NCBI RefSeq assembly: GCF_900176035.1
Contig: NZ_FWWT01000017.1
Location: 1-64,000, forward strand
Length of the DNA: 64,000 bases
Reading direction: 5' to 3'
From: Desulfonispora thiosulfatigenes DSM 11270
GTDB lineage: Bacteria > Bacillota > Peptococcia > Peptococcales > Desulfonisporaceae
Below, one piece after another: positions 1 to 64,000 of this stretch; within the stretch, counting starts at the first letter, position 1, and each line of letters starts with the position of its first letter. The notes under the pieces were generated by a model. That model was not told where the DNA came from and did no database searches. It saw only the letters and a program-made list of their open reading frames with translations. The translations under genes were made by a program, and so were the position numbers.

Positions 1-2
1 GT

Positions 3-407
3 AATGGTGAAATTATTAGTTATGGTATTGCTAAGCGTCCTACGGCCAAGAGCGTAATGGATGCACTAGATAAGGCCATTAAAATAACCTCAGATTGTCC
101 TTATCGCCGAACATTCCATTCAGATCAAGGATGGGCTTACCAGATGAGAGCATACTCTAACCGGCTTAAGGAAGAACGTATTTTTCAAAGTATGTCTAGA
201 AAAGGTAACTGCTATGATAATTCCGTTATGGAGAACTTCTTTGGACTGCTTAAACAAGAGATTTACTATGGTGTCGTCTATTACAGCTATGAGGAATTGA
301 AGTCGGAAATTGAACGATACATAAATTACTATAACGAAAAGAGAATTAAAGAGAAACTTGGATGGCTAAGTCCAGTGCAATACAGACTTAGTCTTCAGGC
401 TGCATAA
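3..407 (+). CDS. IS3-family transposase OrfB, 3' part
   Basis: This is the C-terminal part of a DDE integrase that catalyses IS transposition. The reading frame is open from base 3, so the gene is cut by the window edge; the first ATG at 57 is internal. The catalytic second Asp lies in HSDQGWAY and the catalytic Glu in NSVMENFFGLLKQE, followed by the usual C-terminal NYYNEKRI and LGWLSPVQYR stretches. It ends normally, followed by a hairpin and a terminal inverted repeat, so this end of the element looks intact. Whether the whole element is active cannot be seen. Confidence 0.9.
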   Translation, partial: NGEIISYGIAKRPTAKSVMDALDKAIKITSDCPYRRTFHSDQGWAYQMRAYSNRLKEERIFQSMSRKGNCYDNSVMENFFGLLKQEIYYGVVYYSYEELKSEIERYINYYNEKRIKEKLGWLSPVQYRLSLQAA

Positions 408-438
408 AAATAGCGAGGCAGCCGAAACTGTCTCGCTA
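406..438 (-). terminator. Hairpin inside the IS end; terminator in the minus direction
   Basis: An 11-bp stem (TAGCGAGGCAG pairing with CTGTCTCGCTA, one G-U pair) is followed on the minus strand by a TTTTT run. It could stop transcripts leaving rtcB, which has no hairpin of its own between its stop codon and the IS end. Confidence 0.55.
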
Positions 439-443
439 ATAAA

Positions 444-467
444 GTCTAACTTTTAGGGGTCACCTCA
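444..467. repeat. Right terminal inverted repeat of the IS3-family element
   Basis: The 24 bases ending in CACCTCA read inward from the end as TGAGGTGACCCC, a typical IS3/IS150-type terminus. The left end is outside the window, so pairing with a partner repeat is inferred. The exact outer boundary and target duplication cannot be determined. Confidence 0.6.
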
Positions 468-487
468 AACTTTGTAGATGCCTTTTT

Positions 488-1591
488 TTAAGCTTTAAAA
501 TTATATATAGGCTTGATTATGTCTATTATATCTACAGTTTCAGTGATAGCATTAATTATATCTTTGATAGGCTTATAAGCAGCTGGGCTTTCATCTAAGG
601 TTTTTTTATTAACCGAAGTAGAATATATACCCTTCATGGATTCCTTGAAATCATCAAGATTTAATCTTTGTTTTGCCTCAGTCCTACTTAAAAGTCTTCC
701 AGCACCATGAGGAGCAGAATAGTTCCAGTCACGGTTTCCCTTACCTATTCCGAGTATAGAACCATCTTTCATATTTAAGGGTATCAAGACCTTTTCCCCT
801 TCGTAAGCTGAGATAGCCCCTTTTCTAATGATATTATCTTTAAAGTTTATATAATTATGGATTGTTTGAAAATAGGAAAATTCATTTAAGTTTTTCTTAA
901 ATAAGTTTGACAGGATAATATTTGCCATTATTTCTCTATTAAAAACTGCATATTCTTGACATATTTTCATATCGTGAAGGTATTTTTCTCTGTATTGCCC
1001 AGTTAAATAACATAGGTTTTTGGGATAATGTGGTTTTAGACTACTACATAAATCAATAGCAAGGTTTTGATATAATCTAGCTACTTGTGTTCCTAAATTT
1101 CTACTTCCAGAATGAACTATTAAATATTTATGATTTTTGCTATCCACCCCAATCTCAATAAAATGGTTACCGCCACCAAGGCTACCTATACTTCTTTCCA
1201 TTCTTCTGGTATCGTTTAATTCTCGAAATACATGTAATTCTTGTAGTTTGTCAAATTTATACTTTCTACTTTCATGAACATTTCTTCCAGACGGGATTTT
1301 ATGAGATATTATCAAATCTAATTTTTGAAAGTCTATATCTACATCACCAAGTTCTACCGTAAGCATCCCGCAGCCAATATCAACTCCAACAATGTTTGGA
1401 ATTACTTTATCCCCCATATCAGCAGTAAAACCAATCACACAACCCATGCCTTCGTGAACATCTGGCATTATTCTTACAGTTGAATCCTTGATAAAATCTT
1501 GATTTAAGAGGTCTAATATTTGAGATTTTGCTCCGTCTTCTAGATTATCAGAAAAAACTATAGCAGAACCGTATTCCCCTTTTAATTCCAT
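488..1591 (-). CDS. rtcB: RtcB-family RNA-splicing ligase
   Basis: GTP- and Mn2+-dependent RNA ligase family, joining 2',3'-cyclic-phosphate (or 3'-phosphate) ends to 5'-OH ends in tRNA or RNA repair; cytoplasmic. The protein has about 367 residues, shorter than E. coli RtcB (408). Visible motifs in order: MPDVHEGMGCVIGFT, VGVDIGCGM (metal-binding Cys), SLGGGNHFIEI, VHSGSRNLG and APHGAGRLLSR with the guanylylated His. I chose the ATG at 1591, not the GTG three codons upstream, because the site TTGAGGTGG lies 5 nt before this ATG and overlaps the GTG. It stands alone, without an RtcA or archease gene nearby, so its RNA substrate is unknown. Confidence 0.92.
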   Translation of the reverse strand: MELKGEYGSAIVFSDNLEDGAKSQILDLLNQDFIKDSTVRIMPDVHEGMGCVIGFTADMGDKVIPNIVGVDIGCGMLTVELGDVDIDFQKLDLIISHKIPSGRNVHESRKYKFDKLQELHVFRELNDTRRMERSIGSLGGGNHFIEIGVDSKNHKYLIVHSGSRNLGTQVARLYQNLAIDLCSSLKPHYPKNLCYLTGQYREKYLHDMKICQEYAVFNREIMANIILSNLFKKNLNEFSYFQTIHNYINFKDNIIRKGAISAYEGEKVLIPLNMKDGSILGIGKGNRDWNYSAPHGAGRLLSRTEAKQRLNLDDFKESMKGIYSTSVNKKTLDESPAAYKPIKDIINAITETVDIIDIIKPIYNFKA

Positions 1592-1759
1592 ACAAGCCAC
1601 CTCAACTTATGTGTAAATTTTAATAGTTTAGATAATATTACCAAAAAGTATTAATATCTATTATAATTGATTAAGAGGAGTACTATAAAGGCTCATGAAC
1701 ATAAAATTACTTCATATTTTAAAGAAACATAAAAACCCTATCATAAAGCTGGTTTACCG

Positions 1760-1794
1760 AACTATAAACTATAAACTATGATCTATGAACTAAA
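1760..1794. repeat. Short degenerate 7-bp tandem repeat
   Basis: Five consecutive 7-bp units (AACTATA, AACTATA, AACTATG, ATCTATG, AACTAAA) lie just before the ribosome binding site of the MutS-like gene. The function is unknown. The rest of the 1592-1815 gap is AT-rich with no gene that I can support. Confidence 0.5.
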
Positions 1795-1815
1795 AATTAA
1801 AATGGAGGGTCAAAA

Positions 1816-3627
1816 ATGAAAAACCCAGAAGATATCTATAAAAAAAAGAAAGCCAAATATCTGGATTTATTAAAAGGGCAAAGTGCAAAAATTAATAAAC
1901 TTAGTAGTTTAAGATTAATTATTGCTTTAGCTGGGATTGTAAATATCATGTTTTTATACATGACGAAAAACTACATCCCTATTAACTATATATTACCCAT
2001 ATATCTAGTATTATTTACATACTTGGTGGTTAGGCATAATAAGGTAAAGCGTGAGTATGAATATTCCTGTGCATTACATTCAATTAATGAGGATGCTCTC
2101 ATCCGTTTAAAGGGAGATTGGAAGAGCTTTAAAGATACTGGTATAGAATTTAAGGATGATAGTCATAGTTTTTCCAGTGATCTTGATATTTTTGGGCAAG
2201 GTTCATTATTTCAATATATTAATACTACTACAACAGCTATGGGGCGGCAGACATTAAGTAAATATCTTACTCATCCCTGTGAAAGCAAGGATCAGATCAT
2301 TACAAGGCAAGAAGCTATTAAGGAAGTAAGTACTAAATTAGATTGGCGCCAAAGCTTTATGACTGAAGGTATGATGATCTCAGAGAAATCTTATAAAAGA
2401 AAAAACAATTTGATTGAGGGTTTATACAAATTTGTGGAAACAAAAAATGAAAACTATACAAAACCATGGTTAATCTTTGGAGTTAGTCTACTCCCTGTAA
2501 TCAGCATAATTTTCATTTTACTTTATTTAGTAAATATAGTTCCCTATCAAATTCCGTTATTAGCCTTAAGTATGCAAGCTTTTATATCTGTATTTAAGAA
2601 TAAAGAAAGATCAAAAAATTTAAATTTAGTTTATACCTATAAAGAAAGAATTAAGGCATATAGTAAAATGTTATCGCAAATAGAAGGAGAAAACTTCAAG
2701 TCCGGTTACCTGTTAGAACTAAAAAATAAGTTAATAAATTCTGATAAGTCTACAGCATCCAAGCAGATAAAAAAACTGGAAAAGATTACAGATAATATTT
2801 CTAATCGAAGTAATTTAGCTTTTATAATAATCAATATCCTTATCCTTTGGGATTACCAATGTATGATTTCTTTAGAATTATGGAAGAAAAATTCAGGAGG
2901 TAAAATTAGGAATTGGCTAGAAACTATAGGAGAATTTGAGGCATTATCAAGCCTTTCTAATATTAGATATGACAACCCTAGCTGGTCCACTCCTATAATA
3001 GAAGATAAACCATACCATTTTACAGCAAAGGATCTAGGGCACCCTTTATTAGGGGAGTCCCGAGTATGCAATGACTTAAAAATTGACGATTTAACCAAGG
3101 TCTTATTAATCACAGGTTCGAATATGTCGGGCAAGAGCACATATTTAAGAACAGCAGGGATTAATCTAGTTTTGGCCTACGCTGGGGCGCCTGTCTGTGC
3201 TAAAGAATTCAACTGCAGCCTATTTAATATTTACACTTGTATGAGGGTAAGCGATAATCTTGAAAAGAATACATCCTCATTTTATGCTGAACTTCTTAGA
3301 ATAAAAGAAATTGTAGATGCTTCTAAAAACCAGAACGTGTTTTTTCTATTAGATGAAGTCTTTAAAGGGACAAATTCACATGATAGACACGAAGGAGCCA
3401 AGATTTTAATCAAGAACTTACTAGAAAATAATGCAATAGGATTAGTATCAACTCATGACTTAGAATTAGAAGTACTAGAAAAAGAAAGTAATAAAAGGGT
3501 TAGAAATTACCATTTCGAAGAGTATTATAAAAATAATCAAATATATTTCGACTATAAATTAAAGCAGGGAATCTCCACAACTAGAAATGCTATGTATTTA
3601 ATTAAAATGGTAGGGATTGATGGGTAA
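1816..3627 (+). CDS. Membrane-anchored MutS-domain-V ATPase
   Basis: A MutS-family ATPase of 603 residues, but not the canonical mismatch-repair MutS, which is about 850-900 residues with an N-terminal mismatch-binding domain. Two hydrophobic blocks, near residues 35-75 and 215-255, predict membrane anchoring. The C-terminal third carries the domain V ATPase: Walker A GSNMSGKST at residues 434-442, Walker B FFLLDEVFKGTNSHDR and the STHD motif. A GGAGGG site precedes the ATG. Similar membrane-anchored MutS-related proteins occur in Firmicutes and Bacteroidetes, with no established function as far as I know. An MFS gene follows after 39 bp with its own ribosome binding site. Confidence 0.85.
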   Translation: MKNPEDIYKKKKAKYLDLLKGQSAKINKLSSLRLIIALAGIVNIMFLYMTKNYIPINYILPIYLVLFTYLVVRHNKVKREYEYSCALHSINEDALIRLKGDWKSFKDTGIEFKDDSHSFSSDLDIFGQGSLFQYINTTTTAMGRQTLSKYLTHPCESKDQIITRQEAIKEVSTKLDWRQSFMTEGMMISEKSYKRKNNLIEGLYKFVETKNENYTKPWLIFGVSLLPVISIIFILLYLVNIVPYQIPLLALSMQAFISVFKNKERSKNLNLVYTYKERIKAYSKMLSQIEGENFKSGYLLELKNKLINSDKSTASKQIKKLEKITDNISNRSNLAFIIINILILWDYQCMISLELWKKNSGGKIRNWLETIGEFEALSSLSNIRYDNPSWSTPIIEDKPYHFTAKDLGHPLLGESRVCNDLKIDDLTKVLLITGSNMSGKSTYLRTAGINLVLAYAGAPVCAKEFNCSLFNIYTCMRVSDNLEKNTSSFYAELLRIKEIVDASKNQNVFFLLDEVFKGTNSHDRHEGAKILIKNLLENNAIGLVSTHDLELEVLEKESNKRVRNYHFEEYYKNNQIYFDYKLKQGISTTRNAMYLIKMVGIDG

Positions 3628-3666
3628 TTTAAGGAAATGTAAATTGTTACTGATAAGGAGGTTTAA

Positions 3667-4869
3667 ATGACGGTAAAGATCGAGAAGGTTTTGCATAATC
3701 ATTCTTTGCGTTTTTTAATTGGGGGAGTTTTTTCATTAATGATTGCAATGGGTATAGGAAGATTTGCATATACTCCCATTCTCCCACTAATGCAAAATGA
3801 TCTTTCGTTTTCGGATATAGTGGCGGGCTATCTCGCTTCTACTAATTACGCAGGATATTTCATTGGTGCAATTTTAGCAGGAAAGCTTCCTTTAAAAAAG
3901 CATAAAACATTTTATTTAAGGGCAAGTCTGTTAACCAGTATTTTAACGACGTTTGGAATGGGGATTTCTCACTCTTATCTTGTAATGCTTGTACTTCGTT
4001 TTATTTCAGGAATGGCAAGTGCGTTCATTTTTGTGTTAGCTTCTAGTATTGTATTAGATAAACTAGCTATTACAAGCAAAACTAATTGGTCAGGTTTTTT
4101 TTATGCAGGGGTTGGGCTTGGAATCTTTTGCTCGACACTTTTTATTCCAAGATTAAATCATTTATTTGGGTGGGAAGGTGTATGGATAGGACTAGCAATT
4201 TTAAGCGTAATTCTTACTATTTTTGTTTGGCTATGGCTTAAAGATTCTCCAAATACTATTATAAGTAAGAATAAGCAAATAGTTGTTGCACAAGTACCGC
4301 CCCTTAAATGGCTTCCTTGGTTAGTTGTTGCCTATGGATTAGAAGGGTTAGGTTATATCGTAACAGGTACATTTATTGTATCTATTGCTGAAAAGACCTC
4401 TACCTTTAGCAGTGACTCCACATTTGTGTGGATGGTTGTTGGATTAGGAGCAATTCCATCGTGTATTATCTGGTCAACACTTGCGAAGAAATGGGGATTT
4501 ATTAAATCTTTAGTGCTTTCAATGACGTTGCAATCCATTGGAATTATCCTACCTGTCTTTTGGTTATCACAAACTAGTTTAATTATAAGTGCATTATTAT
4601 TTGGTGCTACATTCATGGGAATTACAACACTCGCTACAACCTTAGCACGGCAAATGAATCCAACCAATAGCAGCCTGATCATTGGTTATCTTACAGCTAT
4701 TTATGCAGTTGGTCAAATGATAGGACCCACAATTGCAGGAATCCTTTCATCTTATACTCAAAGCTTTAATTCTGCTTTGATATCTGCTGCTAGTGTAGTA
4801 TTCCTGGGAGCGGTGTTACTTTTAAAAGGAATTAAATATGATCAAGTATCAAACGCCTGTAAGAACTAA
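3667..4869 (+). CDS. YbfB/YjiJ-family MFS transporter
   Basis: A 400-residue major facilitator protein with about 12 predicted membrane segments. The N-terminal block MIAMGIGRFAYTPILPLM is characteristic of the YbfB/YjiJ group. The substrate is unknown; efflux is a guess. An AAGGAGG site precedes the ATG. It may share a transcript with the MutS-like gene, and a terminator hairpin overlaps its stop codon. Confidence 0.85.
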   Translation: MTVKIEKVLHNHSLRFLIGGVFSLMIAMGIGRFAYTPILPLMQNDLSFSDIVAGYLASTNYAGYFIGAILAGKLPLKKHKTFYLRASLLTSILTTFGMGISHSYLVMLVLRFISGMASAFIFVLASSIVLDKLAITSKTNWSGFFYAGVGLGIFCSTLFIPRLNHLFGWEGVWIGLAILSVILTIFVWLWLKDSPNTIISKNKQIVVAQVPPLKWLPWLVVAYGLEGLGYIVTGTFIVSIAEKTSTFSSDSTFVWMVVGLGAIPSCIIWSTLAKKWGFIKSLVLSMTLQSIGIILPVFWLSQTSLIISALLFGATFMGITTLATTLARQMNPTNSSLIIGYLTAIYAVGQMIGPTIAGILSSYTQSFNSALISAASVVFLGAVLLLKGIKYDQVSNACKN

Positions 4870-4890
4870 ATCTTACAGGCAATTTTTATT
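4855..4890 (+). terminator. Rho-independent terminator after the MFS gene
   Basis: A perfect 10-bp stem (GCCTGTAAGA/TCTTACAGGC, loop ACTAAA) is followed by AATTTTTATTT. The stop codon of the MFS gene lies in the loop. Confidence 0.8.
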
Positions 4891-4922
4891 TAAATGATCC
4901 TATTTATTAAATGTTAAAAGTA

Positions 4923-5927
4923 CTATCCTTTTATTATTTCCTCAAAAAGAATCGGTCGATTTAGTTTACCTAAGCTAGTAAGCTCTTTTGCTGGATTTTG
5001 ATTATTAAAAAGACTAGCTGTTTTAATCTGCATGTTATCATAGGTTGTAAAAAAATATTCACAGGTATTAGTATTGAGAAAAGCAGTATATTTAGTATAA
5101 TCATAAGTACCGCGACTGGATAATACAGCCCCCCTCGGGATAGAGACGCTTTCCATAACATGAAAACATGACATGATTGCTTCGGCTCTGTTTTTTGGTG
5201 TTGGTAAATGAGTTTTCAAATAGGCAGTTCTTACAAAACGTTCTGGAGATGTATATCCTCCTGGAAGAGCAGCACTTCCACCTCCCTGACCAAATGGTGT
5301 TAAGCGTATATTTTCCCAGATTGCTTCTTCAGTCTGCTCAGGGGATGTTTCCATGTAATTTCTGAGATTAGTCATATGCCACTTAAAATCTGGACTATTG
5401 GTCATAACACCAAGGGGATTATCAAAAAGTTCCAAACCCCTGTCTGTTAGTTCGATGACTACACATTTTCCACTTTTATCTGTGACAATCCAGTGCAGGG
5501 GTGCTACTGTATTTGTCACAGGATCAGTCATGCCTACAATAGATATATTATTTAGTACCTTTTTTAAATCATTTATTGAAGAACATCTCCCTAAAATATA
5601 ATGGAGAAAATCAAATGAGGCTACAGGCACAGAGGTTGGATAAGACAAATTGACATCATATTGCACATAACCTGGAAAATATAAAGCTGCTGCTGCAAAT
5701 CCTTTTTCATTGACGCCATCAAAAAAAGCAAGAATCCCATCAAGCTCTTGCCCTATTCCTATAAAACTGTAATAATCGCGAAACTGCTGTCTCATATTTA
5801 AACTGTTATTCCAGATATAATCATTGGGAATAATGTAGATTTCAGGTTGAATATCATAGGAAAAATCCATGGTTCTGCCAAAAAATGTTTCCCTTTGCTG
5901 AGTTTGTAGTGTTATTGATGTACACAT
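4923..5927 (-). CDS. Choloylglycine hydrolase / penicillin V acylase family protein
   Basis: An N-terminal-nucleophile amidase of 334 residues, family length. Met1 must be removed to expose Cys2 as nucleophile; Arg18 and Asp21 (in FFGRTMDF) match the known active-site positions. MTNSPDFKWHM and SPERFVRTAYL fit the later Asn and Arg positions. Family members cleave bile-salt amides, penicillin V or N-acyl-homoserine lactones, and sequence alone does not decide between them. No signal peptide is visible. It is monocistronic and divergent from the DUF445 gene, with an AGGAGG-type site before the ATG. Confidence 0.88.
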   Translation of the reverse strand: MCTSITLQTQQRETFFGRTMDFSYDIQPEIYIIPNDYIWNNSLNMRQQFRDYYSFIGIGQELDGILAFFDGVNEKGFAAAALYFPGYVQYDVNLSYPTSVPVASFDFLHYILGRCSSINDLKKVLNNISIVGMTDPVTNTVAPLHWIVTDKSGKCVVIELTDRGLELFDNPLGVMTNSPDFKWHMTNLRNYMETSPEQTEEAIWENIRLTPFGQGGGSAALPGGYTSPERFVRTAYLKTHLPTPKNRAEAIMSCFHVMESVSIPRGAVLSSRGTYDYTKYTAFLNTNTCEYFFTTYDNMQIKTASLFNNQNPAKELTSLGKLNRPILFEEIIKG

Positions 5928-6074
5928 GTGATATACCTCCTTTTATAAAATATATGTAAGAGTATTAGTTTTGTGTATTTATTGCCCAGTAAAAATGTAT
6001 ATTAATCAAAAAATATTAGTTATACTAGTTATAGAGCTATTAACAACTAGCATAGAATCATAAGGAGGAGCATT

Positions 6075-7553
6075 ATGTCATTAACTATGTTACTAGGTAA
6101 AATTTTAACAGGGGCATGGACTGGATATATAACCAATTCCCTAGCCATTAATATGTTATTTAAAGAGTATGGCGTAGGTAAATTTAAATTAGGTGGTGTA
6201 GTTGTTAAGACGAGAAAAGAATTTACAGAGAATGTGAGTTCCTTAGTCGAAAACAACATAATTAACGAAAAAACCTTACAAGATCAATTATTAAAAGAAG
6301 ATTTTACAAAAGGCTTAGAGGGCTTTGTTGTAGATTTTTTACATAAATCACTTTACCAAAATACTAATAATCTTGATTTTGGTGATATACCTGCTTTTGA
6401 AAAAAGCACTCAAAATATAATCAATTATTTAGATGAAAATTTAGCCCTAAAATTAATTCCTTTAGTAGAAATAATTATTAAAAATGTAGAAATGAAAGAT
6501 TTAATCACAAGTGAGCAAATTGAATATGTAAGTAATAGTTTATATACTTCTATTTTAACTACTTTGGAGAGCGGAGATTTTCTAGAAAAGACGATAGAAG
6601 AACTTTATGTAGAAAAAAATAAAGAAAAATTAAGCGATTTGATTGATCAGAATGTTTTCCAGACTATTATAACTAACTTTAAAACAAATACTAGAGATTT
6701 ACACCTGGAAATAGAGAATAATTTTGACTTGGAAATTGATAATGTTATTAACTCTCTTTTTCAGGAATTAAAACTCACGCAGATAGTAGAAAAATTAGAA
6801 AATGAGCTTAAAAATAAAGATTTAATTTATTTTTTTGGCTCAGAAAACGGACAAAAGCTATCCAAAACCTTATTAGAAGAAATTAAAAATCTTATTAACT
6901 CTACGGAAGGTAGAATAATAATAAATAGCTTTAGCGAGCAGATTTTTTCTTTTTTAAGAAATACGAATAGTCCGATCTTAAATCTTCTTTCAGCAGATTT
7001 AAAGAATAATTTAGAAGGTTTTTTAATTGATAAATTACCGATAATAGTGCAGGAAATAATGAGCTGGGTACAAAAGAACAAAACTGAATTAGAAAACTTA
7101 ATTGAAGATGCCATTGATGAAACTATTGAAGAAGCAGGAGAAATTAAAGGAGCTATTCTTAAAACTATTAGAGGTTCCTTTTTGCAAAATGTCGCAGAAA
7201 AGTATGATTTGGTGGCGAATATTATTAGTCATTTAGAGTCAAATACTGACCTAATTAGCTTAAGTAATAAAGTATCGCGGGAGGTCATAAATTATTTACA
7301 AAAAACTAATGTATCTAGCATGATCAAAAATCTAGAAGCAAAAGGAATTTTAAATCCGGATAAACTATCTAGTTTGATTGAAATGAATATCAATAAGCAG
7401 CTGGATAATGTACCTGATAATATCTTTGAACAGCTACTTTATACTAATTTAGGTGACATAGTAGATCTTAATTTCAGTAAAAACCTCGAAGAAGCATTGC
7501 GAAAAAAAGTAAAAAAGAAGTTACTACAAAATTTTTCTATACTTCTAAATTAA
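6075..7553 (+). CDS. DUF445 family protein, N-terminal part of a split gene
   Basis: A 492-residue reading frame that starts with a hydrophobic segment and the DUF445 signature GYITNSLAINMLFKEY (residues 17-32), followed by a long charged helical region with repeated Asp/Glu/Lys/Asn-rich blocks. The AAGGAGGAGC site 6-7 nt before the ATG is strong. The frame ends just after two A-rich runs (A7 at 7502-7508 and AAAAAAG at 7511-7517). The -1 frame is open through this point and leads straight into the next reading frame. The two parts are therefore probably one gene of 1,375 codons. The function of DUF445 proteins is unknown; membrane attachment is inferred. Confidence 0.75.
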   Translation: MSLTMLLGKILTGAWTGYITNSLAINMLFKEYGVGKFKLGGVVVKTRKEFTENVSSLVENNIINEKTLQDQLLKEDFTKGLEGFVVDFLHKSLYQNTNNLDFGDIPAFEKSTQNIINYLDENLALKLIPLVEIIIKNVEMKDLITSEQIEYVSNSLYTSILTTLESGDFLEKTIEELYVEKNKEKLSDLIDQNVFQTIITNFKTNTRDLHLEIENNFDLEIDNVINSLFQELKLTQIVEKLENELKNKDLIYFFGSENGQKLSKTLLEEIKNLINSTEGRIIINSFSEQIFSFLRNTNSPILNLLSADLKNNLEGFLIDKLPIIVQEIMSWVQKNKTELENLIEDAIDETIEEAGEIKGAILKTIRGSFLQNVAEKYDLVANIISHLESNTDLISLSNKVSREVINYLQKTNVSSMIKNLEAKGILNPDKLSSLIEMNINKQLDNVPDNIFEQLLYTNLGDIVDLNFSKNLEEALRKKVKKKLLQNFSILLN

Positions 7554-7648
7554 CAAATAGTATCCAGGACAAGGTTAGTGAAAAGGCAACAGATTTAATT
7601 AGTCAGTCTTTAAATGAGGTTTATGAAAAAGATCAATTAGCTGAAAAC

Positions 7649-10201
7649 ATGCCTAGAATTAAAGCAAATATTTTAAGTAAAGCAAGAAAAAACCACCAGG
7701 TAATAGAACTTAAATTAGGTGAAAGTATTAACGGGTATTTACACGAAAAAAGTTTAGGAGAACTTTTAGAATCAGCTAACAAAGATAAAATGATGCACTT
7801 AATAAATGATAAGTTATCTTTAAAAATTCAGGATAACTTTACTAGGTTAAAGGGTACACCGGTTTCTACTAGTTTAGATAAATTAAATGCTATTTCACAA
7901 ATAGAAGAAAAAACAACATTTTTAGTAAGTAATGTATTACGGGACAATTTAAATCTCCTTTTACAAAATAATATTAAAACAGCAGTAGCCACCAATTTAT
8001 CAACTTTAAAAGATGAAGAAATACAAAAAATTATAGAAGAATTTATGGGTAAAGAATTAAAGCCTATTACATATTTAGGTGCAGGCCTTGGGGGAATAGT
8101 AGGAGCCTCTTTATATAATTTTAACCTCGGGACAAACTTTGCAGGTTATAGTACTAGCTTTCTTATATTTGCCTTATTAGGTTATCTAACTAATGTTATC
8201 GCTATTCAAATGTTATTTAAACCCTATAAATCGCATAAAATCTTCGGTTATAATGTTCAAGGAGTTATAAGTAAACAAAAACCTAAATTTGCTAAATCCC
8301 TAGGAAAGTTCGTAGATAAGGAATTACTGGCTAAAAACAGTGTAAGTTCATTATTTACAGAAAAAAGAGAAATAATTTTAGCTAATTTACAGGAAAAGTT
8401 TTCAAGAGATAATTATCAAGTGTTAGAAGAAATAATTTTAAAATCTTCCGATAAAATTTTTAATGAGGTAGTTGAATCAACTCGAATATATTTAGACAAA
8501 AATGGAAAAGTACTTTCTAATAAATTTCTTGCAGAACTAGAAGACTTTGATCTTACTGATTTCGATCTAGCTAAAATAGAGCAGGAATTAGGTGAAAATA
8601 CTTTAGAAAAAGTTAAAAATAGTACAGATTTATTAGCTAAAGAGATATATGAATTTTTACAATCAGAAACATCCATTAATGAAATACTACCTGATTTTTT
8701 AAAGCTAAAACTAGAAAACACGCTACAAAAAGAAACAGCTTTAAAGGTTACGGAGCTACTAGAATTTATAAAAGATGAACAAAGTGTAAATAAAATAGTA
8801 AAGGATTATTCTTATAAATTCACGGAAGTTCAAGAAAGATCCTTAAATGAATTAGTTTCTAGAGAGCAAAAATTAAAAATAAATAAAACACTAAATACCT
8901 ATATTAAAGAACGCATCACCTCTGCTAAAGGAAACGAAAAGATTTATACGTTAATCGAAGAAAAATTATTAAAAGAAATAGATTCTCACAAAAAAATTGG
9001 GGAGCTCTTTGATGGTAGTTTAATTAAAGTACTTAATGATAATGGAAGCTATATTATTAAAGGTTTAATCGAAGAAATAGAAGGTTCATTAAAAGATAGT
9101 AAAGATGAGATAGCACAAATGGCTATTGATGTAACACTAAATAATCTAGGATTTCTCGAAAAAGCAGGTTATAAAATGCTAGGTGGAGATGATCTTATCC
9201 ACCAAATTATTAGCAATTTAGCAGATAAAAAATTACCGAAGTTTTTAGAGACAAAAAATTATGAGTTAGGAACAATTTTTGAAGGTTTTATAAATAATGT
9301 TGTGGCAAAAAGTGAAATAGGGGATTTAAAACTTGATCTTAAGCAGCAAGAAGTACGAAGTATGGTTGATAATCTTTTAGATAACCCAGAAGTAGGAAAG
9401 CAAATTGAAATAATTAGCACAGGCATACTTGATTATTTGCTAGAGGTAAAATTATCTAAGTATACCCATGTATTAGGGATAGAAGATTTAAGTGATTTAG
9501 TTAAGGCCTTTGAGGTAGAAATTGCGTTACTTAGAAAAGAATTAGCTAATAGTATCTATCATAAACAAGAAAAGATCACCAATATTACAAGTAATTTAGT
9601 TTTAAAAATAATTACTGATCTAATATTGGACAAACCTTTAAATAAAATGACAGCTGGTATACTTTATGAAGATATAGCTTCTGCTACTCAAAAACTCACC
9701 TTATCCCTTTATGAGAGTGAGGCTACCAGGAAAAATGTAAATAAGTTTATTATGGCTCTACTAAAAGATGAAATTAAAGCTAAAAATCTAAATAAACTTA
9801 TGGATTTTACAGAATTAAATCAAGGTTTAAACATGGTGATACAAAATCTTCTTAAAAATGAGGAAATGGCAGAGCAAATCCTAGCAGAGCAAAAGATAAT
9901 ACCAGATTTACTGCTAGATTTGAATTATGCGTGCGAAAGTGAAAGCAAGGATTTTGTAATAGAAGTTGTCTTAAAATCTATCCTAAAATCAGCAGAATAT
10001 AATATTAATAATATTTTGCAGGCTATCGACTTTGAAAAAGTAACAGAAAAAGAAGTAAATAATATGCAAACAGAAGAAATTGAGGACTTATTTAATTCCT
10101 TTGCGGGTGGATATTTCCGTAAATTAGAGAGTTATGGATTATTTGGTGGAGTATTTGGTCTCCACTACGGTATAAGCATAGTTTCTTTTTATTTAATTTA
10201 A
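7649..10201 (+). CDS. DUF445 family protein, C-terminal part of a split gene
   Basis: An 850-residue frame from the first ATG, but the frame is open upstream across the end of the preceding gene and no ribosome binding site precedes this ATG. That argues against independent initiation. It holds a second DUF445 unit: a Gly-rich hydrophobic segment near residues 145-175, then GYLTNVIAIQMLFKPY at residues 178-193. About 600 residues of acidic/lysine-rich helix follow, and a short hydrophobic C-terminus (GVFGLHYGISIVSF). With a -1 shift in the A-runs at 7502-7517 the joined protein has 1,375 residues and two membrane-proximal DUF445 signatures. No function is known. Confidence 0.7.
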   Translation: MPRIKANILSKARKNHQVIELKLGESINGYLHEKSLGELLESANKDKMMHLINDKLSLKIQDNFTRLKGTPVSTSLDKLNAISQIEEKTTFLVSNVLRDNLNLLLQNNIKTAVATNLSTLKDEEIQKIIEEFMGKELKPITYLGAGLGGIVGASLYNFNLGTNFAGYSTSFLIFALLGYLTNVIAIQMLFKPYKSHKIFGYNVQGVISKQKPKFAKSLGKFVDKELLAKNSVSSLFTEKREIILANLQEKFSRDNYQVLEEIILKSSDKIFNEVVESTRIYLDKNGKVLSNKFLAELEDFDLTDFDLAKIEQELGENTLEKVKNSTDLLAKEIYEFLQSETSINEILPDFLKLKLENTLQKETALKVTELLEFIKDEQSVNKIVKDYSYKFTEVQERSLNELVSREQKLKINKTLNTYIKERITSAKGNEKIYTLIEEKLLKEIDSHKKIGELFDGSLIKVLNDNGSYIIKGLIEEIEGSLKDSKDEIAQMAIDVTLNNLGFLEKAGYKMLGGDDLIHQIISNLADKKLPKFLETKNYELGTIFEGFINNVVAKSEIGDLKLDLKQQEVRSMVDNLLDNPEVGKQIEIISTGILDYLLEVKLSKYTHVLGIEDLSDLVKAFEVEIALLRKELANSIYHKQEKITNITSNLVLKIITDLILDKPLNKMTAGILYEDIASATQKLTLSLYESEATRKNVNKFIMALLKDEIKAKNLNKLMDFTELNQGLNMVIQNLLKNEEMAEQILAEQKIIPDLLLDLNYACESESKDFVIEVVLKSILKSAEYNINNILQAIDFEKVTEKEVNNMQTEEIEDLFNSFAGGYFRKLESYGLFGGVFGLHYGISIVSFYLI

Positions 10202-10287
10202 AAGCTCACTTTAAGAATAAAATAAATAATAAAAGAAAAGAAGAAAAAATAGTTTCGGATAATTAAATATAAGCAATTATTAGAGGG

Positions 10288-10318
10288 CACCTAACTAAAA
10301 AAGTTAGGTGTTTTTTTT
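10288..10318 (+). terminator. Rho-independent terminator after the DUF445 locus
   Basis: A 9-bp stem CACCTAACT/AGTTAGGTG is followed by eight T residues. The region from here to about 10500 holds no gene that I can support. Confidence 0.9.
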
Positions 10319-10504
10319 GCGTTAATACCCCCGCTCAACCTATGTAAAATCAAAGAATTGTCCATTTTATTTCAACTCTTATCGAAAGTAATTTTGGTTG
10401 TGTTTAATGATAGAATTGTTTGGGGATGCTTATTTGGTGATACACCTACCCCTGCTGGTTGGTTTTAGCTAGATTCATAAAAAATCCTTCAATTAGGCTA
10501 TTTA

Positions 10505-10533
10505 TTGACTTCTTTAGTAAGAAGTCATAGAGT
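10505..10533 (+). promoter_or_regulatory. Promoter with embedded palindromic operator candidate
   Basis: A -35-like TTGACT (10505-10510) is 17 bp from a weak TAGAGT. The spacer and -35 are covered by a perfect palindrome, TGACTTCTT-N4-AAGAAGTCA (10506-10527). The position suggests a repressor operator controlling the MFS gene at 10576. No candidate regulator gene is adjacent. Confidence 0.45.
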
Positions 10534-10575
10534 TATATTAAATGATTAACACATTTTAGGAAAGAAGGAGAAACT

Positions 10576-11757
10576 ATGAATAAAAAAGACAAAATATTAA
10601 TTATCTTAGGAATAGTATTTATTTCATTTAATTTACGTGCACCTCTTACAGGGGTAGGATCTGTTATAGAAATGATAAAATCAGAATACCTGCTCTCAAG
10701 TAGTATGGCAGGGTTTATAACCACCTTGCCTTTACTTGCATTTGCAGTAGTTTCACCATTTGTGGCGAGATTATCACAAAAGCTTAAATACGGAAGGACT
10801 ATGATTATAGGGCTTGTACTTATTTTTATTGGAATATTAATACGGTCTTATACAAATGTATGGGGGCTGTTCATTGGAACATTATTTCTTGGGATAGGAA
10901 TAGCAATTGGAAACGTTTTAATTCCTAGTATTATTAAACTTAGATTTTCAAAACAGGTAGGTATGCTAACGAGTATCTATACTACCAGTATGTGCCTATT
11001 TGCAGCAGTTGGAGCAGGGGTAAGCATACCACTTGCAAAAGGCTTAAATTTAGGGTGGCATAATTCCCTTGCGATATGGGGTATTTTAACAATTGCGACT
11101 ATAATTATTTGGTCACCACAGCTCAGTATTAAGTCACCTGCTAATGTAAATGCAAAAATTGGGAATGAAAACAAATCTAGTTCAATTTGGAAGTCGCCAC
11201 TTGCATGGTGGGTTACTTTATTTATGGGAACACAATCTTTATTATTCTATTCTTTAGTTGCTTGGCTCCCTTCGATCGTTATGTCAAAAGGTATGTCTGA
11301 TTCTTTTGCAGGAACAATGGCACTCATCTATCAAATTATCGCCATACCAGCTACAATAATAATTCCAATACTGTGTGATAAAATAAGTAATCAAAGACCT
11401 CTTGTAATGCTTGTATGCTCCCTTTATCTAAGTGGAATGACGATATTTTTATTTGGTCAGACTGAAGTTTTTATGCCATTAGCTATGATTTTAATGGCTC
11501 TAGGTCAGGGAGGAAGTATTAGTCTTTCTATTGCATTTATTTCCTTAAGGAGTCCAAACTCAGTGAGAGCATCAGAATTATCCGGTATGGCCCAATCGGC
11601 TGGTTATCTATTAGCTGCAATCGGACCCATTTTCATGGGCTTTATTTATGATATGTTTAAAAACTGGTCTTTACCTATTGTAATATTTATGGGATTAATT
11701 CTATTTCAAATATTTTGCGGATGGTTTGCAGGAAATGATAAGTTAACAAGTGAATAA
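10576..11757 (+). CDS. CynX/NimT-family MFS transporter
   Basis: A 393-residue major facilitator of the cyanate/nitroimidazole-transporter group, with about 12 hydrophobic segments. The N-terminal FISFNLRAPLTGVG motif is typical of CynX/NimT/YycB proteins. The substrate is unknown; there is no cyanase gene nearby. A GAAGGAG site precedes the ATG. It is monocistronic between its own promoter/operator candidate and a terminator. Confidence 0.87.
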   Translation: MNKKDKILIILGIVFISFNLRAPLTGVGSVIEMIKSEYLLSSSMAGFITTLPLLAFAVVSPFVARLSQKLKYGRTMIIGLVLIFIGILIRSYTNVWGLFIGTLFLGIGIAIGNVLIPSIIKLRFSKQVGMLTSIYTTSMCLFAAVGAGVSIPLAKGLNLGWHNSLAIWGILTIATIIIWSPQLSIKSPANVNAKIGNENKSSSIWKSPLAWWVTLFMGTQSLLFYSLVAWLPSIVMSKGMSDSFAGTMALIYQIIAIPATIIIPILCDKISNQRPLVMLVCSLYLSGMTIFLFGQTEVFMPLAMILMALGQGGSISLSIAFISLRSPNSVRASELSGMAQSAGYLLAAIGPIFMGFIYDMFKNWSLPIVIFMGLILFQIFCGWFAGNDKLTSE

Positions 11758-11768
11758 AGGGTATACAA

Positions 11769-11814
11769 AAACTATTGGCTAAGAATTTATTATTAAGATG
11801 CTAATAGTTTTTTT
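11769..11814 (+). terminator. Terminator after the CynX/NimT-like gene
   Basis: An 11-bp stem AAACTATTGGC/GCTAATAGTTT (one G-U pair) ends in a T-run at 11808-11814. Confidence 0.75.
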
Positions 11815-11884
11815 AAAACTATAATTTAAGATTAATTTCTACTATCATGAAAAAAGGTAATTTAAAGAAAAAGGGGAGAAAAAA

Positions 11885-14479
11885 ATGAATAAAAAAATTT
11901 ATCCTTTTACAAATAAAGATATTCCCCCATTATCAGTAGTTGGTGGCAAGGCAAAAGCACTTATCGAAACTTCAAGGGCAGGTTTTCCTGTTCCAGAAGG
12001 GTTTGTTTTATCTGTAGAATTCTTTAGTCCTTGGCTTAAGGAAATTAAAAGTTCAAGTGAATGGTCTGAATTACTTTTAAATGTTACAAGACAGCAATGT
12101 GACATAGTAAAATCAAAAGCGAGAAAGTTAATATTTGATGAATGGCAAAAATTAGAACTAGATAAGGTTTTAAGTAATTTTAAAACAGGGATACCTTTTG
12201 CTGTACGTTCCTCTTCACCTGAAGAAGATTTAGAAGGCACTAGTTTTGCAGGTATGTATGAAACCTCTCTTGGCATAAAGGCAGAGGAACTTGAAAAAAA
12301 TATAGCTTCAGCATTTTCTTCTTGCTTTGACTTTAGGGTTATAGAGTATAAAAGAAAAAATAAAGTAAACCTTGAAAATACACAGATAGCCGTTATCGTG
12401 CAGAGACAAATTGCTTCAGATGTAAGTGGTGTAGGTTTTTCCCTTAATCCTACTAATAATAGCTATGATGAAGTAATGATTAATGCATCTTTTGGTCTTG
12501 GGGAAAGTATAGTATCAGGCATAGTTACCCCTGATACCTATGTAGTAGATAGTGTTAAAAATGAAATTATTGAAAAAAGAATAGGTGATAAACAATCAGC
12601 ACTATGGATTAAAAGTGAAGGTGGAATTATTAAAAAAGATACTAATAATTGCAATGAGCAGGCACTTACTGATGAGCAAATTTTCGAGCTAACCGATCTT
12701 ATTAAAAAATGTGAAAGGTATTATGAAAAGCCGATGGATACAGAGTGGGCTTTTGAAGAAAATAAATTATACTTATTACAATCACGACCTATTACAACAT
12801 ATCTTTCCTTATTTCCAGAACTTTTAACGAAACCAGGAGAAATGAAGAAAATCTATATTGATGTAATGGGACTTACCCAAGGTTTTACGGAAAGTATGTC
12901 TGTATTAGGCATGGAAATATGGACAAGAGTTGTGGATGAATTAAAAGGTGATATTATGCCAAGTTCTATAGACGGAATTATGCCAGCTCTCCATGGCAGA
13001 CAGTATATAAATGTTTCTAACTGTATTGCTGCTTGGGGGTTATTTGCAACCAAACAATTTTTAAAAAAATATGATGACAATGTAAAGAAAATATTTTCTG
13101 ATATAGATTTAGCTAGAGAATACAAACCCGCAAAAACACCAGAAAATTTAAAGAATTTAAAATTTGGTATGCTAAAAATGGTTTTCCCCATGATACCTTC
13201 TACTATAAAAGCAAAGTTCTCAGATTATAAAGAGGTTGTGAACGAATATAATAGCACAGCAAGTAATATATTCTCTCATATTAAAATACTGAAATCAGAT
13301 AAAGGTTTTAGTGAAATAGTTGACCTTGCAATAAAAGACCTTGAAACTATAATGAATAAAATGGGAATAACTATAGCTGGTATGTCCGCATTTGCTTCTA
13401 TTAAGAGAATGTTTAAAAGCAAGGATGTAGAAAAACTGGTAATTGCACTAGGCATGGATTTAGAAGGGAATCCAACTAGTCAAATGGGTCATTTATTGTT
13501 TAAACTTGCTTCTTATGATGATTTTCAGAAAACCAAATCTGTAGAGGAATTTTTGGTAAAAGTTAAAGAAAAATCATATTCAATAGAATTTATGAAGGAT
13601 TATGAAGAGTATTTAAATAAGTTTGGAGCAAGGGGCTTTATGGAGATAGATGTTGCTTCTAAAAGGGTATATGAAGATCCTAGATTGCTATATGAGAAAC
13701 TTATAAATATTAATATTAAGGATAGTCAAATTTTAAATGTAAAAACAAAAAGAGAAGAAGCTTATAATAAATTACTTGCGGTAGCTAAAGAAGGGGGTTT
13801 TGATAAAAAGTTTGAAAAACAAGCCGAAATTTATCAAGCAACTTTTGGTTATAGAGAGCATCCTAAATATGTCATTGTAATGATATGTGCAAAACTTCAT
13901 GATATTGCCCTTGAAATCGGAGAAAAATTTGTGCAAGAGGGTATACTTGATGATAAATGGCATATATTTGATCTTCATTCTAAAGACATCACTAACGCTC
14001 AAAAGGATGAAAAGATTGACCTTAAGGCTATAAGAGATAGAAATCTTGCTCCTTATAAAAAGGTTGCCCATATCAAGGATTGGCCACTTGTAATTGATAG
14101 TAGAGGTAAAATATTTAAACCAAAAATTAATGCTGAAGATGGTGATTTGCTTGGTACTGCCATAGCCCCTGGTATTGCAAGAGGTAGGGCTAAGTTACTT
14201 AGAATGCCATATGAGAAACCTTTAAATCCAGGTGAAATATTAGTAGCTAAAGCAACGGAGCCATCCTGGACACCAATTTTCATAAATGCAGCAGGAGTTA
14301 TAATGGAAGTAGGAGGACCTCTTCAACATGGAGGCATAATAGCTAGAGAATATGGTATTCCTTGTGTAAGCGGAATGCTTGGTATCATGGATATTATCAA
14401 AGATGGAGATTTGCTTGAAGTGGATGGATCAAATGGAATAGTTAGAATAATTGAAGTTGGCAAAAAAACATATAGATAG
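11885..14479 (+). CDS. PEP synthase / rifampicin phosphotransferase-like enzyme
   Basis: An 864-residue multidomain phosphotransferase. The N-terminal ATP-grasp PEP/pyruvate-binding domain (VGGKAKALIETSRAGFPVPEG, PFAVRSSSPEEDLEGTSFAG, about residues 1-310) is followed by a diverse central domain. The C-terminal swivelling domain holds the phospho-accepting His815 in LQHGGIIAREYGIPCVSG. It lacks the large PEP-binding TIM barrel of true PEP synthase and pyruvate phosphate dikinase. The length and layout match the rifampicin phosphotransferase group (about 867 residues), where an ATP-derived phosphate is moved via His to a small molecule. The substrate here is not determined. It is a single gene with terminators on both sides. 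Confidence 0.8.
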   Translation: MNKKIYPFTNKDIPPLSVVGGKAKALIETSRAGFPVPEGFVLSVEFFSPWLKEIKSSSEWSELLLNVTRQQCDIVKSKARKLIFDEWQKLELDKVLSNFKTGIPFAVRSSSPEEDLEGTSFAGMYETSLGIKAEELEKNIASAFSSCFDFRVIEYKRKNKVNLENTQIAVIVQRQIASDVSGVGFSLNPTNNSYDEVMINASFGLGESIVSGIVTPDTYVVDSVKNEIIEKRIGDKQSALWIKSEGGIIKKDTNNCNEQALTDEQIFELTDLIKKCERYYEKPMDTEWAFEENKLYLLQSRPITTYLSLFPELLTKPGEMKKIYIDVMGLTQGFTESMSVLGMEIWTRVVDELKGDIMPSSIDGIMPALHGRQYINVSNCIAAWGLFATKQFLKKYDDNVKKIFSDIDLAREYKPAKTPENLKNLKFGMLKMVFPMIPSTIKAKFSDYKEVVNEYNSTASNIFSHIKILKSDKGFSEIVDLAIKDLETIMNKMGITIAGMSAFASIKRMFKSKDVEKLVIALGMDLEGNPTSQMGHLLFKLASYDDFQKTKSVEEFLVKVKEKSYSIEFMKDYEEYLNKFGARGFMEIDVASKRVYEDPRLLYEKLININIKDSQILNVKTKREEAYNKLLAVAKEGGFDKKFEKQAEIYQATFGYREHPKYVIVMICAKLHDIALEIGEKFVQEGILDDKWHIFDLHSKDITNAQKDEKIDLKAIRDRNLAPYKKVAHIKDWPLVIDSRGKIFKPKINAEDGDLLGTAIAPGIARGRAKLLRMPYEKPLNPGEILVAKATEPSWTPIFINAAGVIMEVGGPLQHGGIIAREYGIPCVSGMLGIMDIIKDGDLLEVDGSNGIVRIIEVGKKTYR

Positions 14480-14512
14480 GGTCGGAAAGGTTATTTATTA
14501 GTTTAAGGACAG

Positions 14513-14541
14513 CAGGGATTATTAAAAATCCCTGTTTTTTT
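14513..14541 (+). terminator. Terminator after the PEP-synthase-like gene
   Basis: An 8-bp stem CAGGGATT/AATCCCTG is followed by seven T residues. Confidence 0.88.
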
Positions 14542-14579
14542 GCCTAAATTTAAAGGCATTTAAAAATCTAAATTAGGCA

Positions 14580-14608
14580 TTGACTGAGCGGATAAAGTTT
14601 ATTACAAT
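14580..14608 (+). promoter_or_regulatory. Sigma-A-type promoter
   Basis: TTGACT and TACAAT are separated by 17 bp, upstream of the DUF6530-like gene. It lies immediately before an 8-bp tandem repeat array. Confidence 0.65.
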
Positions 14609-14612
14609 TCAA

Positions 14613-14676
14613 TTATTGAATTAGTAATTTAGTAAACGAGTAAATTAGTCATCTAGTGAATAGCAAGTTCGTGAAA
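14613..14676. repeat. Degenerate 8-bp tandem array
   Basis: Eight in-register octamers (TTATTGAA, TTAGTAAT, TTAGTAAA, CGAGTAAA, TTAGTCAT, CTAGTGAA, TAGCAAGT, TCGTGAAA) lie in the 5' untranslated region between the promoter and the ribosome binding site of the next gene. The role is unknown. Confidence 0.6.
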
Positions 14677-14703
14677 TTGGCAAAAATAGATGGAGGTTAT
14701 AAA

Positions 14704-15183
14704 ATGAAAATACCAACTACTTTAAAACATAAACCAGTCATTGTATCAGAAAACTATGAAAATGTTGATGGCAGGGATGCCTATAATTCTGATACGAAAG
14801 GGCTTTCATTAGGGTTAGCACAGTGGAATGATCGAGGAAAGGTAGATATTTCAGCTAAAGTATGGAGACATACAGGAGGAAAATGGTCAAGACAGTCAGA
14901 GGAATTGCCCCTACACCGTGTATTAGATCTTGCAATTTTAGTTTGCAGAACAAAACTTCATTTTCAAGATGCGTATCGTTATGAAAACTTATATGACCCA
15001 AAAGACCCAATAATTGATAGAGTGGGTTTACAGGGCGATGCCATGACAGTAGAAATATGTACAGATAATTCAAAGATAAATGAGGATATTAAATTATTTA
15101 GTCAAGCACTTAGTGATGATGGCGAAATGATTGGAGAACGTCTGCGTACATTATCAAGAATATTAAAGGAAATGGGTTATTAA
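14704..15183 (+). CDS. DUF6530-like conserved protein
   Basis: A 159-residue soluble protein that I associate with the DUF6530 family from its conserved central part (GLSLGLAQWNDRGKVDIS, KVWRHTGGKWSRQSEELP, RVLDLAI). It has no signal peptide or membrane segment and no known function. I place the start at ATG 14704, which has GGAGG 7 nt upstream. The in-frame GTG at 14656 lies in the tandem repeat and has no ribosome binding site. The promoter at 14580 drives it. A HisRS-like gene follows after 49 bp, possibly on the same transcript. Confidence 0.75.
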   Translation: MKIPTTLKHKPVIVSENYENVDGRDAYNSDTKGLSLGLAQWNDRGKVDISAKVWRHTGGKWSRQSEELPLHRVLDLAILVCRTKLHFQDAYRYENLYDPKDPIIDRVGLQGDAMTVEICTDNSKINEDIKLFSQALSDDGEMIGERLRTLSRILKEMGY

Positions 15184-15232
15184 TTATTTAAGCGTAATTA
15201 TTCAATATTTAATATAAAGGATGGTAGCCAAA

Positions 15233-16396
15233 ATGATAAAAGAAACAGCACGTGGAACTAGAGATTTTCTTCCGGAAGAAGTTGAGTTAAGAGAAAACAT
15301 GAAAGAAACAATACTCAAAACTTACCAAAAATTAGGCTTTAAACAAATTGAAACTCCTTTAATTGAAAACATAGAAAACTTAGAAGGCAGCGAGGGTGGA
15401 GAAAACCTTAGTTTGATTTTCAAAATTCTAAAAAGAGGAGAAAAGTTAGATTTAGAAAGTAAAAACTTAGCAGATTTAGGTTTGCGATATGATTTAACCC
15501 TGCCTTTAGCAAGATACTATGCAAATAATCAAAATAATTTAGAAGTACCATTTAAAGTAGTACAAGTAGGTAATGTATTTAGAGCTGAAAAACCACAAAA
15601 AGGACGTTTTAGACAATTTATTCAATGTGATATTGATATAATTGGGGAGGATGAAGTAACAGCTGAAATAGAACTTATCTATGCTACCAGCAGAGCCTTA
15701 AAACAATTAGGATTTGCTGATTTCACCATAGAAATCAATGATAGAAGATATTTAAAAGAAAAATATTTAAATGCTGGATTTACAGAAGATAAGTTCATGA
15801 GCTTTTGCATTATCTTGGATAAAATAGACAAGATAGGACAAGAAAAGGTTACAGAAGAATTAGTGAAAGCAGGCTATGAAGCTGAGAAAATAGATAATCT
15901 CTTTAAAAGTTTTGAATCTGAATGTGAAAATGAAGATTTGCAGTTTGTAATGAAAAGTTTTGAAGATGCAAAAGACGTTAAGATAAAATACAATCCTTTT
16001 TTAATCCGTGGTATGGGTTATTATACAGGCATAATTTTTGAGATAAAAGATAATGAATTAGGCTTAGCTATCGCTGGTGGTGGTAGGTATGATGGCATGA
16101 TTGGTCAATTTCAAAAGGATAAAGTTTCAGCTGTGGGATTTTCAATTGGTTTTGAGCGTGTATATGAAATTCTTAAAAAGCTTGACCATAAAAAGGCTGA
16201 GGTAAAAGAAAAAGTCGCGCTAGTTTATGATAAAGAAAATGTAGGTAAAGCTTTAGCTTATTTAGAGGAACATGGGGATAAAGAAAATCAGACTATCGGT
16301 ATTTATAGAGTTAAAAATAAGAATAAAATAGGTAAACTCTTAAAGAAAATAGAGCAAAATGGTTATGGCGAAATTGTCAAAATCTTAAATGACTAA
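15233..16396 (+). CDS. Histidyl-tRNA synthetase-like protein
   Basis: A class II aminoacyl-tRNA synthetase fold of about 387 residues. Visible: the N-terminal RGTRDFLPEE, LRYDLTLPLARYYA, motif 2 with GRFRQFIQCDIDIIG, a histidine-binding-type segment IRGMGYYTGIIFEI, and motif 3-like GGGRYDGMIG. The usual HisRS sequence is RGLDYYTG, so an Asp is replaced by Gly. The C-terminal anticodon-binding region is short and divergent (about 65 residues). It could be the cell's HisRS, a second copy, or a HisZ-like regulator of histidine synthesis, although motif 2 is of HisRS type. There is no his gene or T-box nearby. The start at 15233 suits family alignments better than the ATG at 15221. Confidence 0.7.
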   Translation: MIKETARGTRDFLPEEVELRENMKETILKTYQKLGFKQIETPLIENIENLEGSEGGENLSLIFKILKRGEKLDLESKNLADLGLRYDLTLPLARYYANNQNNLEVPFKVVQVGNVFRAEKPQKGRFRQFIQCDIDIIGEDEVTAEIELIYATSRALKQLGFADFTIEINDRRYLKEKYLNAGFTEDKFMSFCIILDKIDKIGQEKVTEELVKAGYEAEKIDNLFKSFESECENEDLQFVMKSFEDAKDVKIKYNPFLIRGMGYYTGIIFEIKDNELGLAIAGGGRYDGMIGQFQKDKVSAVGFSIGFERVYEILKKLDHKKAEVKEKVALVYDKENVGKALAYLEEHGDKENQTIGIYRVKNKNKIGKLLKKIEQNGYGEIVKILND

Positions 16397-16450
16397 TCAA
16401 CAAAGAAGTTTATATAAATACCGTCCATAATTAATAAAATATTTTTCTAC

Positions 16451-16492
16451 ATAAAGCTAGATACGAATCAAAAGATTCATGTCTAGCTTTAT
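16451..16492 (+). terminator. Long stem-loop between the HisRS-like gene and the nuclease operon
   Basis: A two-part hairpin: an outer 11-bp stem ATAAAGCTAGA/TCTAGCTTTAT and an inner GAATC/GATTC stem. Only ATATTT follows, so its activity as a terminator is less certain than for the others. Confidence 0.5.
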
Positions 16493-16519
16493 ATTTAGGA
16501 GTAAAAGGAGGGTAAGAAG

Positions 16520-17647
16520 GTGGAAAAGATAAAAGTAATTCATTGCGGTGATATGCACTTTGATACAGCTTTTTATGGTTTAACTAGGGATAAATCAGAA
16601 CAACGGAAGGAAGATTTGAGGGAGAATTTTGGACGGATAATTGATATAGCAAAACAAGAAAAAGTAGATTTAATTTTAATTAGCGGGGATCTCTTTGATA
16701 ACTTAAGCACAATGAAAACTACGATAGATTTTATCATCAAAAAGCTTCAGGAAATTCCTCATATTAAAGTATTTATTGCACCAGGTAATCATGATCCTTA
16801 CTTTAATAAGTCCTATTATACAATGTTAAAATGGCCAGAAAATGTTCATATTTTTAAAGATGAAATAAATCATGTATTATTACCTGAATTAAATACATGT
16901 GTATATGGTATAGGTTTTGGTAATCAGCATGAGCCTGAATCTTTAATAGAGGGCTTTTCAATTGACCGCCCTGAATTGATTAATATAATGGTATTACATG
17001 GTGATGTAGTGAGTTCTAGTCAATTAACGGAATATAATCCAATCACTATCAAGCAAATTGAAAATAGTGGATTAGATTATCTAGCTTTAGGTCATAAACA
17101 TGCTTTTACAAAGATTAATAAAAATGCAAATACTTCCTGGGCCTATTGTGGTACACCTGAGGGAAAAGGATTTGATGAGCTAGGGCCAAAAGGGATTATT
17201 ATTGGTGAAATTGGAAAAGATTATATAAATTTAAAATTCCGAGAAATTTCAAAGCGAATTTATTATGAAATAGATGTGGATATTAGGGGTTGTCTTACTT
17301 ATGAGGACATAAAACAAATTATTACGAAGATGACTGCCCTTGATAAACAAAGACAGAATAATTTATATAAAATTATCTTAATAGGTGAAATAGAGCAAGG
17401 ATTTAATATTTCTACCCTCATTGTCGAAGAAAAGATTAAAGACGAGTTTTATTTTGTGAAAGTAATCGATAATACTGAATTAAAAATAAATTTCGAAGTA
17501 TTAGCAAAGGAATATTCCTTATTGGGTATTTTTACTAATAATATGCGTAGTTTACTAGAAAATTGTAGCGATGATAATGAGAAAAAATTATACGAAGATG
17601 CTTTAAAAATGGGACTTCAAGTATTAAAAAATGAGGAGGTGAAATAG
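16520..17647 (+). CDS. YhaO/SbcD-like DNA repair metallophosphoesterase
   Basis: The nuclease subunit of a probable SbcCD/Mre11-Rad50-like complex acting on DNA ends; 375 residues, cytoplasmic. All calcineurin-type metal motifs are present: GDMHFD, GDLFDN, APGNHDPY, LHGDVV and GHKHAF. It starts with GTG after GGAGGG, and its stop overlaps the start of the partner gene by one base (TAGTG), indicating translational coupling. The B. subtilis yhaO-yhaN pair has the same order. Confidence 0.88.
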   Translation: MEKIKVIHCGDMHFDTAFYGLTRDKSEQRKEDLRENFGRIIDIAKQEKVDLILISGDLFDNLSTMKTTIDFIIKKLQEIPHIKVFIAPGNHDPYFNKSYYTMLKWPENVHIFKDEINHVLLPELNTCVYGIGFGNQHEPESLIEGFSIDRPELINIMVLHGDVVSSSQLTEYNPITIKQIENSGLDYLALGHKHAFTKINKNANTSWAYCGTPEGKGFDELGPKGIIIGEIGKDYINLKFREISKRIYYEIDVDIRGCLTYEDIKQIITKMTALDKQRQNNLYKIILIGEIEQGFNISTLIVEEKIKDEFYFVKVIDNTELKINFEVLAKEYSLLGIFTNNMRSLLENCSDDNEKKLYEDALKMGLQVLKNEEVK

Positions 17648-20430
17648 TGTTACTTAAAAAACTAAAGATTAATAGCTTTGGGAAATTAAAGGATCTGGAA
17701 ATTGAATTTAGTAAAGGTTTAAATGTGATATATGGAAAAAATGAAGCAGGTAAAAGTACGATGCAAGCTTTTATTAAAGCTATGCTATATGGGATGAATT
17801 CAAGGAAGCAAGATATCCGTGAAAATGATCGAAAAAGATATGAACCCTTAAATGGGGATAAAGCATCAGGTGAATTATATTATTTAGATCGAGATAATAA
17901 TGAATATTTAATTAGAAAAACCTTTGGATCTTCAAAATCTTATGATCGAAAAGAAGTAATAAATGCAATTACTGGAAAAAAGGTTGATCAGATAAATGCT
18001 GATGCACCTGGAGTTGAACTTCTAGGAATTGGGGAAGAAGCTTTTGAAAGATCACTTTTTATTAGACAATTAGGCTCAGAAGTTTCTAGAGATAAAAAAG
18101 ACGAATTAATGAATAAATTAACTAATCTGCACCAAAGCGGGGATGAAAATGTTTCTTATTGGACGGCACTAAATATGCTAGAAGAATTCAAAAGGGAATA
18201 TACCACACCTAGAGGAATGGGAAAATTAGATAATATTTCCGAGGAATATTCTCATTTAAAGCAAGAACGAATTTCTATTTTAAGACTTCATGAAGAAAAT
18301 ATAAGCGATCAATTAGAAGTTAAAAATAAAGAGCACCAAATAGCTGAAATTACGAGACAGATTAAAGAATTGGATCATAAAAAAACAAGATTAAGACAAT
18401 TTAAAACTTATCAAGAATATGAAAATATTTTAAAATATTATAATCAGTTAGAAATACTGTTACAACAAGTGAAAGATGCAAAACTTGATTTAAAGTTTGC
18501 TGATTTAGTTGTTGATGAAACATATATAGAAAAATTAAAAGAATTAGATAATGAATATAGAAATCTCCAAGAAAGATTTAAAGAAGTAGAAGAGAAAAAC
18601 AAAGAACTATTTTCCCAAAAACAAGAAAAGGAAGAAAAACTTAAAGATTTTCAAGGATTTGATACCTTTGAAGAACAAATAGAGTTAAAAACTCATAATG
18701 TGGCAAATGAAATTAAAAATATTACCAAAAATATAGAAGAAATAAACAATTTAAAGGTAGAATTAGATACTCAAAAAGAAAAATTGAGCAAGGAAAGAGA
18801 GAAGTTAGGATCATTAATTAAATTGGAGCAAGTTAATGAAAAATTAGAAAGTGAAATTGAAAATAATGAACAAAGGATAAATAACTTAAAACAACAGCTT
18901 GGCTCAGATGCTAAGCTGGATAATCTTGAACTTAGGAAAGATATTATCCTAGAAAAAGCAAATACCAATAAGTTGATAACATTTAGTGGGGTAGCCCTTG
19001 TTATTGGGGGATTAATCGGAGGTTTTTTTCAAAACTATATTTTTATACTTTCAATACTTGGATTATTATTAACTGGTTTTGGATTTAGTAGAAAGGGTAA
19101 TATTGCGAAAGATTTACATAAAATAGAGGAAGAAATACAGAGGTCAAAAAATGATAATGAAATCCACCAAGAAATTAATATTCTAACAAAAAGTCTGCAA
19201 GAAGTTTATATGGAATTAGCTGTAACAGGATATCAAGATTTTCGTTTAAAAATGAGGCAATATAATGAACATAAAACTGAAATTGAATTGCTTAAAAATG
19301 GGATTAAAGCTAAAGAAAATATCTTAGTAAGAGAAGACTTAGAAAAATTAACTAAAGAATTAACTGCGCATACTGAGTATATACAGTCTATTTTGTTAAC
19401 AAGTAAAACGGAAGATATACAAGAATTCACTAATAAAGTACAAAATTATAAAGATTATCTCTCTGAATTAGCTAATATTCAGGATGAACTAGCAAAAAGT
19501 AATGCGTGGGTTACTGAAATAAAGGAAAAGGTAAAAGAAAAGGAAACAGCATTAAATACAGAGTTAGCTAAAGTTAATGAAGATAGTAGTGATTTACTTA
19601 AAATTAATACTATAATTCAAAAATTACTAGAAAAATTACAGAGAAAGAATGAAAGTGAACGAAAGTTTACCTCAACAAAACAAACTTATGAAGAACTACT
19701 AAAAGTTAGAGAAATATCAGCTATAAAAGACTATGTATCAAGTAATACCTTTACCAGTGAGGACGAATTAAGTTTTAAGAATAGTAATGAAGAGGAAATT
19801 GATAAGAGCAAAACTGCCAAAAATGGAGAATTACTGGCTTGTGAAAAGGAATTACGAGATTTAGAGAATAAAATAAAGAATCGTTTTAGTAATACCAATA
19901 CACTTGATGAAATTGATGAACAGCTAGGAGATCTAGAAGAAAAAATTAAATCATACCAACAAAAAATTAAGGTGATAGACATCGCAATCGCTAATATTAA
20001 TAAATCTTTTGAGGAAATTCAAAGAAGCTTTGGACCTAAGTTAAATAAACAGGTAGGTAATATATTAAGTAAAATAACCTTAGGTAAATATTCGGAAATT
20101 AAAATCTCGGAAGACTATGATATTAAAGTAATTGATCCTTCATCATCTAGTGACCTAGAAGTGGGTTATTTTAGTAATGGTACTTGGGATCAGATATATT
20201 TTGCTTTAAGATTGGGGATTGTTAATTTAATCTTTGATCCTGAGGATTCATTCCCAATAATTTTAGATGACGCCTTTATCCAGTACGATGACTTAAGATT
20301 AAAAGCTGTCCTGGAATACCTATATGATTATTCTAAGGAAAAACAGTGCTTTTTATTTACGTGTAGAAGCAGAGAAGTTGAGTGTGTCAAAGCCTATTCA
20401 GATGTGAATTTTATTACGTTAAAAAATTAA
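17647..20430 (+). CDS. YhaN/SbcC-like SMC-type ATPase
   Basis: The 927-residue ATPase partner of the preceding nuclease. Walker A GKNEAGKST at residues 30-38; long coiled-coil arms on both sides of a double hydrophobic hairpin near residues 444-482. The latter is typical of YhaN and absent from classical SbcC, and suggests membrane association. An ABC-signature-like FSNGTWDQIYFALRLG is followed by Walker B PIILDDAF at the C-terminus. The GTG start overlaps the nuclease stop codon. Role inferred: ATP-controlled processing of DNA ends. Confidence 0.87.
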   Translation: MLLKKLKINSFGKLKDLEIEFSKGLNVIYGKNEAGKSTMQAFIKAMLYGMNSRKQDIRENDRKRYEPLNGDKASGELYYLDRDNNEYLIRKTFGSSKSYDRKEVINAITGKKVDQINADAPGVELLGIGEEAFERSLFIRQLGSEVSRDKKDELMNKLTNLHQSGDENVSYWTALNMLEEFKREYTTPRGMGKLDNISEEYSHLKQERISILRLHEENISDQLEVKNKEHQIAEITRQIKELDHKKTRLRQFKTYQEYENILKYYNQLEILLQQVKDAKLDLKFADLVVDETYIEKLKELDNEYRNLQERFKEVEEKNKELFSQKQEKEEKLKDFQGFDTFEEQIELKTHNVANEIKNITKNIEEINNLKVELDTQKEKLSKEREKLGSLIKLEQVNEKLESEIENNEQRINNLKQQLGSDAKLDNLELRKDIILEKANTNKLITFSGVALVIGGLIGGFFQNYIFILSILGLLLTGFGFSRKGNIAKDLHKIEEEIQRSKNDNEIHQEINILTKSLQEVYMELAVTGYQDFRLKMRQYNEHKTEIELLKNGIKAKENILVREDLEKLTKELTAHTEYIQSILLTSKTEDIQEFTNKVQNYKDYLSELANIQDELAKSNAWVTEIKEKVKEKETALNTELAKVNEDSSDLLKINTIIQKLLEKLQRKNESERKFTSTKQTYEELLKVREISAIKDYVSSNTFTSEDELSFKNSNEEEIDKSKTAKNGELLACEKELRDLENKIKNRFSNTNTLDEIDEQLGDLEEKIKSYQQKIKVIDIAIANINKSFEEIQRSFGPKLNKQVGNILSKITLGKYSEIKISEDYDIKVIDPSSSSDLEVGYFSNGTWDQIYFALRLGIVNLIFDPEDSFPIILDDAFIQYDDLRLKAVLEYLYDYSKEKQCFLFTCRSREVECVKAYSDVNFITLKN

Positions 20431-20492
20431 AGAGAAATTTAGGTCATAATTTACAAAGTTTATTATAACTATAAAGATAGGAGGGCAAGTTA

Positions 20493-21347
20493 ATGGGAAT
20501 AAATATAAATATGAAGAGACTTTTCTTAATAATCTTATTCCTGGTTTCAACCCTTTTTATAGGATGCGTGCAATTAGGTGGAAATAATGAATCTTCAAAA
20601 TTTAAAGTTCATTTCATTGATGTAGGTCAAGCTGATTGTATTTTAGTGCAAGATGGAAATAGCTCAATGCTGATAGATGCAGGAAATAATGGGGATGCTG
20701 ATTTAGTAGTAGATTATATTAAAAGACAAAAGATAGATAAACTTAATTATGTTATTGGAACTCATCCTCATGAAGATCATATTGGAGGATTAGATGCTGT
20801 AATTTATAATTTCCCGATAGATAACTTATATATGCCAAAGGTTTCGCACACTACTAAAACCTTTAAAGATGTAATAAAGGCTGTAAAAGATAAAGGATTA
20901 AAGGTTAAAACTCCACTCCCAGGGACAAACCTTAATTTAAATACGGCAAAGGTTACGATACTAGCACCAAATAGTAGCTCATATGAAGAACTTAATAATT
21001 ATTCGATAGTGGTTAAAGTAGAATATGGAGATTCCTCTTTCTTATTTACAGGTGATGCTGAAGAAATAAGTGAAAATGAAATGGTTTTAAACGAATATAA
21101 TTTATCTGCAGATGTTTTAAAGGTAGGACATCATGGAAGTCATTCTTCAACAACACCAGAATTCTTAAATAAGGTTAATCCTAAACATGCTGTAATCATG
21201 GTAGGAAAAGACAATAAATATGGTCATCCGCATCAAGAAAGTTTAGATAAATTAATGGATAAGAACATAAAAGTTTATCGTACAGATGTGAATGGAACTA
21301 TCGTTGCAACCTCAGATGGCAAAGATATATCTTTTGGTTCAAATTAA
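20493..21347 (+). CDS. ComEC-like MBL-fold hydrolase lipoprotein
   Basis: A 284-residue metallo-beta-lactamase-fold protein of the ComEC/Rec2 C-terminal type. A lipoprotein signal with lipobox LFIGC near residues 21-25 predicts an anchor on the outer membrane face. Metal motifs: GTHPHEDHIGGLD, FTGDAEE and VGHHGSHSS. Family members are thought to be nucleases or phosphodiesterases; the substrate here is unknown. A GGAGGG site precedes the ATG. It is followed closely by a DUF3006 gene, a common pairing. Confidence 0.87.
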   Translation: MGININMKRLFLIILFLVSTLFIGCVQLGGNNESSKFKVHFIDVGQADCILVQDGNSSMLIDAGNNGDADLVVDYIKRQKIDKLNYVIGTHPHEDHIGGLDAVIYNFPIDNLYMPKVSHTTKTFKDVIKAVKDKGLKVKTPLPGTNLNLNTAKVTILAPNSSSYEELNNYSIVVKVEYGDSSFLFTGDAEEISENEMVLNEYNLSADVLKVGHHGSHSSTTPEFLNKVNPKHAVIMVGKDNKYGHPHQESLDKLMDKNIKVYRTDVNGTIVATSDGKDISFGSN

Positions 21348-21363
21348 GGAGGTCTGGACTTTA

Positions 21364-21576
21364 ATGAAAGTCATAATTGATAGATTTGCAGGAAATTATG
21401 CAATTTGTGAAAACGAAAACAGAGAAATGATAGATATTGAAAAAAACAAATTGCCAGTAGAGGCAAAAGAAGGAGATGTACTAATAATAGAGCGCAATAA
21501 TATCTCTATTGATTACGAAGAAACAGCAAAAAGAAAATTAGCAGCAGAGAAATTATTAGATGATCTTTGGGAATAA
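21364..21576 (+). CDS. DUF3006 domain protein
   Basis: A 70-residue acidic protein (VIIDRFAGNYAICENE, then EGDVLIIE) matching DUF3006. It begins at ATG 21364 behind AAGGAGGT; an upstream in-frame ATG lies inside the MBL gene and is unlikely. Genes of this family often follow secreted MBL-fold proteins, so a joint role is inferred. The biochemical function is unknown. Confidence 0.85.
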   Translation: MKVIIDRFAGNYAICENENREMIDIEKNKLPVEAKEGDVLIIERNNISIDYEETAKRKLAAEKLLDDLWE

Positions 21577-21670
21577 ATTCAGATGATAAATTTATCATAG
21601 AAAGCTAATTTACAGAAATTATTTCACAGGCTCTTTCACACTCTCCTAGATGTCTTCAAAGTAAGTAAAT

Positions 21671-21706
21671 CTAAGAGCACAGCTTTTAATAAAACTGTGC
21701 TCTTAG
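21671..21706. terminator. Bidirectional hairpin between convergent genes
   Basis: A perfect 12-bp stem CTAAGAGCACAG/CTGTGCTCTTAG with a 12-nt T/A-rich loop sits between the DUF3006 gene and the convergent transporter operon. There is no strong T-run on either side. Confidence 0.6.
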
Positions 21707-21809
21707 AAATGAACTTTAAAGATATATTTTTAGAATAGATTACACAGTTTACCTGACATACCTAACTTTAAAGTGGAATTTAGATTCCCTAATTTGCTTT
21801 AGGTATCCA

Positions 21810-21992
21810 TCAGGCATTCATATTTTGAATTTCTTCATCAATTTGTTTCATTTTTTTCTCAAAATGAGGTTTCCACCACACTTTATTAATAATAAAACCT
21901 AGGAGCATTGGACCTAATATAATAATAGACCAAAGTATCGCAAAATAACCCCAAGCTGCACCAGTACTATGAACTTCTACAAGTGGCCACAT
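21810..21992 (-). CDS. Single-pass membrane microprotein of the symporter operon
   Basis: Sixty residues: one hydrophobic segment (about residues 14-38, GYFAILWSIIILGPMLLGF) followed by a charged C-terminal tail with acidic and lysine residues. AAAGGAGG precedes the ATG, and the gene begins 17 nt after the symporter stop codon, so it is translated from the same message. I do not recognise a named family. Its position suggests an accessory subunit or regulator of the symporter. Confidence 0.75.
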   Translation of the reverse strand: MWPLVEVHSTGAAWGYFAILWSIIILGPMLLGFIINKVWWKPHFEKKMKQIDEEIQNMNA

Positions 21993-22009
21993 AAATTATA
22001 CCTCCTTTA

Positions 22010-23440
22010 TTAACTTAAAATATTATTGTTGTCTTCAATATTACGCTTTTTAATATAAAACCAAATACTTTGAATTTTAGGGCTACTATTTCTAGTTAAA
22101 AGACTTCCAAGGATCATACCAACAATAACTCCACCTGCTGCCCAGTACATTCCTGCTAAAGAAGAATGGAAGACAAACTGAGAAAGAACTGGTGCGATAG
22201 CTCCAACGCTGATACCAATTAAACCGCCTGCAATAGTAATGAATCTTAATGAAGCAAACATTAAAGGAAGAACTACTCCAAATAAAACTATTAAGCGGAA
22301 AGTAAAGGCAAATACGGTAGCAGATACAATTGATTTAACTAATAAAGCTAACCCCATTCCAATAAATAAAGTAGCAGCTGAACTTAATCTTGTTACTAAT
22401 AGGATTTCTTTTTCAGTAGTATTTTTACGTAATTGTTTATAGATATCGTTTACAAATACTGTTGGTGAAGAAAATAGCATCGGTGCTAAAGTTGAAAGAA
22501 TTGCAGCCATAACACCTGCTAGTAAGATACCTGCAAACCATGGACTAATTTCCATAGCAATCATCGGAAGCGCCATTAAGTTTGTTGCTTCAGGAAGATA
22601 TGTTTTAGCCATAATTCCTAAGATTGCAAAAGGAATAGAAAATAAAGCGATAATACTTGCAGAAATTAAGAAACTGTTTTTTGCATCTTTTGTATTTTTA
22701 GCACTAGCTGCAACATTAAAGGTAATTTGATGAATGATAGGTCCAGAAGAAATAGCTAAAAACCAACCTAATAAAGTAGTGAACCCCATACCTGATACAT
22801 TGAAATAACTTTGAGGAAGTGTAGCTACAGCTCCGTCAAAGCCACCAGCATAGTTTAAAGCTAAAGGTACAGCAAGTGCCGCTGACAATAACATTATTCC
22901 AGTATGCATAATATTAGTCCAGGCAGCGGCGACCATTCCACCCATAATCATATAGCCAGCAACACTAACCAAGGTAATTAAAATACCATAGTGGACAGGA
23001 ATATTAAATAAGGCAGCAAATATACCTGCAGCACCTAGAAATTGCATCGAAAGAACGATTAAATCTTGACAAAGCCATAAAATAGCAGTTGCAAAACGTC
23101 CCTTTTCCCCATATAAAGTACCAATAAACTCTGGTAGAGTTAAGATTTTTAATCTACGAAGAATTGGTACAATGAAAAAAGAAGCTAAAACTAATCCTAC
23201 TGCAAAGAAACCAGTATAAAAGCCAGGATACATTCCTTTATCAAAAGCTTGTTGGGTAATACCTATAGAAGCACCAGAACCTTCCCAACAACCACAAAGA
23301 ATTGCGACTAAAAATAACCAACCAAAGTTACTACCACCAACTAAGAAATCAGGCGTCGATTTTACCTTTCGTCCAACAGCAAGACCAAGGATATTGGTTA
23401 AAATCAGATATCCGACAATGCAACCAAATACAATCTTCAT
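22010..23440 (-). CDS. Sodium:solute symporter family protein
   Basis: A 476-residue SSS-family transporter with about 12-13 hydrophobic segments. Conserved stretches include FLVGGSNFGWLF and LTLPEFIGTLYGEKG near the N-terminus. It probably couples Na+ entry to uptake of an organic solute; the neighbouring amidohydrolase suggests an amide or N-substituted compound. I chose ATG 23440 with AAGGAG 8 nt upstream over the GTG that overlaps that site. It lies about 90 nt downstream of the amidohydrolase. Confidence 0.87.
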   Translation of the reverse strand: MKIVFGCIVGYLILTNILGLAVGRKVKSTPDFLVGGSNFGWLFLVAILCGCWEGSGASIGITQQAFDKGMYPGFYTGFFAVGLVLASFFIVPILRRLKILTLPEFIGTLYGEKGRFATAILWLCQDLIVLSMQFLGAAGIFAALFNIPVHYGILITLVSVAGYMIMGGMVAAAWTNIMHTGIMLLSAALAVPLALNYAGGFDGAVATLPQSYFNVSGMGFTTLLGWFLAISSGPIIHQITFNVAASAKNTKDAKNSFLISASIIALFSIPFAILGIMAKTYLPEATNLMALPMIAMEISPWFAGILLAGVMAAILSTLAPMLFSSPTVFVNDIYKQLRKNTTEKEILLVTRLSSAATLFIGMGLALLVKSIVSATVFAFTFRLIVLFGVVLPLMFASLRFITIAGGLIGISVGAIAPVLSQFVFHSSLAGMYWAAGGVIVGMILGSLLTRNSSPKIQSIWFYIKKRNIEDNNNILS

Positions 23441-23532
23441 TTTTCTCACTCCTTAAATTTTGTAGGACTTGAGATGATTTTTATTGGTATAAGAAATAAT
23501 TAAAGTTTAATGAAAAATTATAAATTTATGTC

Positions 23533-25146
23533 TTAAACAAGTGAAGTATAAACTGTTTCTCCTCCGACAATTGTCTCTAAGACATTAATATCCTTGATTT
23601 TTTCAGGATTACATTCTAAAGGATTTTCATCAAGAATAACTAAATCGGCAAATTTACCAACCTCAAGAGAACCTTTGGTTTTTTCTTCAAAGTTTTGGTA
23701 AGCTGAGTTTATTGTTACAGCCTTTAGGGCATCTAAAGGACTGATTCTCTGCTCTTTTCCAATAACATTTCCATTACTAGAAATGCGGTTAACTGCAGCA
23801 TACATGGAAAGTAGTGGATTTTGCGGAACAACTGGAGTATCACAATGAATATTAAAAGGAATATCTCGATCAAGAGCTGATTTGCATGGATCTATTCTAA
23901 AGGCACGATCTGGTCCTAAAAAAATGTCACGATGTCTATCTCCCCAATAATACGTATGAAGGGCAAAGAATGAAGGAATTATATTTAATGATTTAATTTC
24001 ATCTAATTGTTCTTCGCTAGCTGTTTGACAGTGAACTATTACGTGACGACAATCATCCCTGGGATTTTCCTCTTGGGCTGTACGATAAGCTCGGATAATA
24101 TCTCCGATAGCAGCGTCGCCATTACCATGAATTACACATTGCTGATTAGCATTATGGATATTTTTGACCTTTTCTAATAACTCATCATAACTCATCCATG
24201 GATACCCATTATAATTATCAGCATTATTTCCTGGTTTATAATAAGGCTTGCTCAAATATGCAGTATAACCTTGAATAGAGCCATCAGCAAATGATTTAAC
24301 CCCACCTAAAGTTAATTTGTCACTTTCAAAAGATAATTCAGGATTTGTTTCTATAAGTTCATAACTTGGATTCATTACTACTCTTATTTTTAAATCTTTA
24401 TTTAAAACAGATTTTTTATAGTTTTCAATCAATTCAAACGATTCCACCAAGCCATCTGATGCAGAGGTTACACCTACTTGTGCATATAGGTCTGATGCTT
24501 TAGCTAATAATTCAAGTCTTTCTTCTTCTGGCAAGTCAATACTTAAACTACCAATTAAAAACATAGCAGTTTCTTCCAAAAATCCATTTAACTCTCCCTC
24601 AGAATCTTTACCTATAACTCCACCTTCAGGAGTAGGGGTATCTTGTGTTATCCCACAAATTTCTAAAGCTTTACTGTTGGCAACACCCATATGTGAAGAA
24701 ACATGAGTTATCCAAATTGGATGCTCTGTGGATACTTGATCTAATTCAGCTCTGGTAGGATGACGCATTTCTTGAATAGAGGTATTATCATAGCCATATC
24801 CATAAATCCATTGTCCAACTGGAACTGTCCTAGCTTTTTCTTTTAAGGCATTAATATAATCGCTGATGCATGTGTTTTTTCCAACTGGTGGATTAGCAAG
24901 ATTAGCCTTAATTAAAGATTCAGCTGCCATACTAAAATGTCCGTGCGCATCACAAAAGCCAGGAATCATAGTTTTACCCATCAAATCTATTACTTTAGTA
25001 TTTTCATCTTGATATACTAACACTTCTTCGTTGCTTCCCACTGCTAAGATAAGGTTATTTTTAACAGCTAAAGCGCTGACAACTCTATTATCATTATCAA
25101 CCGTGAGAACTTTACCATTCACATAAATTAAATTTGCAATTTCCAT
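23533..25146 (-). CDS. YtcJ-like amidohydrolase
   Basis: A 537-residue metal-dependent hydrolase of the amidohydrolase superfamily (YtcJ/AepA group). It shows an N-terminal beta-sandwich edge (YVNGKVLTVD), metal-binding DAHGH, a central IHGNGDAAI and a C-terminal KGSLEVGKFADLVILD that closes the sandwich. It probably removes an acyl or amide group from a compound imported by the following symporter. It starts at an ATG with GGAGGT 12 nt upstream and is first in a three-gene operon. Confidence 0.87.
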   Translation of the reverse strand: MEIANLIYVNGKVLTVDNDNRVVSALAVKNNLILAVGSNEEVLVYQDENTKVIDLMGKTMIPGFCDAHGHFSMAAESLIKANLANPPVGKNTCISDYINALKEKARTVPVGQWIYGYGYDNTSIQEMRHPTRAELDQVSTEHPIWITHVSSHMGVANSKALEICGITQDTPTPEGGVIGKDSEGELNGFLEETAMFLIGSLSIDLPEEERLELLAKASDLYAQVGVTSASDGLVESFELIENYKKSVLNKDLKIRVVMNPSYELIETNPELSFESDKLTLGGVKSFADGSIQGYTAYLSKPYYKPGNNADNYNGYPWMSYDELLEKVKNIHNANQQCVIHGNGDAAIGDIIRAYRTAQEENPRDDCRHVIVHCQTASEEQLDEIKSLNIIPSFFALHTYYWGDRHRDIFLGPDRAFRIDPCKSALDRDIPFNIHCDTPVVPQNPLLSMYAAVNRISSNGNVIGKEQRISPLDALKAVTINSAYQNFEEKTKGSLEVGKFADLVILDENPLECNPEKIKDINVLETIVGGETVYTSLV

Positions 25147-25391
25147 GTGTAAAATTACACCTCCAAGAATAATAGATATTTAGAAAATAAGTGTAGAAAT
25201 AAAAGTATGAGAAGTAATTTGTGCTTCTAGTTCACTCCTTTCGTGGTGGATGAGATTTAAATTAAATTTATGCGAGGTATTTTAAATTTATAATAGTTAA
25301 TTTAAAACTTATTTATAGGTTGTACATTTAAGATGAAAGAAATATTTATACATTAGGAGTAATTTTATTAGCCTTTTGGCACATTCTGTAT

Positions 25392-25419
25392 TTGATACTA
25401 CTGTTTACTGTGATAAAAT
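25392..25419 (+). promoter_or_regulatory. Extended -10 promoter of the Sia-like operon
   Basis: TTGATA is 16 bp from TAAAAT, which has an upstream TG (extended -10). The rest of the 25147-25473 gap, between divergent operons, shows no gene. Confidence 0.55.
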
Positions 25420-25473
25420 AATGAAAAATGCGAAAATTTGCTAATTAGGAAATTTTGTGTAGGAGGCAAGAGG

Positions 25474-26019
25474 ATGAAAAGAAATGTTATGGAAATTAAA
25501 AACATGCTTGAAGATAATGGGGTATTAATCATTTTTTCAGGTAGGTTTTCTCAAGGTATAATTGAAGAGTTAGGGGAAGCATTAAGAAAACATTTAGATT
25601 CTGATGAAACCCCAAAAAATGAAAAGTTTAATGTTTTTTCTGTATTTATTGAACAAACCCAAAATATAAAAAATTACTCTAGCACGCAAGAAGGTAAGAG
25701 TAATTATGATAAGATTGTAAATTCAGGTATAGTTTCTATTGGAAGATCTGATTCAGGTTATTATGTTTGGTCGGGTAATTTAGTACACAATAGTGATTTA
25801 GAAAAATTAACCGGCTATATAGATTCCTTGGCTAATTTAAGTAAAGAGGAGTTAAAAAAACGGTATAAAGAGCAAATTAAAAAGGATATTTCTCCAGATA
25901 GTATAGGGGCAGGATTAGGTATCATCGATATGGCCAGAAAATCTAAAAGTCCAATGTCCTATTCGGTAAATAAAACAGATGGTGATATGTCATTTTTTGA
26001 ACTTAAGGTTAGTGTATAG
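25474..26019 (+). CDS. siaB: SiaB-family protein kinase (DUF6272)
   Basis: A 181-residue protein resembling SiaB, the kinase that phosphorylates SiaC in the Pseudomonas SiaABCD system. It has a GHKL-type fold, with a glycine-rich ATP-lid motif IGAGLGIIDMARKS near the C-terminus. The start is ATG 25474 with GGAGG about 8 nt upstream; the upstream in-frame codon has no binding site. It is the first gene of a closely spaced set with siaC, a PP2C phosphatase and a GGDEF protein. Assignment rests on motif plus gene neighbourhood, which agree well. Confidence 0.8.
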   Translation: MKRNVMEIKNMLEDNGVLIIFSGRFSQGIIEELGEALRKHLDSDETPKNEKFNVFSVFIEQTQNIKNYSSTQEGKSNYDKIVNSGIVSIGRSDSGYYVWSGNLVHNSDLEKLTGYIDSLANLSKEELKKRYKEQIKKDISPDSIGAGLGIIDMARKSKSPMSYSVNKTDGDMSFFELKVSV

Positions 26020-26030
26020 GAGATGATATT

Positions 26031-26417
26031 ATGAATAATTTACATATTGAAAAGACAAGTAGCACTCCAAAAATAGATTTTAATACTGAGACTAAGGTTA
26101 TGAAAATTGACGGTCAATCTTATCCAGAAAATGCTTTTAAATTTTATGAACCAATTCTAAGTTGGATTGATGAATTTTTAGAAAACGAACAAGAAGAGAT
26201 ATCTATAGAAATAAATTTTCATCTACCCTACATAAATTCAAGTAGTACTAAATGTATAATGATGATGCTTGATAAATTTGAAAATCATTTTAATAAAGGT
26301 AAAAAAATCTCTGTAAAATGGTATTATGACGTGGAAAATGAAAGTAGTTTTGAATGTGCAGAGGAATTTAAAGAAGATCTTACCTTACCTTTTCAAACAG
26401 TAATAGAAAATACTTGA
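26031..26417 (+). CDS. siaC: SiaC-family phosphoprotein (DUF1987)
   Basis: A 128-residue partner-switch protein. The stretch LPYINSSSTKCIM matches the phosphorylation loop of SiaC; the phospho-acceptor (Thr68 in Pseudomonas) would be Ser70 here, after Asn69. In the known system unphosphorylated SiaC binds and activates the diguanylate cyclase SiaD, SiaB phosphorylates it, and SiaA removes the phosphate. The gene is 11 nt after siaB. A cyclase-activating role here is inferred from the downstream GGDEF gene. Confidence 0.82.
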   Translation: MNNLHIEKTSSTPKIDFNTETKVMKIDGQSYPENAFKFYEPILSWIDEFLENEQEEISIEINFHLPYINSSSTKCIMMMLDKFENHFNKGKKISVKWYYDVENESSFECAEEFKEDLTLPFQTVIENT

Positions 26418-26455
26418 TCTATAAGAAAACAATTTAATATCTAGGAGTGCTAAAG

Positions 26456-28315
26456 ATGCCTAAAATTAAAGAAGGGTCAAAGGATGTTAATTATAAATTG
26501 TTTGATAATAACTCCTTAAGGATAATAATTTTAGCAAGTATAATTATAATTTCAGCTGTAATTGTAACAGGTGGAATTAGCTATGTTATTACAAAAAATG
26601 CAGTAATAGAAAAGCTACAAAATAGGGATCTTTTTTATATTGCTCAATCAATCACAGCAAAGGTTGATGCTCGTATTGAAAAGGCACAGGAAACTTCACA
26701 AGTACTTGCTAAAGATTCAATTATCAAAGAATGGATACAAGGAAAAGAAAAAGATGAAGAAAAGGGTATTTTAGCTAAAAAAAGAATTGCTGAGGTAGTC
26801 AAAGATCATGATTATGATAGCTCTTTTATTGTCAGCAATTTAACTTATAATTATTGGACAGAAGATGGAAAACTTATTGATGTTATGTCTAAGGATGATG
26901 AAGATGATTCCTGGTTTTTTGATGTGCTTGAAAATAATGAGCCAATTTCTATATCCTTAGACTATAATAATGAACGAAAAAATACCTTTGCATTTATGAA
27001 TGCTCTCATGATGGATAAAGAAGAAATATTGGCTGTTGTAGGCATAGGTATTGATTTTAAAGATATTTCAGAACAATTTAAAAGTTATAAATTTGGTGAA
27101 AAAAGTAATATGTGGCTTATTGATAAGATTGGGAATATATATATATCAGAAGACACTCATCATTTAGACAAAAACATTAGTAACTTTTTACCACATAAAA
27201 TAATAAATTCTGACAATTTTTCTTTTGATCAAGGAGATAACTCTGCGAAGGTTATCGACTATAAAAATGCTGACGGTATAACTTATGATTTGATTTTCCA
27301 AAAACTTGAGTCAACTGATTGGGGATTAATATTACAGATTCCAAGGGAAGAAAGTATAGCTTTTATTGATTCGATTAAAATTAATACTTTAATTGCTTGT
27401 CTAATCACAATATTTCTTTTAGTTATTATGTTTTATTTAATTTCAAATAAAATTGCCAATCCATATAAAAGAGCAATTGAGCTTAACAGAGAAATGGAGC
27501 AAATAGTAAAAGAGAGAACATTAGAGCTAAAAGAAAAAAATCAAAATATTATAGATAGTATTGAATATGCCAGAATGATCCAAGAATCAATTCTCCCTAG
27601 CCCAAAGGAAATGGACACTATATTTAAAGAAAATTTTATATTTTGGAAACCTAGAGATATAGTTGGGGGAGATTTTTACTATACGAAGATTTTTGAGAGT
27701 GGATCCATTGTTATTATAGGTGATTGCACGGGTCATGGGGTTCCAGGAGCTCTAATGACGATGACTGTAAATTCCATTTTGAATTATATTATTGATGAAG
27801 AAAGTATTAAAAACCCAGGAAATATTCTAAGTAAGTTAAATATTCACTTAAAACAAACCCTTTATGGACGAAGTACAAATTCAGATATTGATGATGGCTT
27901 AGATGCGGGAATTGTCTATATCGGGGGTGCTGGTGAATGTATTTTTGCAGGTGCTAGAATTTCTTTATTAATTAATAACAAGGATAAATTTGAAGTCTTA
28001 GAGGCAGATAAAAAAGGAATAGGGTATAAAAACACTCCAGATAATTATGATTTTAAAAACCAAAATTTTAACCCACAAAAAGGTGATATAATTTATATGA
28101 CAACAGATGGATATATCCATCAAAACGGTGGGGAAAAGGACTTTTCTCTGGGTAAGACAAAATTCATGGAAATTTTACAAGAAGTATATGAATATGAGCT
28201 ATCTGAGCAAAAACTTACACTTGAAGAAAAGCTCTTATCCTATATGGGTGAAAACCCTCAAAGGGATGATATTGCCGTGATTGGATTTAAACCGCCCATA
28301 GTTAAAAGGGGGTGA
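26456..28315 (+). CDS. SiaA-like membrane PP2C (SpoIIE-type) phosphatase with extracellular sensor
   Basis: A 619-residue sensor phosphatase. One membrane segment near residues 20-45, an extracellular region of about 270 residues resembling a Cache sensor, a second membrane segment (about 310-330), a short coiled linker, then a PP2C/SpoIIE domain. The latter contains PRDIVGGDFYYT, GDCTGHGVPGALM, IYMTTDGYIHQ and RDDIAVIGF, i.e. the Mn-binding Asp residues are present. It would dephosphorylate SiaC in response to an external signal. The start is ATG 26456 with AGGAG 8 nt upstream; the GTG at 26447 overlaps that site. Confidence 0.82.
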   Translation: MPKIKEGSKDVNYKLFDNNSLRIIILASIIIISAVIVTGGISYVITKNAVIEKLQNRDLFYIAQSITAKVDARIEKAQETSQVLAKDSIIKEWIQGKEKDEEKGILAKKRIAEVVKDHDYDSSFIVSNLTYNYWTEDGKLIDVMSKDDEDDSWFFDVLENNEPISISLDYNNERKNTFAFMNALMMDKEEILAVVGIGIDFKDISEQFKSYKFGEKSNMWLIDKIGNIYISEDTHHLDKNISNFLPHKIINSDNFSFDQGDNSAKVIDYKNADGITYDLIFQKLESTDWGLILQIPREESIAFIDSIKINTLIACLITIFLLVIMFYLISNKIANPYKRAIELNREMEQIVKERTLELKEKNQNIIDSIEYARMIQESILPSPKEMDTIFKENFIFWKPRDIVGGDFYYTKIFESGSIVIIGDCTGHGVPGALMTMTVNSILNYIIDEESIKNPGNILSKLNIHLKQTLYGRSTNSDIDDGLDAGIVYIGGAGECIFAGARISLLINNKDKFEVLEADKKGIGYKNTPDNYDFKNQNFNPQKGDIIYMTTDGYIHQNGGEKDFSLGKTKFMEILQEVYEYELSEQKLTLEEKLLSYMGENPQRDDIAVIGFKPPIVKRG

Positions 28316-28319
28316 ATTT

Positions 28320-29939
28320 ATGAAAGATACTGATATTAATAATATATTTCAAAAAGAAATGATGATTATCGAAAATGCCTTGCTTGAAATTGAAGAAAAC
28401 GAAGACTTAGGAAATATTTCGATAGATAAGTTTGCAAAATTAGCTAAGGACTATCACAACTTGTTAAAGTTATCAAAAAAGGTATTTAAAATAAGCGACT
28501 CACAAGGCAAAGAACTTAAAATTAAAACTACTGATATCTCTAATATTCTTAATAATTCTCATCAAGGTTTTTTGACCTTTACTAACAATTTAAAGGTAAA
28601 TAAAGAATATAGTTCAGAATGTTTAAGGATTTTTGAAAAAAGGATTGCAGGAGAAGATATTACACAATTATTATCAAATGGCAATTCTCAAAAAGAAAAA
28701 GAATTTAAAGAAACCTTTACGAAAATATTTGAAGAATCAGTATGTGAAAATAGAAAAGCTCTATTAAAAAAATTGCCAAATATTATACATTTAAGGGAAA
28801 GCATTATTAATTTAAATTATCAACTTATTACTCAAGTAATTGAAGGTAGTAAGGATCTAATAATGCTAGTTCTCACCGATATAACTGAAAGGCAAAAAAT
28901 AGAAGATCAAGTAGTATATTTAAGCTATCATGACAAACTAACCTCTTTATATAACAGAGTATATATGGAAAGTATTATCCCACAGCTCGAATCAGAAGAG
29001 GCGATGCCTTTAAGTTTAATCATGGCGGATATGAATGGATTAAAATTAACTAATGATGTTTTTGGTCATGAAAGTGGCGATAAGATTTTAGTAAACGCAG
29101 CCAAGGTACTATTAAGTTCCATTAGAAAAACTGATTATGTAGCTAGGTGGGGGGGAGATGAGTTTCTTATTATACTTCCTAACACTGATAAAGAAAAATG
29201 TGAACAAGTATGTGAGCAAATTAACCTAAAAGCTAAGCAGGTAGAAGCAGATCCAATCGAAATTAGCTTAGCTTTAGGGTCTGCCACTATTTGTAATCCG
29301 GATACTAAAATATTCGAGTTATTAAATATCGCCGAAAATAGAATGTATAGTAATAAAATCACAGAAAGTAAACATATCAGAAGAAAAATAATTTTAAATA
29401 TGAAAAGCACCCTGTATACTAAATGTTTTGAAGATCCAGAACATTTTACAAGGATGCAAAAAATGGCTTTAAATTTTCTTTCATTTTTAAAGTTTAGATC
29501 TGACGTAATAGATGAACAAATCGTACTTGATTTTATCGAGCTACATGATATTGGTAAAATTGCTATTCCTAAAGAATTATTAGCTAAAAATGAAACCTTA
29601 AAAGAACAAGAATGGGAAATTATGAAAAACTATACTGAAGTAGGTTTCCGCATGGCAAAATCTATTGATGAAAACTTTCTAGCGGGTAATATTTTAGCCT
29701 TACGGGAAAGATGGGATGGCTTAGGTTATCCTTACGGTCTAGAAAAAAATGAAATACCATTTTTAGCAAGATTCTTATCAATAATCGAAGCTTATGATGT
29801 TATGACCCATTGGCGTCCTTATAAAAAGGCTATAAGTAAAGAAAAGGCTATGGAAGAACTAAAGATTAATAAAGGCAAACAATTTGATCCAGAATTAGTG
29901 GATTTATTCTTAAATAATATTGAAGATATTGTTTCTTAA
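28320..29939 (+). CDS. GGDEF plus degenerate HD-GYP protein (SiaD-like position)
   Basis: A 539-residue cytoplasmic protein: about 190 residues of unknown N-terminus, a GGDEF domain with intact GGDEF at residues 278-282 and I-site RKTD at 269-272, and a C-terminal HD-GYP domain. The latter keeps HD (409-410) and GYP (469-471). But the His of the usual HPE motif is Tyr438 and the usual HH before the ERWDG motif is Leu461-Arg462, so at least three metal-ligand His are missing. I infer an active, product-inhibited diguanylate cyclase with a catalytically impaired HD-GYP domain. It starts 4 nt after the phosphatase, behind AAGGGGGTG. In Pseudomonas the SiaABCD cyclase is encoded at the same place, without an HD-GYP domain. 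Confidence 0.83.
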   Translation: MKDTDINNIFQKEMMIIENALLEIEENEDLGNISIDKFAKLAKDYHNLLKLSKKVFKISDSQGKELKIKTTDISNILNNSHQGFLTFTNNLKVNKEYSSECLRIFEKRIAGEDITQLLSNGNSQKEKEFKETFTKIFEESVCENRKALLKKLPNIIHLRESIINLNYQLITQVIEGSKDLIMLVLTDITERQKIEDQVVYLSYHDKLTSLYNRVYMESIIPQLESEEAMPLSLIMADMNGLKLTNDVFGHESGDKILVNAAKVLLSSIRKTDYVARWGGDEFLIILPNTDKEKCEQVCEQINLKAKQVEADPIEISLALGSATICNPDTKIFELLNIAENRMYSNKITESKHIRRKIILNMKSTLYTKCFEDPEHFTRMQKMALNFLSFLKFRSDVIDEQIVLDFIELHDIGKIAIPKELLAKNETLKEQEWEIMKNYTEVGFRMAKSIDENFLAGNILALRERWDGLGYPYGLEKNEIPFLARFLSIIEAYDVMTHWRPYKKAISKEKAMEELKINKGKQFDPELVDLFLNNIEDIVS

Positions 29940-29961
29940 TAAGGGATAAAAGGATGATTGT

Positions 29962-30654
29962 GTGGATAAAATAACGACCATTGCACTACAAAGGTTAGTT
30001 ATATTTAAAGATCTAAATATAGAAACCATTAACCTTTTAACAGAAAAGGCAAATTTAGTCGATATGGAAAAAGGGAAAACTATATTTATAGATAAAGACG
30101 AAGTAAAGCAAATATATATAGTAGTTACAGGCAAAGTATCTTTATATAAAATATCGGAATCAGGGCAAAAGAAAGTAATTTTCATTTTAGATCAAGGTAG
30201 CTTAATTAATGAAGTTATTTTAGATGATTTATCAGCCTCAATTAATTGTGAAGCCTTTGAAAAAGGTAAACTTTTAGTTTTTGCAAAGAATGATTTTTTA
30301 GATATAATGAAACAAGATTTTGAACTTACTAAAAATGTGCTCAATTCTTTTGCCATAAAAGTGCGCAGACTATATAGACAAATGAAAAATACGACTACCC
30401 TAAATATGGAGAAAAAACTTGCAGCTAAGCTTTGGAAATTATCGAAAGACTATGGGCAAGAGGTGGAAGAAGGGGTGGTTATTAATTTAAAGATTACGAT
30501 TACCTATTTAGCAGATATGTTTGGATGTGCTAGAGAAACTACCTCAAGAGCCTTAAAGAAACTTGAAGATTCAGGATTAATAATAACTAAAGGCAGGAAA
30601 ATAATTATCCCAGATAGAAGTGAATTAGCAAAGTATTTTAAGAGCTGTGATTAA
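29962..30654 (+). CDS. Crp/Fnr-family transcription regulator
   Basis: A 230-residue regulator: N-terminal cyclic-nucleotide-binding fold (about 1-120), dimer helix, then a winged helix with recognition helix CARETTSRALKKLE. The R-E-xxx-R pattern equals the CRP residues that read TGTGA half-sites. There is no N-terminal cysteine cluster, so it is not an FNR-type iron-sulfur sensor. It starts at GTG, 22 nt after the GGDEF gene, probably in the same operon. A TGTGA-N6-TCACA palindrome overlaps its stop codon and lies in front of asrABC, so it likely controls sulfite reductase. The effector is unknown. Confidence 0.88.
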   Translation: MDKITTIALQRLVIFKDLNIETINLLTEKANLVDMEKGKTIFIDKDEVKQIYIVVTGKVSLYKISESGQKKVIFILDQGSLINEVILDDLSASINCEAFEKGKLLVFAKNDFLDIMKQDFELTKNVLNSFAIKVRRLYRQMKNTTTLNMEKKLAAKLWKLSKDYGQEVEEGVVINLKITITYLADMFGCARETTSRALKKLEDSGLIITKGRKIIIPDRSELAKYFKSCD

Positions 30655-30670
30655 TATCACAGTTTTTTTT
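30645..30670 (+). terminator. Terminator of the Crp/Fnr gene
   Basis: The 7-bp stem CTGTGAT/ATCACAG with loop TAAT is followed by eight T residues. The stem overlaps the regulator's stop codon and is the same sequence as the CRP-type operator. Confidence 0.75.
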
Positions 30671-30688
30671 GTATACAAAACCTATAAT
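30645..30688 (+). promoter_or_regulatory. asr promoter with class-II Crp/Fnr operator
   Basis: The palindrome CTGTGATTAATATCACAG (30645-30662) fits TGTGA-N6-TCACA exactly. A TATAAT box lies at 30683-30688 with no good -35 element. If transcription starts about 7 nt after the -10, near 30695, the palindrome centre is at about -41.5, the standard class-II activator position. Activation of asrABC by the adjacent regulator is inferred. Confidence 0.65.
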
Positions 30689-30722
30689 GTAATCAAGCCA
30701 ACAACAACAAGGAGGAATGAAC

Positions 30723-31742
30723 ATGGGATTCAAATTAAGCGTAAATACTTTTAATGAAGCGTTAAAAGAGATCACTAAAGATTATAAGATTTATGCACCT
30801 AAAACATTTGAAGGCATGGGAGCATTTTCTGATACGGATGTAATTAGATACGGAGAAATTACAGATATTAATGAAGTAGTATTTGAGCAAAAATCAAGTT
30901 TTTCCTTTAAAGAAGTTATTATGCCAATCACTCAAACTTTATTTTACTTTACAGAAGATAAATGGCAAGAGCCAAAAATTGATGCCAAAGATATTTTAGT
31001 ATTATTAAGAAGTTGTGATTTACACGCTGTAAAAAGAATGGATGAAATTTATTTAAACAATGGTGCGATAGATCCGTATTATAAAGCTCTCCGTGATAAA
31101 ACTAAGTTTATCTTAATGGGATGTGAGCATAGTTTTGATAATTGTTTTTGTGTAAGTATGGGAACTAATACAACTGATGAACACGATGCCTATATTAAAA
31201 AAGATGAAGATTATGTTTACTTTGATGCAAAAAATAGTGGATTAGTAAGTTACTTTACTCACAAAGAAAAAGAAGTAGTAGAACTAGAGCCTGAATTTGT
31301 AACGCAAAATGAAGTAAAAGTAAAAATTCCAGATAATTTAAATCAAGATATTATGAACTCTAAAATGTGGGAAGAGTATTCTGGAAGATGTATAGCATGT
31401 GGAAGATGTAATTTTGTCTGTCCAACCTGTACCTGTTTTTCAATGCAAGATATATTCTATAAAGATAATCCTAATGCTGGGGAAAGAAGAAGGGTTTGGG
31501 CTTCTTGTCAAGTAGATGGATATACTGATATAGCTGGCGGTATGCAGTTTAGAAAAACTAAAGGTGAAAGAATGAGATTTAAAGTACTTCATAAAGTATA
31601 TGACTATAAAAAAAGATTTGGCTATCATATGTGTGTTGGTTGTGGTAGATGTGATGATATTTGTCCAGAATATATTTCTTTTTCGAATTGTATCAATAAA
31701 TTAGAAAACGGAATGAAAGAGGTGGCTTCTAATGAAAGATAA
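30723..31742 (+). CDS. asrA: Anaerobic sulfite reductase subunit A
   Basis: The electron-transfer subunit of the dissimilatory-type anaerobic sulfite reductase, about 339 residues. Two ferredoxin-type clusters are visible: CIACGRCNFVCPTC and CVGCGRCDDICP. The N-terminal two-thirds match the AsrA/hydrogenase-beta type fold. I chose ATG 30723 with GGAGG 7 nt upstream; the ATG at 30717 is only 1 nt from that site. It overlaps asrB by 11 nt. Confidence 0.93.
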   Translation: MGFKLSVNTFNEALKEITKDYKIYAPKTFEGMGAFSDTDVIRYGEITDINEVVFEQKSSFSFKEVIMPITQTLFYFTEDKWQEPKIDAKDILVLLRSCDLHAVKRMDEIYLNNGAIDPYYKALRDKTKFILMGCEHSFDNCFCVSMGTNTTDEHDAYIKKDEDYVYFDAKNSGLVSYFTHKEKEVVELEPEFVTQNEVKVKIPDNLNQDIMNSKMWEEYSGRCIACGRCNFVCPTCTCFSMQDIFYKDNPNAGERRRVWASCQVDGYTDIAGGMQFRKTKGERMRFKVLHKVYDYKKRFGYHMCVGCGRCDDICPEYISFSNCINKLENGMKEVASNER

Positions 31743-32526
31743 TGTATATATGCCTTTTCAATCAGAAATCCTTGAAATTAAACAACACACCGATATCGAA
31801 TATACCTTTAAAATGTCCTATAAGGGAAATGTAAAACCAGGTCAATTCTTTGAAGTTTCTCTTCCTAAGTATGGCGAGGCTCCTATCTCAGTTTGTGGAC
31901 TGGGTGATGATTATATTGAACTTACTATTAGGAGAGTAGGAACTGTTACTACCGAAATTTTTAATTATAAAGTTGGTCAAAAACTCTTTTTAAGAGGGCC
32001 TTATGGTAATGGTTTTGATATCGAAAAATATAAAGGTAAAGAAGTAGTTGTTGTAGCAGGAGGAACAGGATTATCACCAGTTAGAGGAATTGTCCAGTAT
32101 TTTGCAGATCACATGGAGGAAGTAAAAAGCTTTACCTTGATTGCAGGGTTTAAAAGTAAAGATGACCTTTTATTTAAAGATGATTTAGCCAAGTGGGAAA
32201 AGAAAATTAACCTTATTGTGACTGTAGATAAAGCCGATGAAGATTATCAGGGTAATGTAGGCTTAGTTACAAAATATATAGCTGATTTACCTATAAAAGA
32301 TATTAATAATACAGAAGTAATTATTGTTGGACCTCCTGTAATGATGAAATTTGTAGTGAAGGAATTTAGTGCTCTGGGATTAGCTGAAAATAAAATATGG
32401 ATTTCATTTGAACGTAAAATGTGCTGTGGCTTAGGTAAATGTGGACACTGCAAGATCGATTCAACCTATGTATGTTTAGATGGACCAGTATTTAATTATA
32501 CAGATGGTAAATTCCTACAAGACTAA
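31732..32526 (+). CDS. asrB: Anaerobic sulfite reductase subunit B
   Basis: A 264-residue FAD/NAD(P)H-binding reductase subunit that feeds electrons to AsrA/AsrC. It has a ferredoxin-reductase layout: flavin-binding region (RRVGTVT, LRGPYGNGFD), NAD-binding VVVAGGTGLSPVRG and VGPPVMM, and a C-terminal cysteine set CCGLGKCGHC...C for a [2Fe-2S] cluster. It starts inside the end of asrA. Confidence 0.93.
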   Translation: MKDNVYMPFQSEILEIKQHTDIEYTFKMSYKGNVKPGQFFEVSLPKYGEAPISVCGLGDDYIELTIRRVGTVTTEIFNYKVGQKLFLRGPYGNGFDIEKYKGKEVVVVAGGTGLSPVRGIVQYFADHMEEVKSFTLIAGFKSKDDLLFKDDLAKWEKKINLIVTVDKADEDYQGNVGLVTKYIADLPIKDINNTEVIIVGPPVMMKFVVKEFSALGLAENKIWISFERKMCCGLGKCGHCKIDSTYVCLDGPVFNYTDGKFLQD

Positions 32527-32538
32527 GGAGGGTTAATT

Positions 32539-33480
32539 ATGGATATAAATACAAAAAAACTAATGAAAAACGCATTTCGTGTTACTAAAAATAGAGGCAT
32601 TACAGCTATTAGAATAAGAGTTCCGGGTGGATATTTAGAGGCAAAGTATTTAAATATATTACAAGAAGTAGCAGATAAATATGGGAATGGAAGTCTACAT
32701 TTAACCACTAGACAAGGCTTTGAAATACCCGGAATAGACATGAAATATATTCCCGAAGTAAATAAACTAATTCAACCCATAATTGAAGGTTTAGAGATAA
32801 ATCAAGAAGCTATAGATGGTGGGTATCCAGCTGCAGGTACAAGAAATGTGACTGCTTGTATAGGTAACAAGGTCTGTCCTTTTGGTAATTATGATACGAC
32901 TGCATTTGCCAAGAAAATTGAAAAAGCCATTTTCCCTAATGACCTACATGTTAAAGTGGCCTTAACAGGTTGTCCAAACGATTGTATGAAAGTAAGAATG
33001 CACGATTTTGGTATTATCGGTATGACTGAACCCCAATATGATCCAAATCGCTGTGTGGGCTGTCAAGCTTGCGTGACTAATTGTGAAAAAAGATCAGTAG
33101 GGGCACTTAAGTTTGAAAACTTTAAAGTTGTACGTGACCATGATAAATGTATTGGTTGTGGTGAATGTATTACAAAATGTCCGAACGGTGCTTGGACAAG
33201 AAGTAAAGAGAAATATTATAAATTAGTAATCATGGGTAGAACAGGTAAAAAGGATCCAAGATTAGCAATGGATTTCATTAAATGGGTAGATGAAGATAGT
33301 ATAATTAAAATAATTGTTAACACCTATGATTATGTACGTGAATATATTGATAAAGATGCTCCTGGTGGAAAGGAACATGTGGGCTACATCGTTGATCGGA
33401 CAGGACTAAAAGTATTTAAAGATTATGTTTTAAAAGATGTAAAATTAGGTGAAAAAGCTGTACTAAGTGATAAGAATTAA
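32539..33480 (+). CDS. asrC: Anaerobic sulfite reductase subunit C (siroheme subunit)
   Basis: The catalytic subunit reducing sulfite to sulfide, 313 residues. Siroheme/[4Fe-4S] ligands are in CIGNKVC and GCPNDC; two further ferredoxin motifs are CVGCQACVTNC and CIGCGECITKC. LHLTTRQGFEIPG is the conserved sulfite/nitrite-reductase segment. The gene begins 12 nt after asrB with GGAGG and ends the operon. Confidence 0.94.
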   Translation: MDINTKKLMKNAFRVTKNRGITAIRIRVPGGYLEAKYLNILQEVADKYGNGSLHLTTRQGFEIPGIDMKYIPEVNKLIQPIIEGLEINQEAIDGGYPAAGTRNVTACIGNKVCPFGNYDTTAFAKKIEKAIFPNDLHVKVALTGCPNDCMKVRMHDFGIIGMTEPQYDPNRCVGCQACVTNCEKRSVGALKFENFKVVRDHDKCIGCGECITKCPNGAWTRSKEKYYKLVIMGRTGKKDPRLAMDFIKWVDEDSIIKIIVNTYDYVREYIDKDAPGGKEHVGYIVDRTGLKVFKDYVLKDVKLGEKAVLSDKN

Positions 33481-33508
33481 CACTACGTTTAAGGCGTAGT
33501 GTTTTTTT
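33480..33508 (+). terminator. Terminator of asrABC
   Basis: The stem CACTACG/CGTAGTG is followed by a seven-T run. Confidence 0.9.
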
Positions 33509-33521
33509 GTGTAATAATTTC

Positions 33522-33549
33522 TTGACAAGACCAGTAAAGATGTTATAAT
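33522..33549 (+). promoter_or_regulatory. aroK promoter
   Basis: Consensus TTGACA and TATAAT with a 16-bp spacer, 14 bp after the asr terminator. Confidence 0.8.
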
Positions 33550-33611
33550 TGCAAGAAAATTACAATTTACTATTATTCAATTTAAAAGTAACTTTATGGA
33601 GGATGGTTAGG

Positions 33612-34121
33612 ATGGAGAAAGAAAGCAAAAATATTGTGTTAATTGGTATGCCAGGATGTGGAAAAACAAGTATAGGAAAAAACTTAGCAGAACAGTTAAA
33701 GATGAATTTCATAGATGTAGATGAATATATTGAACAAAAAATGCAAATAAGTATTCCAGAAATATTTAAACAAGGTGAAGAACATTTTAGAAAAATTGAA
33801 ACTAGGTGTATAGAAGAACTAAGCAAATTATCATCTACTATTATTTCTACAGGTGGCGGAGTAGTTAAATCACCTTTAAATATCGAGTTTTTAAAGGAAA
33901 ATGGAATAATTATTTTTATTAATAGACCGTTAGAAAATATTGTAAATGATATTGATATTGGTGTTCGTCCTCTTTTAGCAGATGGTAAAGAAAAAATATT
34001 TAAGCTCTATCAAGATAGAATCGGGCTTTATAATAAATATAAGGATTATGAAATAATTAATGATAGTTCTCTAGAAAATGTGATGGAAAAAATGAGTGAA
34101 ATTTCTCAAAAAATTTCTTGA
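33612..34121 (+). CDS. aroK: Shikimate kinase
   Basis: ATP-dependent phosphorylation of shikimate, fifth step of the chorismate pathway; 169 residues, normal length. Walker A GMPGCGKTSIG, substrate-binding FIDVDEYIE, FRKIETRCIEEL and the STGGGVV motif are present. The start is ATG 33612, 9 nt after GGAGG; two upstream in-frame codons are less suitable. Its stop codon overlaps the -35 box of the trp promoter, so aroK and trp are adjacent but have separate promoters. Confidence 0.9.
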   Translation: MEKESKNIVLIGMPGCGKTSIGKNLAEQLKMNFIDVDEYIEQKMQISIPEIFKQGEEHFRKIETRCIEELSKLSSTIISTGGGVVKSPLNIEFLKENGIIIFINRPLENIVNDIDIGVRPLLADGKEKIFKLYQDRIGLYNKYKDYEIINDSSLENVMEKMSEISQKIS

Positions 34122-34147
34122 CAAAAGGATATTAAGAATAATATAAT
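34118..34147 (+). promoter_or_regulatory. trp operon promoter
   Basis: TTGACA and TATAAT with an 18-bp spacer. The -35 box overlaps the aroK stop codon. Confidence 0.8.
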
Positions 34148-34410
34148 GATAAAAATTAATAATAATAAAAGCAATGCGTAGGGAGAGTAGCTATTTTCGA
34201 AACATTTCAGAGAGCCGGTGGTGGTGGGAGTCCGGTATGATTAGAGATAGTGAATGGGCCTACAAGCTGTAGACTGAAATTACTTTTAGTAAGAGTAGGA
34301 AACTACCGGAGCACTTCACCGTTAAAAGAAGTCGGGTATCGGATTGAATTAAAATAATCTCGTACTTTGTCTTATAGGCTTTTTGCTTATAAAGGTGGTA
34401 TAGCGAAATT

Positions 34411-34445
34411 AACCTTTCGTCCTTTATGGATGGAAGGTTTTTATT
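34411..34445 (+). terminator. First T-box terminator
   Basis: The 12-bp stem AACCTTTCGTCC/GGATGGAAGGTT (with wobble pairs) is followed by a T-rich run. Its 5' arm can instead pair with the first T-box sequence. Confidence 0.8.
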
Positions 34446-34503
34446 TTATTCATTTCCCGTACTTAAAGAGAGGGGCTTTTGCCCAATTAAGGTGGTACCG
34501 CGA

Positions 34504-34540
34504 AAACTTTTCGTCCTTTTGGATGGAAAGTTTTTTTTTA
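34504..34540 (+). terminator. Second T-box terminator
   Basis: The stem AACTTTTCGTCC/GGATGGAAAGTT is followed by nine T residues. It sits directly before the trpE ribosome binding site. Confidence 0.88.
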
Positions 34541-34573
34541 TTTTTAAGGAGATTAATATAAGGAGGTAAACTT

Positions 34574-36052
34574 ATGTTTCCAGAGACTAAGGAAGATTTT
34601 TTAACGCTTACTAAGAAAGCTAATTTAATTCCTATTTATAAGGAATATTCATCTGCACTTGAAACGCCCTTAGCTGTTTTTTTAAAGCTAAAAAGTAATA
34701 AACATGCGTTTTTATTAGAAAGCGTAGAAAGAGGAGTCCAAATGGGGAGGTTTTCTTTTGTTGGATTTGAGCCTAGGGCAATATTTAAGGCTAAAGATAA
34801 AGAAATAAGTATAGAGGAACAAGGAGAAATCACCAATTACACTTGCCTTGACCCTTTAAAAGAAATAGAGGGAATTTTCCAAAAGTATATTGCTTTATCT
34901 GTACCAGAACTACCTATGTTTTCAGGGGGAGCGGTAGGTTACTTTGGTTATGACATGATTAGAAACTGGGAGGATATACCTAAGGGTAATATTAAGGATA
35001 CTGATTATCCTGATTGTTTATTAATGTTTACCGATCAGCTAATTATCTTTGATCATGTAAAACAAACGATGAAAATTGTAATCAATGTCCATGTGGGGAA
35101 TAATCCTGAGGAGCAATATCTAGAGGCTCTACAAAAGATAGAAATAATTAAGGCAAAATTAGATAGACCTATTCCTAAAGATAAATTACAGAAAAATAAA
35201 CAAAAGGAAGAGTTAGATTTTCAGGAAAATACTACCCCAGAGGAATTTAAGGAAAAGGTAAAAAAGGCCAAGAAATATATTGAAAGCGGTGATATTTTTC
35301 AAGTTGTAATATCTCGCAAGATAGATTTTGAATTAAAGACAGATCCATTATTAATCTATCAAAGTTTAAGATCCTTAAATCCTTCTCCTTATATGTTTTA
35401 CTTAGACTTTGCTGATATTAAGCTAGTTGGTTCATCCCCAGAAATAATGGTCAAAGTAGAAAATAATAGGGCTGAACTAAGACCGATTGCGGGAACTAGA
35501 CCAAGAGGAAAAACTGCAGAAGAAGATAGTGTTCTTATAGAAGATTTATTAGCTGATGAAAAGGAAAAGGCAGAACATTTAATGCTTGTTGATTTAGGTC
35601 GAAATGATTTAGGAAGAGTTAGCCAGTATGGAACTGTAAAGGTAGAAGAATTTATGAAGGTAGAAAAATATTCGCATGTTTCTCATTTAGTATCTAAAGT
35701 TACAGGAAAGTTAAAAGAGGGTTCAAATTGTTTTGATGTACTAAGAGCAAGCTTTCCTGCTGGGACGGTTTCAGGTGCACCTAAAATAAGAGCTATGCAA
35801 ATTATTGATGAATTAGAAGGGGAGGCAAGAGGACCATACGCAGGAGCGGTAGGTTCTCTAGGTTATAACGGTAATCTGGATACTTGTATTACTATTCGGA
35901 CTTTAATGATTAATAAAAATAGAGCAACTATTCAGGCAGGAGCAGGAATTGTTGCTGATTCTAACCCAGTAAATGAATATCTAGAAACGTGTAACAAAAA
36001 GGGGGCAATTTTAAAAGCAATAGAAATTGCTACGAAGGGGGAAGAAGATTGA
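34574..36052 (+). CDS. trpE: Anthranilate synthase component I
   Basis: Converts chorismate and ammonia/glutamine nitrogen to anthranilate; 492 residues, normal length. The N-terminal Trp-feedback region includes LLESVERGVQMGRFSF; the catalytic part shows RPIAGTRPRG, EKAEHLMLVDLGRNDLGRV and SFPAGTVSGAPKIRAM. AAGGAGG precedes the ATG. Its stop overlaps the trpG start. Confidence 0.94.
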   Translation: MFPETKEDFLTLTKKANLIPIYKEYSSALETPLAVFLKLKSNKHAFLLESVERGVQMGRFSFVGFEPRAIFKAKDKEISIEEQGEITNYTCLDPLKEIEGIFQKYIALSVPELPMFSGGAVGYFGYDMIRNWEDIPKGNIKDTDYPDCLLMFTDQLIIFDHVKQTMKIVINVHVGNNPEEQYLEALQKIEIIKAKLDRPIPKDKLQKNKQKEELDFQENTTPEEFKEKVKKAKKYIESGDIFQVVISRKIDFELKTDPLLIYQSLRSLNPSPYMFYLDFADIKLVGSSPEIMVKVENNRAELRPIAGTRPRGKTAEEDSVLIEDLLADEKEKAEHLMLVDLGRNDLGRVSQYGTVKVEEFMKVEKYSHVSHLVSKVTGKLKEGSNCFDVLRASFPAGTVSGAPKIRAMQIIDELEGEARGPYAGAVGSLGYNGNLDTCITIRTLMINKNRATIQAGAGIVADSNPVNEYLETCNKKGAILKAIEIATKGEED

Positions 36053-36612
36053 TTTTAGTAATCGACAATTATGATTCGTTTGTATATAACTTAGTTCAAT
36101 ATTTAGGATCCTTAGGAGAAGAAATTAAGGTAGTGCGTAATAATAAAATTACACTTAGCGAGATAGAGAAACTTAATCCTCTGAAAATCGTGATTTCACC
36201 AGGACCTGGTAAACCAGAAAATGCAGGAATTAGTAAAGATGTAGTTAGTTATTTTTCGGGAAAGATTCCTATTTTAGGGGTATGTTTAGGTCATCAATGT
36301 ATTGGCGAAGTATTTGGAGCAAATATTTCTCAAGCAAAAAGTATTGTTCATGGAAAAACATCTATTATTACACATAGTGAAGGGGGAATCTTTAGGGGTA
36401 TCCCACCAGGGATATTAGTAACGCGGTATCATTCTTTAGTTATTTTAAAAGAAAGCATACCGAAAAGTTTAAGCATAACTGCTGTTAGTGAGGATGGAGA
36501 AATAATGGCAATCAAGCACAAGGATTACCCTACGTATGGAGTACAGTTTCACCCTGAATCCATTGCAAGTCAGTATGGAAAAGAAATATTAGAAAACTTT
36601 CTCAAAATATAA
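36049..36612 (+). CDS. trpG: Anthranilate synthase component II (glutamine amidotransferase)
   Basis: A 187-residue class I amidotransferase supplying ammonia to TrpE. The nucleophile is Cys in GVCLGHQCIGE, with His and Glu in VQFHPESI. It starts at TTG inside the trpE stop (TTGA overlap), i.e. translationally coupled. As the only copy in view it might also serve p-aminobenzoate synthesis. Confidence 0.93.
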   Translation: MILVIDNYDSFVYNLVQYLGSLGEEIKVVRNNKITLSEIEKLNPLKIVISPGPGKPENAGISKDVVSYFSGKIPILGVCLGHQCIGEVFGANISQAKSIVHGKTSIITHSEGGIFRGIPPGILVTRYHSLVILKESIPKSLSITAVSEDGEIMAIKHKDYPTYGVQFHPESIASQYGKEILENFLKI

Positions 36613-36643
36613 AGAGAAAAATTGAGAGGAGATGAGCTTAGTT

Positions 36644-37669
36644 ATGAAAGAGGCAATTAGTAGAGTAGTTAGAGGAGAAAATTTATCTATAGAAACGGCA
36701 ACGAGTGTTATGAAAACAATTATGGAGGGTAATGCTACCCCTGCACAAATTGGAAGCTTTTTAACAGCATTAAGAATAAAAGGAGAAACACCAGAAGAAA
36801 TAATTGGCTTTGCAAGAGTAATGAGAGAAAAAGCAATTTCTATTAAATCAACTCATCCTTTTTTAATCGATAGTGTGGGTACTGGAGGAGATGGAAGTGG
36901 AACTTTTAATATATCCACTACGGTATCTTTTGTAGTAGCAGGAGCAGGTCTAGCTGTAGCAAAACACGGAAATAGGTCAGTCTCTAGTAGATGTGGGAGT
37001 GCAGATGTATTAGAAGCTTTAGGAGTAAAGATTGATTTAAATAAAGAAGAAGTGGAAAGGGTTTTAAATAGCACAGGCTTAGGATTTATTTATGCTCCTA
37101 ATTTTCATAAAGCTATGAAACATGCAATAAATCCCCGTAAAGAAATAGGGATAAGAAGCATTTTTAACCTTTTAGGACCTTTAACTAACCCTGCCCAGAT
37201 TAAATATATGCTTTTAGGTGTATATGATCCTAATTTAACGGAAATTATTGCAGAGGTTTTAAGGGAACTAGGAATAGAAGGTGCGTACGTAGTTCATGGA
37301 GATAGTGGATTAGATGAAATATCAATAACAGGTCCTAGTAAAATTACACAGTTAAGTGAAGGAAAAATTATAAACTATGAAATTACACCTGAACAATTTG
37401 GTTTTGCACGGAGAAGTCTTGAAGAAATAAAAGGAGGTAATGCCGCTCTAAATGCGAGAATTACCCAAAAGGTTCTAAGAGGAGACAAGGGAGCTTTTAG
37501 AGATATTGTAGTCTTAAATAGTGCGGCTCTTTTTTGTACATCAAAATTAACCAAGGATTTATCAGAAGGGGTTCAGTTAGCTAAGGAAATTATTGATTCT
37601 GGTCTAGCCCAAAAAAAACTTAATGAATTAATAGAGGTTAGCAACAAAGTGGGAGGCGAGAGGTTATGA
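36644..37669 (+). CDS. trpD: Anthranilate phosphoribosyltransferase
   Basis: Transfers phosphoribosyl from PRPP to anthranilate; about 341 residues. DSVGTGGDGSGTFNIST is the PRPP/anthranilate site, followed by KHGNRSVSSRCGSADVLEALG. The start is uncertain: ATG 36632 lies directly on the GAGAGGAG site, so I prefer ATG 36644, 12 nt from it. It overlaps trpC by 4 nt (ATGA). Confidence 0.92.
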   Translation: MKEAISRVVRGENLSIETATSVMKTIMEGNATPAQIGSFLTALRIKGETPEEIIGFARVMREKAISIKSTHPFLIDSVGTGGDGSGTFNISTTVSFVVAGAGLAVAKHGNRSVSSRCGSADVLEALGVKIDLNKEEVERVLNSTGLGFIYAPNFHKAMKHAINPRKEIGIRSIFNLLGPLTNPAQIKYMLLGVYDPNLTEIIAEVLRELGIEGAYVVHGDSGLDEISITGPSKITQLSEGKIINYEITPEQFGFARRSLEEIKGGNAALNARITQKVLRGDKGAFRDIVVLNSAALFCTSKLTKDLSEGVQLAKEIIDSGLAQKKLNELIEVSNKVGGERL

Positions 37670-38391
37670 TCTTAGAAAAAATTGTGGATTTTAAAAAAGA
37701 AGAAATAAAGCAAAAAAAGAAAGTAAAAGGTACTTTTAAAGATGCCTTAAATAAACCTGGAATTAGTTTAATTGCAGAAGTTAAAAAGGCCTCTCCTTCT
37801 AAAGGTGTTTTAAGGGAAAACTTTAATCCGGTCCAAATCGCTAAAGATTATGAAAATGGGGGAGCAAGGGCAATTTCAGTTCTGACTGATGCTAAGTTTT
37901 TTGGGGGATGTAGTGAAGATTTAACACTAGTTAAAGCAAATGTAAATTTACCAGTCTTACGCAAGGATTTCATTATTGATCCTATACAAATTTACGAAGC
38001 CCTATCTTTAGGTGCAGATGCTATTCTTTTAATTGTGGCAATCTTAACTGAAAAGAAGTTAAAAGAGTATATGCAAATAGCAGCGGACTTAGGTTTAGAT
38101 GTTTTAGTAGAAGTACACAGTAGAGAAGAATTAGCAAAAGCTCTTGCTGTAGGAGCAAAAATTATAGGCGTTAATAATCGAGACTTAAGGAGCTTTCAGA
38201 CAGATATCAAAGTCACCTTAAATTTAGCCGAGTTTGTACCTAGTGATTGTATCTTAGTAAGTGAAAGTGGAATTTCTAGTAAAGATGATTTAAAAAGATT
38301 ACAAGAAGTAGGTGTAGATGCAGTTTTAGTGGGAGAATCTCTAGTAAAGGAAAAGGATATACAGGCAAAGATTAAGGATCTCTTGTCATGA
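37666..38391 (+). CDS. trpC: Indole-3-glycerol-phosphate synthase
   Basis: A 241-residue TIM-barrel enzyme closing the indole ring. Key segments: LIAEVKKASPSKGVL, FGGCSEDL, VLRKDFIIDPIQIYEA, IGVNNRDLRSF and SESGISS. ATGA overlaps with both trpD and trpF indicate coupled translation. Confidence 0.94.
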   Translation: MILEKIVDFKKEEIKQKKKVKGTFKDALNKPGISLIAEVKKASPSKGVLRENFNPVQIAKDYENGGARAISVLTDAKFFGGCSEDLTLVKANVNLPVLRKDFIIDPIQIYEALSLGADAILLIVAILTEKKLKEYMQIAADLGLDVLVEVHSREELAKALAVGAKIIGVNNRDLRSFQTDIKVTLNLAEFVPSDCILVSESGISSKDDLKRLQEVGVDAVLVGESLVKEKDIQAKIKDLLS

Positions 38392-39026
38392 CTTGGATAA
38401 AAATTTGCGGAATTACAAATATCCCTGATGCTAAACTAGCCTGTTCCTTAGGAGCAGATGCTTTAGGTTTTATTTTTGCCCCTAGTACAAGAAAAGTAAA
38501 TCCCAAAATTGCGCAGGAAATAATAAAAGATCTTCCTTTTGATGTAGAAAAAATTGGCGTATTTATGGATGAAGATATAAAGGTTGTTCAGGAAATTGCA
38601 GAATATTGTGGTTTAACGGGTCTCCAATTTCATGGTAAGGAATCACCGAAATATTGTAAGAATTTTGCTAAGTACAAAGTAATTAAATCTTTTCGGATTA
38701 AAGAAGAGCAAGATTTAGAAAAGACTAATGATTATTTAGAAAATGTTGACCTGATTTTACTTGATACCTATGTTCCAGCAGTTCCAGGAGGTACAGGAAA
38801 AACCTTTCCTTGGGAGATTGCTAGAAAGCAGGTCGGGGGAGGAGTTCCCGTAATTATTGCTGGGGGGATCAATGCTAGCAATGTAAATAAAGCCATTCGG
38901 GTAGCAAGTCCTTTTGGAATTGATATTGGAAGCGGAGTAGAAAGTGAGCCTGGAAAAAAGGATAAAGAAAAGTTAAGTAAGTTATTTAAGACTTTAAATT
39001 CTAAGGAGGAAATGAGATATGAATAG
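38388..39026 (+). CDS. trpF: Phosphoribosylanthranilate isomerase
   Basis: A 212-residue TIM barrel isomerising PRA to Cd[11 protein letters not shown] has the catalytic Cys; [29 protein letters not shown] (with the catalytic Asp) and [10 protein letters not shown] follow. It overlaps trpC by 4 nt and trpB by 8 nt. Confidence 0.93.
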
Positions 39027-40202
39027 ATTGGGATATTTTGGGGAGTTTGGAGGACAGTTTGTACCCGAGACCTTAATGCCTGCTTTAGAAGAACTAGAAT
39101 CAGCTTATAATAAATATAAAAATGATGATGAATTTACAAAAGAGTACAACTATTATTTAAAAGATTATGTAGGCAGAGCTAATCCTTTATATTATGCACA
39201 GCAGTTAACTAAATATTTAAAGGGAGCAAAAGTTTATTTAAAAAGAGAAGATTTAAATCATACCGGATCTCATAAAATTAATAATGCCTTAGGTCAAGCC
39301 CTTTTAGCTAAAAGAATGGGGAAAAAAGAGTTATAGCTGAAACTGGTGCAGGTCAACATGGTGTTGCTACTGCTACAGCTGCAGCATTACTAGGACTTGA
39401 ATGTGAAATATTTATGGGAAGGGAAGATGTACGTCGTCAAAGTCTTAATGTATTTCGGATGGAGCTTTTAGGAGCAAAGGTTAGAAGCGTAGAATCAGGA
39501 ACAAAAACACTTAAAGATGCAACTAATGAAGCTTTACGTAACTGGGTAGCAACTGTAGAAAATACTCATTATATAATTGGCTCAGTCGTAGGACCACACC
39601 CTTATCCTTTGATGGTTAGAGATTTTCAAAGTATTATTGGAAAGGAAGTAAAAGAACAAATTCTAAAGCTAGAAGGAAAATTACCAGATTTATTAATTGC
39701 CCCTGTAGGTGGGGGAAGTAACTCCATGGGTCTATTTCACCCTTTTATAGATTCAAAGGTAGAGATGATTGGGGTTGAAGCGTACGGAAAAGGTATTGAT
39801 ACAGATCAGCATTCTGCATCTTTAACCCTAGGAACTAAAGGAGTATTACATGGAGCTTTAAGTTATTTACTACAAAATGAAGATGGTCAAATCTTACCAG
39901 CTCATTCTATTTCAGCAGGTTTAGATTATCCAGGAGTAGGACCTGAGCATAGTTATTTAAAAGATAGTAAAAGGGTAAAGTATGTAGGAATTACAGATAA
40001 AGAGGCATTAGAAGCCTTTAAATTATTATCGAGAGTAGAAGGAATAATTCCCGCGCTTGAAAGTGCTCATGCCATTGCCCATGCGTGTAAAATAGTTCCA
40101 CAGTTAAGTAAGGATAAAACTATTGTAATTTGTCTTTCTGGTCGGGGCGATAAAGATGTAGCAGAAGTTTGTGATTTATTAAGGGGTGAAGTAAATGAAT
40201 AG
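39019..40202 (+). pseudogene. trpB: Tryptophan synthase beta chain, frame-disrupted
   Basis: PLP enzyme joining indole and serine. The first frame (39019-39336) ends early after [19 protein letters not shown], which holds the PLP-binding Lys. The second frame (from about 39330) continues [17 protein letters not shown] and runs to 40202. The break is at an A6 run (39322-39327); one more A would restore a normal product of 394 residues. All other motifs ([15 protein letters not shown]) are intact and the rest of the operon is undamaged. A missing base in the assembly, or a very recent mutation, is therefore more likely than old decay. The local codons do not form a good ribosomal slip site. Confidence 0.85.
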
Positions 40203-41004
40203 AATTGATCAAACTTTTAAAAAGCTAGCTAGTCAGAATAAGAAAGCATTAATTCCATATGTTAGCGTAGGAGACCCTAATTTAGAATTTACAGAAAGGT
40301 TAGTTTTAAAGCTAGCAGAAGAGGGAGCAGATTTAATTGAATTAGGTATTCCTTATTCAGATCCTGTAGCAGATGGACCAACTATTCAAAAGGCATCAGC
40401 CAGGGCACTATCTGGAGGGGTAACACTTGAAAAAATATTTTCTTTAATTTTACGCTTAAGAGAAAAAACGCAAATACCATTAATAATCATGAGTTACTTT
40501 AATCCCATCTATGTAAAAGGTATGGAAAACTTTACTAAAAAAGCATCTGCTAGCGGAATAGATGGAATTATTATTCCAGATTTACCAGTTGAAGAAGCGG
40601 GTATTTTTAATGAATTGGCCAAAGAACAGGGAATATATTTAATAAATTTAATAGCTCCGACTAGCAATAAAAGAATTAAGAAAATTGTCCAAAATTCTAA
40701 AGGATTTATTTATTGTGTAAGTAGCTTAGGTGTAACAGGAGCAAGGGCAGGAAACTTTAATAATTTAGAAACGTTTTTACAAAATATCCGAGCGGAAACT
40801 GATTTACCCTTAGCAGTAGGTTTTGGAGTATCTACTAGCGAGCAGGCTAAAAATATAGCTCAGTATGCAGAGGGTGTTATTATAGGAAGTGCTTTGATTA
40901 ATCAGATTGAAAAAAATATAGATCAAAACTATTTTAATCAAGAAAAAGCATTAAGTGATGCTTCTAGTTTTATTAGGGATTTAAAAGGAGCCATGAGTAT
41001 TTAA
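40195..41004 (+). CDS. trpA: Tryptophan synthase alpha chain
   Basis: A 269-residue TIM barrel releasing indole from indole-glycerol phosphate. [19 protein letters not shown] contains the catalytic Asp region, [12 protein letters not shown] and [11 protein letters not shown] follow. It overlaps the end of trpB by 8 nt and ends the operon. Confidence 0.94.
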
Positions 41005-41036
41005 TATTTCTAAAAATAGAAATATATAATTTATTT

Positions 41037-41083
41037 TAATGGGTTAGTAGCTTAAACATTTAAACACTAACCCATTAGTTTTA
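41037..41083 (+). terminator. Terminator of the trp operon
   Basis: A perfect 12-bp stem TAATGGGTTAGT/ACTAACCCATTA is followed by GTTTTAA. It may also act on the convergent HD gene. Confidence 0.75.
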
Positions 41084-41118
41084 ACGAACCAAACTTTTAC
41101 ATTTTTGTAGGAATATTT

Positions 41119-41709
41119 TTACGTTTTTTCTTCTTCAGCTATTTTTTCGGGACTCATTTTACCTCTACCCAATCTATCGCACAAGGAAAGAAGAGCAATA
41201 TCTTCTAATTTAACTTCAGAAAGCATACTTTTAATCTTAGCAAATGGCAGATTTTTAACTACATAAAGAATTTGCATATGCCACCTAACCATTTTTGAAA
41301 CCTCATGAATAAGGTTTTTTTCGGCACCTAAACTAGTTAAAAAATCCTGAGCTAATTTTTCGCCTAGTTTATCGTGATTATAGGCTGTTATTTTCCCCTT
41401 TTTAATTTTAGTAGCCGGTACCTTCCCTAAATCATGTAAAAGTGCTGACCACATGAAAACTCTAGGATTGCTGCTTTGATTTTTTCTACTTGCTGCGTGA
41501 TCAACTACTTGCATGGTATGGTTCCAAACATTTCCTTCCGGATGATGCTGGGGTGATTGCTCAGTCTTTTTTAAATCTCTAAGCATGGTAAAAGGATAAT
41601 TATCTAGAATATTATGCTCATTTAATAGCTTAGTAAAATAATTTGAGGGTTTTTCGTCATTTAATAAATGCTTTTCAAAATCTGTAAAGATAAATTGATT
41701 AGTTTTCAT
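41119..41709 (-). CDS. HD-domain phosphohydrolase
   Basis: A 196-residue HD protein: HPEGNVWNHTMQVVDHA supplies the first metal His residues, ALLHDLGKV the HD pair, and HDKLGEK a later His. The layout resembles the HD part of CCA-adding enzymes, without the nucleotidyltransferase domain. The substrate is unknown. ATG 41709, 7 nt after AAAGG, is a better start than ATG 41733. It is a single gene convergent with trp. Confidence 0.8.
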   Translation of the reverse strand: MKTNQFIFTDFEKHLLNDEKPSNYFTKLLNEHNILDNYPFTMLRDLKKTEQSPQHHPEGNVWNHTMQVVDHAASRKNQSSNPRVFMWSALLHDLGKVPATKIKKGKITAYNHDKLGEKLAQDFLTSLGAEKNLIHEVSKMVRWHMQILYVVKNLPFAKIKSMLSEVKLEDIALLSLCDRLGRGKMSPEKIAEEEKT

Positions 41710-41888
41710 CTGATTACCTTTCGTTAAAAACATAATAATAATTTTATTTTGCGTAAGGCAAGTAGCGATTATGTGAGGAAAAATTTTGCTGTGAAATATA
41801 AGATCATTGTCTTTATTTGCTTAATAGAATGTAACCACTTTTAACCTTTTACATAAATTAAAGTAGAAGGGAAAAGGGAGGTTTTTTT

Positions 41889-43163
41889 ATGCTTATTCAT
41901 GTCGTGAAAAAAGGAGATACTCTTTGGAAGATAGCAAAAAAATATCGCGTTTCTATAGAAAGAATAATTGAAATTAATGAGCTTAAAAAACCAGATCAAT
42001 TGGTCGTTGGTCTTGCATTATTAATTCCAGAAGAAAAAATCATTCATACTGTTAGAAAAGGAGAAACATTATGGCTTATTGTAAACAAATATGGGATTTC
42101 ATTACAGACGTTAATTGATGCAAATAAGATTGCAAATCCTGATCTTATTTATCCTGGTACTAAATTAATTATTCCAAGAAAAGAAAAACCTACTATTGAA
42201 GTAAATGCCTATACTTACAAATTGGGTCAAGAAGCTGTGCCAATAGTAAAAAATGTTGGTGAATATTTAACTTATTTAAGTCCTTTTGCTTATTTAATTA
42301 AAGAAGATGGTAACCTTCAAAGTATATGGGATATGCCTGCAATTGAAGCGGCTTATGCTGAAAATGTAGTTCCCATGATGTCGATTACAAATTTTACTGT
42401 AACTCAACTTGGAGAAAATTTAGCCCATGTGATTTTGGCAAGTCCTGAAATTATCGAAAATTTACTTACAAATATTATTAATATAATGAAAGAAAAAGGT
42501 TATAAAGGATTAAATATTGATTTTGAAAATGTGCTTCCGAGGGACCGAGAACCTTATAATAACTTTTTAAGACGTGCAGTAAAACGATTACATGCAGAAA
42601 ATTATTTTGTTTCCACTGCTCTTGCTCCAAAAGTTAGTTCAGATCAACCTGGTTTGTTATACGAAGCTCATGACTATGAAGCACATGGCAAGATTGTAGA
42701 TTTTATAATCTTAATGACCTATGAATGGGGATATCGTTTAGGACCACCTCAAGCTATTTCCCCTTTAAATCAAATAAAGCGAGTGTTAGATTATGCAGTT
42801 TCTGTCATACCAAGAGAAAAAATATTCTTTGGTTTTCAAATATACGCAAGGGATTGGCTCTTACCACATGTAAAAGGTCAAGAGGCAGAAACATTTAGTG
42901 TAGCTGAAGCTATTGATAGAGCAATAAGATATGGTGCTGATATCCAGTATGATCAATTAACTCAATCACCATTTTATCGATATAAAGATGAACAAGGAAG
43001 AATGCACGAAGTTTGGTTTGAAGATGCTCGTAGTGCCAAGGCAAAATTTGATACAGTAAAAGAATATAATTTACGTGGCATAAGTTATTGGGCCTTAGGT
43101 TATCCATTCCCACAAAACTGGGTTTTGTTAGAAGATACATTTAACATTAAAAAATATTTGTAA
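41889..43163 (+). CDS. SleL/YaaH-like LysM-GH18 spore cortex hydrolase
   Basis: A 424-residue protein with two N-terminal LysM repeats (about residues 2-47 and 50-96, each starting HVVKKGDTLW or HTVRKGETLW) and a glycoside hydrolase 18 barrel. The catalytic stretch is GLNIDFENV, as in the cortex-fragment N-acetylglucosaminidase SleL/YaaH. It would act on spore peptidoglycan during germination and implies a spore-forming host. There is no signal peptide, as is usual for spore-coat-targeted members. Confidence 0.87.
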   Translation: MLIHVVKKGDTLWKIAKKYRVSIERIIEINELKKPDQLVVGLALLIPEEKIIHTVRKGETLWLIVNKYGISLQTLIDANKIANPDLIYPGTKLIIPRKEKPTIEVNAYTYKLGQEAVPIVKNVGEYLTYLSPFAYLIKEDGNLQSIWDMPAIEAAYAENVVPMMSITNFTVTQLGENLAHVILASPEIIENLLTNIINIMKEKGYKGLNIDFENVLPRDREPYNNFLRRAVKRLHAENYFVSTALAPKVSSDQPGLLYEAHDYEAHGKIVDFIILMTYEWGYRLGPPQAISPLNQIKRVLDYAVSVIPREKIFFGFQIYARDWLLPHVKGQEAETFSVAEAIDRAIRYGADIQYDQLTQSPFYRYKDEQGRMHEVWFEDARSAKAKFDTVKEYNLRGISYWALGYPFPQNWVLLEDTFNIKKYL

Positions 43164-43170
43164 TATTGTT

Positions 43171-43199
43171 AAAAGGCATTTAGGTAGATGCCTTTTTTT
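43171..43199 (+). terminator. Terminator after the SleL-like gene
   Basis: The stem AAAGGCAT/ATGCCTTT runs into a T7 stretch. The gap from here to 43418 has no gene that I can support, only a weak 27-codon frame. Confidence 0.88.
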
Positions 43200-43418
43200 A
43201 TTTGTTTAAATTGATATAATGGACATAATATATTAAGAATTTAGGTGAGAATAATACAGGAGGTAATTATTCATTTTCTAGTAAATAAGGAGAAGAATTA
43301 TTCGTCTGTAATAGAATTTCAGAAATAAATATTAGCTAAAAAATATTGTAACAAGTTATTTTAAAGGATATATTTTATAATAAGGTTAAAACTAGTAAAA
43401 GGCAGGTGACATTAATAA

Positions 43419-43982
43419 TTGATTGAACTACTTCAAGGCTATGGTTTATGGGGCATTTTTATATTATCTTTTTTGGAAGCAATTTTTTTCCCAGTCCCAG
43501 TGGAAGCAATTTTAATACCTTTTTTAGTATTACATCCAGATAATATGATTTTAGCAATCTTTTTAGCTACAATGGGTTGCTTATTAGGTGGGATAATTGG
43601 TTATAAGATCGGGCAAACAGGAGGAGTCAAGGTTGCTCATAGATTTATCAGTCCAGAAAAAATGGATTCTGGAATACTTTTTTATCATAAATATGGAGGC
43701 TGGGCGCTTGCACTTGCTATTTTGACTCCTTTACCTTATAAAGTTTTTACAATAGTTTCGGGCATTTTACAAATGAACTTTGCAAAGTTTGTCTATACTA
43801 CTGTTTGGAGTAGGCTAGTAAGAATCACTATTATTAGTTTACTTACCGTGTATTATGGAGCTTATATTTTTGAAAATGCGTTAACCCTTTTTATGAATAA
43901 TAAAACAATATTTTTAATTCTCGTGTTAATTATAGCTATAGCATATGGATATTATAGACATCGGATGAAAACCAAAGTGTAA
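43419..43982 (+). CDS. DedA/VTT-family membrane protein
   Basis: A 187-residue membrane protein of the DedA/YqaA group. The FLEAIFFPVPVEAILIP and GGIIGYKIGQTGG stretches and the later TPLPYKVFTIVSGI match the family's re-entrant loop regions. Family members have been linked to lipid-carrier recycling and membrane homeostasis. It starts at TTG with AGGTGA upstream. Confidence 0.85.
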   Translation: MIELLQGYGLWGIFILSFLEAIFFPVPVEAILIPFLVLHPDNMILAIFLATMGCLLGGIIGYKIGQTGGVKVAHRFISPEKMDSGILFYHKYGGWALALAILTPLPYKVFTIVSGILQMNFAKFVYTTVWSRLVRITIISLLTVYYGAYIFENALTLFMNNKTIFLILVLIIAIAYGYYRHRMKTKV

Positions 43983-44014
43983 AGCGATGAATATTAAAAA
44001 TATTGATCGCTTTT
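43981..44014 (+). terminator. Terminator after the DedA-like gene
   Basis: The stem AAAGCGAT/ATCGCTTT, with an additional ATATT/AATAT inner stem, ends in TTTT. Confidence 0.8.
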
Positions 44015-44098
44015 GATTATTTAAGAACAATTTTATGTACAAATTTTGACTTTTTATAATTTTTATTGACTTTAAATTTACTATATGTTAAAAATACA

Positions 44099-44125
44099 TT
44101 GTTTGTATTGATTATATGGTACAAT
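44099..44125 (+). promoter_or_regulatory. Candidate extended -10 promoter for potABCD
   Basis: TGGTACAAT (extended -10, TACAAT at 44120-44125) has only a weak -35-like TTGTTT 15 bp upstream. It lies 37 bp before potA. Confidence 0.4.
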
Positions 44126-44161
44126 GATACTTACATTTAATTTTTATAAGGGGGGTAGAAA

Positions 44162-45209
44162 TTGTCAGAAGAAGTAATTAGATTAGTTAATATCTCTAAA
44201 AGCTATGATGGTGAAGAAGTCTTAAAAGGCATTAATCTTTATATTCTGAAAAATGAATTTCTTACTTTATTAGGACCTAGTGGTTGTGGCAAAACTACTA
44301 CTTTAAGGATAATAGGTGGCTTTGAAGAGCCTAATAAGGGAGAAATTTTTTTTTAATGGATTAAATGTAGAGAAAATTCCACCTTTTAAAAGAAAGGTTA
44401 ACACAGTATTTCAAAAGTATGCACTTTTTCCTCATATGAATGTTTTTGAAAATGTAGCTTTTGGATTAAAAATAAAAAAACTCGATAAAAATGTTATAGA
44501 AAAGAAAGTTAGTGAAATGCTAAAGATAGTGAATTTACCAGGTTATGAAAAACGATCTGTTGATTCATTAAGTGGGGGACAGCAGCAACGGGTTGCTATT
44601 GCAAGAGCACTAGTAAATGAACCAGAGGTTTTGTTATTAGATGAACCACTAGGTGCATTAGATTTAAAACTTAGAAAAGATATGCAAACAGAGCTTAAAA
44701 ATATTCAACAAAGCTTAGGCATTACTTTTGTATATGTTACCCATGACCAAGAAGAGGCATTAACCATGTCTGATACGATTGTGGTCATGAATAATGGGGT
44801 AATTCAGCAAATAGGAACACCTATAGATATTTATAATGAACCTAAAAATGCTTTTGTTGCCGAATTTATCGGAGAAAGTAATATTATTGACGGTATTATG
44901 CTTAAAGACTTTTTAGTTAATTTTGCAGGTCGAGAATTTGAGTGTTTAGATAAAGGTTTTGGTACTAATGAAGAGGTAGATGTTGTAATAAGACCAGAAG
45001 ATATTGAATTAGTTGGGGTAGAACAAGGTATGTTACAAGGCATGGTTGAGTCAGTAGTTTTTAAAGGTGTACACTATGAAATGATGATTTCTAATCAAGG
45101 TTTTAATTGGATGGTTCACAGTACGATTATGAAACCAGAAGGAACAAAGGTAGGTTTTTCCTTTAACACCGAAGATATTCATATTATGAAGAAGGTTAGA
45201 GAAGAATGA
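44162..45209 (+). pseudogene. potA: Spermidine/putrescine ABC transporter ATPase, frame-disrupted
   Basis: The ATPase of a polyamine importer. The first frame (44162-44356, TTG start after AAGGGGGG) has Walker A GPSGCGKTTTLR and stops in a T9 run (44346-44354). Eight T residues would keep one frame of 348 residues. The second part has the Q-loop [11 protein letters not shown], signature [15 protein letters not shown], Walker [13 protein letters not shown] and H-loop THDQEEAL, then a TOBE-like C-terminus. Everything except the run is intact, so base-calling error or transcriptional slippage on T9 is plausible. It overlaps potB by 4 nt. Confidence 0.85.
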
Positions 45210-46030
45210 AAAAAACTTTACTAGCTTATCCTTATGTACTGTGGGCAATTATATTTATAATTTTTCCTCTTTTATTAGTTTTGTTTTATAGTGTAATTAT
45301 TGCAACAGATTCTGGGTTTACCTTTACCCTGGTGCATTTTAAACGAGTTTTTGAACCTTTGTATCTGACTTTGTTTTGGCGTTCAATAAAACTTGCTGTA
45401 ATATGTACATTAGTTTGTTTAGCTATTGGTTACCCGATGGCGTATCTATTATCAGGTTTAAATGTAAAGCTAAGGAATATTCTCATTCTATTATTTGTTG
45501 TTCCCATGTGGATGAATTTTTTAGCTAGAACATATGCGTGGATGACTTTACTTGAAAAAAACGGACTTATTAATGAGATTTTAATGTTTTTACATTTACC
45601 TACTATTAATATTTTATACACGGATTATGCTGTAGTTTTAGGTATGGTTTATAACTTTTTGCCTTTTATGGTGTTGCCGATTTATTCAGTTTTAATTAAA
45701 GCGGACAAGTCCCTCATTGAAGCGGCGGGAGATTTAGGGGCAACTCCGGTTACTGTTTTTCGCAGAATAACTTTTCCGTTAAGTTTACCTGGTGTGATGA
45801 GCGGAATAACAATGGTATTTATGCCAGCCGTGACCACTTTTGTTATCTCTAGACTTTTAGGTGGAGCTCATTATTATCTTATTGGTAATTTAATTGAGCA
45901 ACAATTTACTACCTCTTATGACTGGGGGTTTGGTTCTGCCCTTTCAACTGTACTTATGATTATGATTCTATTAAGTATAGGATTTATGTCTAGGTACGAG
46001 AAGGAGAATGAAGGGGGTAGACTATGGTGA
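45206..46030 (+). CDS. potB: Spermidine/putrescine ABC transporter permease
   Basis: A 274-residue permease with about six membrane segments. The EAA loop appears as [21 protein letters not shown] coupling with potA and a 7-nt overlap with potC. Confidence 0.9.
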
Positions 46031-46809
46031 AAAATTTTATTAAGAAAAGCTATATATTTTTAATATTTTTCTTTTTATATGCACCGATTTTTGTACTAAT
46101 AGTCTATTCGTTTAATGAATCAAGATCGAGAGCTAATTGGACAGGCTTTAGTACAAAATGGTACAAGATGTTATTTGAAGATCAATATATTATGGATTCC
46201 TTGTATAATACTCTTAGTATAGGTTTAATATCAGCACTTATTGCTACAATTATTGGAACAGCTGCAGCAATAGGAATACATAGTATGAGAAAACATCAAA
46301 AAATGATAGTAATGAATGTAACTTATTTACCCGTTTTAAATCCAGATATAGTAACAGGAATTGCAATGATGCTATTATTTATTGTTATTAGTATACCTAG
46401 AGGATTTACTTCTCTTTTAATAGCACATATAACTTTTAATATTCCTTTTGTAATTATCTCGGTATTACCAAAGCTGAAGCAATTAAGTAAGCATACATTA
46501 GAAGCAGCTCTGGACTTAGGGGCAACTCCTTTATATGCTTATAATAAAGTAATACTTCCCCAAATATCATCGGGGATATTTACAGGGTTTTTATTAGCCT
46601 TTACCATGTCAATAGATGACTTTATAGTGAGCTTTTTTACAACAGGATCAGGAGTGTCTAATTTAGCAATAACTATTTATTCAATGGCACGAAAAGGGAT
46701 AAATCCTAAAATCAATGCTATCTTAACAATTATGTTTATCAGCGTCTTGATTTTATTAGTTATAATTAATAATAGAATGGAAAAGGATGCTAAAAAAAAT
46801 AAAGTATAA
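46024..46809 (+). CDS. potC: Spermidine/putrescine ABC transporter permease
   Basis: The 261-residue second permease, about six membrane segments. EAALDLGATPLYAYNKV is the EAA loop contacting PotA. It starts within the end of potB. Confidence 0.9.
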   Translation: MVKNFIKKSYIFLIFFFLYAPIFVLIVYSFNESRSRANWTGFSTKWYKMLFEDQYIMDSLYNTLSIGLISALIATIIGTAAAIGIHSMRKHQKMIVMNVTYLPVLNPDIVTGIAMMLLFIVISIPRGFTSLLIAHITFNIPFVIISVLPKLKQLSKHTLEAALDLGATPLYAYNKVILPQISSGIFTGFLLAFTMSIDDFIVSFFTTGSGVSNLAITIYSMARKGINPKINAILTIMFISVLILLVIINNRMEKDAKKNKV

Positions 46810-46830
46810 ATTATACGAGGGGGAAAACTA

Positions 46831-47871
46831 TTGAAAAAAAATCTTAAATTATTATTACTACTTTTGCTTACGACTTGCTTTATTTTAAGTGGATGTGGAA
46901 ATGATAAAAAACCAACAATTACAGTATATAACTGGGGAGACTATATTGATAAATCTGTACTTAAGGATTTTGAAAAAGAACATGATATTAGGGTTATTTA
47001 TGAAGAATATGCTACAAACGAAGATATGTATGTAAAGCTAAAAGCAGGCGGTGGGGACTATGATGTTATTTTCCCATCAGATTATATGATTAAAAGATTA
47101 ATTGATGAGGATATGTTACACAAAATTGATTTAAACAAAGTACCTAATTATAAAAATATTGAAGATAGATTCAAAAATTTAGGATATGATCCTAATAATG
47201 AATATTCAGTACCATATATGTGGGGTACAGTTGGTATTATGTATAATAAAACGATGGTCAATGAACCCGTAGATAGCTGGAGAATTTTATGGGATGATAA
47301 ATATAAAAAGCAAATTTTAATGCAATATAGTCAGCGTGATGCAATTGGAATTACTTTAAAAATGTTAGGCTATTCATTAAATACGAAGAATACAGCTGAA
47401 TTAGAAGAAGCAAAAGATATGTTAATTAAACAAAAACCTTTAGTTCTTGCTTATGTTGTAGATGAAGTAAAAGATAAAATGATCGGTAATGAAGCAGCTT
47501 TAGCAGTTATTTGGTCAGGAGAAGCTCCTAATATGATTGAACAAAACCCGGATTTAGAATATGTAATTCCTAAAGAAGGTACTAATTTATGGTTTGATGC
47601 TATGGCAATTCCAAAGTCTAGTCAACATAAAGAAGAAGCCGAACTGTTTATTAACTATTTATGTGAAGCAGAAGCAGCTTTTAAAAATTCAGATTATATA
47701 GGGTATGCAACTCCAAATTCAGAAGCTAGAAAGATGCTTCCAAAGGAAATAACTTCAAATAAACTTTTCTATCCTGAACCTGATGATTTAGATAATAGTG
47801 AGGTATTTGTTGACCTTGCAGATTCATTAGCTGAATATGATAGGATTTGGACAGAAGTACAGGCAAAATAA
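46831..47871 (+). CDS. potD: Spermidine/putrescine-binding lipoprotein
   Basis: The 346-residue extracellular substrate-binding protein. The signal ends with lipobox LSGC at about residue 22. VYNWGDYID and FPSDYMIKRL are typical of PotD/PotF, and YMWGTVGIMYN follows. It starts at TTG with GAGGGGG upstream. Confidence 0.9.
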   Translation: MKKNLKLLLLLLLTTCFILSGCGNDKKPTITVYNWGDYIDKSVLKDFEKEHDIRVIYEEYATNEDMYVKLKAGGGDYDVIFPSDYMIKRLIDEDMLHKIDLNKVPNYKNIEDRFKNLGYDPNNEYSVPYMWGTVGIMYNKTMVNEPVDSWRILWDDKYKKQILMQYSQRDAIGITLKMLGYSLNTKNTAELEEAKDMLIKQKPLVLAYVVDEVKDKMIGNEAALAVIWSGEAPNMIEQNPDLEYVIPKEGTNLWFDAMAIPKSSQHKEEAELFINYLCEAEAAFKNSDYIGYATPNSEARKMLPKEITSNKLFYPEPDDLDNSEVFVDLADSLAEYDRIWTEVQAK

Positions 47872-47925
47872 TACAGAGAAAAGGAAATATTAATTATCAA
47901 AACTCAAATGATCGAACAATTTAAG

Positions 47926-47956
47926 TCCACTGGGAAATTTACCGGTGGATTTTTTT
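47926..47956 (+). terminator. Terminator of potABCD
   Basis: The stem TCCACTGG/CCGGTGGA (one G-U pair) is followed by seven T residues. Confidence 0.88.
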
Positions 47957-48013
47957 GTGCCTTTTTTTATTTTGAGCATATACATATTGTACCTGGATTA
48001 TGGGGGGATATAT

Positions 48014-48442
48014 ATGGATGGCTTAAATATAATTGCTAAAGAGATTAAAGAAATGCAAGGTAGATTAAGTTTTTATGGTTATAAAGTGGGAGTTTCGCAA
48101 AATGGTTGGGAAAGGATGTATTATGAAAACCTTATTTATCAAGAGACTTTTAAATTTGAGAAGTTACTGAAAAAGGCTTATAAGACTGTGAAGGACGATT
48201 CTAATAATAATCCAGTACAAGAATTTACTTTAGAAGAATTAGCTTATTTTGATGGTTCTAATGGCAAGCCTGCTTATGTAGCCATTAAGGGTTTTGTCTA
48301 TGATGTAAGTTTAAATGCTACTTGGGGAGGAGGCAGTCATTTTGGGCTAATTGCAGGAAAAGATCTAACAGCTCAATTTTTAGGATGTCATCCTAGGGAA
48401 GAAGTTTTAAGGGTATTACCTAAGGTAGGGGTGGTTAAATAA
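48014..48442 (+). CDS. Cytochrome-b5-like domain protein of the hydrogenase operon
   Basis: A 142-residue protein: about 65 helical residues followed by a cytochrome b5-like heme/steroid-binding domain (EFTLEELAYFDG, KPAYVAIKGFVYDVS, HFGLIAGKDLTAQF). A conserved His in GSHFG and one in GCHPREE could bind heme. No signal peptide is visible if translation starts at ATG 48014 after GGGGGG; the upstream frame start at 47945 lies in the pot terminator. Its stop overlaps the hydrogenase small-subunit start by one base, so it is probably the electron partner of that enzyme. Confidence 0.8.
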   Translation: MDGLNIIAKEIKEMQGRLSFYGYKVGVSQNGWERMYYENLIYQETFKFEKLLKKAYKTVKDDSNNNPVQEFTLEELAYFDGSNGKPAYVAIKGFVYDVSLNATWGGGSHFGLIAGKDLTAQFLGCHPREEVLRVLPKVGVVK

Positions 48443-49308
48443 TGAACAAATGCCCAATAGTTTCATCTAAGGATAAAACTTCAGAAACATTAATTAAAGA
48501 AGCTATTAAAAAGATTGAAAAAACTTCAAAAGAGAAAATAAATTTAGTTTGGATTGAGGCTACAGGTTGTTCAGGTAATATTATTTCTTTATTAAATGCT
48601 GCTGATCCTGATGTGAATTATTTTCTGAAGAAAATGGTTAATTTTAAGTACAATAATAGTTTAATGGCTCCTGAAGGTGAAAGAGCCTATGAAGTATTTT
48701 TAGAAACTTTAAAAACCGAGTTTATTCTTGTCGTTGAAGGAGCAGTATCTACAGCGGATAACGGTTTATATACTGTACTAGCAAAATATCAAGGTGAATA
48801 TATTACAGCTATGGAGGCAATTAAAAAGGCAGGTGAAAAGGCAAAATATATTTTAGCCGTAGGGACTTGTGCAAGTTTTGGAGGTATTTCTGCAGCAGAT
48901 CCTAATCCTTCTAAGAGTATTAGCGTTGGAGAATTTCTAAAGAAAGAGATAATAAATATCCCTGGCTGTCCAGGTCATCCAGAGTGGATAATAGGTACCA
49001 TCGCTCATTTAATTAGTTTTGGATTACTAGAATTAGATCGTAAACAAAGACCTATTGTTTTTTATGGAATTACTATTCATGACCATTGTCCACGAAGGTC
49101 TTATTTTGATAAAGGTATCTTTGCCCAAAAACTTGGAGATAAAGAATGCATGTTTAAACTTGGTTGCAGAGGACCAGTTACAAGAACAGATTGTCCTTAT
49201 AGAAGATGGAATGATACCGATAATTGGCCAATAGGTAATAATACCCCTTGTATTGGTTGTGCAACAGAAGGTTTTCCAGATGGAATGCAGCCTTTTATTA
49301 GATATTAA
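48442..49308 (+). CDS. [NiFe] hydrogenase small subunit
   Basis: The 288-residue iron-sulfur subunit. Proximal cluster ligands lie in EATGCSGN, VGTCASFGG and IPGCPGHP; the distal cluster in HDHCPRRSYF and LGCRGP; medial cluster in TDCPYRRWN and PCIGC. There is no Tat signal, so the enzyme is cytoplasmic. The group cannot be fixed by eye; it is of the HyaA/HoxK-like type. Confidence 0.9.
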   Translation: MNKCPIVSSKDKTSETLIKEAIKKIEKTSKEKINLVWIEATGCSGNIISLLNAADPDVNYFLKKMVNFKYNNSLMAPEGERAYEVFLETLKTEFILVVEGAVSTADNGLYTVLAKYQGEYITAMEAIKKAGEKAKYILAVGTCASFGGISAADPNPSKSISVGEFLKKEIINIPGCPGHPEWIIGTIAHLISFGLLELDRKQRPIVFYGITIHDHCPRRSYFDKGIFAQKLGDKECMFKLGCRGPVTRTDCPYRRWNDTDNWPIGNNTPCIGCATEGFPDGMQPFIRY

Positions 49309-49322
49309 AAAGTGAGGTAATT

Positions 49323-50720
49323 ATGGCGAAAATAACAATTAACCCATTAACGAGAATCAGTGGTTTTTTAGAAATAGAAGTAGAGGTTGAAAAGAACAAA
49401 ATTATTAATGCTAAAAGTAGTGGCATGCTTTTTAGAGGTTTTGAAAAAATGTTAAAGGGTAGATCCCCTTTAGATTCAGTATATTTTACTCAGCGCATTT
49501 GTGGAATTTGTTCAACTGCTCACAGTATGGCATCTAGTCTAGCCCTGGAAAATTTACTAAATATTGAAGCGAGTAATAATGATAAGATGATTAGGGATTT
49601 TATGCATGGCTGTGAATTTATCCAAAATCATTTACGACATTTTTATCAATATTCGCTACCAGATTTTGTCTATATTCCAAGTATTTCTCCATTAGGAAAG
49701 GAAAAAATGACAAGGTTACCTGAAAATATTAATAATAAATTAGCTAATAATTATTTCACATCCTTGGAATATAGTAAAATGGCACATGAAATGTTAGCTG
49801 CCTTAGGAGGAAAGGCTCCTCATAATCATGGTATCTTTGTGGGAGGAGTAACAGTAAATTTAGATATTGATATTTATAATCAGATAAAATTTATGCTGGA
49901 AAAGATTAAAACTTTTGTAGAACAGGAAATGATTACAGATGTTTCTATCCTTGCGAAATATTATCCAGAGTACTTTGAAAATGGAATTGGTTATAAAAAT
50001 CTAATGACTTTTGGTTCTTATAACAATTATCAAGAACCTGAACTTAACTTTGTTAATCCTAAGGTTTTAGTTGGTGGCAAAATTTATCCTTTTGATGCTA
50101 ATAAAATAACAGAGAATATCCATTATTCTTGGTATAGAGGAGAAGACAAAGAATATATTCCTTATGATGAGATGGTAGAAGTAAATCGCGAAAAAGAAAA
50201 TGCCTATTCTTTTATTAAAGCTCCACGCTATGGCGGGCTTCCCATGGAGGTGGGACCCCTTGCTAGAATGTATTTAAGTGGTGAGTATAATAGAGGAATA
50301 TCAACCATGGATAGAATAATTGCAAGAGTTTTAGAAGTAAGGAAAATAGTAAATATTCTTGAAGGATTATTACAAAGGTTTAAGCTAAGGCCGGCAGAAC
50401 AAAAGGTATATGTTGTAAATGATGGACAGGGAAAATGTTTAATCGATACTACAAGAGGGGGATTAGGTCACTGGATAGAGGTAAAAGACAATAAAATTGA
50501 ACATTATGAAATTATCACACCTACAGTTTGGAATTTATCACCGAGGGATTCTAAAGGGCAGCTCGGTGTAATTGAAAAAGCTTTAATTGGCACAGAAATA
50601 GAAGATATAGGTAATCCAGTAGAAATTGGAAGGATAGTGCGTTCCTATGATCCTTGTGTCTCTTGTGCTACGCATATAGTGAGTGATGCTTTTTCTCCTT
50701 TTAAGATCAGGATAATTTAA
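49323..50720 (+). CDS. [NiFe] hydrogenase large subunit
   Basis: The 465-residue catalytic subunit. The NiFe(CN)2CO ligands are the Cys pairs in RICGICSTAH and DPCVSCATH. After this last His there is a 14-residue tail (IVSDAFSPFKIRII) that the maturation protease must remove. GAGG precedes the ATG. It directly precedes the protease gene. Confidence 0.93.
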   Translation: MAKITINPLTRISGFLEIEVEVEKNKIINAKSSGMLFRGFEKMLKGRSPLDSVYFTQRICGICSTAHSMASSLALENLLNIEASNNDKMIRDFMHGCEFIQNHLRHFYQYSLPDFVYIPSISPLGKEKMTRLPENINNKLANNYFTSLEYSKMAHEMLAALGGKAPHNHGIFVGGVTVNLDIDIYNQIKFMLEKIKTFVEQEMITDVSILAKYYPEYFENGIGYKNLMTFGSYNNYQEPELNFVNPKVLVGGKIYPFDANKITENIHYSWYRGEDKEYIPYDEMVEVNREKENAYSFIKAPRYGGLPMEVGPLARMYLSGEYNRGISTMDRIIARVLEVRKIVNILEGLLQRFKLRPAEQKVYVVNDGQGKCLIDTTRGGLGHWIEVKDNKIEHYEIITPTVWNLSPRDSKGQLGVIEKALIGTEIEDIGNPVEIGRIVRSYDPCVSCATHIVSDAFSPFKIRII

Positions 50721-51155
50721 ATGAAAAAGGTATTTGCAATTGGAAATATAATGATGAAAGATGATGGGATAGCAATACACATTGTCCGGAATTTAACTAC
50801 TTATTTAGAAGAACAAGGCTATCAAGTTTTTTTAGGAGAAACGGACTTTAATTATTGTTTGCGTAATATTGAAAATAATGATTTTTTGCTTATTATTGAT
50901 GCAGTGTATCAGGGAAGTAATCCAGGGACAGTTAGCAGTTGGGAACTTAGTAAGATTATAACTACTCGTCAAAAGAGTATCTCTGCTCATCATCAGGGAT
51001 TACTTAATAACCTGCATTGTAAACAAGTAAAAGGACATTTTATTGGTATCGAAATAGGCGAAGTTGATTTTGGCCTGGAATTAAGTAGTGTTATACAAGG
51101 TAGGTATGAGGATATTTTGAAAGAGGTAGTGGAAATAATTTCTTGTGTTAAATAA
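50721..51155 (+). CDS. Hydrogenase maturation protease (HyaD/HycI family)
   Basis: A 144-residue nickel-dependent endopeptidase cleaving the large-subunit C-terminal tail. The metal ligands Asp/Glu are in GNIMMKDDGIAI and IIDAVYQGSNPG, and a His in SAHHQGLL. It starts immediately after the large-subunit stop codon. hyp assembly genes are not in this window. Confidence 0.88.
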   Translation: MKKVFAIGNIMMKDDGIAIHIVRNLTTYLEEQGYQVFLGETDFNYCLRNIENNDFLLIIDAVYQGSNPGTVSSWELSKIITTRQKSISAHHQGLLNNLHCKQVKGHFIGIEIGEVDFGLELSSVIQGRYEDILKEVVEIISCVK

Positions 51156-51173
51156 TATTTGCGTATAAATACA

Positions 51174-51217
51174 GAACACCCAAACGTTAGGGATTTATCT
51201 AATGTTTAGGGTGTTTT
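51174..51217 (+). terminator. Terminator of the hydrogenase operon
   Basis: An interrupted stem, GAACACCC plus ACGTTAG pairing with CTAATGT plus GGGTGTTT, is followed by TTTTC. The LysR gene is convergent. Confidence 0.75.
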
Positions 51218-51341
51218 CATTTTAGTTTAATATAAGTTTATTTTTAAAAGTTAGCTGAGTTTTCGACTTCACCTCGATTTAAATCTTTAATCATTTCAAT
51301 AAACTCAGTAGTAACTTCAGAAAGGCTAGTGGAAGAGTTTT

Positions 51342-52169
51342 TTATGAAGCCAATTTTAAAAAAATTTCTTTAAAATTTAGAGGAATGGATTTGATGGAAC
51401 AAGAGGGTACATTATCATGAAATTTTAAACCTAGATGAATTATATTAGTTGAAGAGATAATATTTAAAATATTATCCATATTATCAACTCTAATAACACT
51501 TAAAGGCTCAAATCCTATATCTTTAAAGAGAGGTAAAAACTTATCATAGTAACCATAAGAAGACACAACTAAAGGAAATTCTGCACAATCTTTAAGGTTA
51601 AAACTCTCTTTATGATATAAAGGGTTAGTAGGACCAAGATTAATGTGGATAGTTTCCGTAAAGATCTCCGTATACTCAAGGCGTTTTTTCTTAAATAATT
51701 CTAAATAGAAATTTTCTTGTTTATTACTAAAAGAGATAATACCAATATCAGATTTTCCGAGATTGAGATCATTAATTATATCTAAAGCTTTATTAGTTTT
51801 TAAATTAAAGTTAGTTGTATTATTATTATACTTCAAACAAAGTTTTACAAAAATATCTTGCACAAAAAGTAAGGATGGAGCAGATATATTTAAATTAAGT
51901 ACATTGTTTTTAAATGTATTAGTAGTTAGTGTTTTAATGTAGTCTATATTTTCCATAATCGTTTCTGCATATTTTAGAAATTGCTCACCAATCTTTGTTA
52001 GTGATACGCCTTTATGGCTACGTGTAAAAATTGAAATATTTAGTTCGTTTTCTAACTCTTTAATACTTGCACTTAAATTAGGTTGGGAGATAAAGAGATT
52101 TTGGGCAGCTTTATTCATAGAGCCAGTTTTAGCAATTTCAACTACTTGAATAATATGAATTAATTTCAC
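51342..52169 (-). CDS. LysR-family regulator (C-terminus frame-disrupted)
   Basis: The first 275 residues of a LysR protein: winged helix (GSMNKAAQNLFISQPNLSASI) then the substrate-binding region. The frame ends in a T7 run on the coding strand (51358-51364 in window numbering). With one more T it continues KIGFIKNSSTSLSEVTTEFI and ends at 51244, giving 308 residues, the normal LysR length. It starts at GTG behind AGGTGA. It is divergent from the DUF5058/M42 operon, which it probably regulates; the ligand is unknown. Confidence 0.85.
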   Translation of the reverse strand: MKLIHIIQVVEIAKTGSMNKAAQNLFISQPNLSASIKELENELNISIFTRSHKGVSLTKIGEQFLKYAETIMENIDYIKTLTTNTFKNNVLNLNISAPSLLFVQDIFVKLCLKYNNNTTNFNLKTNKALDIINDLNLGKSDIGIISFSNKQENFYLELFKKKRLEYTEIFTETIHINLGPTNPLYHKESFNLKDCAEFPLVVSSYGYYDKFLPLFKDIGFEPLSVIRVDNMDNILNIISSTNIIHLGLKFHDNVPSCSIKSIPLNFKEIFLKLAS

Positions 52170-52429
52170 AAGATCACCTACCCTTTTTTACCTATTTATA
52201 TTCTATTTTATCTTTTCGTAATACTAAATACAAATGATAAATTATTATTATATATATTATTGATAAGGGGTATATTGCTTAAATATTACCATTTTTTCAA
52301 ATATCTCAATATAATGAACTTAAGAAAAGGGTAATCTTTAGCTGGCAAATATTATCTATTCTGTTTCCTGTACTTTCTTTAATTTAGTGTAAGAACTTAG
52401 CTAATAAATACAAAGAAAGGAGGGTAGTA

Positions 52430-52444
52430 ATGTTATTTGATTAA
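52430..52444 (+). other. Possible four-codon minicistron in the leader of the DUF5058 operon
   Basis: A near-perfect AAAGGAGG at 52416-52423 is followed 6 nt later by ATG-TTA-TTT-GAT-TAA. It is either a remnant of a decayed gene start or a tiny leader. The 52170-52741 gap holds no longer gene. Confidence 0.3.
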
Positions 52445-52590
52445 TAAATGGGTAATTAAGATAGTTAAAATTTATTGTTATTATTATTTAAAAGTCTAGA
52501 GGTTATTACCTTTATGAGAAACCTTTTATTTAGAGTATTTAGTAAAGAATCTTAGAGTTATCTAGACAATGGAATATGCTGATTTGAATT

Positions 52591-52612
52591 TACAGCTAAT
52601 CGTTTAGCTGTA
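52591..52612 (+). promoter_or_regulatory. Palindrome in the leader of the DUF5058 operon
   Basis: A perfect 9-bp inverted repeat TACAGCTAA-TCGT-TTAGCTGTA with no T-run. It could be an operator or RNA hairpin; there is no direct evidence. Confidence 0.35.
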
Positions 52613-52741
52613 GTAGGCTAATTTATGTATTTAGAATTCAAGTACTAAGAAATCACCATTAAAAAATTAACCAAAAAATCTTTTGACTTATGAGCATTAA
52701 GAAAAATAGTATAGCAAAATGTATGAAAGGGAGTGGATTAG

Positions 52742-53473
52742 ATGGAATTACAGAGCATTATCAATAGTCCTGGCTTATGGATTGCTAGTAGTTTTATGGT
52801 AATAATTATATTTGGAATTGCCTTAATATATTTCCGATTAGCTTTAAAGCAAGCCGAGAAACTGGGAATATCTAAAGAATTGAACAGGTCAGCTATAAGA
52901 TCTGCAGCGATTACAAGTATAGGACCTTCATTTTCCTCAGTAATAGTACTCCTATCGTTAATAGCTGTAATTGGTGCACCAACAGCTTGGATGAGATTAA
53001 ATGATGTAGGGGCAGCAAGGACGGAATTATCTATGGTTTCGATTGCATCAGGACTATTAGGTATAGATCCTTCATCAGCAGATTTTGGAGTTCAAGCATT
53101 TTCATATTCTATATGGGCAATGGCATTAAACAATTTAGGATGGTTTGTAGTAGCTTTAGTTTTAACGAGTAGAATGGGAAGAGCGGTAAACAAATTAAAT
53201 CAAACGTATGATCCCAAATGGATTAGTCTGTTAATGTTAGGAGCCACTTTTGGAGTAACAGGGTTTTTACTATCTAATCAAATAATTTCAAAGTTACTTT
53301 TAGTTGATGTTCCATTTTTACAACGTATGGGAGGTTTATTACCAGCTATAGTATCAGCTTGCGTAATGCTGATAATTTCAAGGGTGTTTAAGAAACAAAA
53401 AAGGTTGCAAGAATTATCATTAGGGATAGCAATGTTAGTAGGAATCCTTGTTGCTCAAGGAGTTATTGGATAA
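52742..53473 (+). CDS. DUF5058 family membrane protein
   Basis: A 243-residue protein with about six to seven hydrophobic segments; AAITSIGPSFSSVIVLLSLI and GAPTAWMRL match what I know of DUF5058. The function is unknown. It is the first of three tightly spaced genes, with a second membrane protein and an M42 peptidase. Together they suggest an uptake system for peptides or acylated amino acids. Confidence 0.75.
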   Translation: MELQSIINSPGLWIASSFMVIIIFGIALIYFRLALKQAEKLGISKELNRSAIRSAAITSIGPSFSSVIVLLSLIAVIGAPTAWMRLNDVGAARTELSMVSIASGLLGIDPSSADFGVQAFSYSIWAMALNNLGWFVVALVLTSRMGRAVNKLNQTYDPKWISLLMLGATFGVTGFLLSNQIISKLLLVDVPFLQRMGGLLPAIVSACVMLIISRVFKKQKRLQELSLGIAMLVGILVAQGVIG

Positions 53474-53489
53474 ATAGGGGGGGATTATA

Positions 53490-54161
53490 ATGATAAAGGG
53501 TGAAAATGCAGATTTTAATAATCAAATTATTAAAATTGGTGTAATTGGGTTGAGTATGGCGATTGTAGCTAATTTTATACCAGCTCTATATTTATGGTTT
53601 GTTCATGGGGTTTGTCCTCCAATTGCAGATATATTTACTCTGTGGGGGTTAGCAGCTGCTGCCTTTGGAGTATCATGGGTAGTTCAACCAATAGCATACT
53701 ATACTATTTTAGGGACAGCTGGAACTTATATGTCTTGGCTGTGTGGTAGTGTTATTGATATTCGTTTACCAGCAGTAACTATGGCACAAAAGGTTACCAA
53801 TTTTGATGCAAATACAAAAGAGGGAGAAGTAATTTCAATTATAGGTGTCACGGTATCCATTTTTGTATCAGTATCAATGATAACAATATTTACACTGATT
53901 GGATATAAATTCTTGCCAATGTTACCAGAATTTATTAAAGAATCTTTTAAGTATATTCTTCCAGCATTATTTGGTGCTGTTTATGTAGAAATAATGAAAA
54001 AGAACTTTAAGGCAGGTTTGGGTACAATAGTAGTTGCCTTATTATTATATTTAGCCAGTTTCTTTAAAATAAATGCCGCTATAATGACCCTAACAATAGT
54101 AGCTTGCGGCATGATTGTTGCAAGAATAGTTTATAAATTAGAAAAAAGAGAGGATGAGTAA
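53490..54161 (+). CDS. Unknown membrane protein, partner of DUF5058
   Basis: 223 residues, about six hydrophobic segments; notable conserved-looking loops are FTLWGLAAAAFGVSW and YTILGTAGTYMSWLCG. I do not recognise a named family. It begins 16 nt after the DUF5058 gene with GGGGGG upstream, and the two may form a heteromeric membrane complex. The M42 gene starts 3 nt after its stop. Confidence 0.65.
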   Translation: MIKGENADFNNQIIKIGVIGLSMAIVANFIPALYLWFVHGVCPPIADIFTLWGLAAAAFGVSWVVQPIAYYTILGTAGTYMSWLCGSVIDIRLPAVTMAQKVTNFDANTKEGEVISIIGVTVSIFVSVSMITIFTLIGYKFLPMLPEFIKESFKYILPALFGAVYVEIMKKNFKAGLGTIVVALLLYLASFFKINAAIMTLTIVACGMIVARIVYKLEKREDE

Positions 54162-54164
54162 ATT

Positions 54165-55277
54165 ATGTTAAGTAGATTTCTAACAAGATTAAAGACTTTA
54201 ACCAGTTTAGTTGGAGTAACTGGGTATGAGCAAGAGGTAATTAAATACTTGAGGGATGAGTTTAAAATGGTCTCAGATGAAGTAATCATTGATCCTCTTG
54301 GAAACCTTATTGCAGTAAAAAAAGGAACAGAAGATGGACCATCATTAATGCTTACTGCTCATGCAGATGAAATAGGATTTTGTGTTAAAAATATATTATC
54401 AAGTGGATTTATTCAATTTGAAAAGGTAGGTAATTTTTCAGACAAAATTTTAGCGGGCAGAGCAGTATGGATTATTTCTAATAACCAGAAGATTCCTGGG
54501 ATAATTGGAATTAAGTCGAGTCATTTATCAACAGCAGAAGAAAAAAATAAAATACAATCTGTATCAGAACTATATATAGATTTGGGAACAAGCTCAAAAG
54601 AAGAAGTTGAAAAGCTTGGCATTAACATTGGAGATAGGATTATTCCACAAAGTGAATTATTTGAGATGAGTAGCGCTAATATGGTATGTTCTCGTGCATT
54701 GGATAATAGGATTAATTGTGCAGTAATACTGGAATTATTTCATGAGTTACAGGGAAAAGAATTTAAAGGTACTTTATATGGTGTAATAACAATTCAAGAA
54801 GAGTTAGCATATACCGGTGGCTCAGTTGTTGCCAATACTGTTGATCCTGATTATGCAATAATTCTGGATACTATTCCATCCATGGATACACCAGGAGTTA
54901 ATTTAGAGTTAACGAATTGTATCCAACTTGGAAAAGGTCCAGCTTGCCCGTTGTCTTATGGTTTGGTTGGATTAGGAAATACTTATATTCACATCCATCC
55001 AGCAGTAAGAAAAATAATAGAAGAAAGTTCAAGGGAAGCAAATATAGATGTTCAGTATATTACTCTTTTACAAACTAATTATACTACAGATGCACCAATG
55101 ATAGCTAAAAGTAACAAGGGGGTTCCTATTGGTACCTTAACTGTGCCTAGACGATATTCTCATAGTCCGCATGAGGTTGCAAATATAAGAGATGCGGTTG
55201 ATTTAATAAAATTATTAAAGGTTATTGTTAAACGGAATGGGGAACAAAAAATATCATTTTTATTTAATGAAATATAA
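54165..55277 (+). CDS. M42-family metallopeptidase
   Basis: A 370-residue zinc aminopeptidase/endoglucanase-like M42 protein. Metal and catalytic sites: TAHADEIGF (His, Asp), SRALDNRINC (bridging Asp), TIQEELAYTGG (catalytic and metal Glu), ILDTIP (Asp) and YSHSPHEVANI (His). It would cleave peptides or N-terminal amino acids in the cytoplasm. It is co-transcribed with two membrane proteins, so its substrate is probably what they import. Confidence 0.87.
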   Translation: MLSRFLTRLKTLTSLVGVTGYEQEVIKYLRDEFKMVSDEVIIDPLGNLIAVKKGTEDGPSLMLTAHADEIGFCVKNILSSGFIQFEKVGNFSDKILAGRAVWIISNNQKIPGIIGIKSSHLSTAEEKNKIQSVSELYIDLGTSSKEEVEKLGINIGDRIIPQSELFEMSSANMVCSRALDNRINCAVILELFHELQGKEFKGTLYGVITIQEELAYTGGSVVANTVDPDYAIILDTIPSMDTPGVNLELTNCIQLGKGPACPLSYGLVGLGNTYIHIHPAVRKIIEESSREANIDVQYITLLQTNYTTDAPMIAKSNKGVPIGTLTVPRRYSHSPHEVANIRDAVDLIKLLKVIVKRNGEQKISFLFNEI

Positions 55278-55399
55278 GTGATCATAAGTATTTTTTTGTT
55301 GGATTTTATTTAGGAAAAATTATTTATAATCCTAGATGCTAGTTATCATAGAACTGGTTAGATATAAGGGATAGAAGAATCTAGTTTTTCCTACCTTGT

Positions 55400-55442
55400 A
55401 GAAAATCCTTACCTAATAGTAATGTGATGGTAAGGATTTTCT
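55400..55442 (+). terminator. Hairpin after the M42 operon
   Basis: A perfect 14-bp stem AGAAAATCCTTACC/GGTAAGGATTTTCT, 123 nt after the M42 stop; the T-run is inside the 3' arm. Confidence 0.6.
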
Positions 55443-55567
55443 GAGATTATAATAATTTGTGCTGATCTTATGTCTTTATGTTTATGATCAGTTTTTATTA
55501 CCTAAATGCAATAGAAAATTGAAATACTAAAATGCTGTGATATTATGGAATATTAATTATTTATAAG

Positions 55568-56290
55568 TTATTTTAATTTGTCTTCAAATGCTTCGTCTGG
55601 AGTTAAATATTTTAAAATCTTTAGTGGGAGTGCATTGCATCAACTTTGCATACTAGCAATAGCTTCATTATAATATTGGTTAGTAAAAGGTGCCATTGGG
55701 GATGAAAAGTCGTATAAGAGCGTTATGGAGTACGTTTGTGCCTACCCCACTAGACCTATAAGTGTGTGCAAAATATACGTTGGTATCTGTTCCTATCTCT
55801 AATGATGAGAGTTCTGAAAACTCAAATCTATTGTCAGCTTAATAGTTTTAAAGACTTTTGAGAAACATTTTTTAGTTTCATTGATCAAGTTTATAAGAGC
55901 CCTTTAAACAGCTTCAGTTGTTGTGCCAGGGATTTTTCAGATTATTTCTTTTCGGGTATTGCGTTCAGTAATGGTGAATAGGACAGCATCAGACCTGTTT
56001 TTCTTTCCAATGAATTTATCAATCTCCAAGTGACCAAACTCAATACGATTATTAATGTGTTCGGGACGTTCGTCTATGCTAGTGCCAAGATGCCTTTTGT
56101 GTTTTCTGATTTTTCGTGGTTTAGTGGAACGTTTTACTTTTAAAGGTAAGTCAATATTTGCGATTTTAAGTAAACCAGTATCTACATAATTATAAAGTGT
56201 TTTAGTGCACACCATTTATTCTTTGTGAAATCTATTATACCTTCTGGCAGCTCCGCAAATAGCATCTAGTGAATGATTTTGTTAAAGAAC
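55568..56290 (-). pseudogene. Decayed IS30-family transposase
   Basis: Fragments in several frames match IS30-type transposases. On the minus strand the open piece at 55937-56215 has VCTKTLYNYVDTGLL and ERPEHINNRIEFGHLEIDKF. Further downstream ADNRFEFSEL, VYFAHTYRSS, HNALIRLFIPNG and a terminal YLTPDEAFEDKLK (stop at 55568) can be read in shifted frames. Several frameshifts and changes make it non-functional. The upstream boundary is approximate. Confidence 0.8.
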
Positions 56291-56356
56291 AATTCTGCCA
56301 CATGTATTATAAAAGTTTCACATTTAAGACGATAATGATGTATCATTTAAGTAGTC

Positions 56357-56427
56357 CATAGTGTGAACCACTACCTATAATTAATTGTTTGTGGTGAATT
56401 AATTATAGTACAGTTCGATCCACTATG
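56357..56427. repeat. Nested imperfect palindrome
   Basis: An inner 12-bp perfect stem CTATAATTAATT/AATTAATTATAG (56375-56408) lies inside GAAC/GTTC and CATAGTG/CACTATG arms. It sits between the IS30 remnant and the Mn catalase gene; it could be an IS or MITE-like relic. No other gene lies in 56291-56532. Confidence 0.45.
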
Positions 56428-56532
56428 AATTTCTTATTAGTTTAATTTGATTTTACAATGAAGCATTCTAATAATCTAAAGGTTTTTTTATATATTATTT
56501 AACAATGTAAAAGCATTTTTTTAGATAACCGA

Positions 56533-57207
56533 TTAGTGTGAGCGTGGATTATCAAAACTTGGTGGTGTTGGTTCAGGCGCTCTAAAATGTTGTCCTGGCG
56601 TAGACAAATCAAAATAAAGTTTAGAATCTTCGGTAACTCCAAAGTCTTTGTTTGATCCTGTTTGTTGAATTTTATTTAAAGCTTCACGGAATAAAGCATT
56701 ATGTGCTTCCTCACGATTAAGCAAGAAATCAATTGTTTCTCGTACATATTTATCATTTATTTGTCTATGCAAATGTTCGTAAACTACTTTTGCTCTTTGC
56801 TCTGCTGCAATATTTGATAAAATATCAGCTACTAAATCACCAGTTACATTGACATAGTTAGCTGTCCATGGAGACCCAGATGAATTCATTAGGGCTGGTG
56901 ATAAACCTGTTAGAGTATGTGTTTCGATTTCTCCTGCTTGTACTTGTGTATAATCCACATCATGTCCATTTAATAGATTAATGGTTTGTGCAACCATTTC
57001 CATATGACTAAGTTCTTCAGCAGCAATATCTAAAAATAGATCTTTAATTGCAGGATCTTTAATTCTAAAACTCTGAGACATATATTGCATTGCAGCTTTT
57101 AATTCACCGTTTGGACCCCCTAGTTGCTCCTGCATTAATACGGCATATTGTGGATTAGGACGCTCAACCTTTACTTCCTGTAATAATTTTTTATCATGTT
57201 TAAACAA
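56533..57207 (-). CDS. Manganese catalase family protein
   Basis: A di-manganese catalase of about 224 residues: dimetal ligands in GELKAAMQYM (Glu), EELSHMEMVAQ (Glu, His), AEQRAKVVYEHL (Glu) and NREEAHNALF (Glu, His). It disproportionates H2O2 without heme and is related to spore-coat CotJC. AGGAGGTG lies 6 nt before a TTG (57207); the GTG at 57216 overlaps that site, so TTG is preferred. Confidence 0.88.
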   Translation of the reverse strand: MFKHDKKLLQEVKVERPNPQYAVLMQEQLGGPNGELKAAMQYMSQSFRIKDPAIKDLFLDIAAEELSHMEMVAQTINLLNGHDVDYTQVQAGEIETHTLTGLSPALMNSSGSPWTANYVNVTGDLVADILSNIAAEQRAKVVYEHLHRQINDKYVRETIDFLLNREEAHNALFREALNKIQQTGSNKDFGVTEDSKLYFDLSTPGQHFRAPEPTPPSFDNPRSH

Positions 57208-57271
57208 AATAAACACCTCCTGTGATTAGTATAATCAATTTTTATATTAATATTTATTTCTTTAAAAAAGT

Positions 57272-57300
57272 TTGACATTGTCTGTTGCTTTGCATATAAT
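57272..57300 (+). promoter_or_regulatory. aroF-pheA promoter
   Basis: Perfect consensus TTGACA and TATAAT with a 17-bp spacer. Transcription would start near 57307, giving a leader of about 258 nt. Confidence 0.88.
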
Positions 57301-57336
57301 TAATAAAAATTAGTAACCTTTTGGGGGCATAGTATT

Positions 57337-57486
57337 ATGGAAAAGATTATTAGAACTATTAATATAAATGCAGAAAACTTTAACTTTTTCTTTAGCCAAG
57401 GCTTTTTTAGCGTTGGTTTTTTCTGCTACAAAAAAATAGAAAATTATTATTCTAATGATCTTAAACCTGTATATATGTCTATTTAA
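57337..57486 (+). CDS. Phe-rich leader peptide of aroF-pheA
   Basis: A 49-codon frame: ATG with GGGGG 9 nt upstream, TAA at 57484-57486. Residues 15-29 contain eight Phe (FNFFFSQGFFSVGFF), and Tyr occurs at 31, 37, 38 and 46. It precedes the genes for DAHP synthase and prephenate dehydratase, which make Phe. This is the arrangement of enterobacterial phe leader peptides, so I interpret it as the sensor of a ribosome-stalling attenuator. Confidence 0.75.
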   Translation: MEKIIRTININAENFNFFFSQGFFSVGFFCYKKIENYYSNDLKPVYMSI

Positions 57487-57518
57487 AGGGACTTATATTT
57501 TTCTAGTATTTAAGAGAA
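57450..57518 (+). promoter_or_regulatory. Candidate antiterminator helix
   Basis: TCTTAAA (57459-57465) is exactly complementary to TTTAAGA (57509-57515), and TTC (57450-57452) to GAA just beyond. This helix would use the 5' arm of the terminator stem. A ribosome stalled at the Phe codons (57379-57423) would leave it free to form; one reaching the stop codon would interfere. Pairing is read by eye only. Confidence 0.5.
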
Positions 57519-57543
57519 CTCATTAGATGGGTTCTCTTTTTTT
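57513..57543 (+). terminator. Attenuator terminator before aroF
   Basis: The 10-bp stem AGAGAACTCA/TGGGTTCTCT (one G-U pair) is followed by seven T residues, ending 21 nt before the aroF start. It lies between a promoter and its own operon, as attenuators do. Confidence 0.85.
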
Positions 57544-57564
57544 ATTAAAAAAGGAGGAATTATA

Positions 57565-58578
57565 ATGGTAATTGTACTTAGACCTAACACATCAAAAGAG
57601 GATATTAATAAAATTAAAAACAAAATGGAGAGTTTAGGGTGTGCGGTATCTGAAACAATAGGTGAAAACAGAAGCATTTTAGGTTTAGTAGGAGATACAA
57701 GTAAAATTGACCCTGGCATAATTGAATCTAATAGAAACGTGGAAAAGGTATTATTTGTGCAAGAGCCTTATAAAAAAGCAAATAGACTTTTTCATCCTGG
57801 AAATTCAGTAATTAAGATTGGCGATCAAACTATTGGTGGAGATAAACTTGCAATTATCGCAGGACCTTGTTCAGTAGAGAGTGAAGACCAAATTACTAGT
57901 ATTGCGCAAGATATCAAACAAGCTGGAGCAGGATTCTTAAGAGGAGGGGCCTATAAACCTAGAACCTCACCTTATAGTTTCCAAGGTTTAAAGATGGAAG
58001 GTCTAGAATTATTAAAAATAGCTAAAGAAAAAACAGGACTGCCAATTGTTTCTGAACTGATGTCAGCGGATGTCTTAGATAGCTTTCTTGAATATGTAGA
58101 TGTAATTCAAATTGGTGCTAGAAATATGCAAAACTTTGATTTGTTAAAGAAAGTAGGTAAAACTAATAAACCTATACTTTTAAAAAGAGGGATGTCTTCT
58201 ACAATTGAAGAGTTATTAATGTCAGCTGAATATATAATGGCAGAAGGAAATGAAAATGTTATTCTTTGCGAGCGTGGAATAAGGACCTTTGAAAGTTTCA
58301 CAAGAAATACTTTAGATTTAAGTGCAATCCCTGCAATTAAAAGAAAAAGTCATTTACCTGTTATTATAGATCCAAGTCATGCTACAGGTTTATGGTGGAT
58401 GGTTGAACCATTAGCTAAAGCAGCCATTGTAACAGGGGCTGATGGACTTATAATAGAGGTGCATAATGATCCTGCTAATGCAAAATGCGATGGACAACAA
58501 TCAATTACCCCACAAAGATTTGCTAAATTAATGGAAACCTTAAAGAAAATAGCGGAGATTGAAAATAAAACTATCTAG
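57565..58578 (+). CDS. aroF: 3-deoxy-7-phosphoheptulonate synthase (type I-beta)
   Basis: Condenses PEP and erythrose-4-phosphate, first step of the shikimate pathway; 337 residues. It has an N-terminal ferredoxin-like regulatory domain (about 1-70), as in the Tyr/Phe-inhibited Thermotoga enzyme, and a catalytic barrel with IAGPCSVES, RGGAYKPRTSPYSFQG, LLKRGMSSTIEE, IIDPSHATG and EVHNDPANAKCDG. AAGGAGG precedes the ATG. It forms an operon with pheA under the Phe-rich leader. Confidence 0.93.
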   Translation: MVIVLRPNTSKEDINKIKNKMESLGCAVSETIGENRSILGLVGDTSKIDPGIIESNRNVEKVLFVQEPYKKANRLFHPGNSVIKIGDQTIGGDKLAIIAGPCSVESEDQITSIAQDIKQAGAGFLRGGAYKPRTSPYSFQGLKMEGLELLKIAKEKTGLPIVSELMSADVLDSFLEYVDVIQIGARNMQNFDLLKKVGKTNKPILLKRGMSSTIEELLMSAEYIMAEGNENVILCERGIRTFESFTRNTLDLSAIPAIKRKSHLPVIIDPSHATGLWWMVEPLAKAAIVTGADGLIIEVHNDPANAKCDGQQSITPQRFAKLMETLKKIAEIENKTI

Positions 58579-58594
58579 TGTAAGGATGTTAAAT

Positions 58595-59428
58595 ATGATT
58601 AATAAGAATAATTATATAGGATATCAAGGCATACCAGGTTCATACAGTGAAGAGGCACTTAAGGAATACTTTGGCGAAAATGTACAAACAAAAAATTATC
58701 CAGAATTTCTAGGGGTGTTTGAAGCACTAAATGAGAAAGAAATAGATTATGGGGTACTACCCCTAGAAAATTCATCAACTGGTGCAATTAATGATGTTTA
58801 TGATCTTTTGCGAAGTTATGGTTTTTATATAGTAGGAGAAAGAAACATTAAAGTGGATCATAATTTAGTAGTCAATAAGGGAACAAAAATAGAAGATCTT
58901 ACAGAAGTTTATTCCCATAGTCAGGCCTTAGAGCAAAGTAGTAGGTATTTAAAAGAGCATCCTAACTGGCAGCTAATACCTTATAAAAATACAGCTATTA
59001 GCGCTAGATATATAAAAGAAGAAAATTTGAAAACTAAGGCTGCTATTGCAAGCAAAAGGGCTGCAGAATTATATGATTTAGATATATTAGCAGAAAATAT
59101 AAATTATAATAAAAATAACTATACAAGGTTTATTATAATTGGTAGAAATTTAGAGGTTAGTGAAAGATGTAATAAGTTAAGTATTATTATGACCGTTTTA
59201 CACGAACCTGGAATGCTAAATAAAAGTTTGCAAATTTTTTCTGATCATAAAGTAAATCTACTAAAAATTGAATCTAGACCAATTATCGAACGCTCTTGGG
59301 AATACTTTTTTTATATTGATTTAGAGGGGAATTTAGAAAAAAACAATCTTCAGGAAGTATTACATTTAGTTAAAAAAAATAGCAGTTATTATAAATTACT
59401 AGGTAATTATCAAAAAAGTGAAGTCTAA
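58595..59428 (+). CDS. pheA: Prephenate dehydratase
   Basis: Converts prephenate to phenylpyruvate; about 277 residues with no chorismate mutase domain. Catalytic part: GYQGIPGSYSEEAL, VLPLENSSTGAIND, VYSHSQALEQ and NNYTRFIIIG (TRF motif). The C-terminal ACT domain has KIESRPI for Phe binding, so feedback inhibition is expected. Start at ATG 58595 with AAGGA 8 nt upstream; upstream in-frame ATGs fall in aroF or too near that site. Confidence 0.92.
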   Translation: MINKNNYIGYQGIPGSYSEEALKEYFGENVQTKNYPEFLGVFEALNEKEIDYGVLPLENSSTGAINDVYDLLRSYGFYIVGERNIKVDHNLVVNKGTKIEDLTEVYSHSQALEQSSRYLKEHPNWQLIPYKNTAISARYIKEENLKTKAAIASKRAAELYDLDILAENINYNKNNYTRFIIIGRNLEVSERCNKLSIIMTVLHEPGMLNKSLQIFSDHKVNLLKIESRPIIERSWEYFFYIDLEGNLEKNNLQEVLHLVKKNSSYYKLLGNYQKSEV

Positions 59429-59436
59429 TTAAAGAG

Positions 59437-59483
59437 AGAAGTTGCAAATAAACTTAATAGTTAATTTGCAACTTCTTCATTTT
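59437..59483. terminator. Bidirectional terminator between pheA and the 3D-domain gene
   Basis: A perfect 13-bp stem AGAAGTTGCAAAT/ATTTGCAACTTCT, followed by TCATTTTT on the plus strand. Confidence 0.85.
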
Positions 59484-60295
59484 TATTCAATAATTTCTAA
59501 TTTAACAGGACCCAAACCAGCACTTTTAAGGCCAATTGCTTCAGCTGAGGCCATGGATAAATCTATAACTCTATTACGAGAAAAAGGTCCTCGATCATTA
59601 ATTCTAACATTTACACATTTACCAGTATTTAATGAAGTAACTTTTACTACTGTGCCAAATGGTAATGTTTTGTGAGCAGCAGTATATTCGTACTGATTAA
59701 ATCTCTCGCCACTAGAAGTACAACCTCCATGGTGAGAACCTCCATACCAAGAGGCTGTCCCAGTTTCGTGGTAGATAACTTTAGGTTCTAAAACGGTTTT
59801 TTCTATAACCTTGTCCTCTTTTTCTTCAGTACAGGCTTGAGCCCGTTTAAAGTTTTCGAGTTGGGCTATAGATGCATCAGATTTTGTAGCTATAATAGTA
59901 TTGGTGTTTTCTACCCAGGTTGCTTCATAACCTAGAGAAGAAGCCGCAAATTCTAAGTCAATATACATCTTTCCATCAACAAGTTTAGTTGGCACACACG
60001 TCTTTTGATTGATCCCATTGATGGTCACTTCATTGGATAAATTAGAAATTTGTATATTCTTATCCTCATAACTAATTACTGTACTTGAATCATCTGGTTG
60101 CCATTTAATCTCACTTCCAAAAAAATCATAGAATGATCTAACTGGAACAAGGATTTCTCCATTTTCTTTTAGATGATTCGTAACGTCTAAAATTGCTTTT
60201 ATATTTACAGTATTAACTTCATCTTCAGCATTTACTAAGTTAGGTATTAAAGTGAAAAATGAAACAAGGATAAGAGTAAAGACAAATCTTCGAAT
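59483..60295 (-). CDS. Secreted RlpA/3D-type double-psi beta-barrel protein, apparent ATT start
   Basis: About 270 residues. A signal peptide (RRFVFTLILVSFFTLI...NA) is followed by a copper-amine-oxidase-N-terminal-like stalk (GEILVPVRSFYDFFG, MYIDLEFAASSLGY) and an RlpA-like barrel (TASWYGGSHHGG, SGERFN, AAHKTLPFGT, VRINDRGPF, VIDLS). It probably acts on or binds peptidoglycan. No ATG, GTG or TTG occurs in frame upstream of a GTG (60028) that would remove the signal peptide. ATT at 60293-60295 lies 7 nt after TAGGAGG, so it is the likely start. Confidence 0.78.
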   Translation of the reverse strand: MRRFVFTLILVSFFTLIPNLVNAEDEVNTVNIKAILDVTNHLKENGEILVPVRSFYDFFGSEIKWQPDDSSTVISYEDKNIQISNLSNEVTINGINQKTCVPTKLVDGKMYIDLEFAASSLGYEATWVENTNTIIATKSDASIAQLENFKRAQACTEEKEDKVIEKTVLEPKVIYHETGTASWYGGSHHGGCTSSGERFNQYEYTAAHKTLPFGTVVKVTSLNTGKCVNVRINDRGPFSRNRVIDLSMASAEAIGLKSAGLGPVKLEIIE

Positions 60296-60403
60296 AAAAA
60301 CCCCTCCTAAAAGGAAATAATTTTAAAGCGACTACATTATATAATATATATAGGTTGTCGGTAAAGGGGAATTTTTATACATTTATATTTTATAGTATTA
60401 AAA

Positions 60404-61864
60404 TTATAGGAGAGGTGAAAAAAGTCTTGAAATTGATTCCTTTGTTTTAGTCTTAAACGAACGGTTTTTATAGTTATCCAAAGTTAACTCGGTTGAATCA
60501 AACATATCTTTAATAAAGATACTTTCTAGCTCTTGAGCCTTTTCTGTACTATACATAAAAGCATTTATTTCAAAATTAACTTTAAAACTTCTAAGATCTA
60601 GGTTAGCCGTTCCTACAGATGAAATAAAGCCATCTGAAGTAGCCATTTTACTATGGACAAAGCCTTTATTATAGTGAAAAAAGCGCACACCTGCTTCTAA
60701 TAATTCCCCCATATAAGATAAACCTGCCCAATATACAAATATGTGATCTGATTTTCCAGGGACAATAACCCTTATATCTACTCCTGATAGGGCAGCCAGT
60801 TTTAATGCATTAAAAATACTTTCATCAGGTATAAAGTAAGGAGTTTCAATATAAAGATGGTTGCGAGCAGTATAAATCATTTTAAGATAACCATTACGTA
60901 TCGATTGCCACTGGGAATCTGGACCACTAGAAACAATTTGTATACCTGTTCTACCATGAATTGCAGAAGGTTGTTCAAGTATATATTTCGTGAGGGTAAT
61001 TTCCTCCTTAGAAGCAAAACGCCAATCCAGTAAAAAACGAAATTGTAAATTGGCTACTGCAGATCCTTGAATACGCAAATGAATATCACGCCAATATCCA
61101 AATCTTTTCGATAAACCTAGATATTCATTTCCAATATTGAGTCCACCTGTATAACCTATTTGCCCATCAATAACAGTGATCTTACGATGGTTGCGGTAGT
61201 TAATACGTAAATTTACATAAGGTACAAATGGAGGAAAAAACTCAGCAACCTTTCCACCAGCTTTAATTAAAGGAGTAAAAAAACTCCGTTTTAAACGAAT
61301 ACAACCCATGCCATCATATAAAAGACGCACTTCTAATCCTTCTTTGGCCTTTTCGGTTAATAATTCAATGATTTTCCTTCCTAGAGAATCATTGCGAATA
61401 ATATAATATTCCATATGGATGGAATATTTAGCATTTTTAATATCTTCAACTAATGTATTAAACTTATGTACCCCGGTAGAAAATATCTCCACATTATTAT
61501 CTTGACTAAAGAGAGCATTATTATCTTTTAAAAAAAGGTTTATTGTATCTAAGTGGAAATAAGATTTAGATTCAAAGAATTTATATTGCCTATCATTAAG
61601 ATGGGCCTTTTGCAAATAGACACTACGAATTACTTCAAGTTCTTCTTCCGTTTTCAAGGTGAAAAGAGACTCCTTACGTAAACTCTGTCCTAAAAAAAGA
61701 TAAAATATAAATCCAACTACGGGAACAAATAATAGAATCATAAGCCAAACCAAAGTATCATTAGGATTACGACGTCTTTCAAAAAGAATAACGAAAGCAG
61801 CAAAGATTATATTCAAGATAAATAAATAACTAATTAAATTATAAAGCGAGCTAAAAGTTAACAT
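60404..61864 (-). CDS. cls: Cardiolipin synthase
   Basis: A 486-residue phospholipase-D-type enzyme joining two phosphatidylglycerols. Two N-terminal membrane segments (about 5-60), then two HKD motifs: RNHRKITVIDG with GGLNIGNEYLG, and FVHSKMATSDG with GTANLDLRSF. GGGAGAAAG precedes the ATG. It is monocistronic and divergent from the rhomboid gene. Confidence 0.92.
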   Translation of the reverse strand: MLTFSSLYNLISYLFILNIIFAAFVILFERRRNPNDTLVWLMILLFVPVVGFIFYLFLGQSLRKESLFTLKTEEELEVIRSVYLQKAHLNDRQYKFFESKSYFHLDTINLFLKDNNALFSQDNNVEIFSTGVHKFNTLVEDIKNAKYSIHMEYYIIRNDSLGRKIIELLTEKAKEGLEVRLLYDGMGCIRLKRSFFTPLIKAGGKVAEFFPPFVPYVNLRINYRNHRKITVIDGQIGYTGGLNIGNEYLGLSKRFGYWRDIHLRIQGSAVANLQFRFLLDWRFASKEEITLTKYILEQPSAIHGRTGIQIVSSGPDSQWQSIRNGYLKMIYTARNHLYIETPYFIPDESIFNALKLAALSGVDIRVIVPGKSDHIFVYWAGLSYMGELLEAGVRFFHYNKGFVHSKMATSDGFISSVGTANLDLRSFKVNFEINAFMYSTEKAQELESIFIKDMFDSTELTLDNYKNRSFKTKTKESISRLFSPLL

Positions 61865-62079
61865 TCTTTCTCCCTTTTCTGATAGAATTATAAAAATATT
61901 TAAATAAATATTTCATCTTAATCATTATACTTCTTGTCAAGTTATTAAACAATATTGCTTATAATCTATTATGATACATATTATAAGTTAAGGTTCAAAT
62001 AAATATATTATTTTATAATGGCATAATGATTATTTAAAAAGTAGAATAGAATATAATATACAGAGGAGGTGTGTTTAAA

Positions 62080-62691
62080 ATGTATTATAGAGGAGCTTTT
62101 GGTGGTGTTATTTCTTATGAATATATGAAAAAACACTCACCATTAACACTGGTTTTAATTGGGGTTAATGCAGCAATCTTTTTAATAGCGATGATTTTGC
62201 GTATACATAACGAAATAATTACTATAGGTGGAATGGTGCCGTTAGAGTACATACTTGTTTATAAGGAATATTGGAGGTTTTTAACTTCAATGTTTATTCA
62301 TGGAGATTTGATGCATCTTGTTTTTAATATGATTATTTTATTACATGCAGGAGCATATTTAGAACAATTTCTTAAATCAAAGAAATTTATAAGTCTTTAT
62401 CTTTTAACAGGTTTATTAGTTGCTTTGTTTACGGGTATTTTTTCTAGTGGCATTACTGTTGGAGCCTCAGGAGCAATTTTTTCTTTATTAGGATATATAC
62501 TTTATTATGAATTAGAGAATCGAAAAAAGGGAATAAATAGTTATAGCGTAATAGTTCCTTTAGTTGCAATTAACGTTATCTTCACCTTTTTAGATCCTAG
62601 AATCAGCATAGTAGGTCACCTTTCAGGTCTAATTATCGGATATTTAGTTGCTTTATTTCAAAATAAAAGAAAGATAAACTTTAGGGGATAA
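62080..62691 (+). CDS. Rhomboid-family intramembrane serine protease
   Basis: 203 residues with about six membrane segments. The catalytic Ser is in VGASGAIF and the His in VGHLSGLI; HLVFNMIIL is the conserved loop/TM2 stretch. ATG 62080 follows GAGGAGGTG by about 9 nt; the GTG at 62071 lies on that site. rpoN starts 2 nt after its stop, so the two are probably co-transcribed. Confidence 0.88.
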   Translation: MYYRGAFGGVISYEYMKKHSPLTLVLIGVNAAIFLIAMILRIHNEIITIGGMVPLEYILVYKEYWRFLTSMFIHGDLMHLVFNMIILLHAGAYLEQFLKSKKFISLYLLTGLLVALFTGIFSSGITVGASGAIFSLLGYILYYELENRKKGINSYSVIVPLVAINVIFTFLDPRISIVGHLSGLIIGYLVALFQNKRKINFRG

Positions 62692-62693
62692 TT

Positions 62694-64000
62694 ATGAATT
62701 TTAAGCAGGGATTAAATATAACTCAAAATCAAAAATTAATTATGACCCCTGAGCTTAAACAGGCAATTAATGTTTTACAATTACCAATAGCAGAATTAAA
62801 TAGTTTTATTGATCAGCAATTAATGGAAAACCCAGTTTTAGAAATAGCTGATGAAAACCAGAAGGCTCAAAAGGATAACCAGAAAGATGAAGATAAAAAA
62901 AATGAAGTAGATTGGGCAGAGTATTTTCATGATGGAAGAGATTTTGGGTTTCCTAAAGAAAAAGGGGATCAAGTTTTATTTGAAAGGTTTACGACTTCAG
63001 ATGTTACTTTAAAAGAATATTTAGAAAAACAGTTAAGTTTATATAATCTTAGTATGCAGGAATTTAGAATAGCCCAATATATAATAGGAAACTTGGATGA
63101 AAGAGGATATTTTTTATGTTCTTTTAAAGATGTTGCAAATATATTAAATACTAGCTCAGAAAAGGTAGAAGAAACTTTATCAATGATTCAAGATTTTGAA
63201 CCATTAGGAATTGGAGCACGAAGTTTAGAAGAGTGCTTAGAAATTCAGCTAAAAAAGAAGGGATTGTTAACTAATGAATTAAGATTTTTAATATACAATT
63301 ATCTTAATGATATTGGCAAAGGTAACCTTAAAAAGATAGCTAAAGATTTAGGAACTTGTATAGAAACTACACAACAAATGATTGATGTCATAAGGAATCT
63401 TAATCCTAAGCCAGGTGCAAATTATGGTTCAATAAATGGAAATAGATATATTGAACCGGATGTAATTGTAGAGAAGGTTGGAAAAGAATACTATATCATT
63501 GTTAATGAGTCCAATGTGCCAGGATTAGTAATTAATAGTTTTTATAAGAAAATATTAAATGAAGGGACTCAAGATAAAAAGACAGAAAGCTTTATAGAAA
63601 ATAATTTTAATAAAGCAATATGGCTTATAAGAAGTATTGAACAAAGGAGAGCAACCTTATATAAAGTAGTTAGTAACTTATCCGAGCACCAAAGAGAATT
63701 TTTAGAAAAAGGTAGTAAGTACTTAGTTCCTTTAACCTTAAAAGATGTAGCATTACAAGTCAATGTGCATGAATCAACTGTAAGTAGAGTAGTGGCAAAT
63801 AAATATATTCAAACACCTCAAGGATTATTTCCATTAAAACACCTTTTTCCTGGAGGATTGAAAAACGTTCAAGGTGAAAATATTTCCGCAACAAGTATTA
63901 AAAAGATAATTGAAGATATAGTTGCAAGTGAAAATGAAAAAGACCCATATTCCGACAGTAAGTTATCGGAGCTATTAAAAGAAAAAGGATTAGAGGTTGC
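62694..64000 (+). CDS. rpoN: RNA polymerase sigma-54 factor, 3' truncated by the window
   Basis: The frame stays open to the window edge (435 codons; the full family length is about 460). The N-terminal activator-interacting region (LIMTPELKQAINVLQLPIAEL) and region II acidic linker are followed by the core-binding part (GNLDERGYF) and the helix-turn-helix (LKDVALQVNVHESTVSRVV, FPLKHLFPGG). The RpoN box would lie just beyond position 64000. AGGGG precedes the ATG. Sigma-54 promoters are therefore expected in this genome, but I found no convincing one here. Confidence 0.92.
   Translation, partial: MNFKQGLNITQNQKLIMTPELKQAINVLQLPIAELNSFIDQQLMENPVLEIADENQKAQKDNQKDEDKKNEVDWAEYFHDGRDFGFPKEKGDQVLFERFTTSDVTLKEYLEKQLSLYNLSMQEFRIAQYIIGNLDERGYFLCSFKDVANILNTSSEKVEETLSMIQDFEPLGIGARSLEECLEIQLKKKGLLTNELRFLIYNYLNDIGKGNLKKIAKDLGTCIETTQQMIDVIRNLNPKPGANYGSINGNRYIEPDVIVEKVGKEYYIIVNESNVPGLVINSFYKKILNEGTQDKKTESFIENNFNKAIWLIRSIEQRRATLYKVVSNLSEHQREFLEKGSKYLVPLTLKDVALQVNVHESTVSRVVANKYIQTPQGLFPLKHLFPGGLKNVQGENISATSIKKIIEDIVASENEKDPYSDSKLSELLKEKGLEV

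Follow-up and report, generated by a model that had tools for sequence, protein, structure and literature searches.

The leader upstream of trpE (34165-34540, + strand) in the window, a 64,000-nucleotide stretch of the Desulfonispora thiosulfatigenes DSM 11270 genome, is a Trp (UGG) T-box in which one stem I is followed by two antiterminator/terminator modules (Table 1). Read alongside related leaders, its sequence suggests that the modules probably act as two gates in series that take turns on one docking strand, with the same tRNA tested twice. The Rfam T-box model RF00230 matches 34165-34521 (105.4 bits, gathering cutoff 93, E 1.4e-23); the alignment contains a single stem I and takes module 2 as the antiterminator, module 1 being passed over as an unmodelled insert. 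The whole genome holds seven T-box matches, one of them at this leader. No second stem I fits between the modules, as the 85 nt that separate the T-box cores are filled by terminator 1, CGTACTT and stem III, and with one stem I the leader is not a tandem pair of complete T-boxes, which has two stem I aptamers in series. UGGN, the A1 and A2 helices and a terminator are nevertheless present in both modules, and two terminators were found in the leader, against 0.3 expected in shuffles. The original prediction had proposed one Trp stem I feeding two modules and a covariance-model search to count the stem I elements; the arrangement was confirmed, with a TGG specifier and two predicted terminators.

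The specifier agrees both with the trp pathway downstream and with the tRNA-Trp (CCA) of the genome. The two tRNA-Trp genes, both with the CCA anticodon, have the 3' end ...CCCCT-GCCA with G as discriminator, and the UGGU of either module can pair with this GCCA, one of the pairs being G-U. We also note that a tRNA-Asn/tRNA-Trp gene pair occurs in two copies near contig ends of this genome (L240 and L241, on contigs C19 and C21 of G000), and that the -35 box of the trp promoter (34118-34123) overlaps the TGA stop (34119-34121) of a shikimate-kinase-like ORF at 33549-34121. Within the operon, trpB (39019-40202) is divided between ORFs 39019-39336 and 39414-40202, with the reading frame breaking at GGGGAAAAAAGAG, around 39320-39332, where a run of six A is followed by G; the split may reflect a one-base loss, a sequencing error or a -1 slippery site.

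Table 1. Features of the trp leader and its operon in the window, with predicted free energies where calculated
Feature	Position	Strand	Basis
Promoter TTGACA-18-TATAAT, sigma-70-type	34118..34147	+	12/12 consensus positions
Single T-box stem I, AG bulge at 34209-34214	34165..34268	+	Rfam alignment
Specifier codon TGG (Trp)	34255..34257	+	Rfam alignment column; tRNA-Trp CCA in genome
Putative stem IIA/IIB pseudoknot with F-box (CGG/CCG; ACTTC/GAAGT)	34307..34332	+	sequence, analogy with known T-boxes
Shared 5' strand GGGTATCGGATT, single copy	34334..34345	+	pairing and covariation with both 3' copies in relatives
3' strand copy 1, AATCTCGTACTT, holds first CGTACTT	34356..34367	+	pairing in relatives
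Module 1 hairpin TTATAGGC-TTTTT-GCTTATAA in stem III position, overlapping the A1 5' strand	34372..34392	+	fold -6.7 kcal/mol
Antiterminator 1: A1 AUAAAGG/CCUUUAU, bulge UGGU-AUA (without ACC), A2 GCGAAA/UUUCGU	34389..34427	+	sequence; -8.0 kcal/mol
T-box core 1	34394-34405	+	
Terminator 1: 12 bp stem 34411-34439, then T tract	34411..34449	+	-16.6 kcal/mol; predicted end ~34440
3' strand copy 2, TTTCCCGTACTT, holds second CGTACTT	34453..34464	+	pairs with 34334-34345, -8.0 kcal/mol
Module 2 purine string AAAGAGAG, stem III GGGC/GCCC, AA	34465..34486	+	sequence; Rfam alignment
Antiterminator 2, canonical bulge UGGU-ACC (then GCG)	34487..34520	+	Rfam alignment; secondary structure alone -3.7 kcal/mol
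T-box core 2	34491-34502	+	
Terminator 2: 15 bp stem 34502-34535, then T tract	34502..34540	+	-17.4 kcal/mol; predicted end ~34535
Regulated operon trpEGDCFBA, trpE start 34574	34574..41004	+	ORFs and their sequences

The two modules are alike in arrangement and differ in their discriminators. The contrast between TATAGCG in the first T-box and TACCGCG in the second, noticed at the outset, is as described. The claim that both modules have the same layout stands for the repeated arrangement and fails at 34465-34486, since the series of purine string, stem III and AA is found in module 2 only; neither the purine string nor the AA before A1 exists in module 1, where another hairpin takes the stem III position. 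Module 1 thus lacks the canonical discriminator, that is, UGGN-ACC combined with purine string, stem III and AA. With A1 (7 bp) and A2 both intact, it is not obviously dead. The suggestion that the modules might differ in tRNA binding finds no support in the UGGN pairing, which is UGGU twice, and the idea that they read two different tRNAs was rejected on the same ground; what differs is the ACC half of the bulge and stem III.

The CGTACTT sequence that had been noticed before each module (34361-34367 and 34458-34464) belongs to a 3' strand that forms a hairpin with GGGTATCGGATT, and this 3' strand occurs twice, its 5' strand once. The tandem duplication originally suggested is an incomplete one: the 5' strand of the helix remains single and a 3' strand starts each unit. 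Among 43 relatives, GGUAUCGG in the 5' strand goes with GUAC in both copies (13 cases) and GAUAUCGG with GUAU (30 cases), with no exception, so that an exchange between A-U and G-C in the 5' strand is matched by both 3' copies. The same rule holds in further leaders fetched by DNA similarity, not by pattern, with one G-U (L211), and one leader (L220) has the G-C form within an otherwise A-U family. In 36 distinct leaders of the window's type, 96.1% of the cells of copy 2 and 91.7% of those of copy 1 pair with the single 5' strand, compared with at most 51% and 59%, respectively, in slid controls, and none of 500 shuffles reached the covariation score of either copy. Strong co-variation is confined to one column of this helix, and the independent events behind it are few: for the A-U/G-C exchange, trees built from part of these leaders require a minimum of two changes. 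In three leaders (L218, L226 and L235) the stretch from module 1 to copy 2 is much longer, in one case through an apparently inserted sequence, yet copy 2 is retained and still pairs.

In 36 of the 43 leaders the duplex with the 5' strand is stronger for copy 2 than for copy 1 (means -12.9 and -10.8 kcal/mol). The window itself does not follow this trend: copy 2, at -8.0 kcal/mol, is about equal to and not stronger than copy 1, at -8.3 to -8.6 kcal/mol; copy 1 also lies nearby and is the first to form, which counts against strand exchange in this leader. The window's family consists of a single genome, and its own leader therefore has no close relatives for comparison.

A second form of strand sharing is seen in trp leaders of the Thermoanaerobacter type, in which module 1 has no stem III and module 2 lacks a separate 5' strand for its stem III. 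Here the strand that follows the module 1 purine string shows complementarity to the one that immediately precedes the module 2 AA, the 3' strand of stem III (as in GUUUUGUACUUA with UAAGUAUAAAAC, or GUCCUGUGUUA with UAAUACAGGAC), and such a pairing would enclose module 1 and its terminator in the loop of the stem III of module 2. Across ten distinct rows, one of which (L187) was aligned with a one-base shift picked by eye, 94.2% of cells are paired, two-sided changes occur at six pairs, and there are 19 compensatory cells compared with 7.1 in shuffles; the score was 0.589, against 0.345 for shuffled and at most 0.204 for slid sequences, in which pairing reached at most 53%. In several trp leaders (L030, L058, L071 and L084) the shared helix extends into A1 of module 1, which would make the two states mutually exclusive. 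When the comparison was anchored at the stem III position and shuffles were used as the control, 26 of 105 non-redundant leaders had p<0.05, where ~5 were expected. The excess of unanchored complementarity between the module flanks looked significant but was equalled by a reversed-sequence control and was discarded as an effect of base composition, a swap test is partly open to the same weakness and is not relied on, and a global duplex-energy test gave values near chance.

The layout is not unique to the window. A scan of 84,980 species genomes for a T-box followed by a second one within about 51-116 nt, with ACC forced in the last module, returned at least 119 leaders of this shape, and among the matches listed the downstream genes include trpE, trpF, trpB, trpD, serC, serA, a DAHP synthase (aroF-like), lysA-like and ilvD-like genes and an NSS-type transporter, identities that were judged from translated sequences without a family search. 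A symmetric, unbiased two-sided pattern found the layout in 18 of 398 genomes of the phylum, and it is present in 34 of 63 genomes of one order (that of G408). It is also present in all of the 20 genomes with Thermoanaerobacter-like trp leaders, collected by DNA similarity with no T-box pattern. From its recurrence in at least 119 leaders, across the phylum and within one order, we conclude that the layout is established and retained by selection. Longer series also exist: six Bacillales leaders (L016, L067, L077, L079, L110 and L116) carry three modules on one stem I, and two more among the matches listed (L111 and L123, also Bacillales) carry four, all with ACC intact and mostly before an NSS-type transporter. 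Some relatives of the window's genome have wider T-box pairs, spaced ~120-135 nt and outside the spacing range of the scan (G025 C60 286-453; G037 C1 3670237-3670402; G032 C77 10016-10171).

Because the scan of the genome collection required ACC in the last module, the asymmetry between modules was re-tested with the symmetric pattern. In that sample a non-ACC bulge occurs in 8 of 19 first modules and in 1 of 19 second modules, never in module 2 alone. Loss of the last C from the module 1 bulge (ATA, ACA, AAA or ATT) tends to go with loss of the AA before A1, which is missing in 12 of 16 such leaders compared with 17 of 110 others, a count that ignores relatedness; within the window's type the leader tree gives at least four origins for the loss of the last C. 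Among ~150 ordinary T-boxes of relatives, AAC or ATC occurs occasionally and ATA, ACA and AAA do not occur. In the 20 Thermoanaerobacter-like genomes, module 1 has UGGC, which was not a search criterion, in every case and ACC in none, and module 2 has ACC in all 20. The ACC half of the bulge and the purine string of stem III jointly stabilize the discriminator (PMC7583486), which makes their joint loss coherent. A general weakening of module 1 was too broad a statement and was narrowed: AAC is also seen in ordinary single Ser T-boxes, and Bacillales transporter leaders keep ACC in all of their two to four modules, which indicates that a weakened module 1 is not required. One single T-box in the window's own genome (L004, contig C14 of G000) has the bulge UGGC-AAC and lies before an aminotransferase-like gene of serine metabolism.

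These features can be combined into a mechanism. Stem I together with stem II would hold tRNA-Trp, with two expression platforms in series downstream, and polymerase would reach trpE only past both terminators; when tRNA-Trp is charged, leak-through would be multiplied down. With two intact predicted terminators behind one sensor, lower basal readthrough is to be expected. Serial gating is likely on this evidence, and the sequential gates first proposed for this leader agree both with its anatomy and with the recurrence of the layout across many lineages. Module 1, the first to form, would test the acceptor end of the tRNA via UGGU. Once terminator 1 has been passed, the second CCCGUAC copy would be made and could replace copy 1 on the single 5' strand GGGUAUCGGAUU, and module 1 would then lie inside the loop of the new helix, while module 2 would become accessible to the same tRNA, which could be tested again.

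The shared strand is what suggests that the platforms are used in turn, and the hand-off may occur by strand exchange. From the geometry of that strand and the stability of the locked complex (PMC5951919) we infer that the acceptor end of the tRNA may be transferred; termination at both sites, the order in which the steps occur and the consequences for the response are likewise predicted. Release of a locked tRNA from a T-box is very slow (koff 2.4e-4 per s; PMC5951919), and a first gate that locked fully would therefore hinder the second. The loss of ACC and of stem III/AA from module 1 could give a less lasting grip and an easier transfer. More tentatively, and with less confidence than we attach to the two serial gates, it is possible that such leaders are strand-exchange proofreading riboswitches, in which one aptamer serves several mutually exclusive platforms and the first checkpoint is deliberately weak. 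The 3' strand copy of each later module would then displace the earlier module from the shared 5' strand, and a single tRNA would be handed on, with two checks of its charging.

Three other accounts were weighed against two gates sharing a docking strand. Two serial gates might operate independently and without strand exchange, each module folding separately and being served in turn by tRNA that is held by stem I or newly bound, the second CGTACTT being a mere part of the duplicated unit. This would explain the lower leak with fewer assumptions, and it is consistent with the stem III that module 2 possesses in the window's type and with copies as near to identical as duplication would leave them. 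We nevertheless consider it unlikely, although it is the strongest of the alternatives: copy 2 lacks a separate complementary 5' strand that changes along with GUAC/GUAU and instead follows the single upstream strand, with which it mostly pairs better than copy 1 does (the 36 of 43 leaders above), and module 2 of the Thermoanaerobacter type lacks its own 5' strand of stem III.

Somewhat more doubtful is the possibility that module 1 is a degenerate, tRNA-independent attenuator that imposes a fixed share of termination and leaves the tRNA response to module 2. That module 1 has neither ACC nor the purine string of stem III, both needed for a stable discriminator (PMC7583486), would fit this account, as would the loss of part of antiterminator helix A2 in two relatives (L196 and L197). 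However, a fixed terminator has no need of UGGN, yet in the window UGGN, A1 (7 bp) and A2 of module 1 are intact (-8.0 kcal/mol) and UGGC persists in 20 of 20 trp leaders that were collected with no such requirement. That the extra module is a neutral or recent duplication without function seems very improbable; repeats at such spacing can come from tandem duplication, but the layout is kept in 34 of 63 genomes of an order and 20 of 20 of a family, with flanks that have diverged and pairing that has been maintained.

T-boxes with duplicated terminator-antiterminator elements were reportedly described by Vitreschak et al. in 2008. On its sequence the window leader belongs to this class, which likewise has one stem I and repeated antiterminator/terminator modules. 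It shares with the canonical transcriptional T-box (RF00230) stem I, the TGG specifier, IIA/B, the stem III and UGGN-ACC bulge of module 2 and the terminator, and differs from it by the extra antiterminator/terminator between the IIA/B region and the canonical discriminator. Tandem trp-operon T-boxes (PMC12452182) resemble it in that T-boxes control the trp operon of a Bacillota-type organism through two successive terminators, but they consist of two complete units with an aptamer each, whereas the window leader has only one stem I. In recent surveys, tandem riboswitches fall into two kinds, tandem complete units and adjacent aptamers (PMC12452182, PMC9481103), and the categories of the 2025 survey of contiguous riboswitches include no class with one aptamer and several platforms (PMC12452182). 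We found no description of the shared-strand organization or of the stripped module 1 in the literature searched, beyond whose reach the key earlier papers lie.

One aptamer with several mutually exclusive platforms would constitute a third arrangement, whose mechanism is clear and open to test. It is relevant to the question of how a T-box could be read repeatedly when it locks its tRNA so tightly. It may also separate the parts of the discriminator, in that UGGN would be needed for the first test and ACC and stem III would be dispensable.
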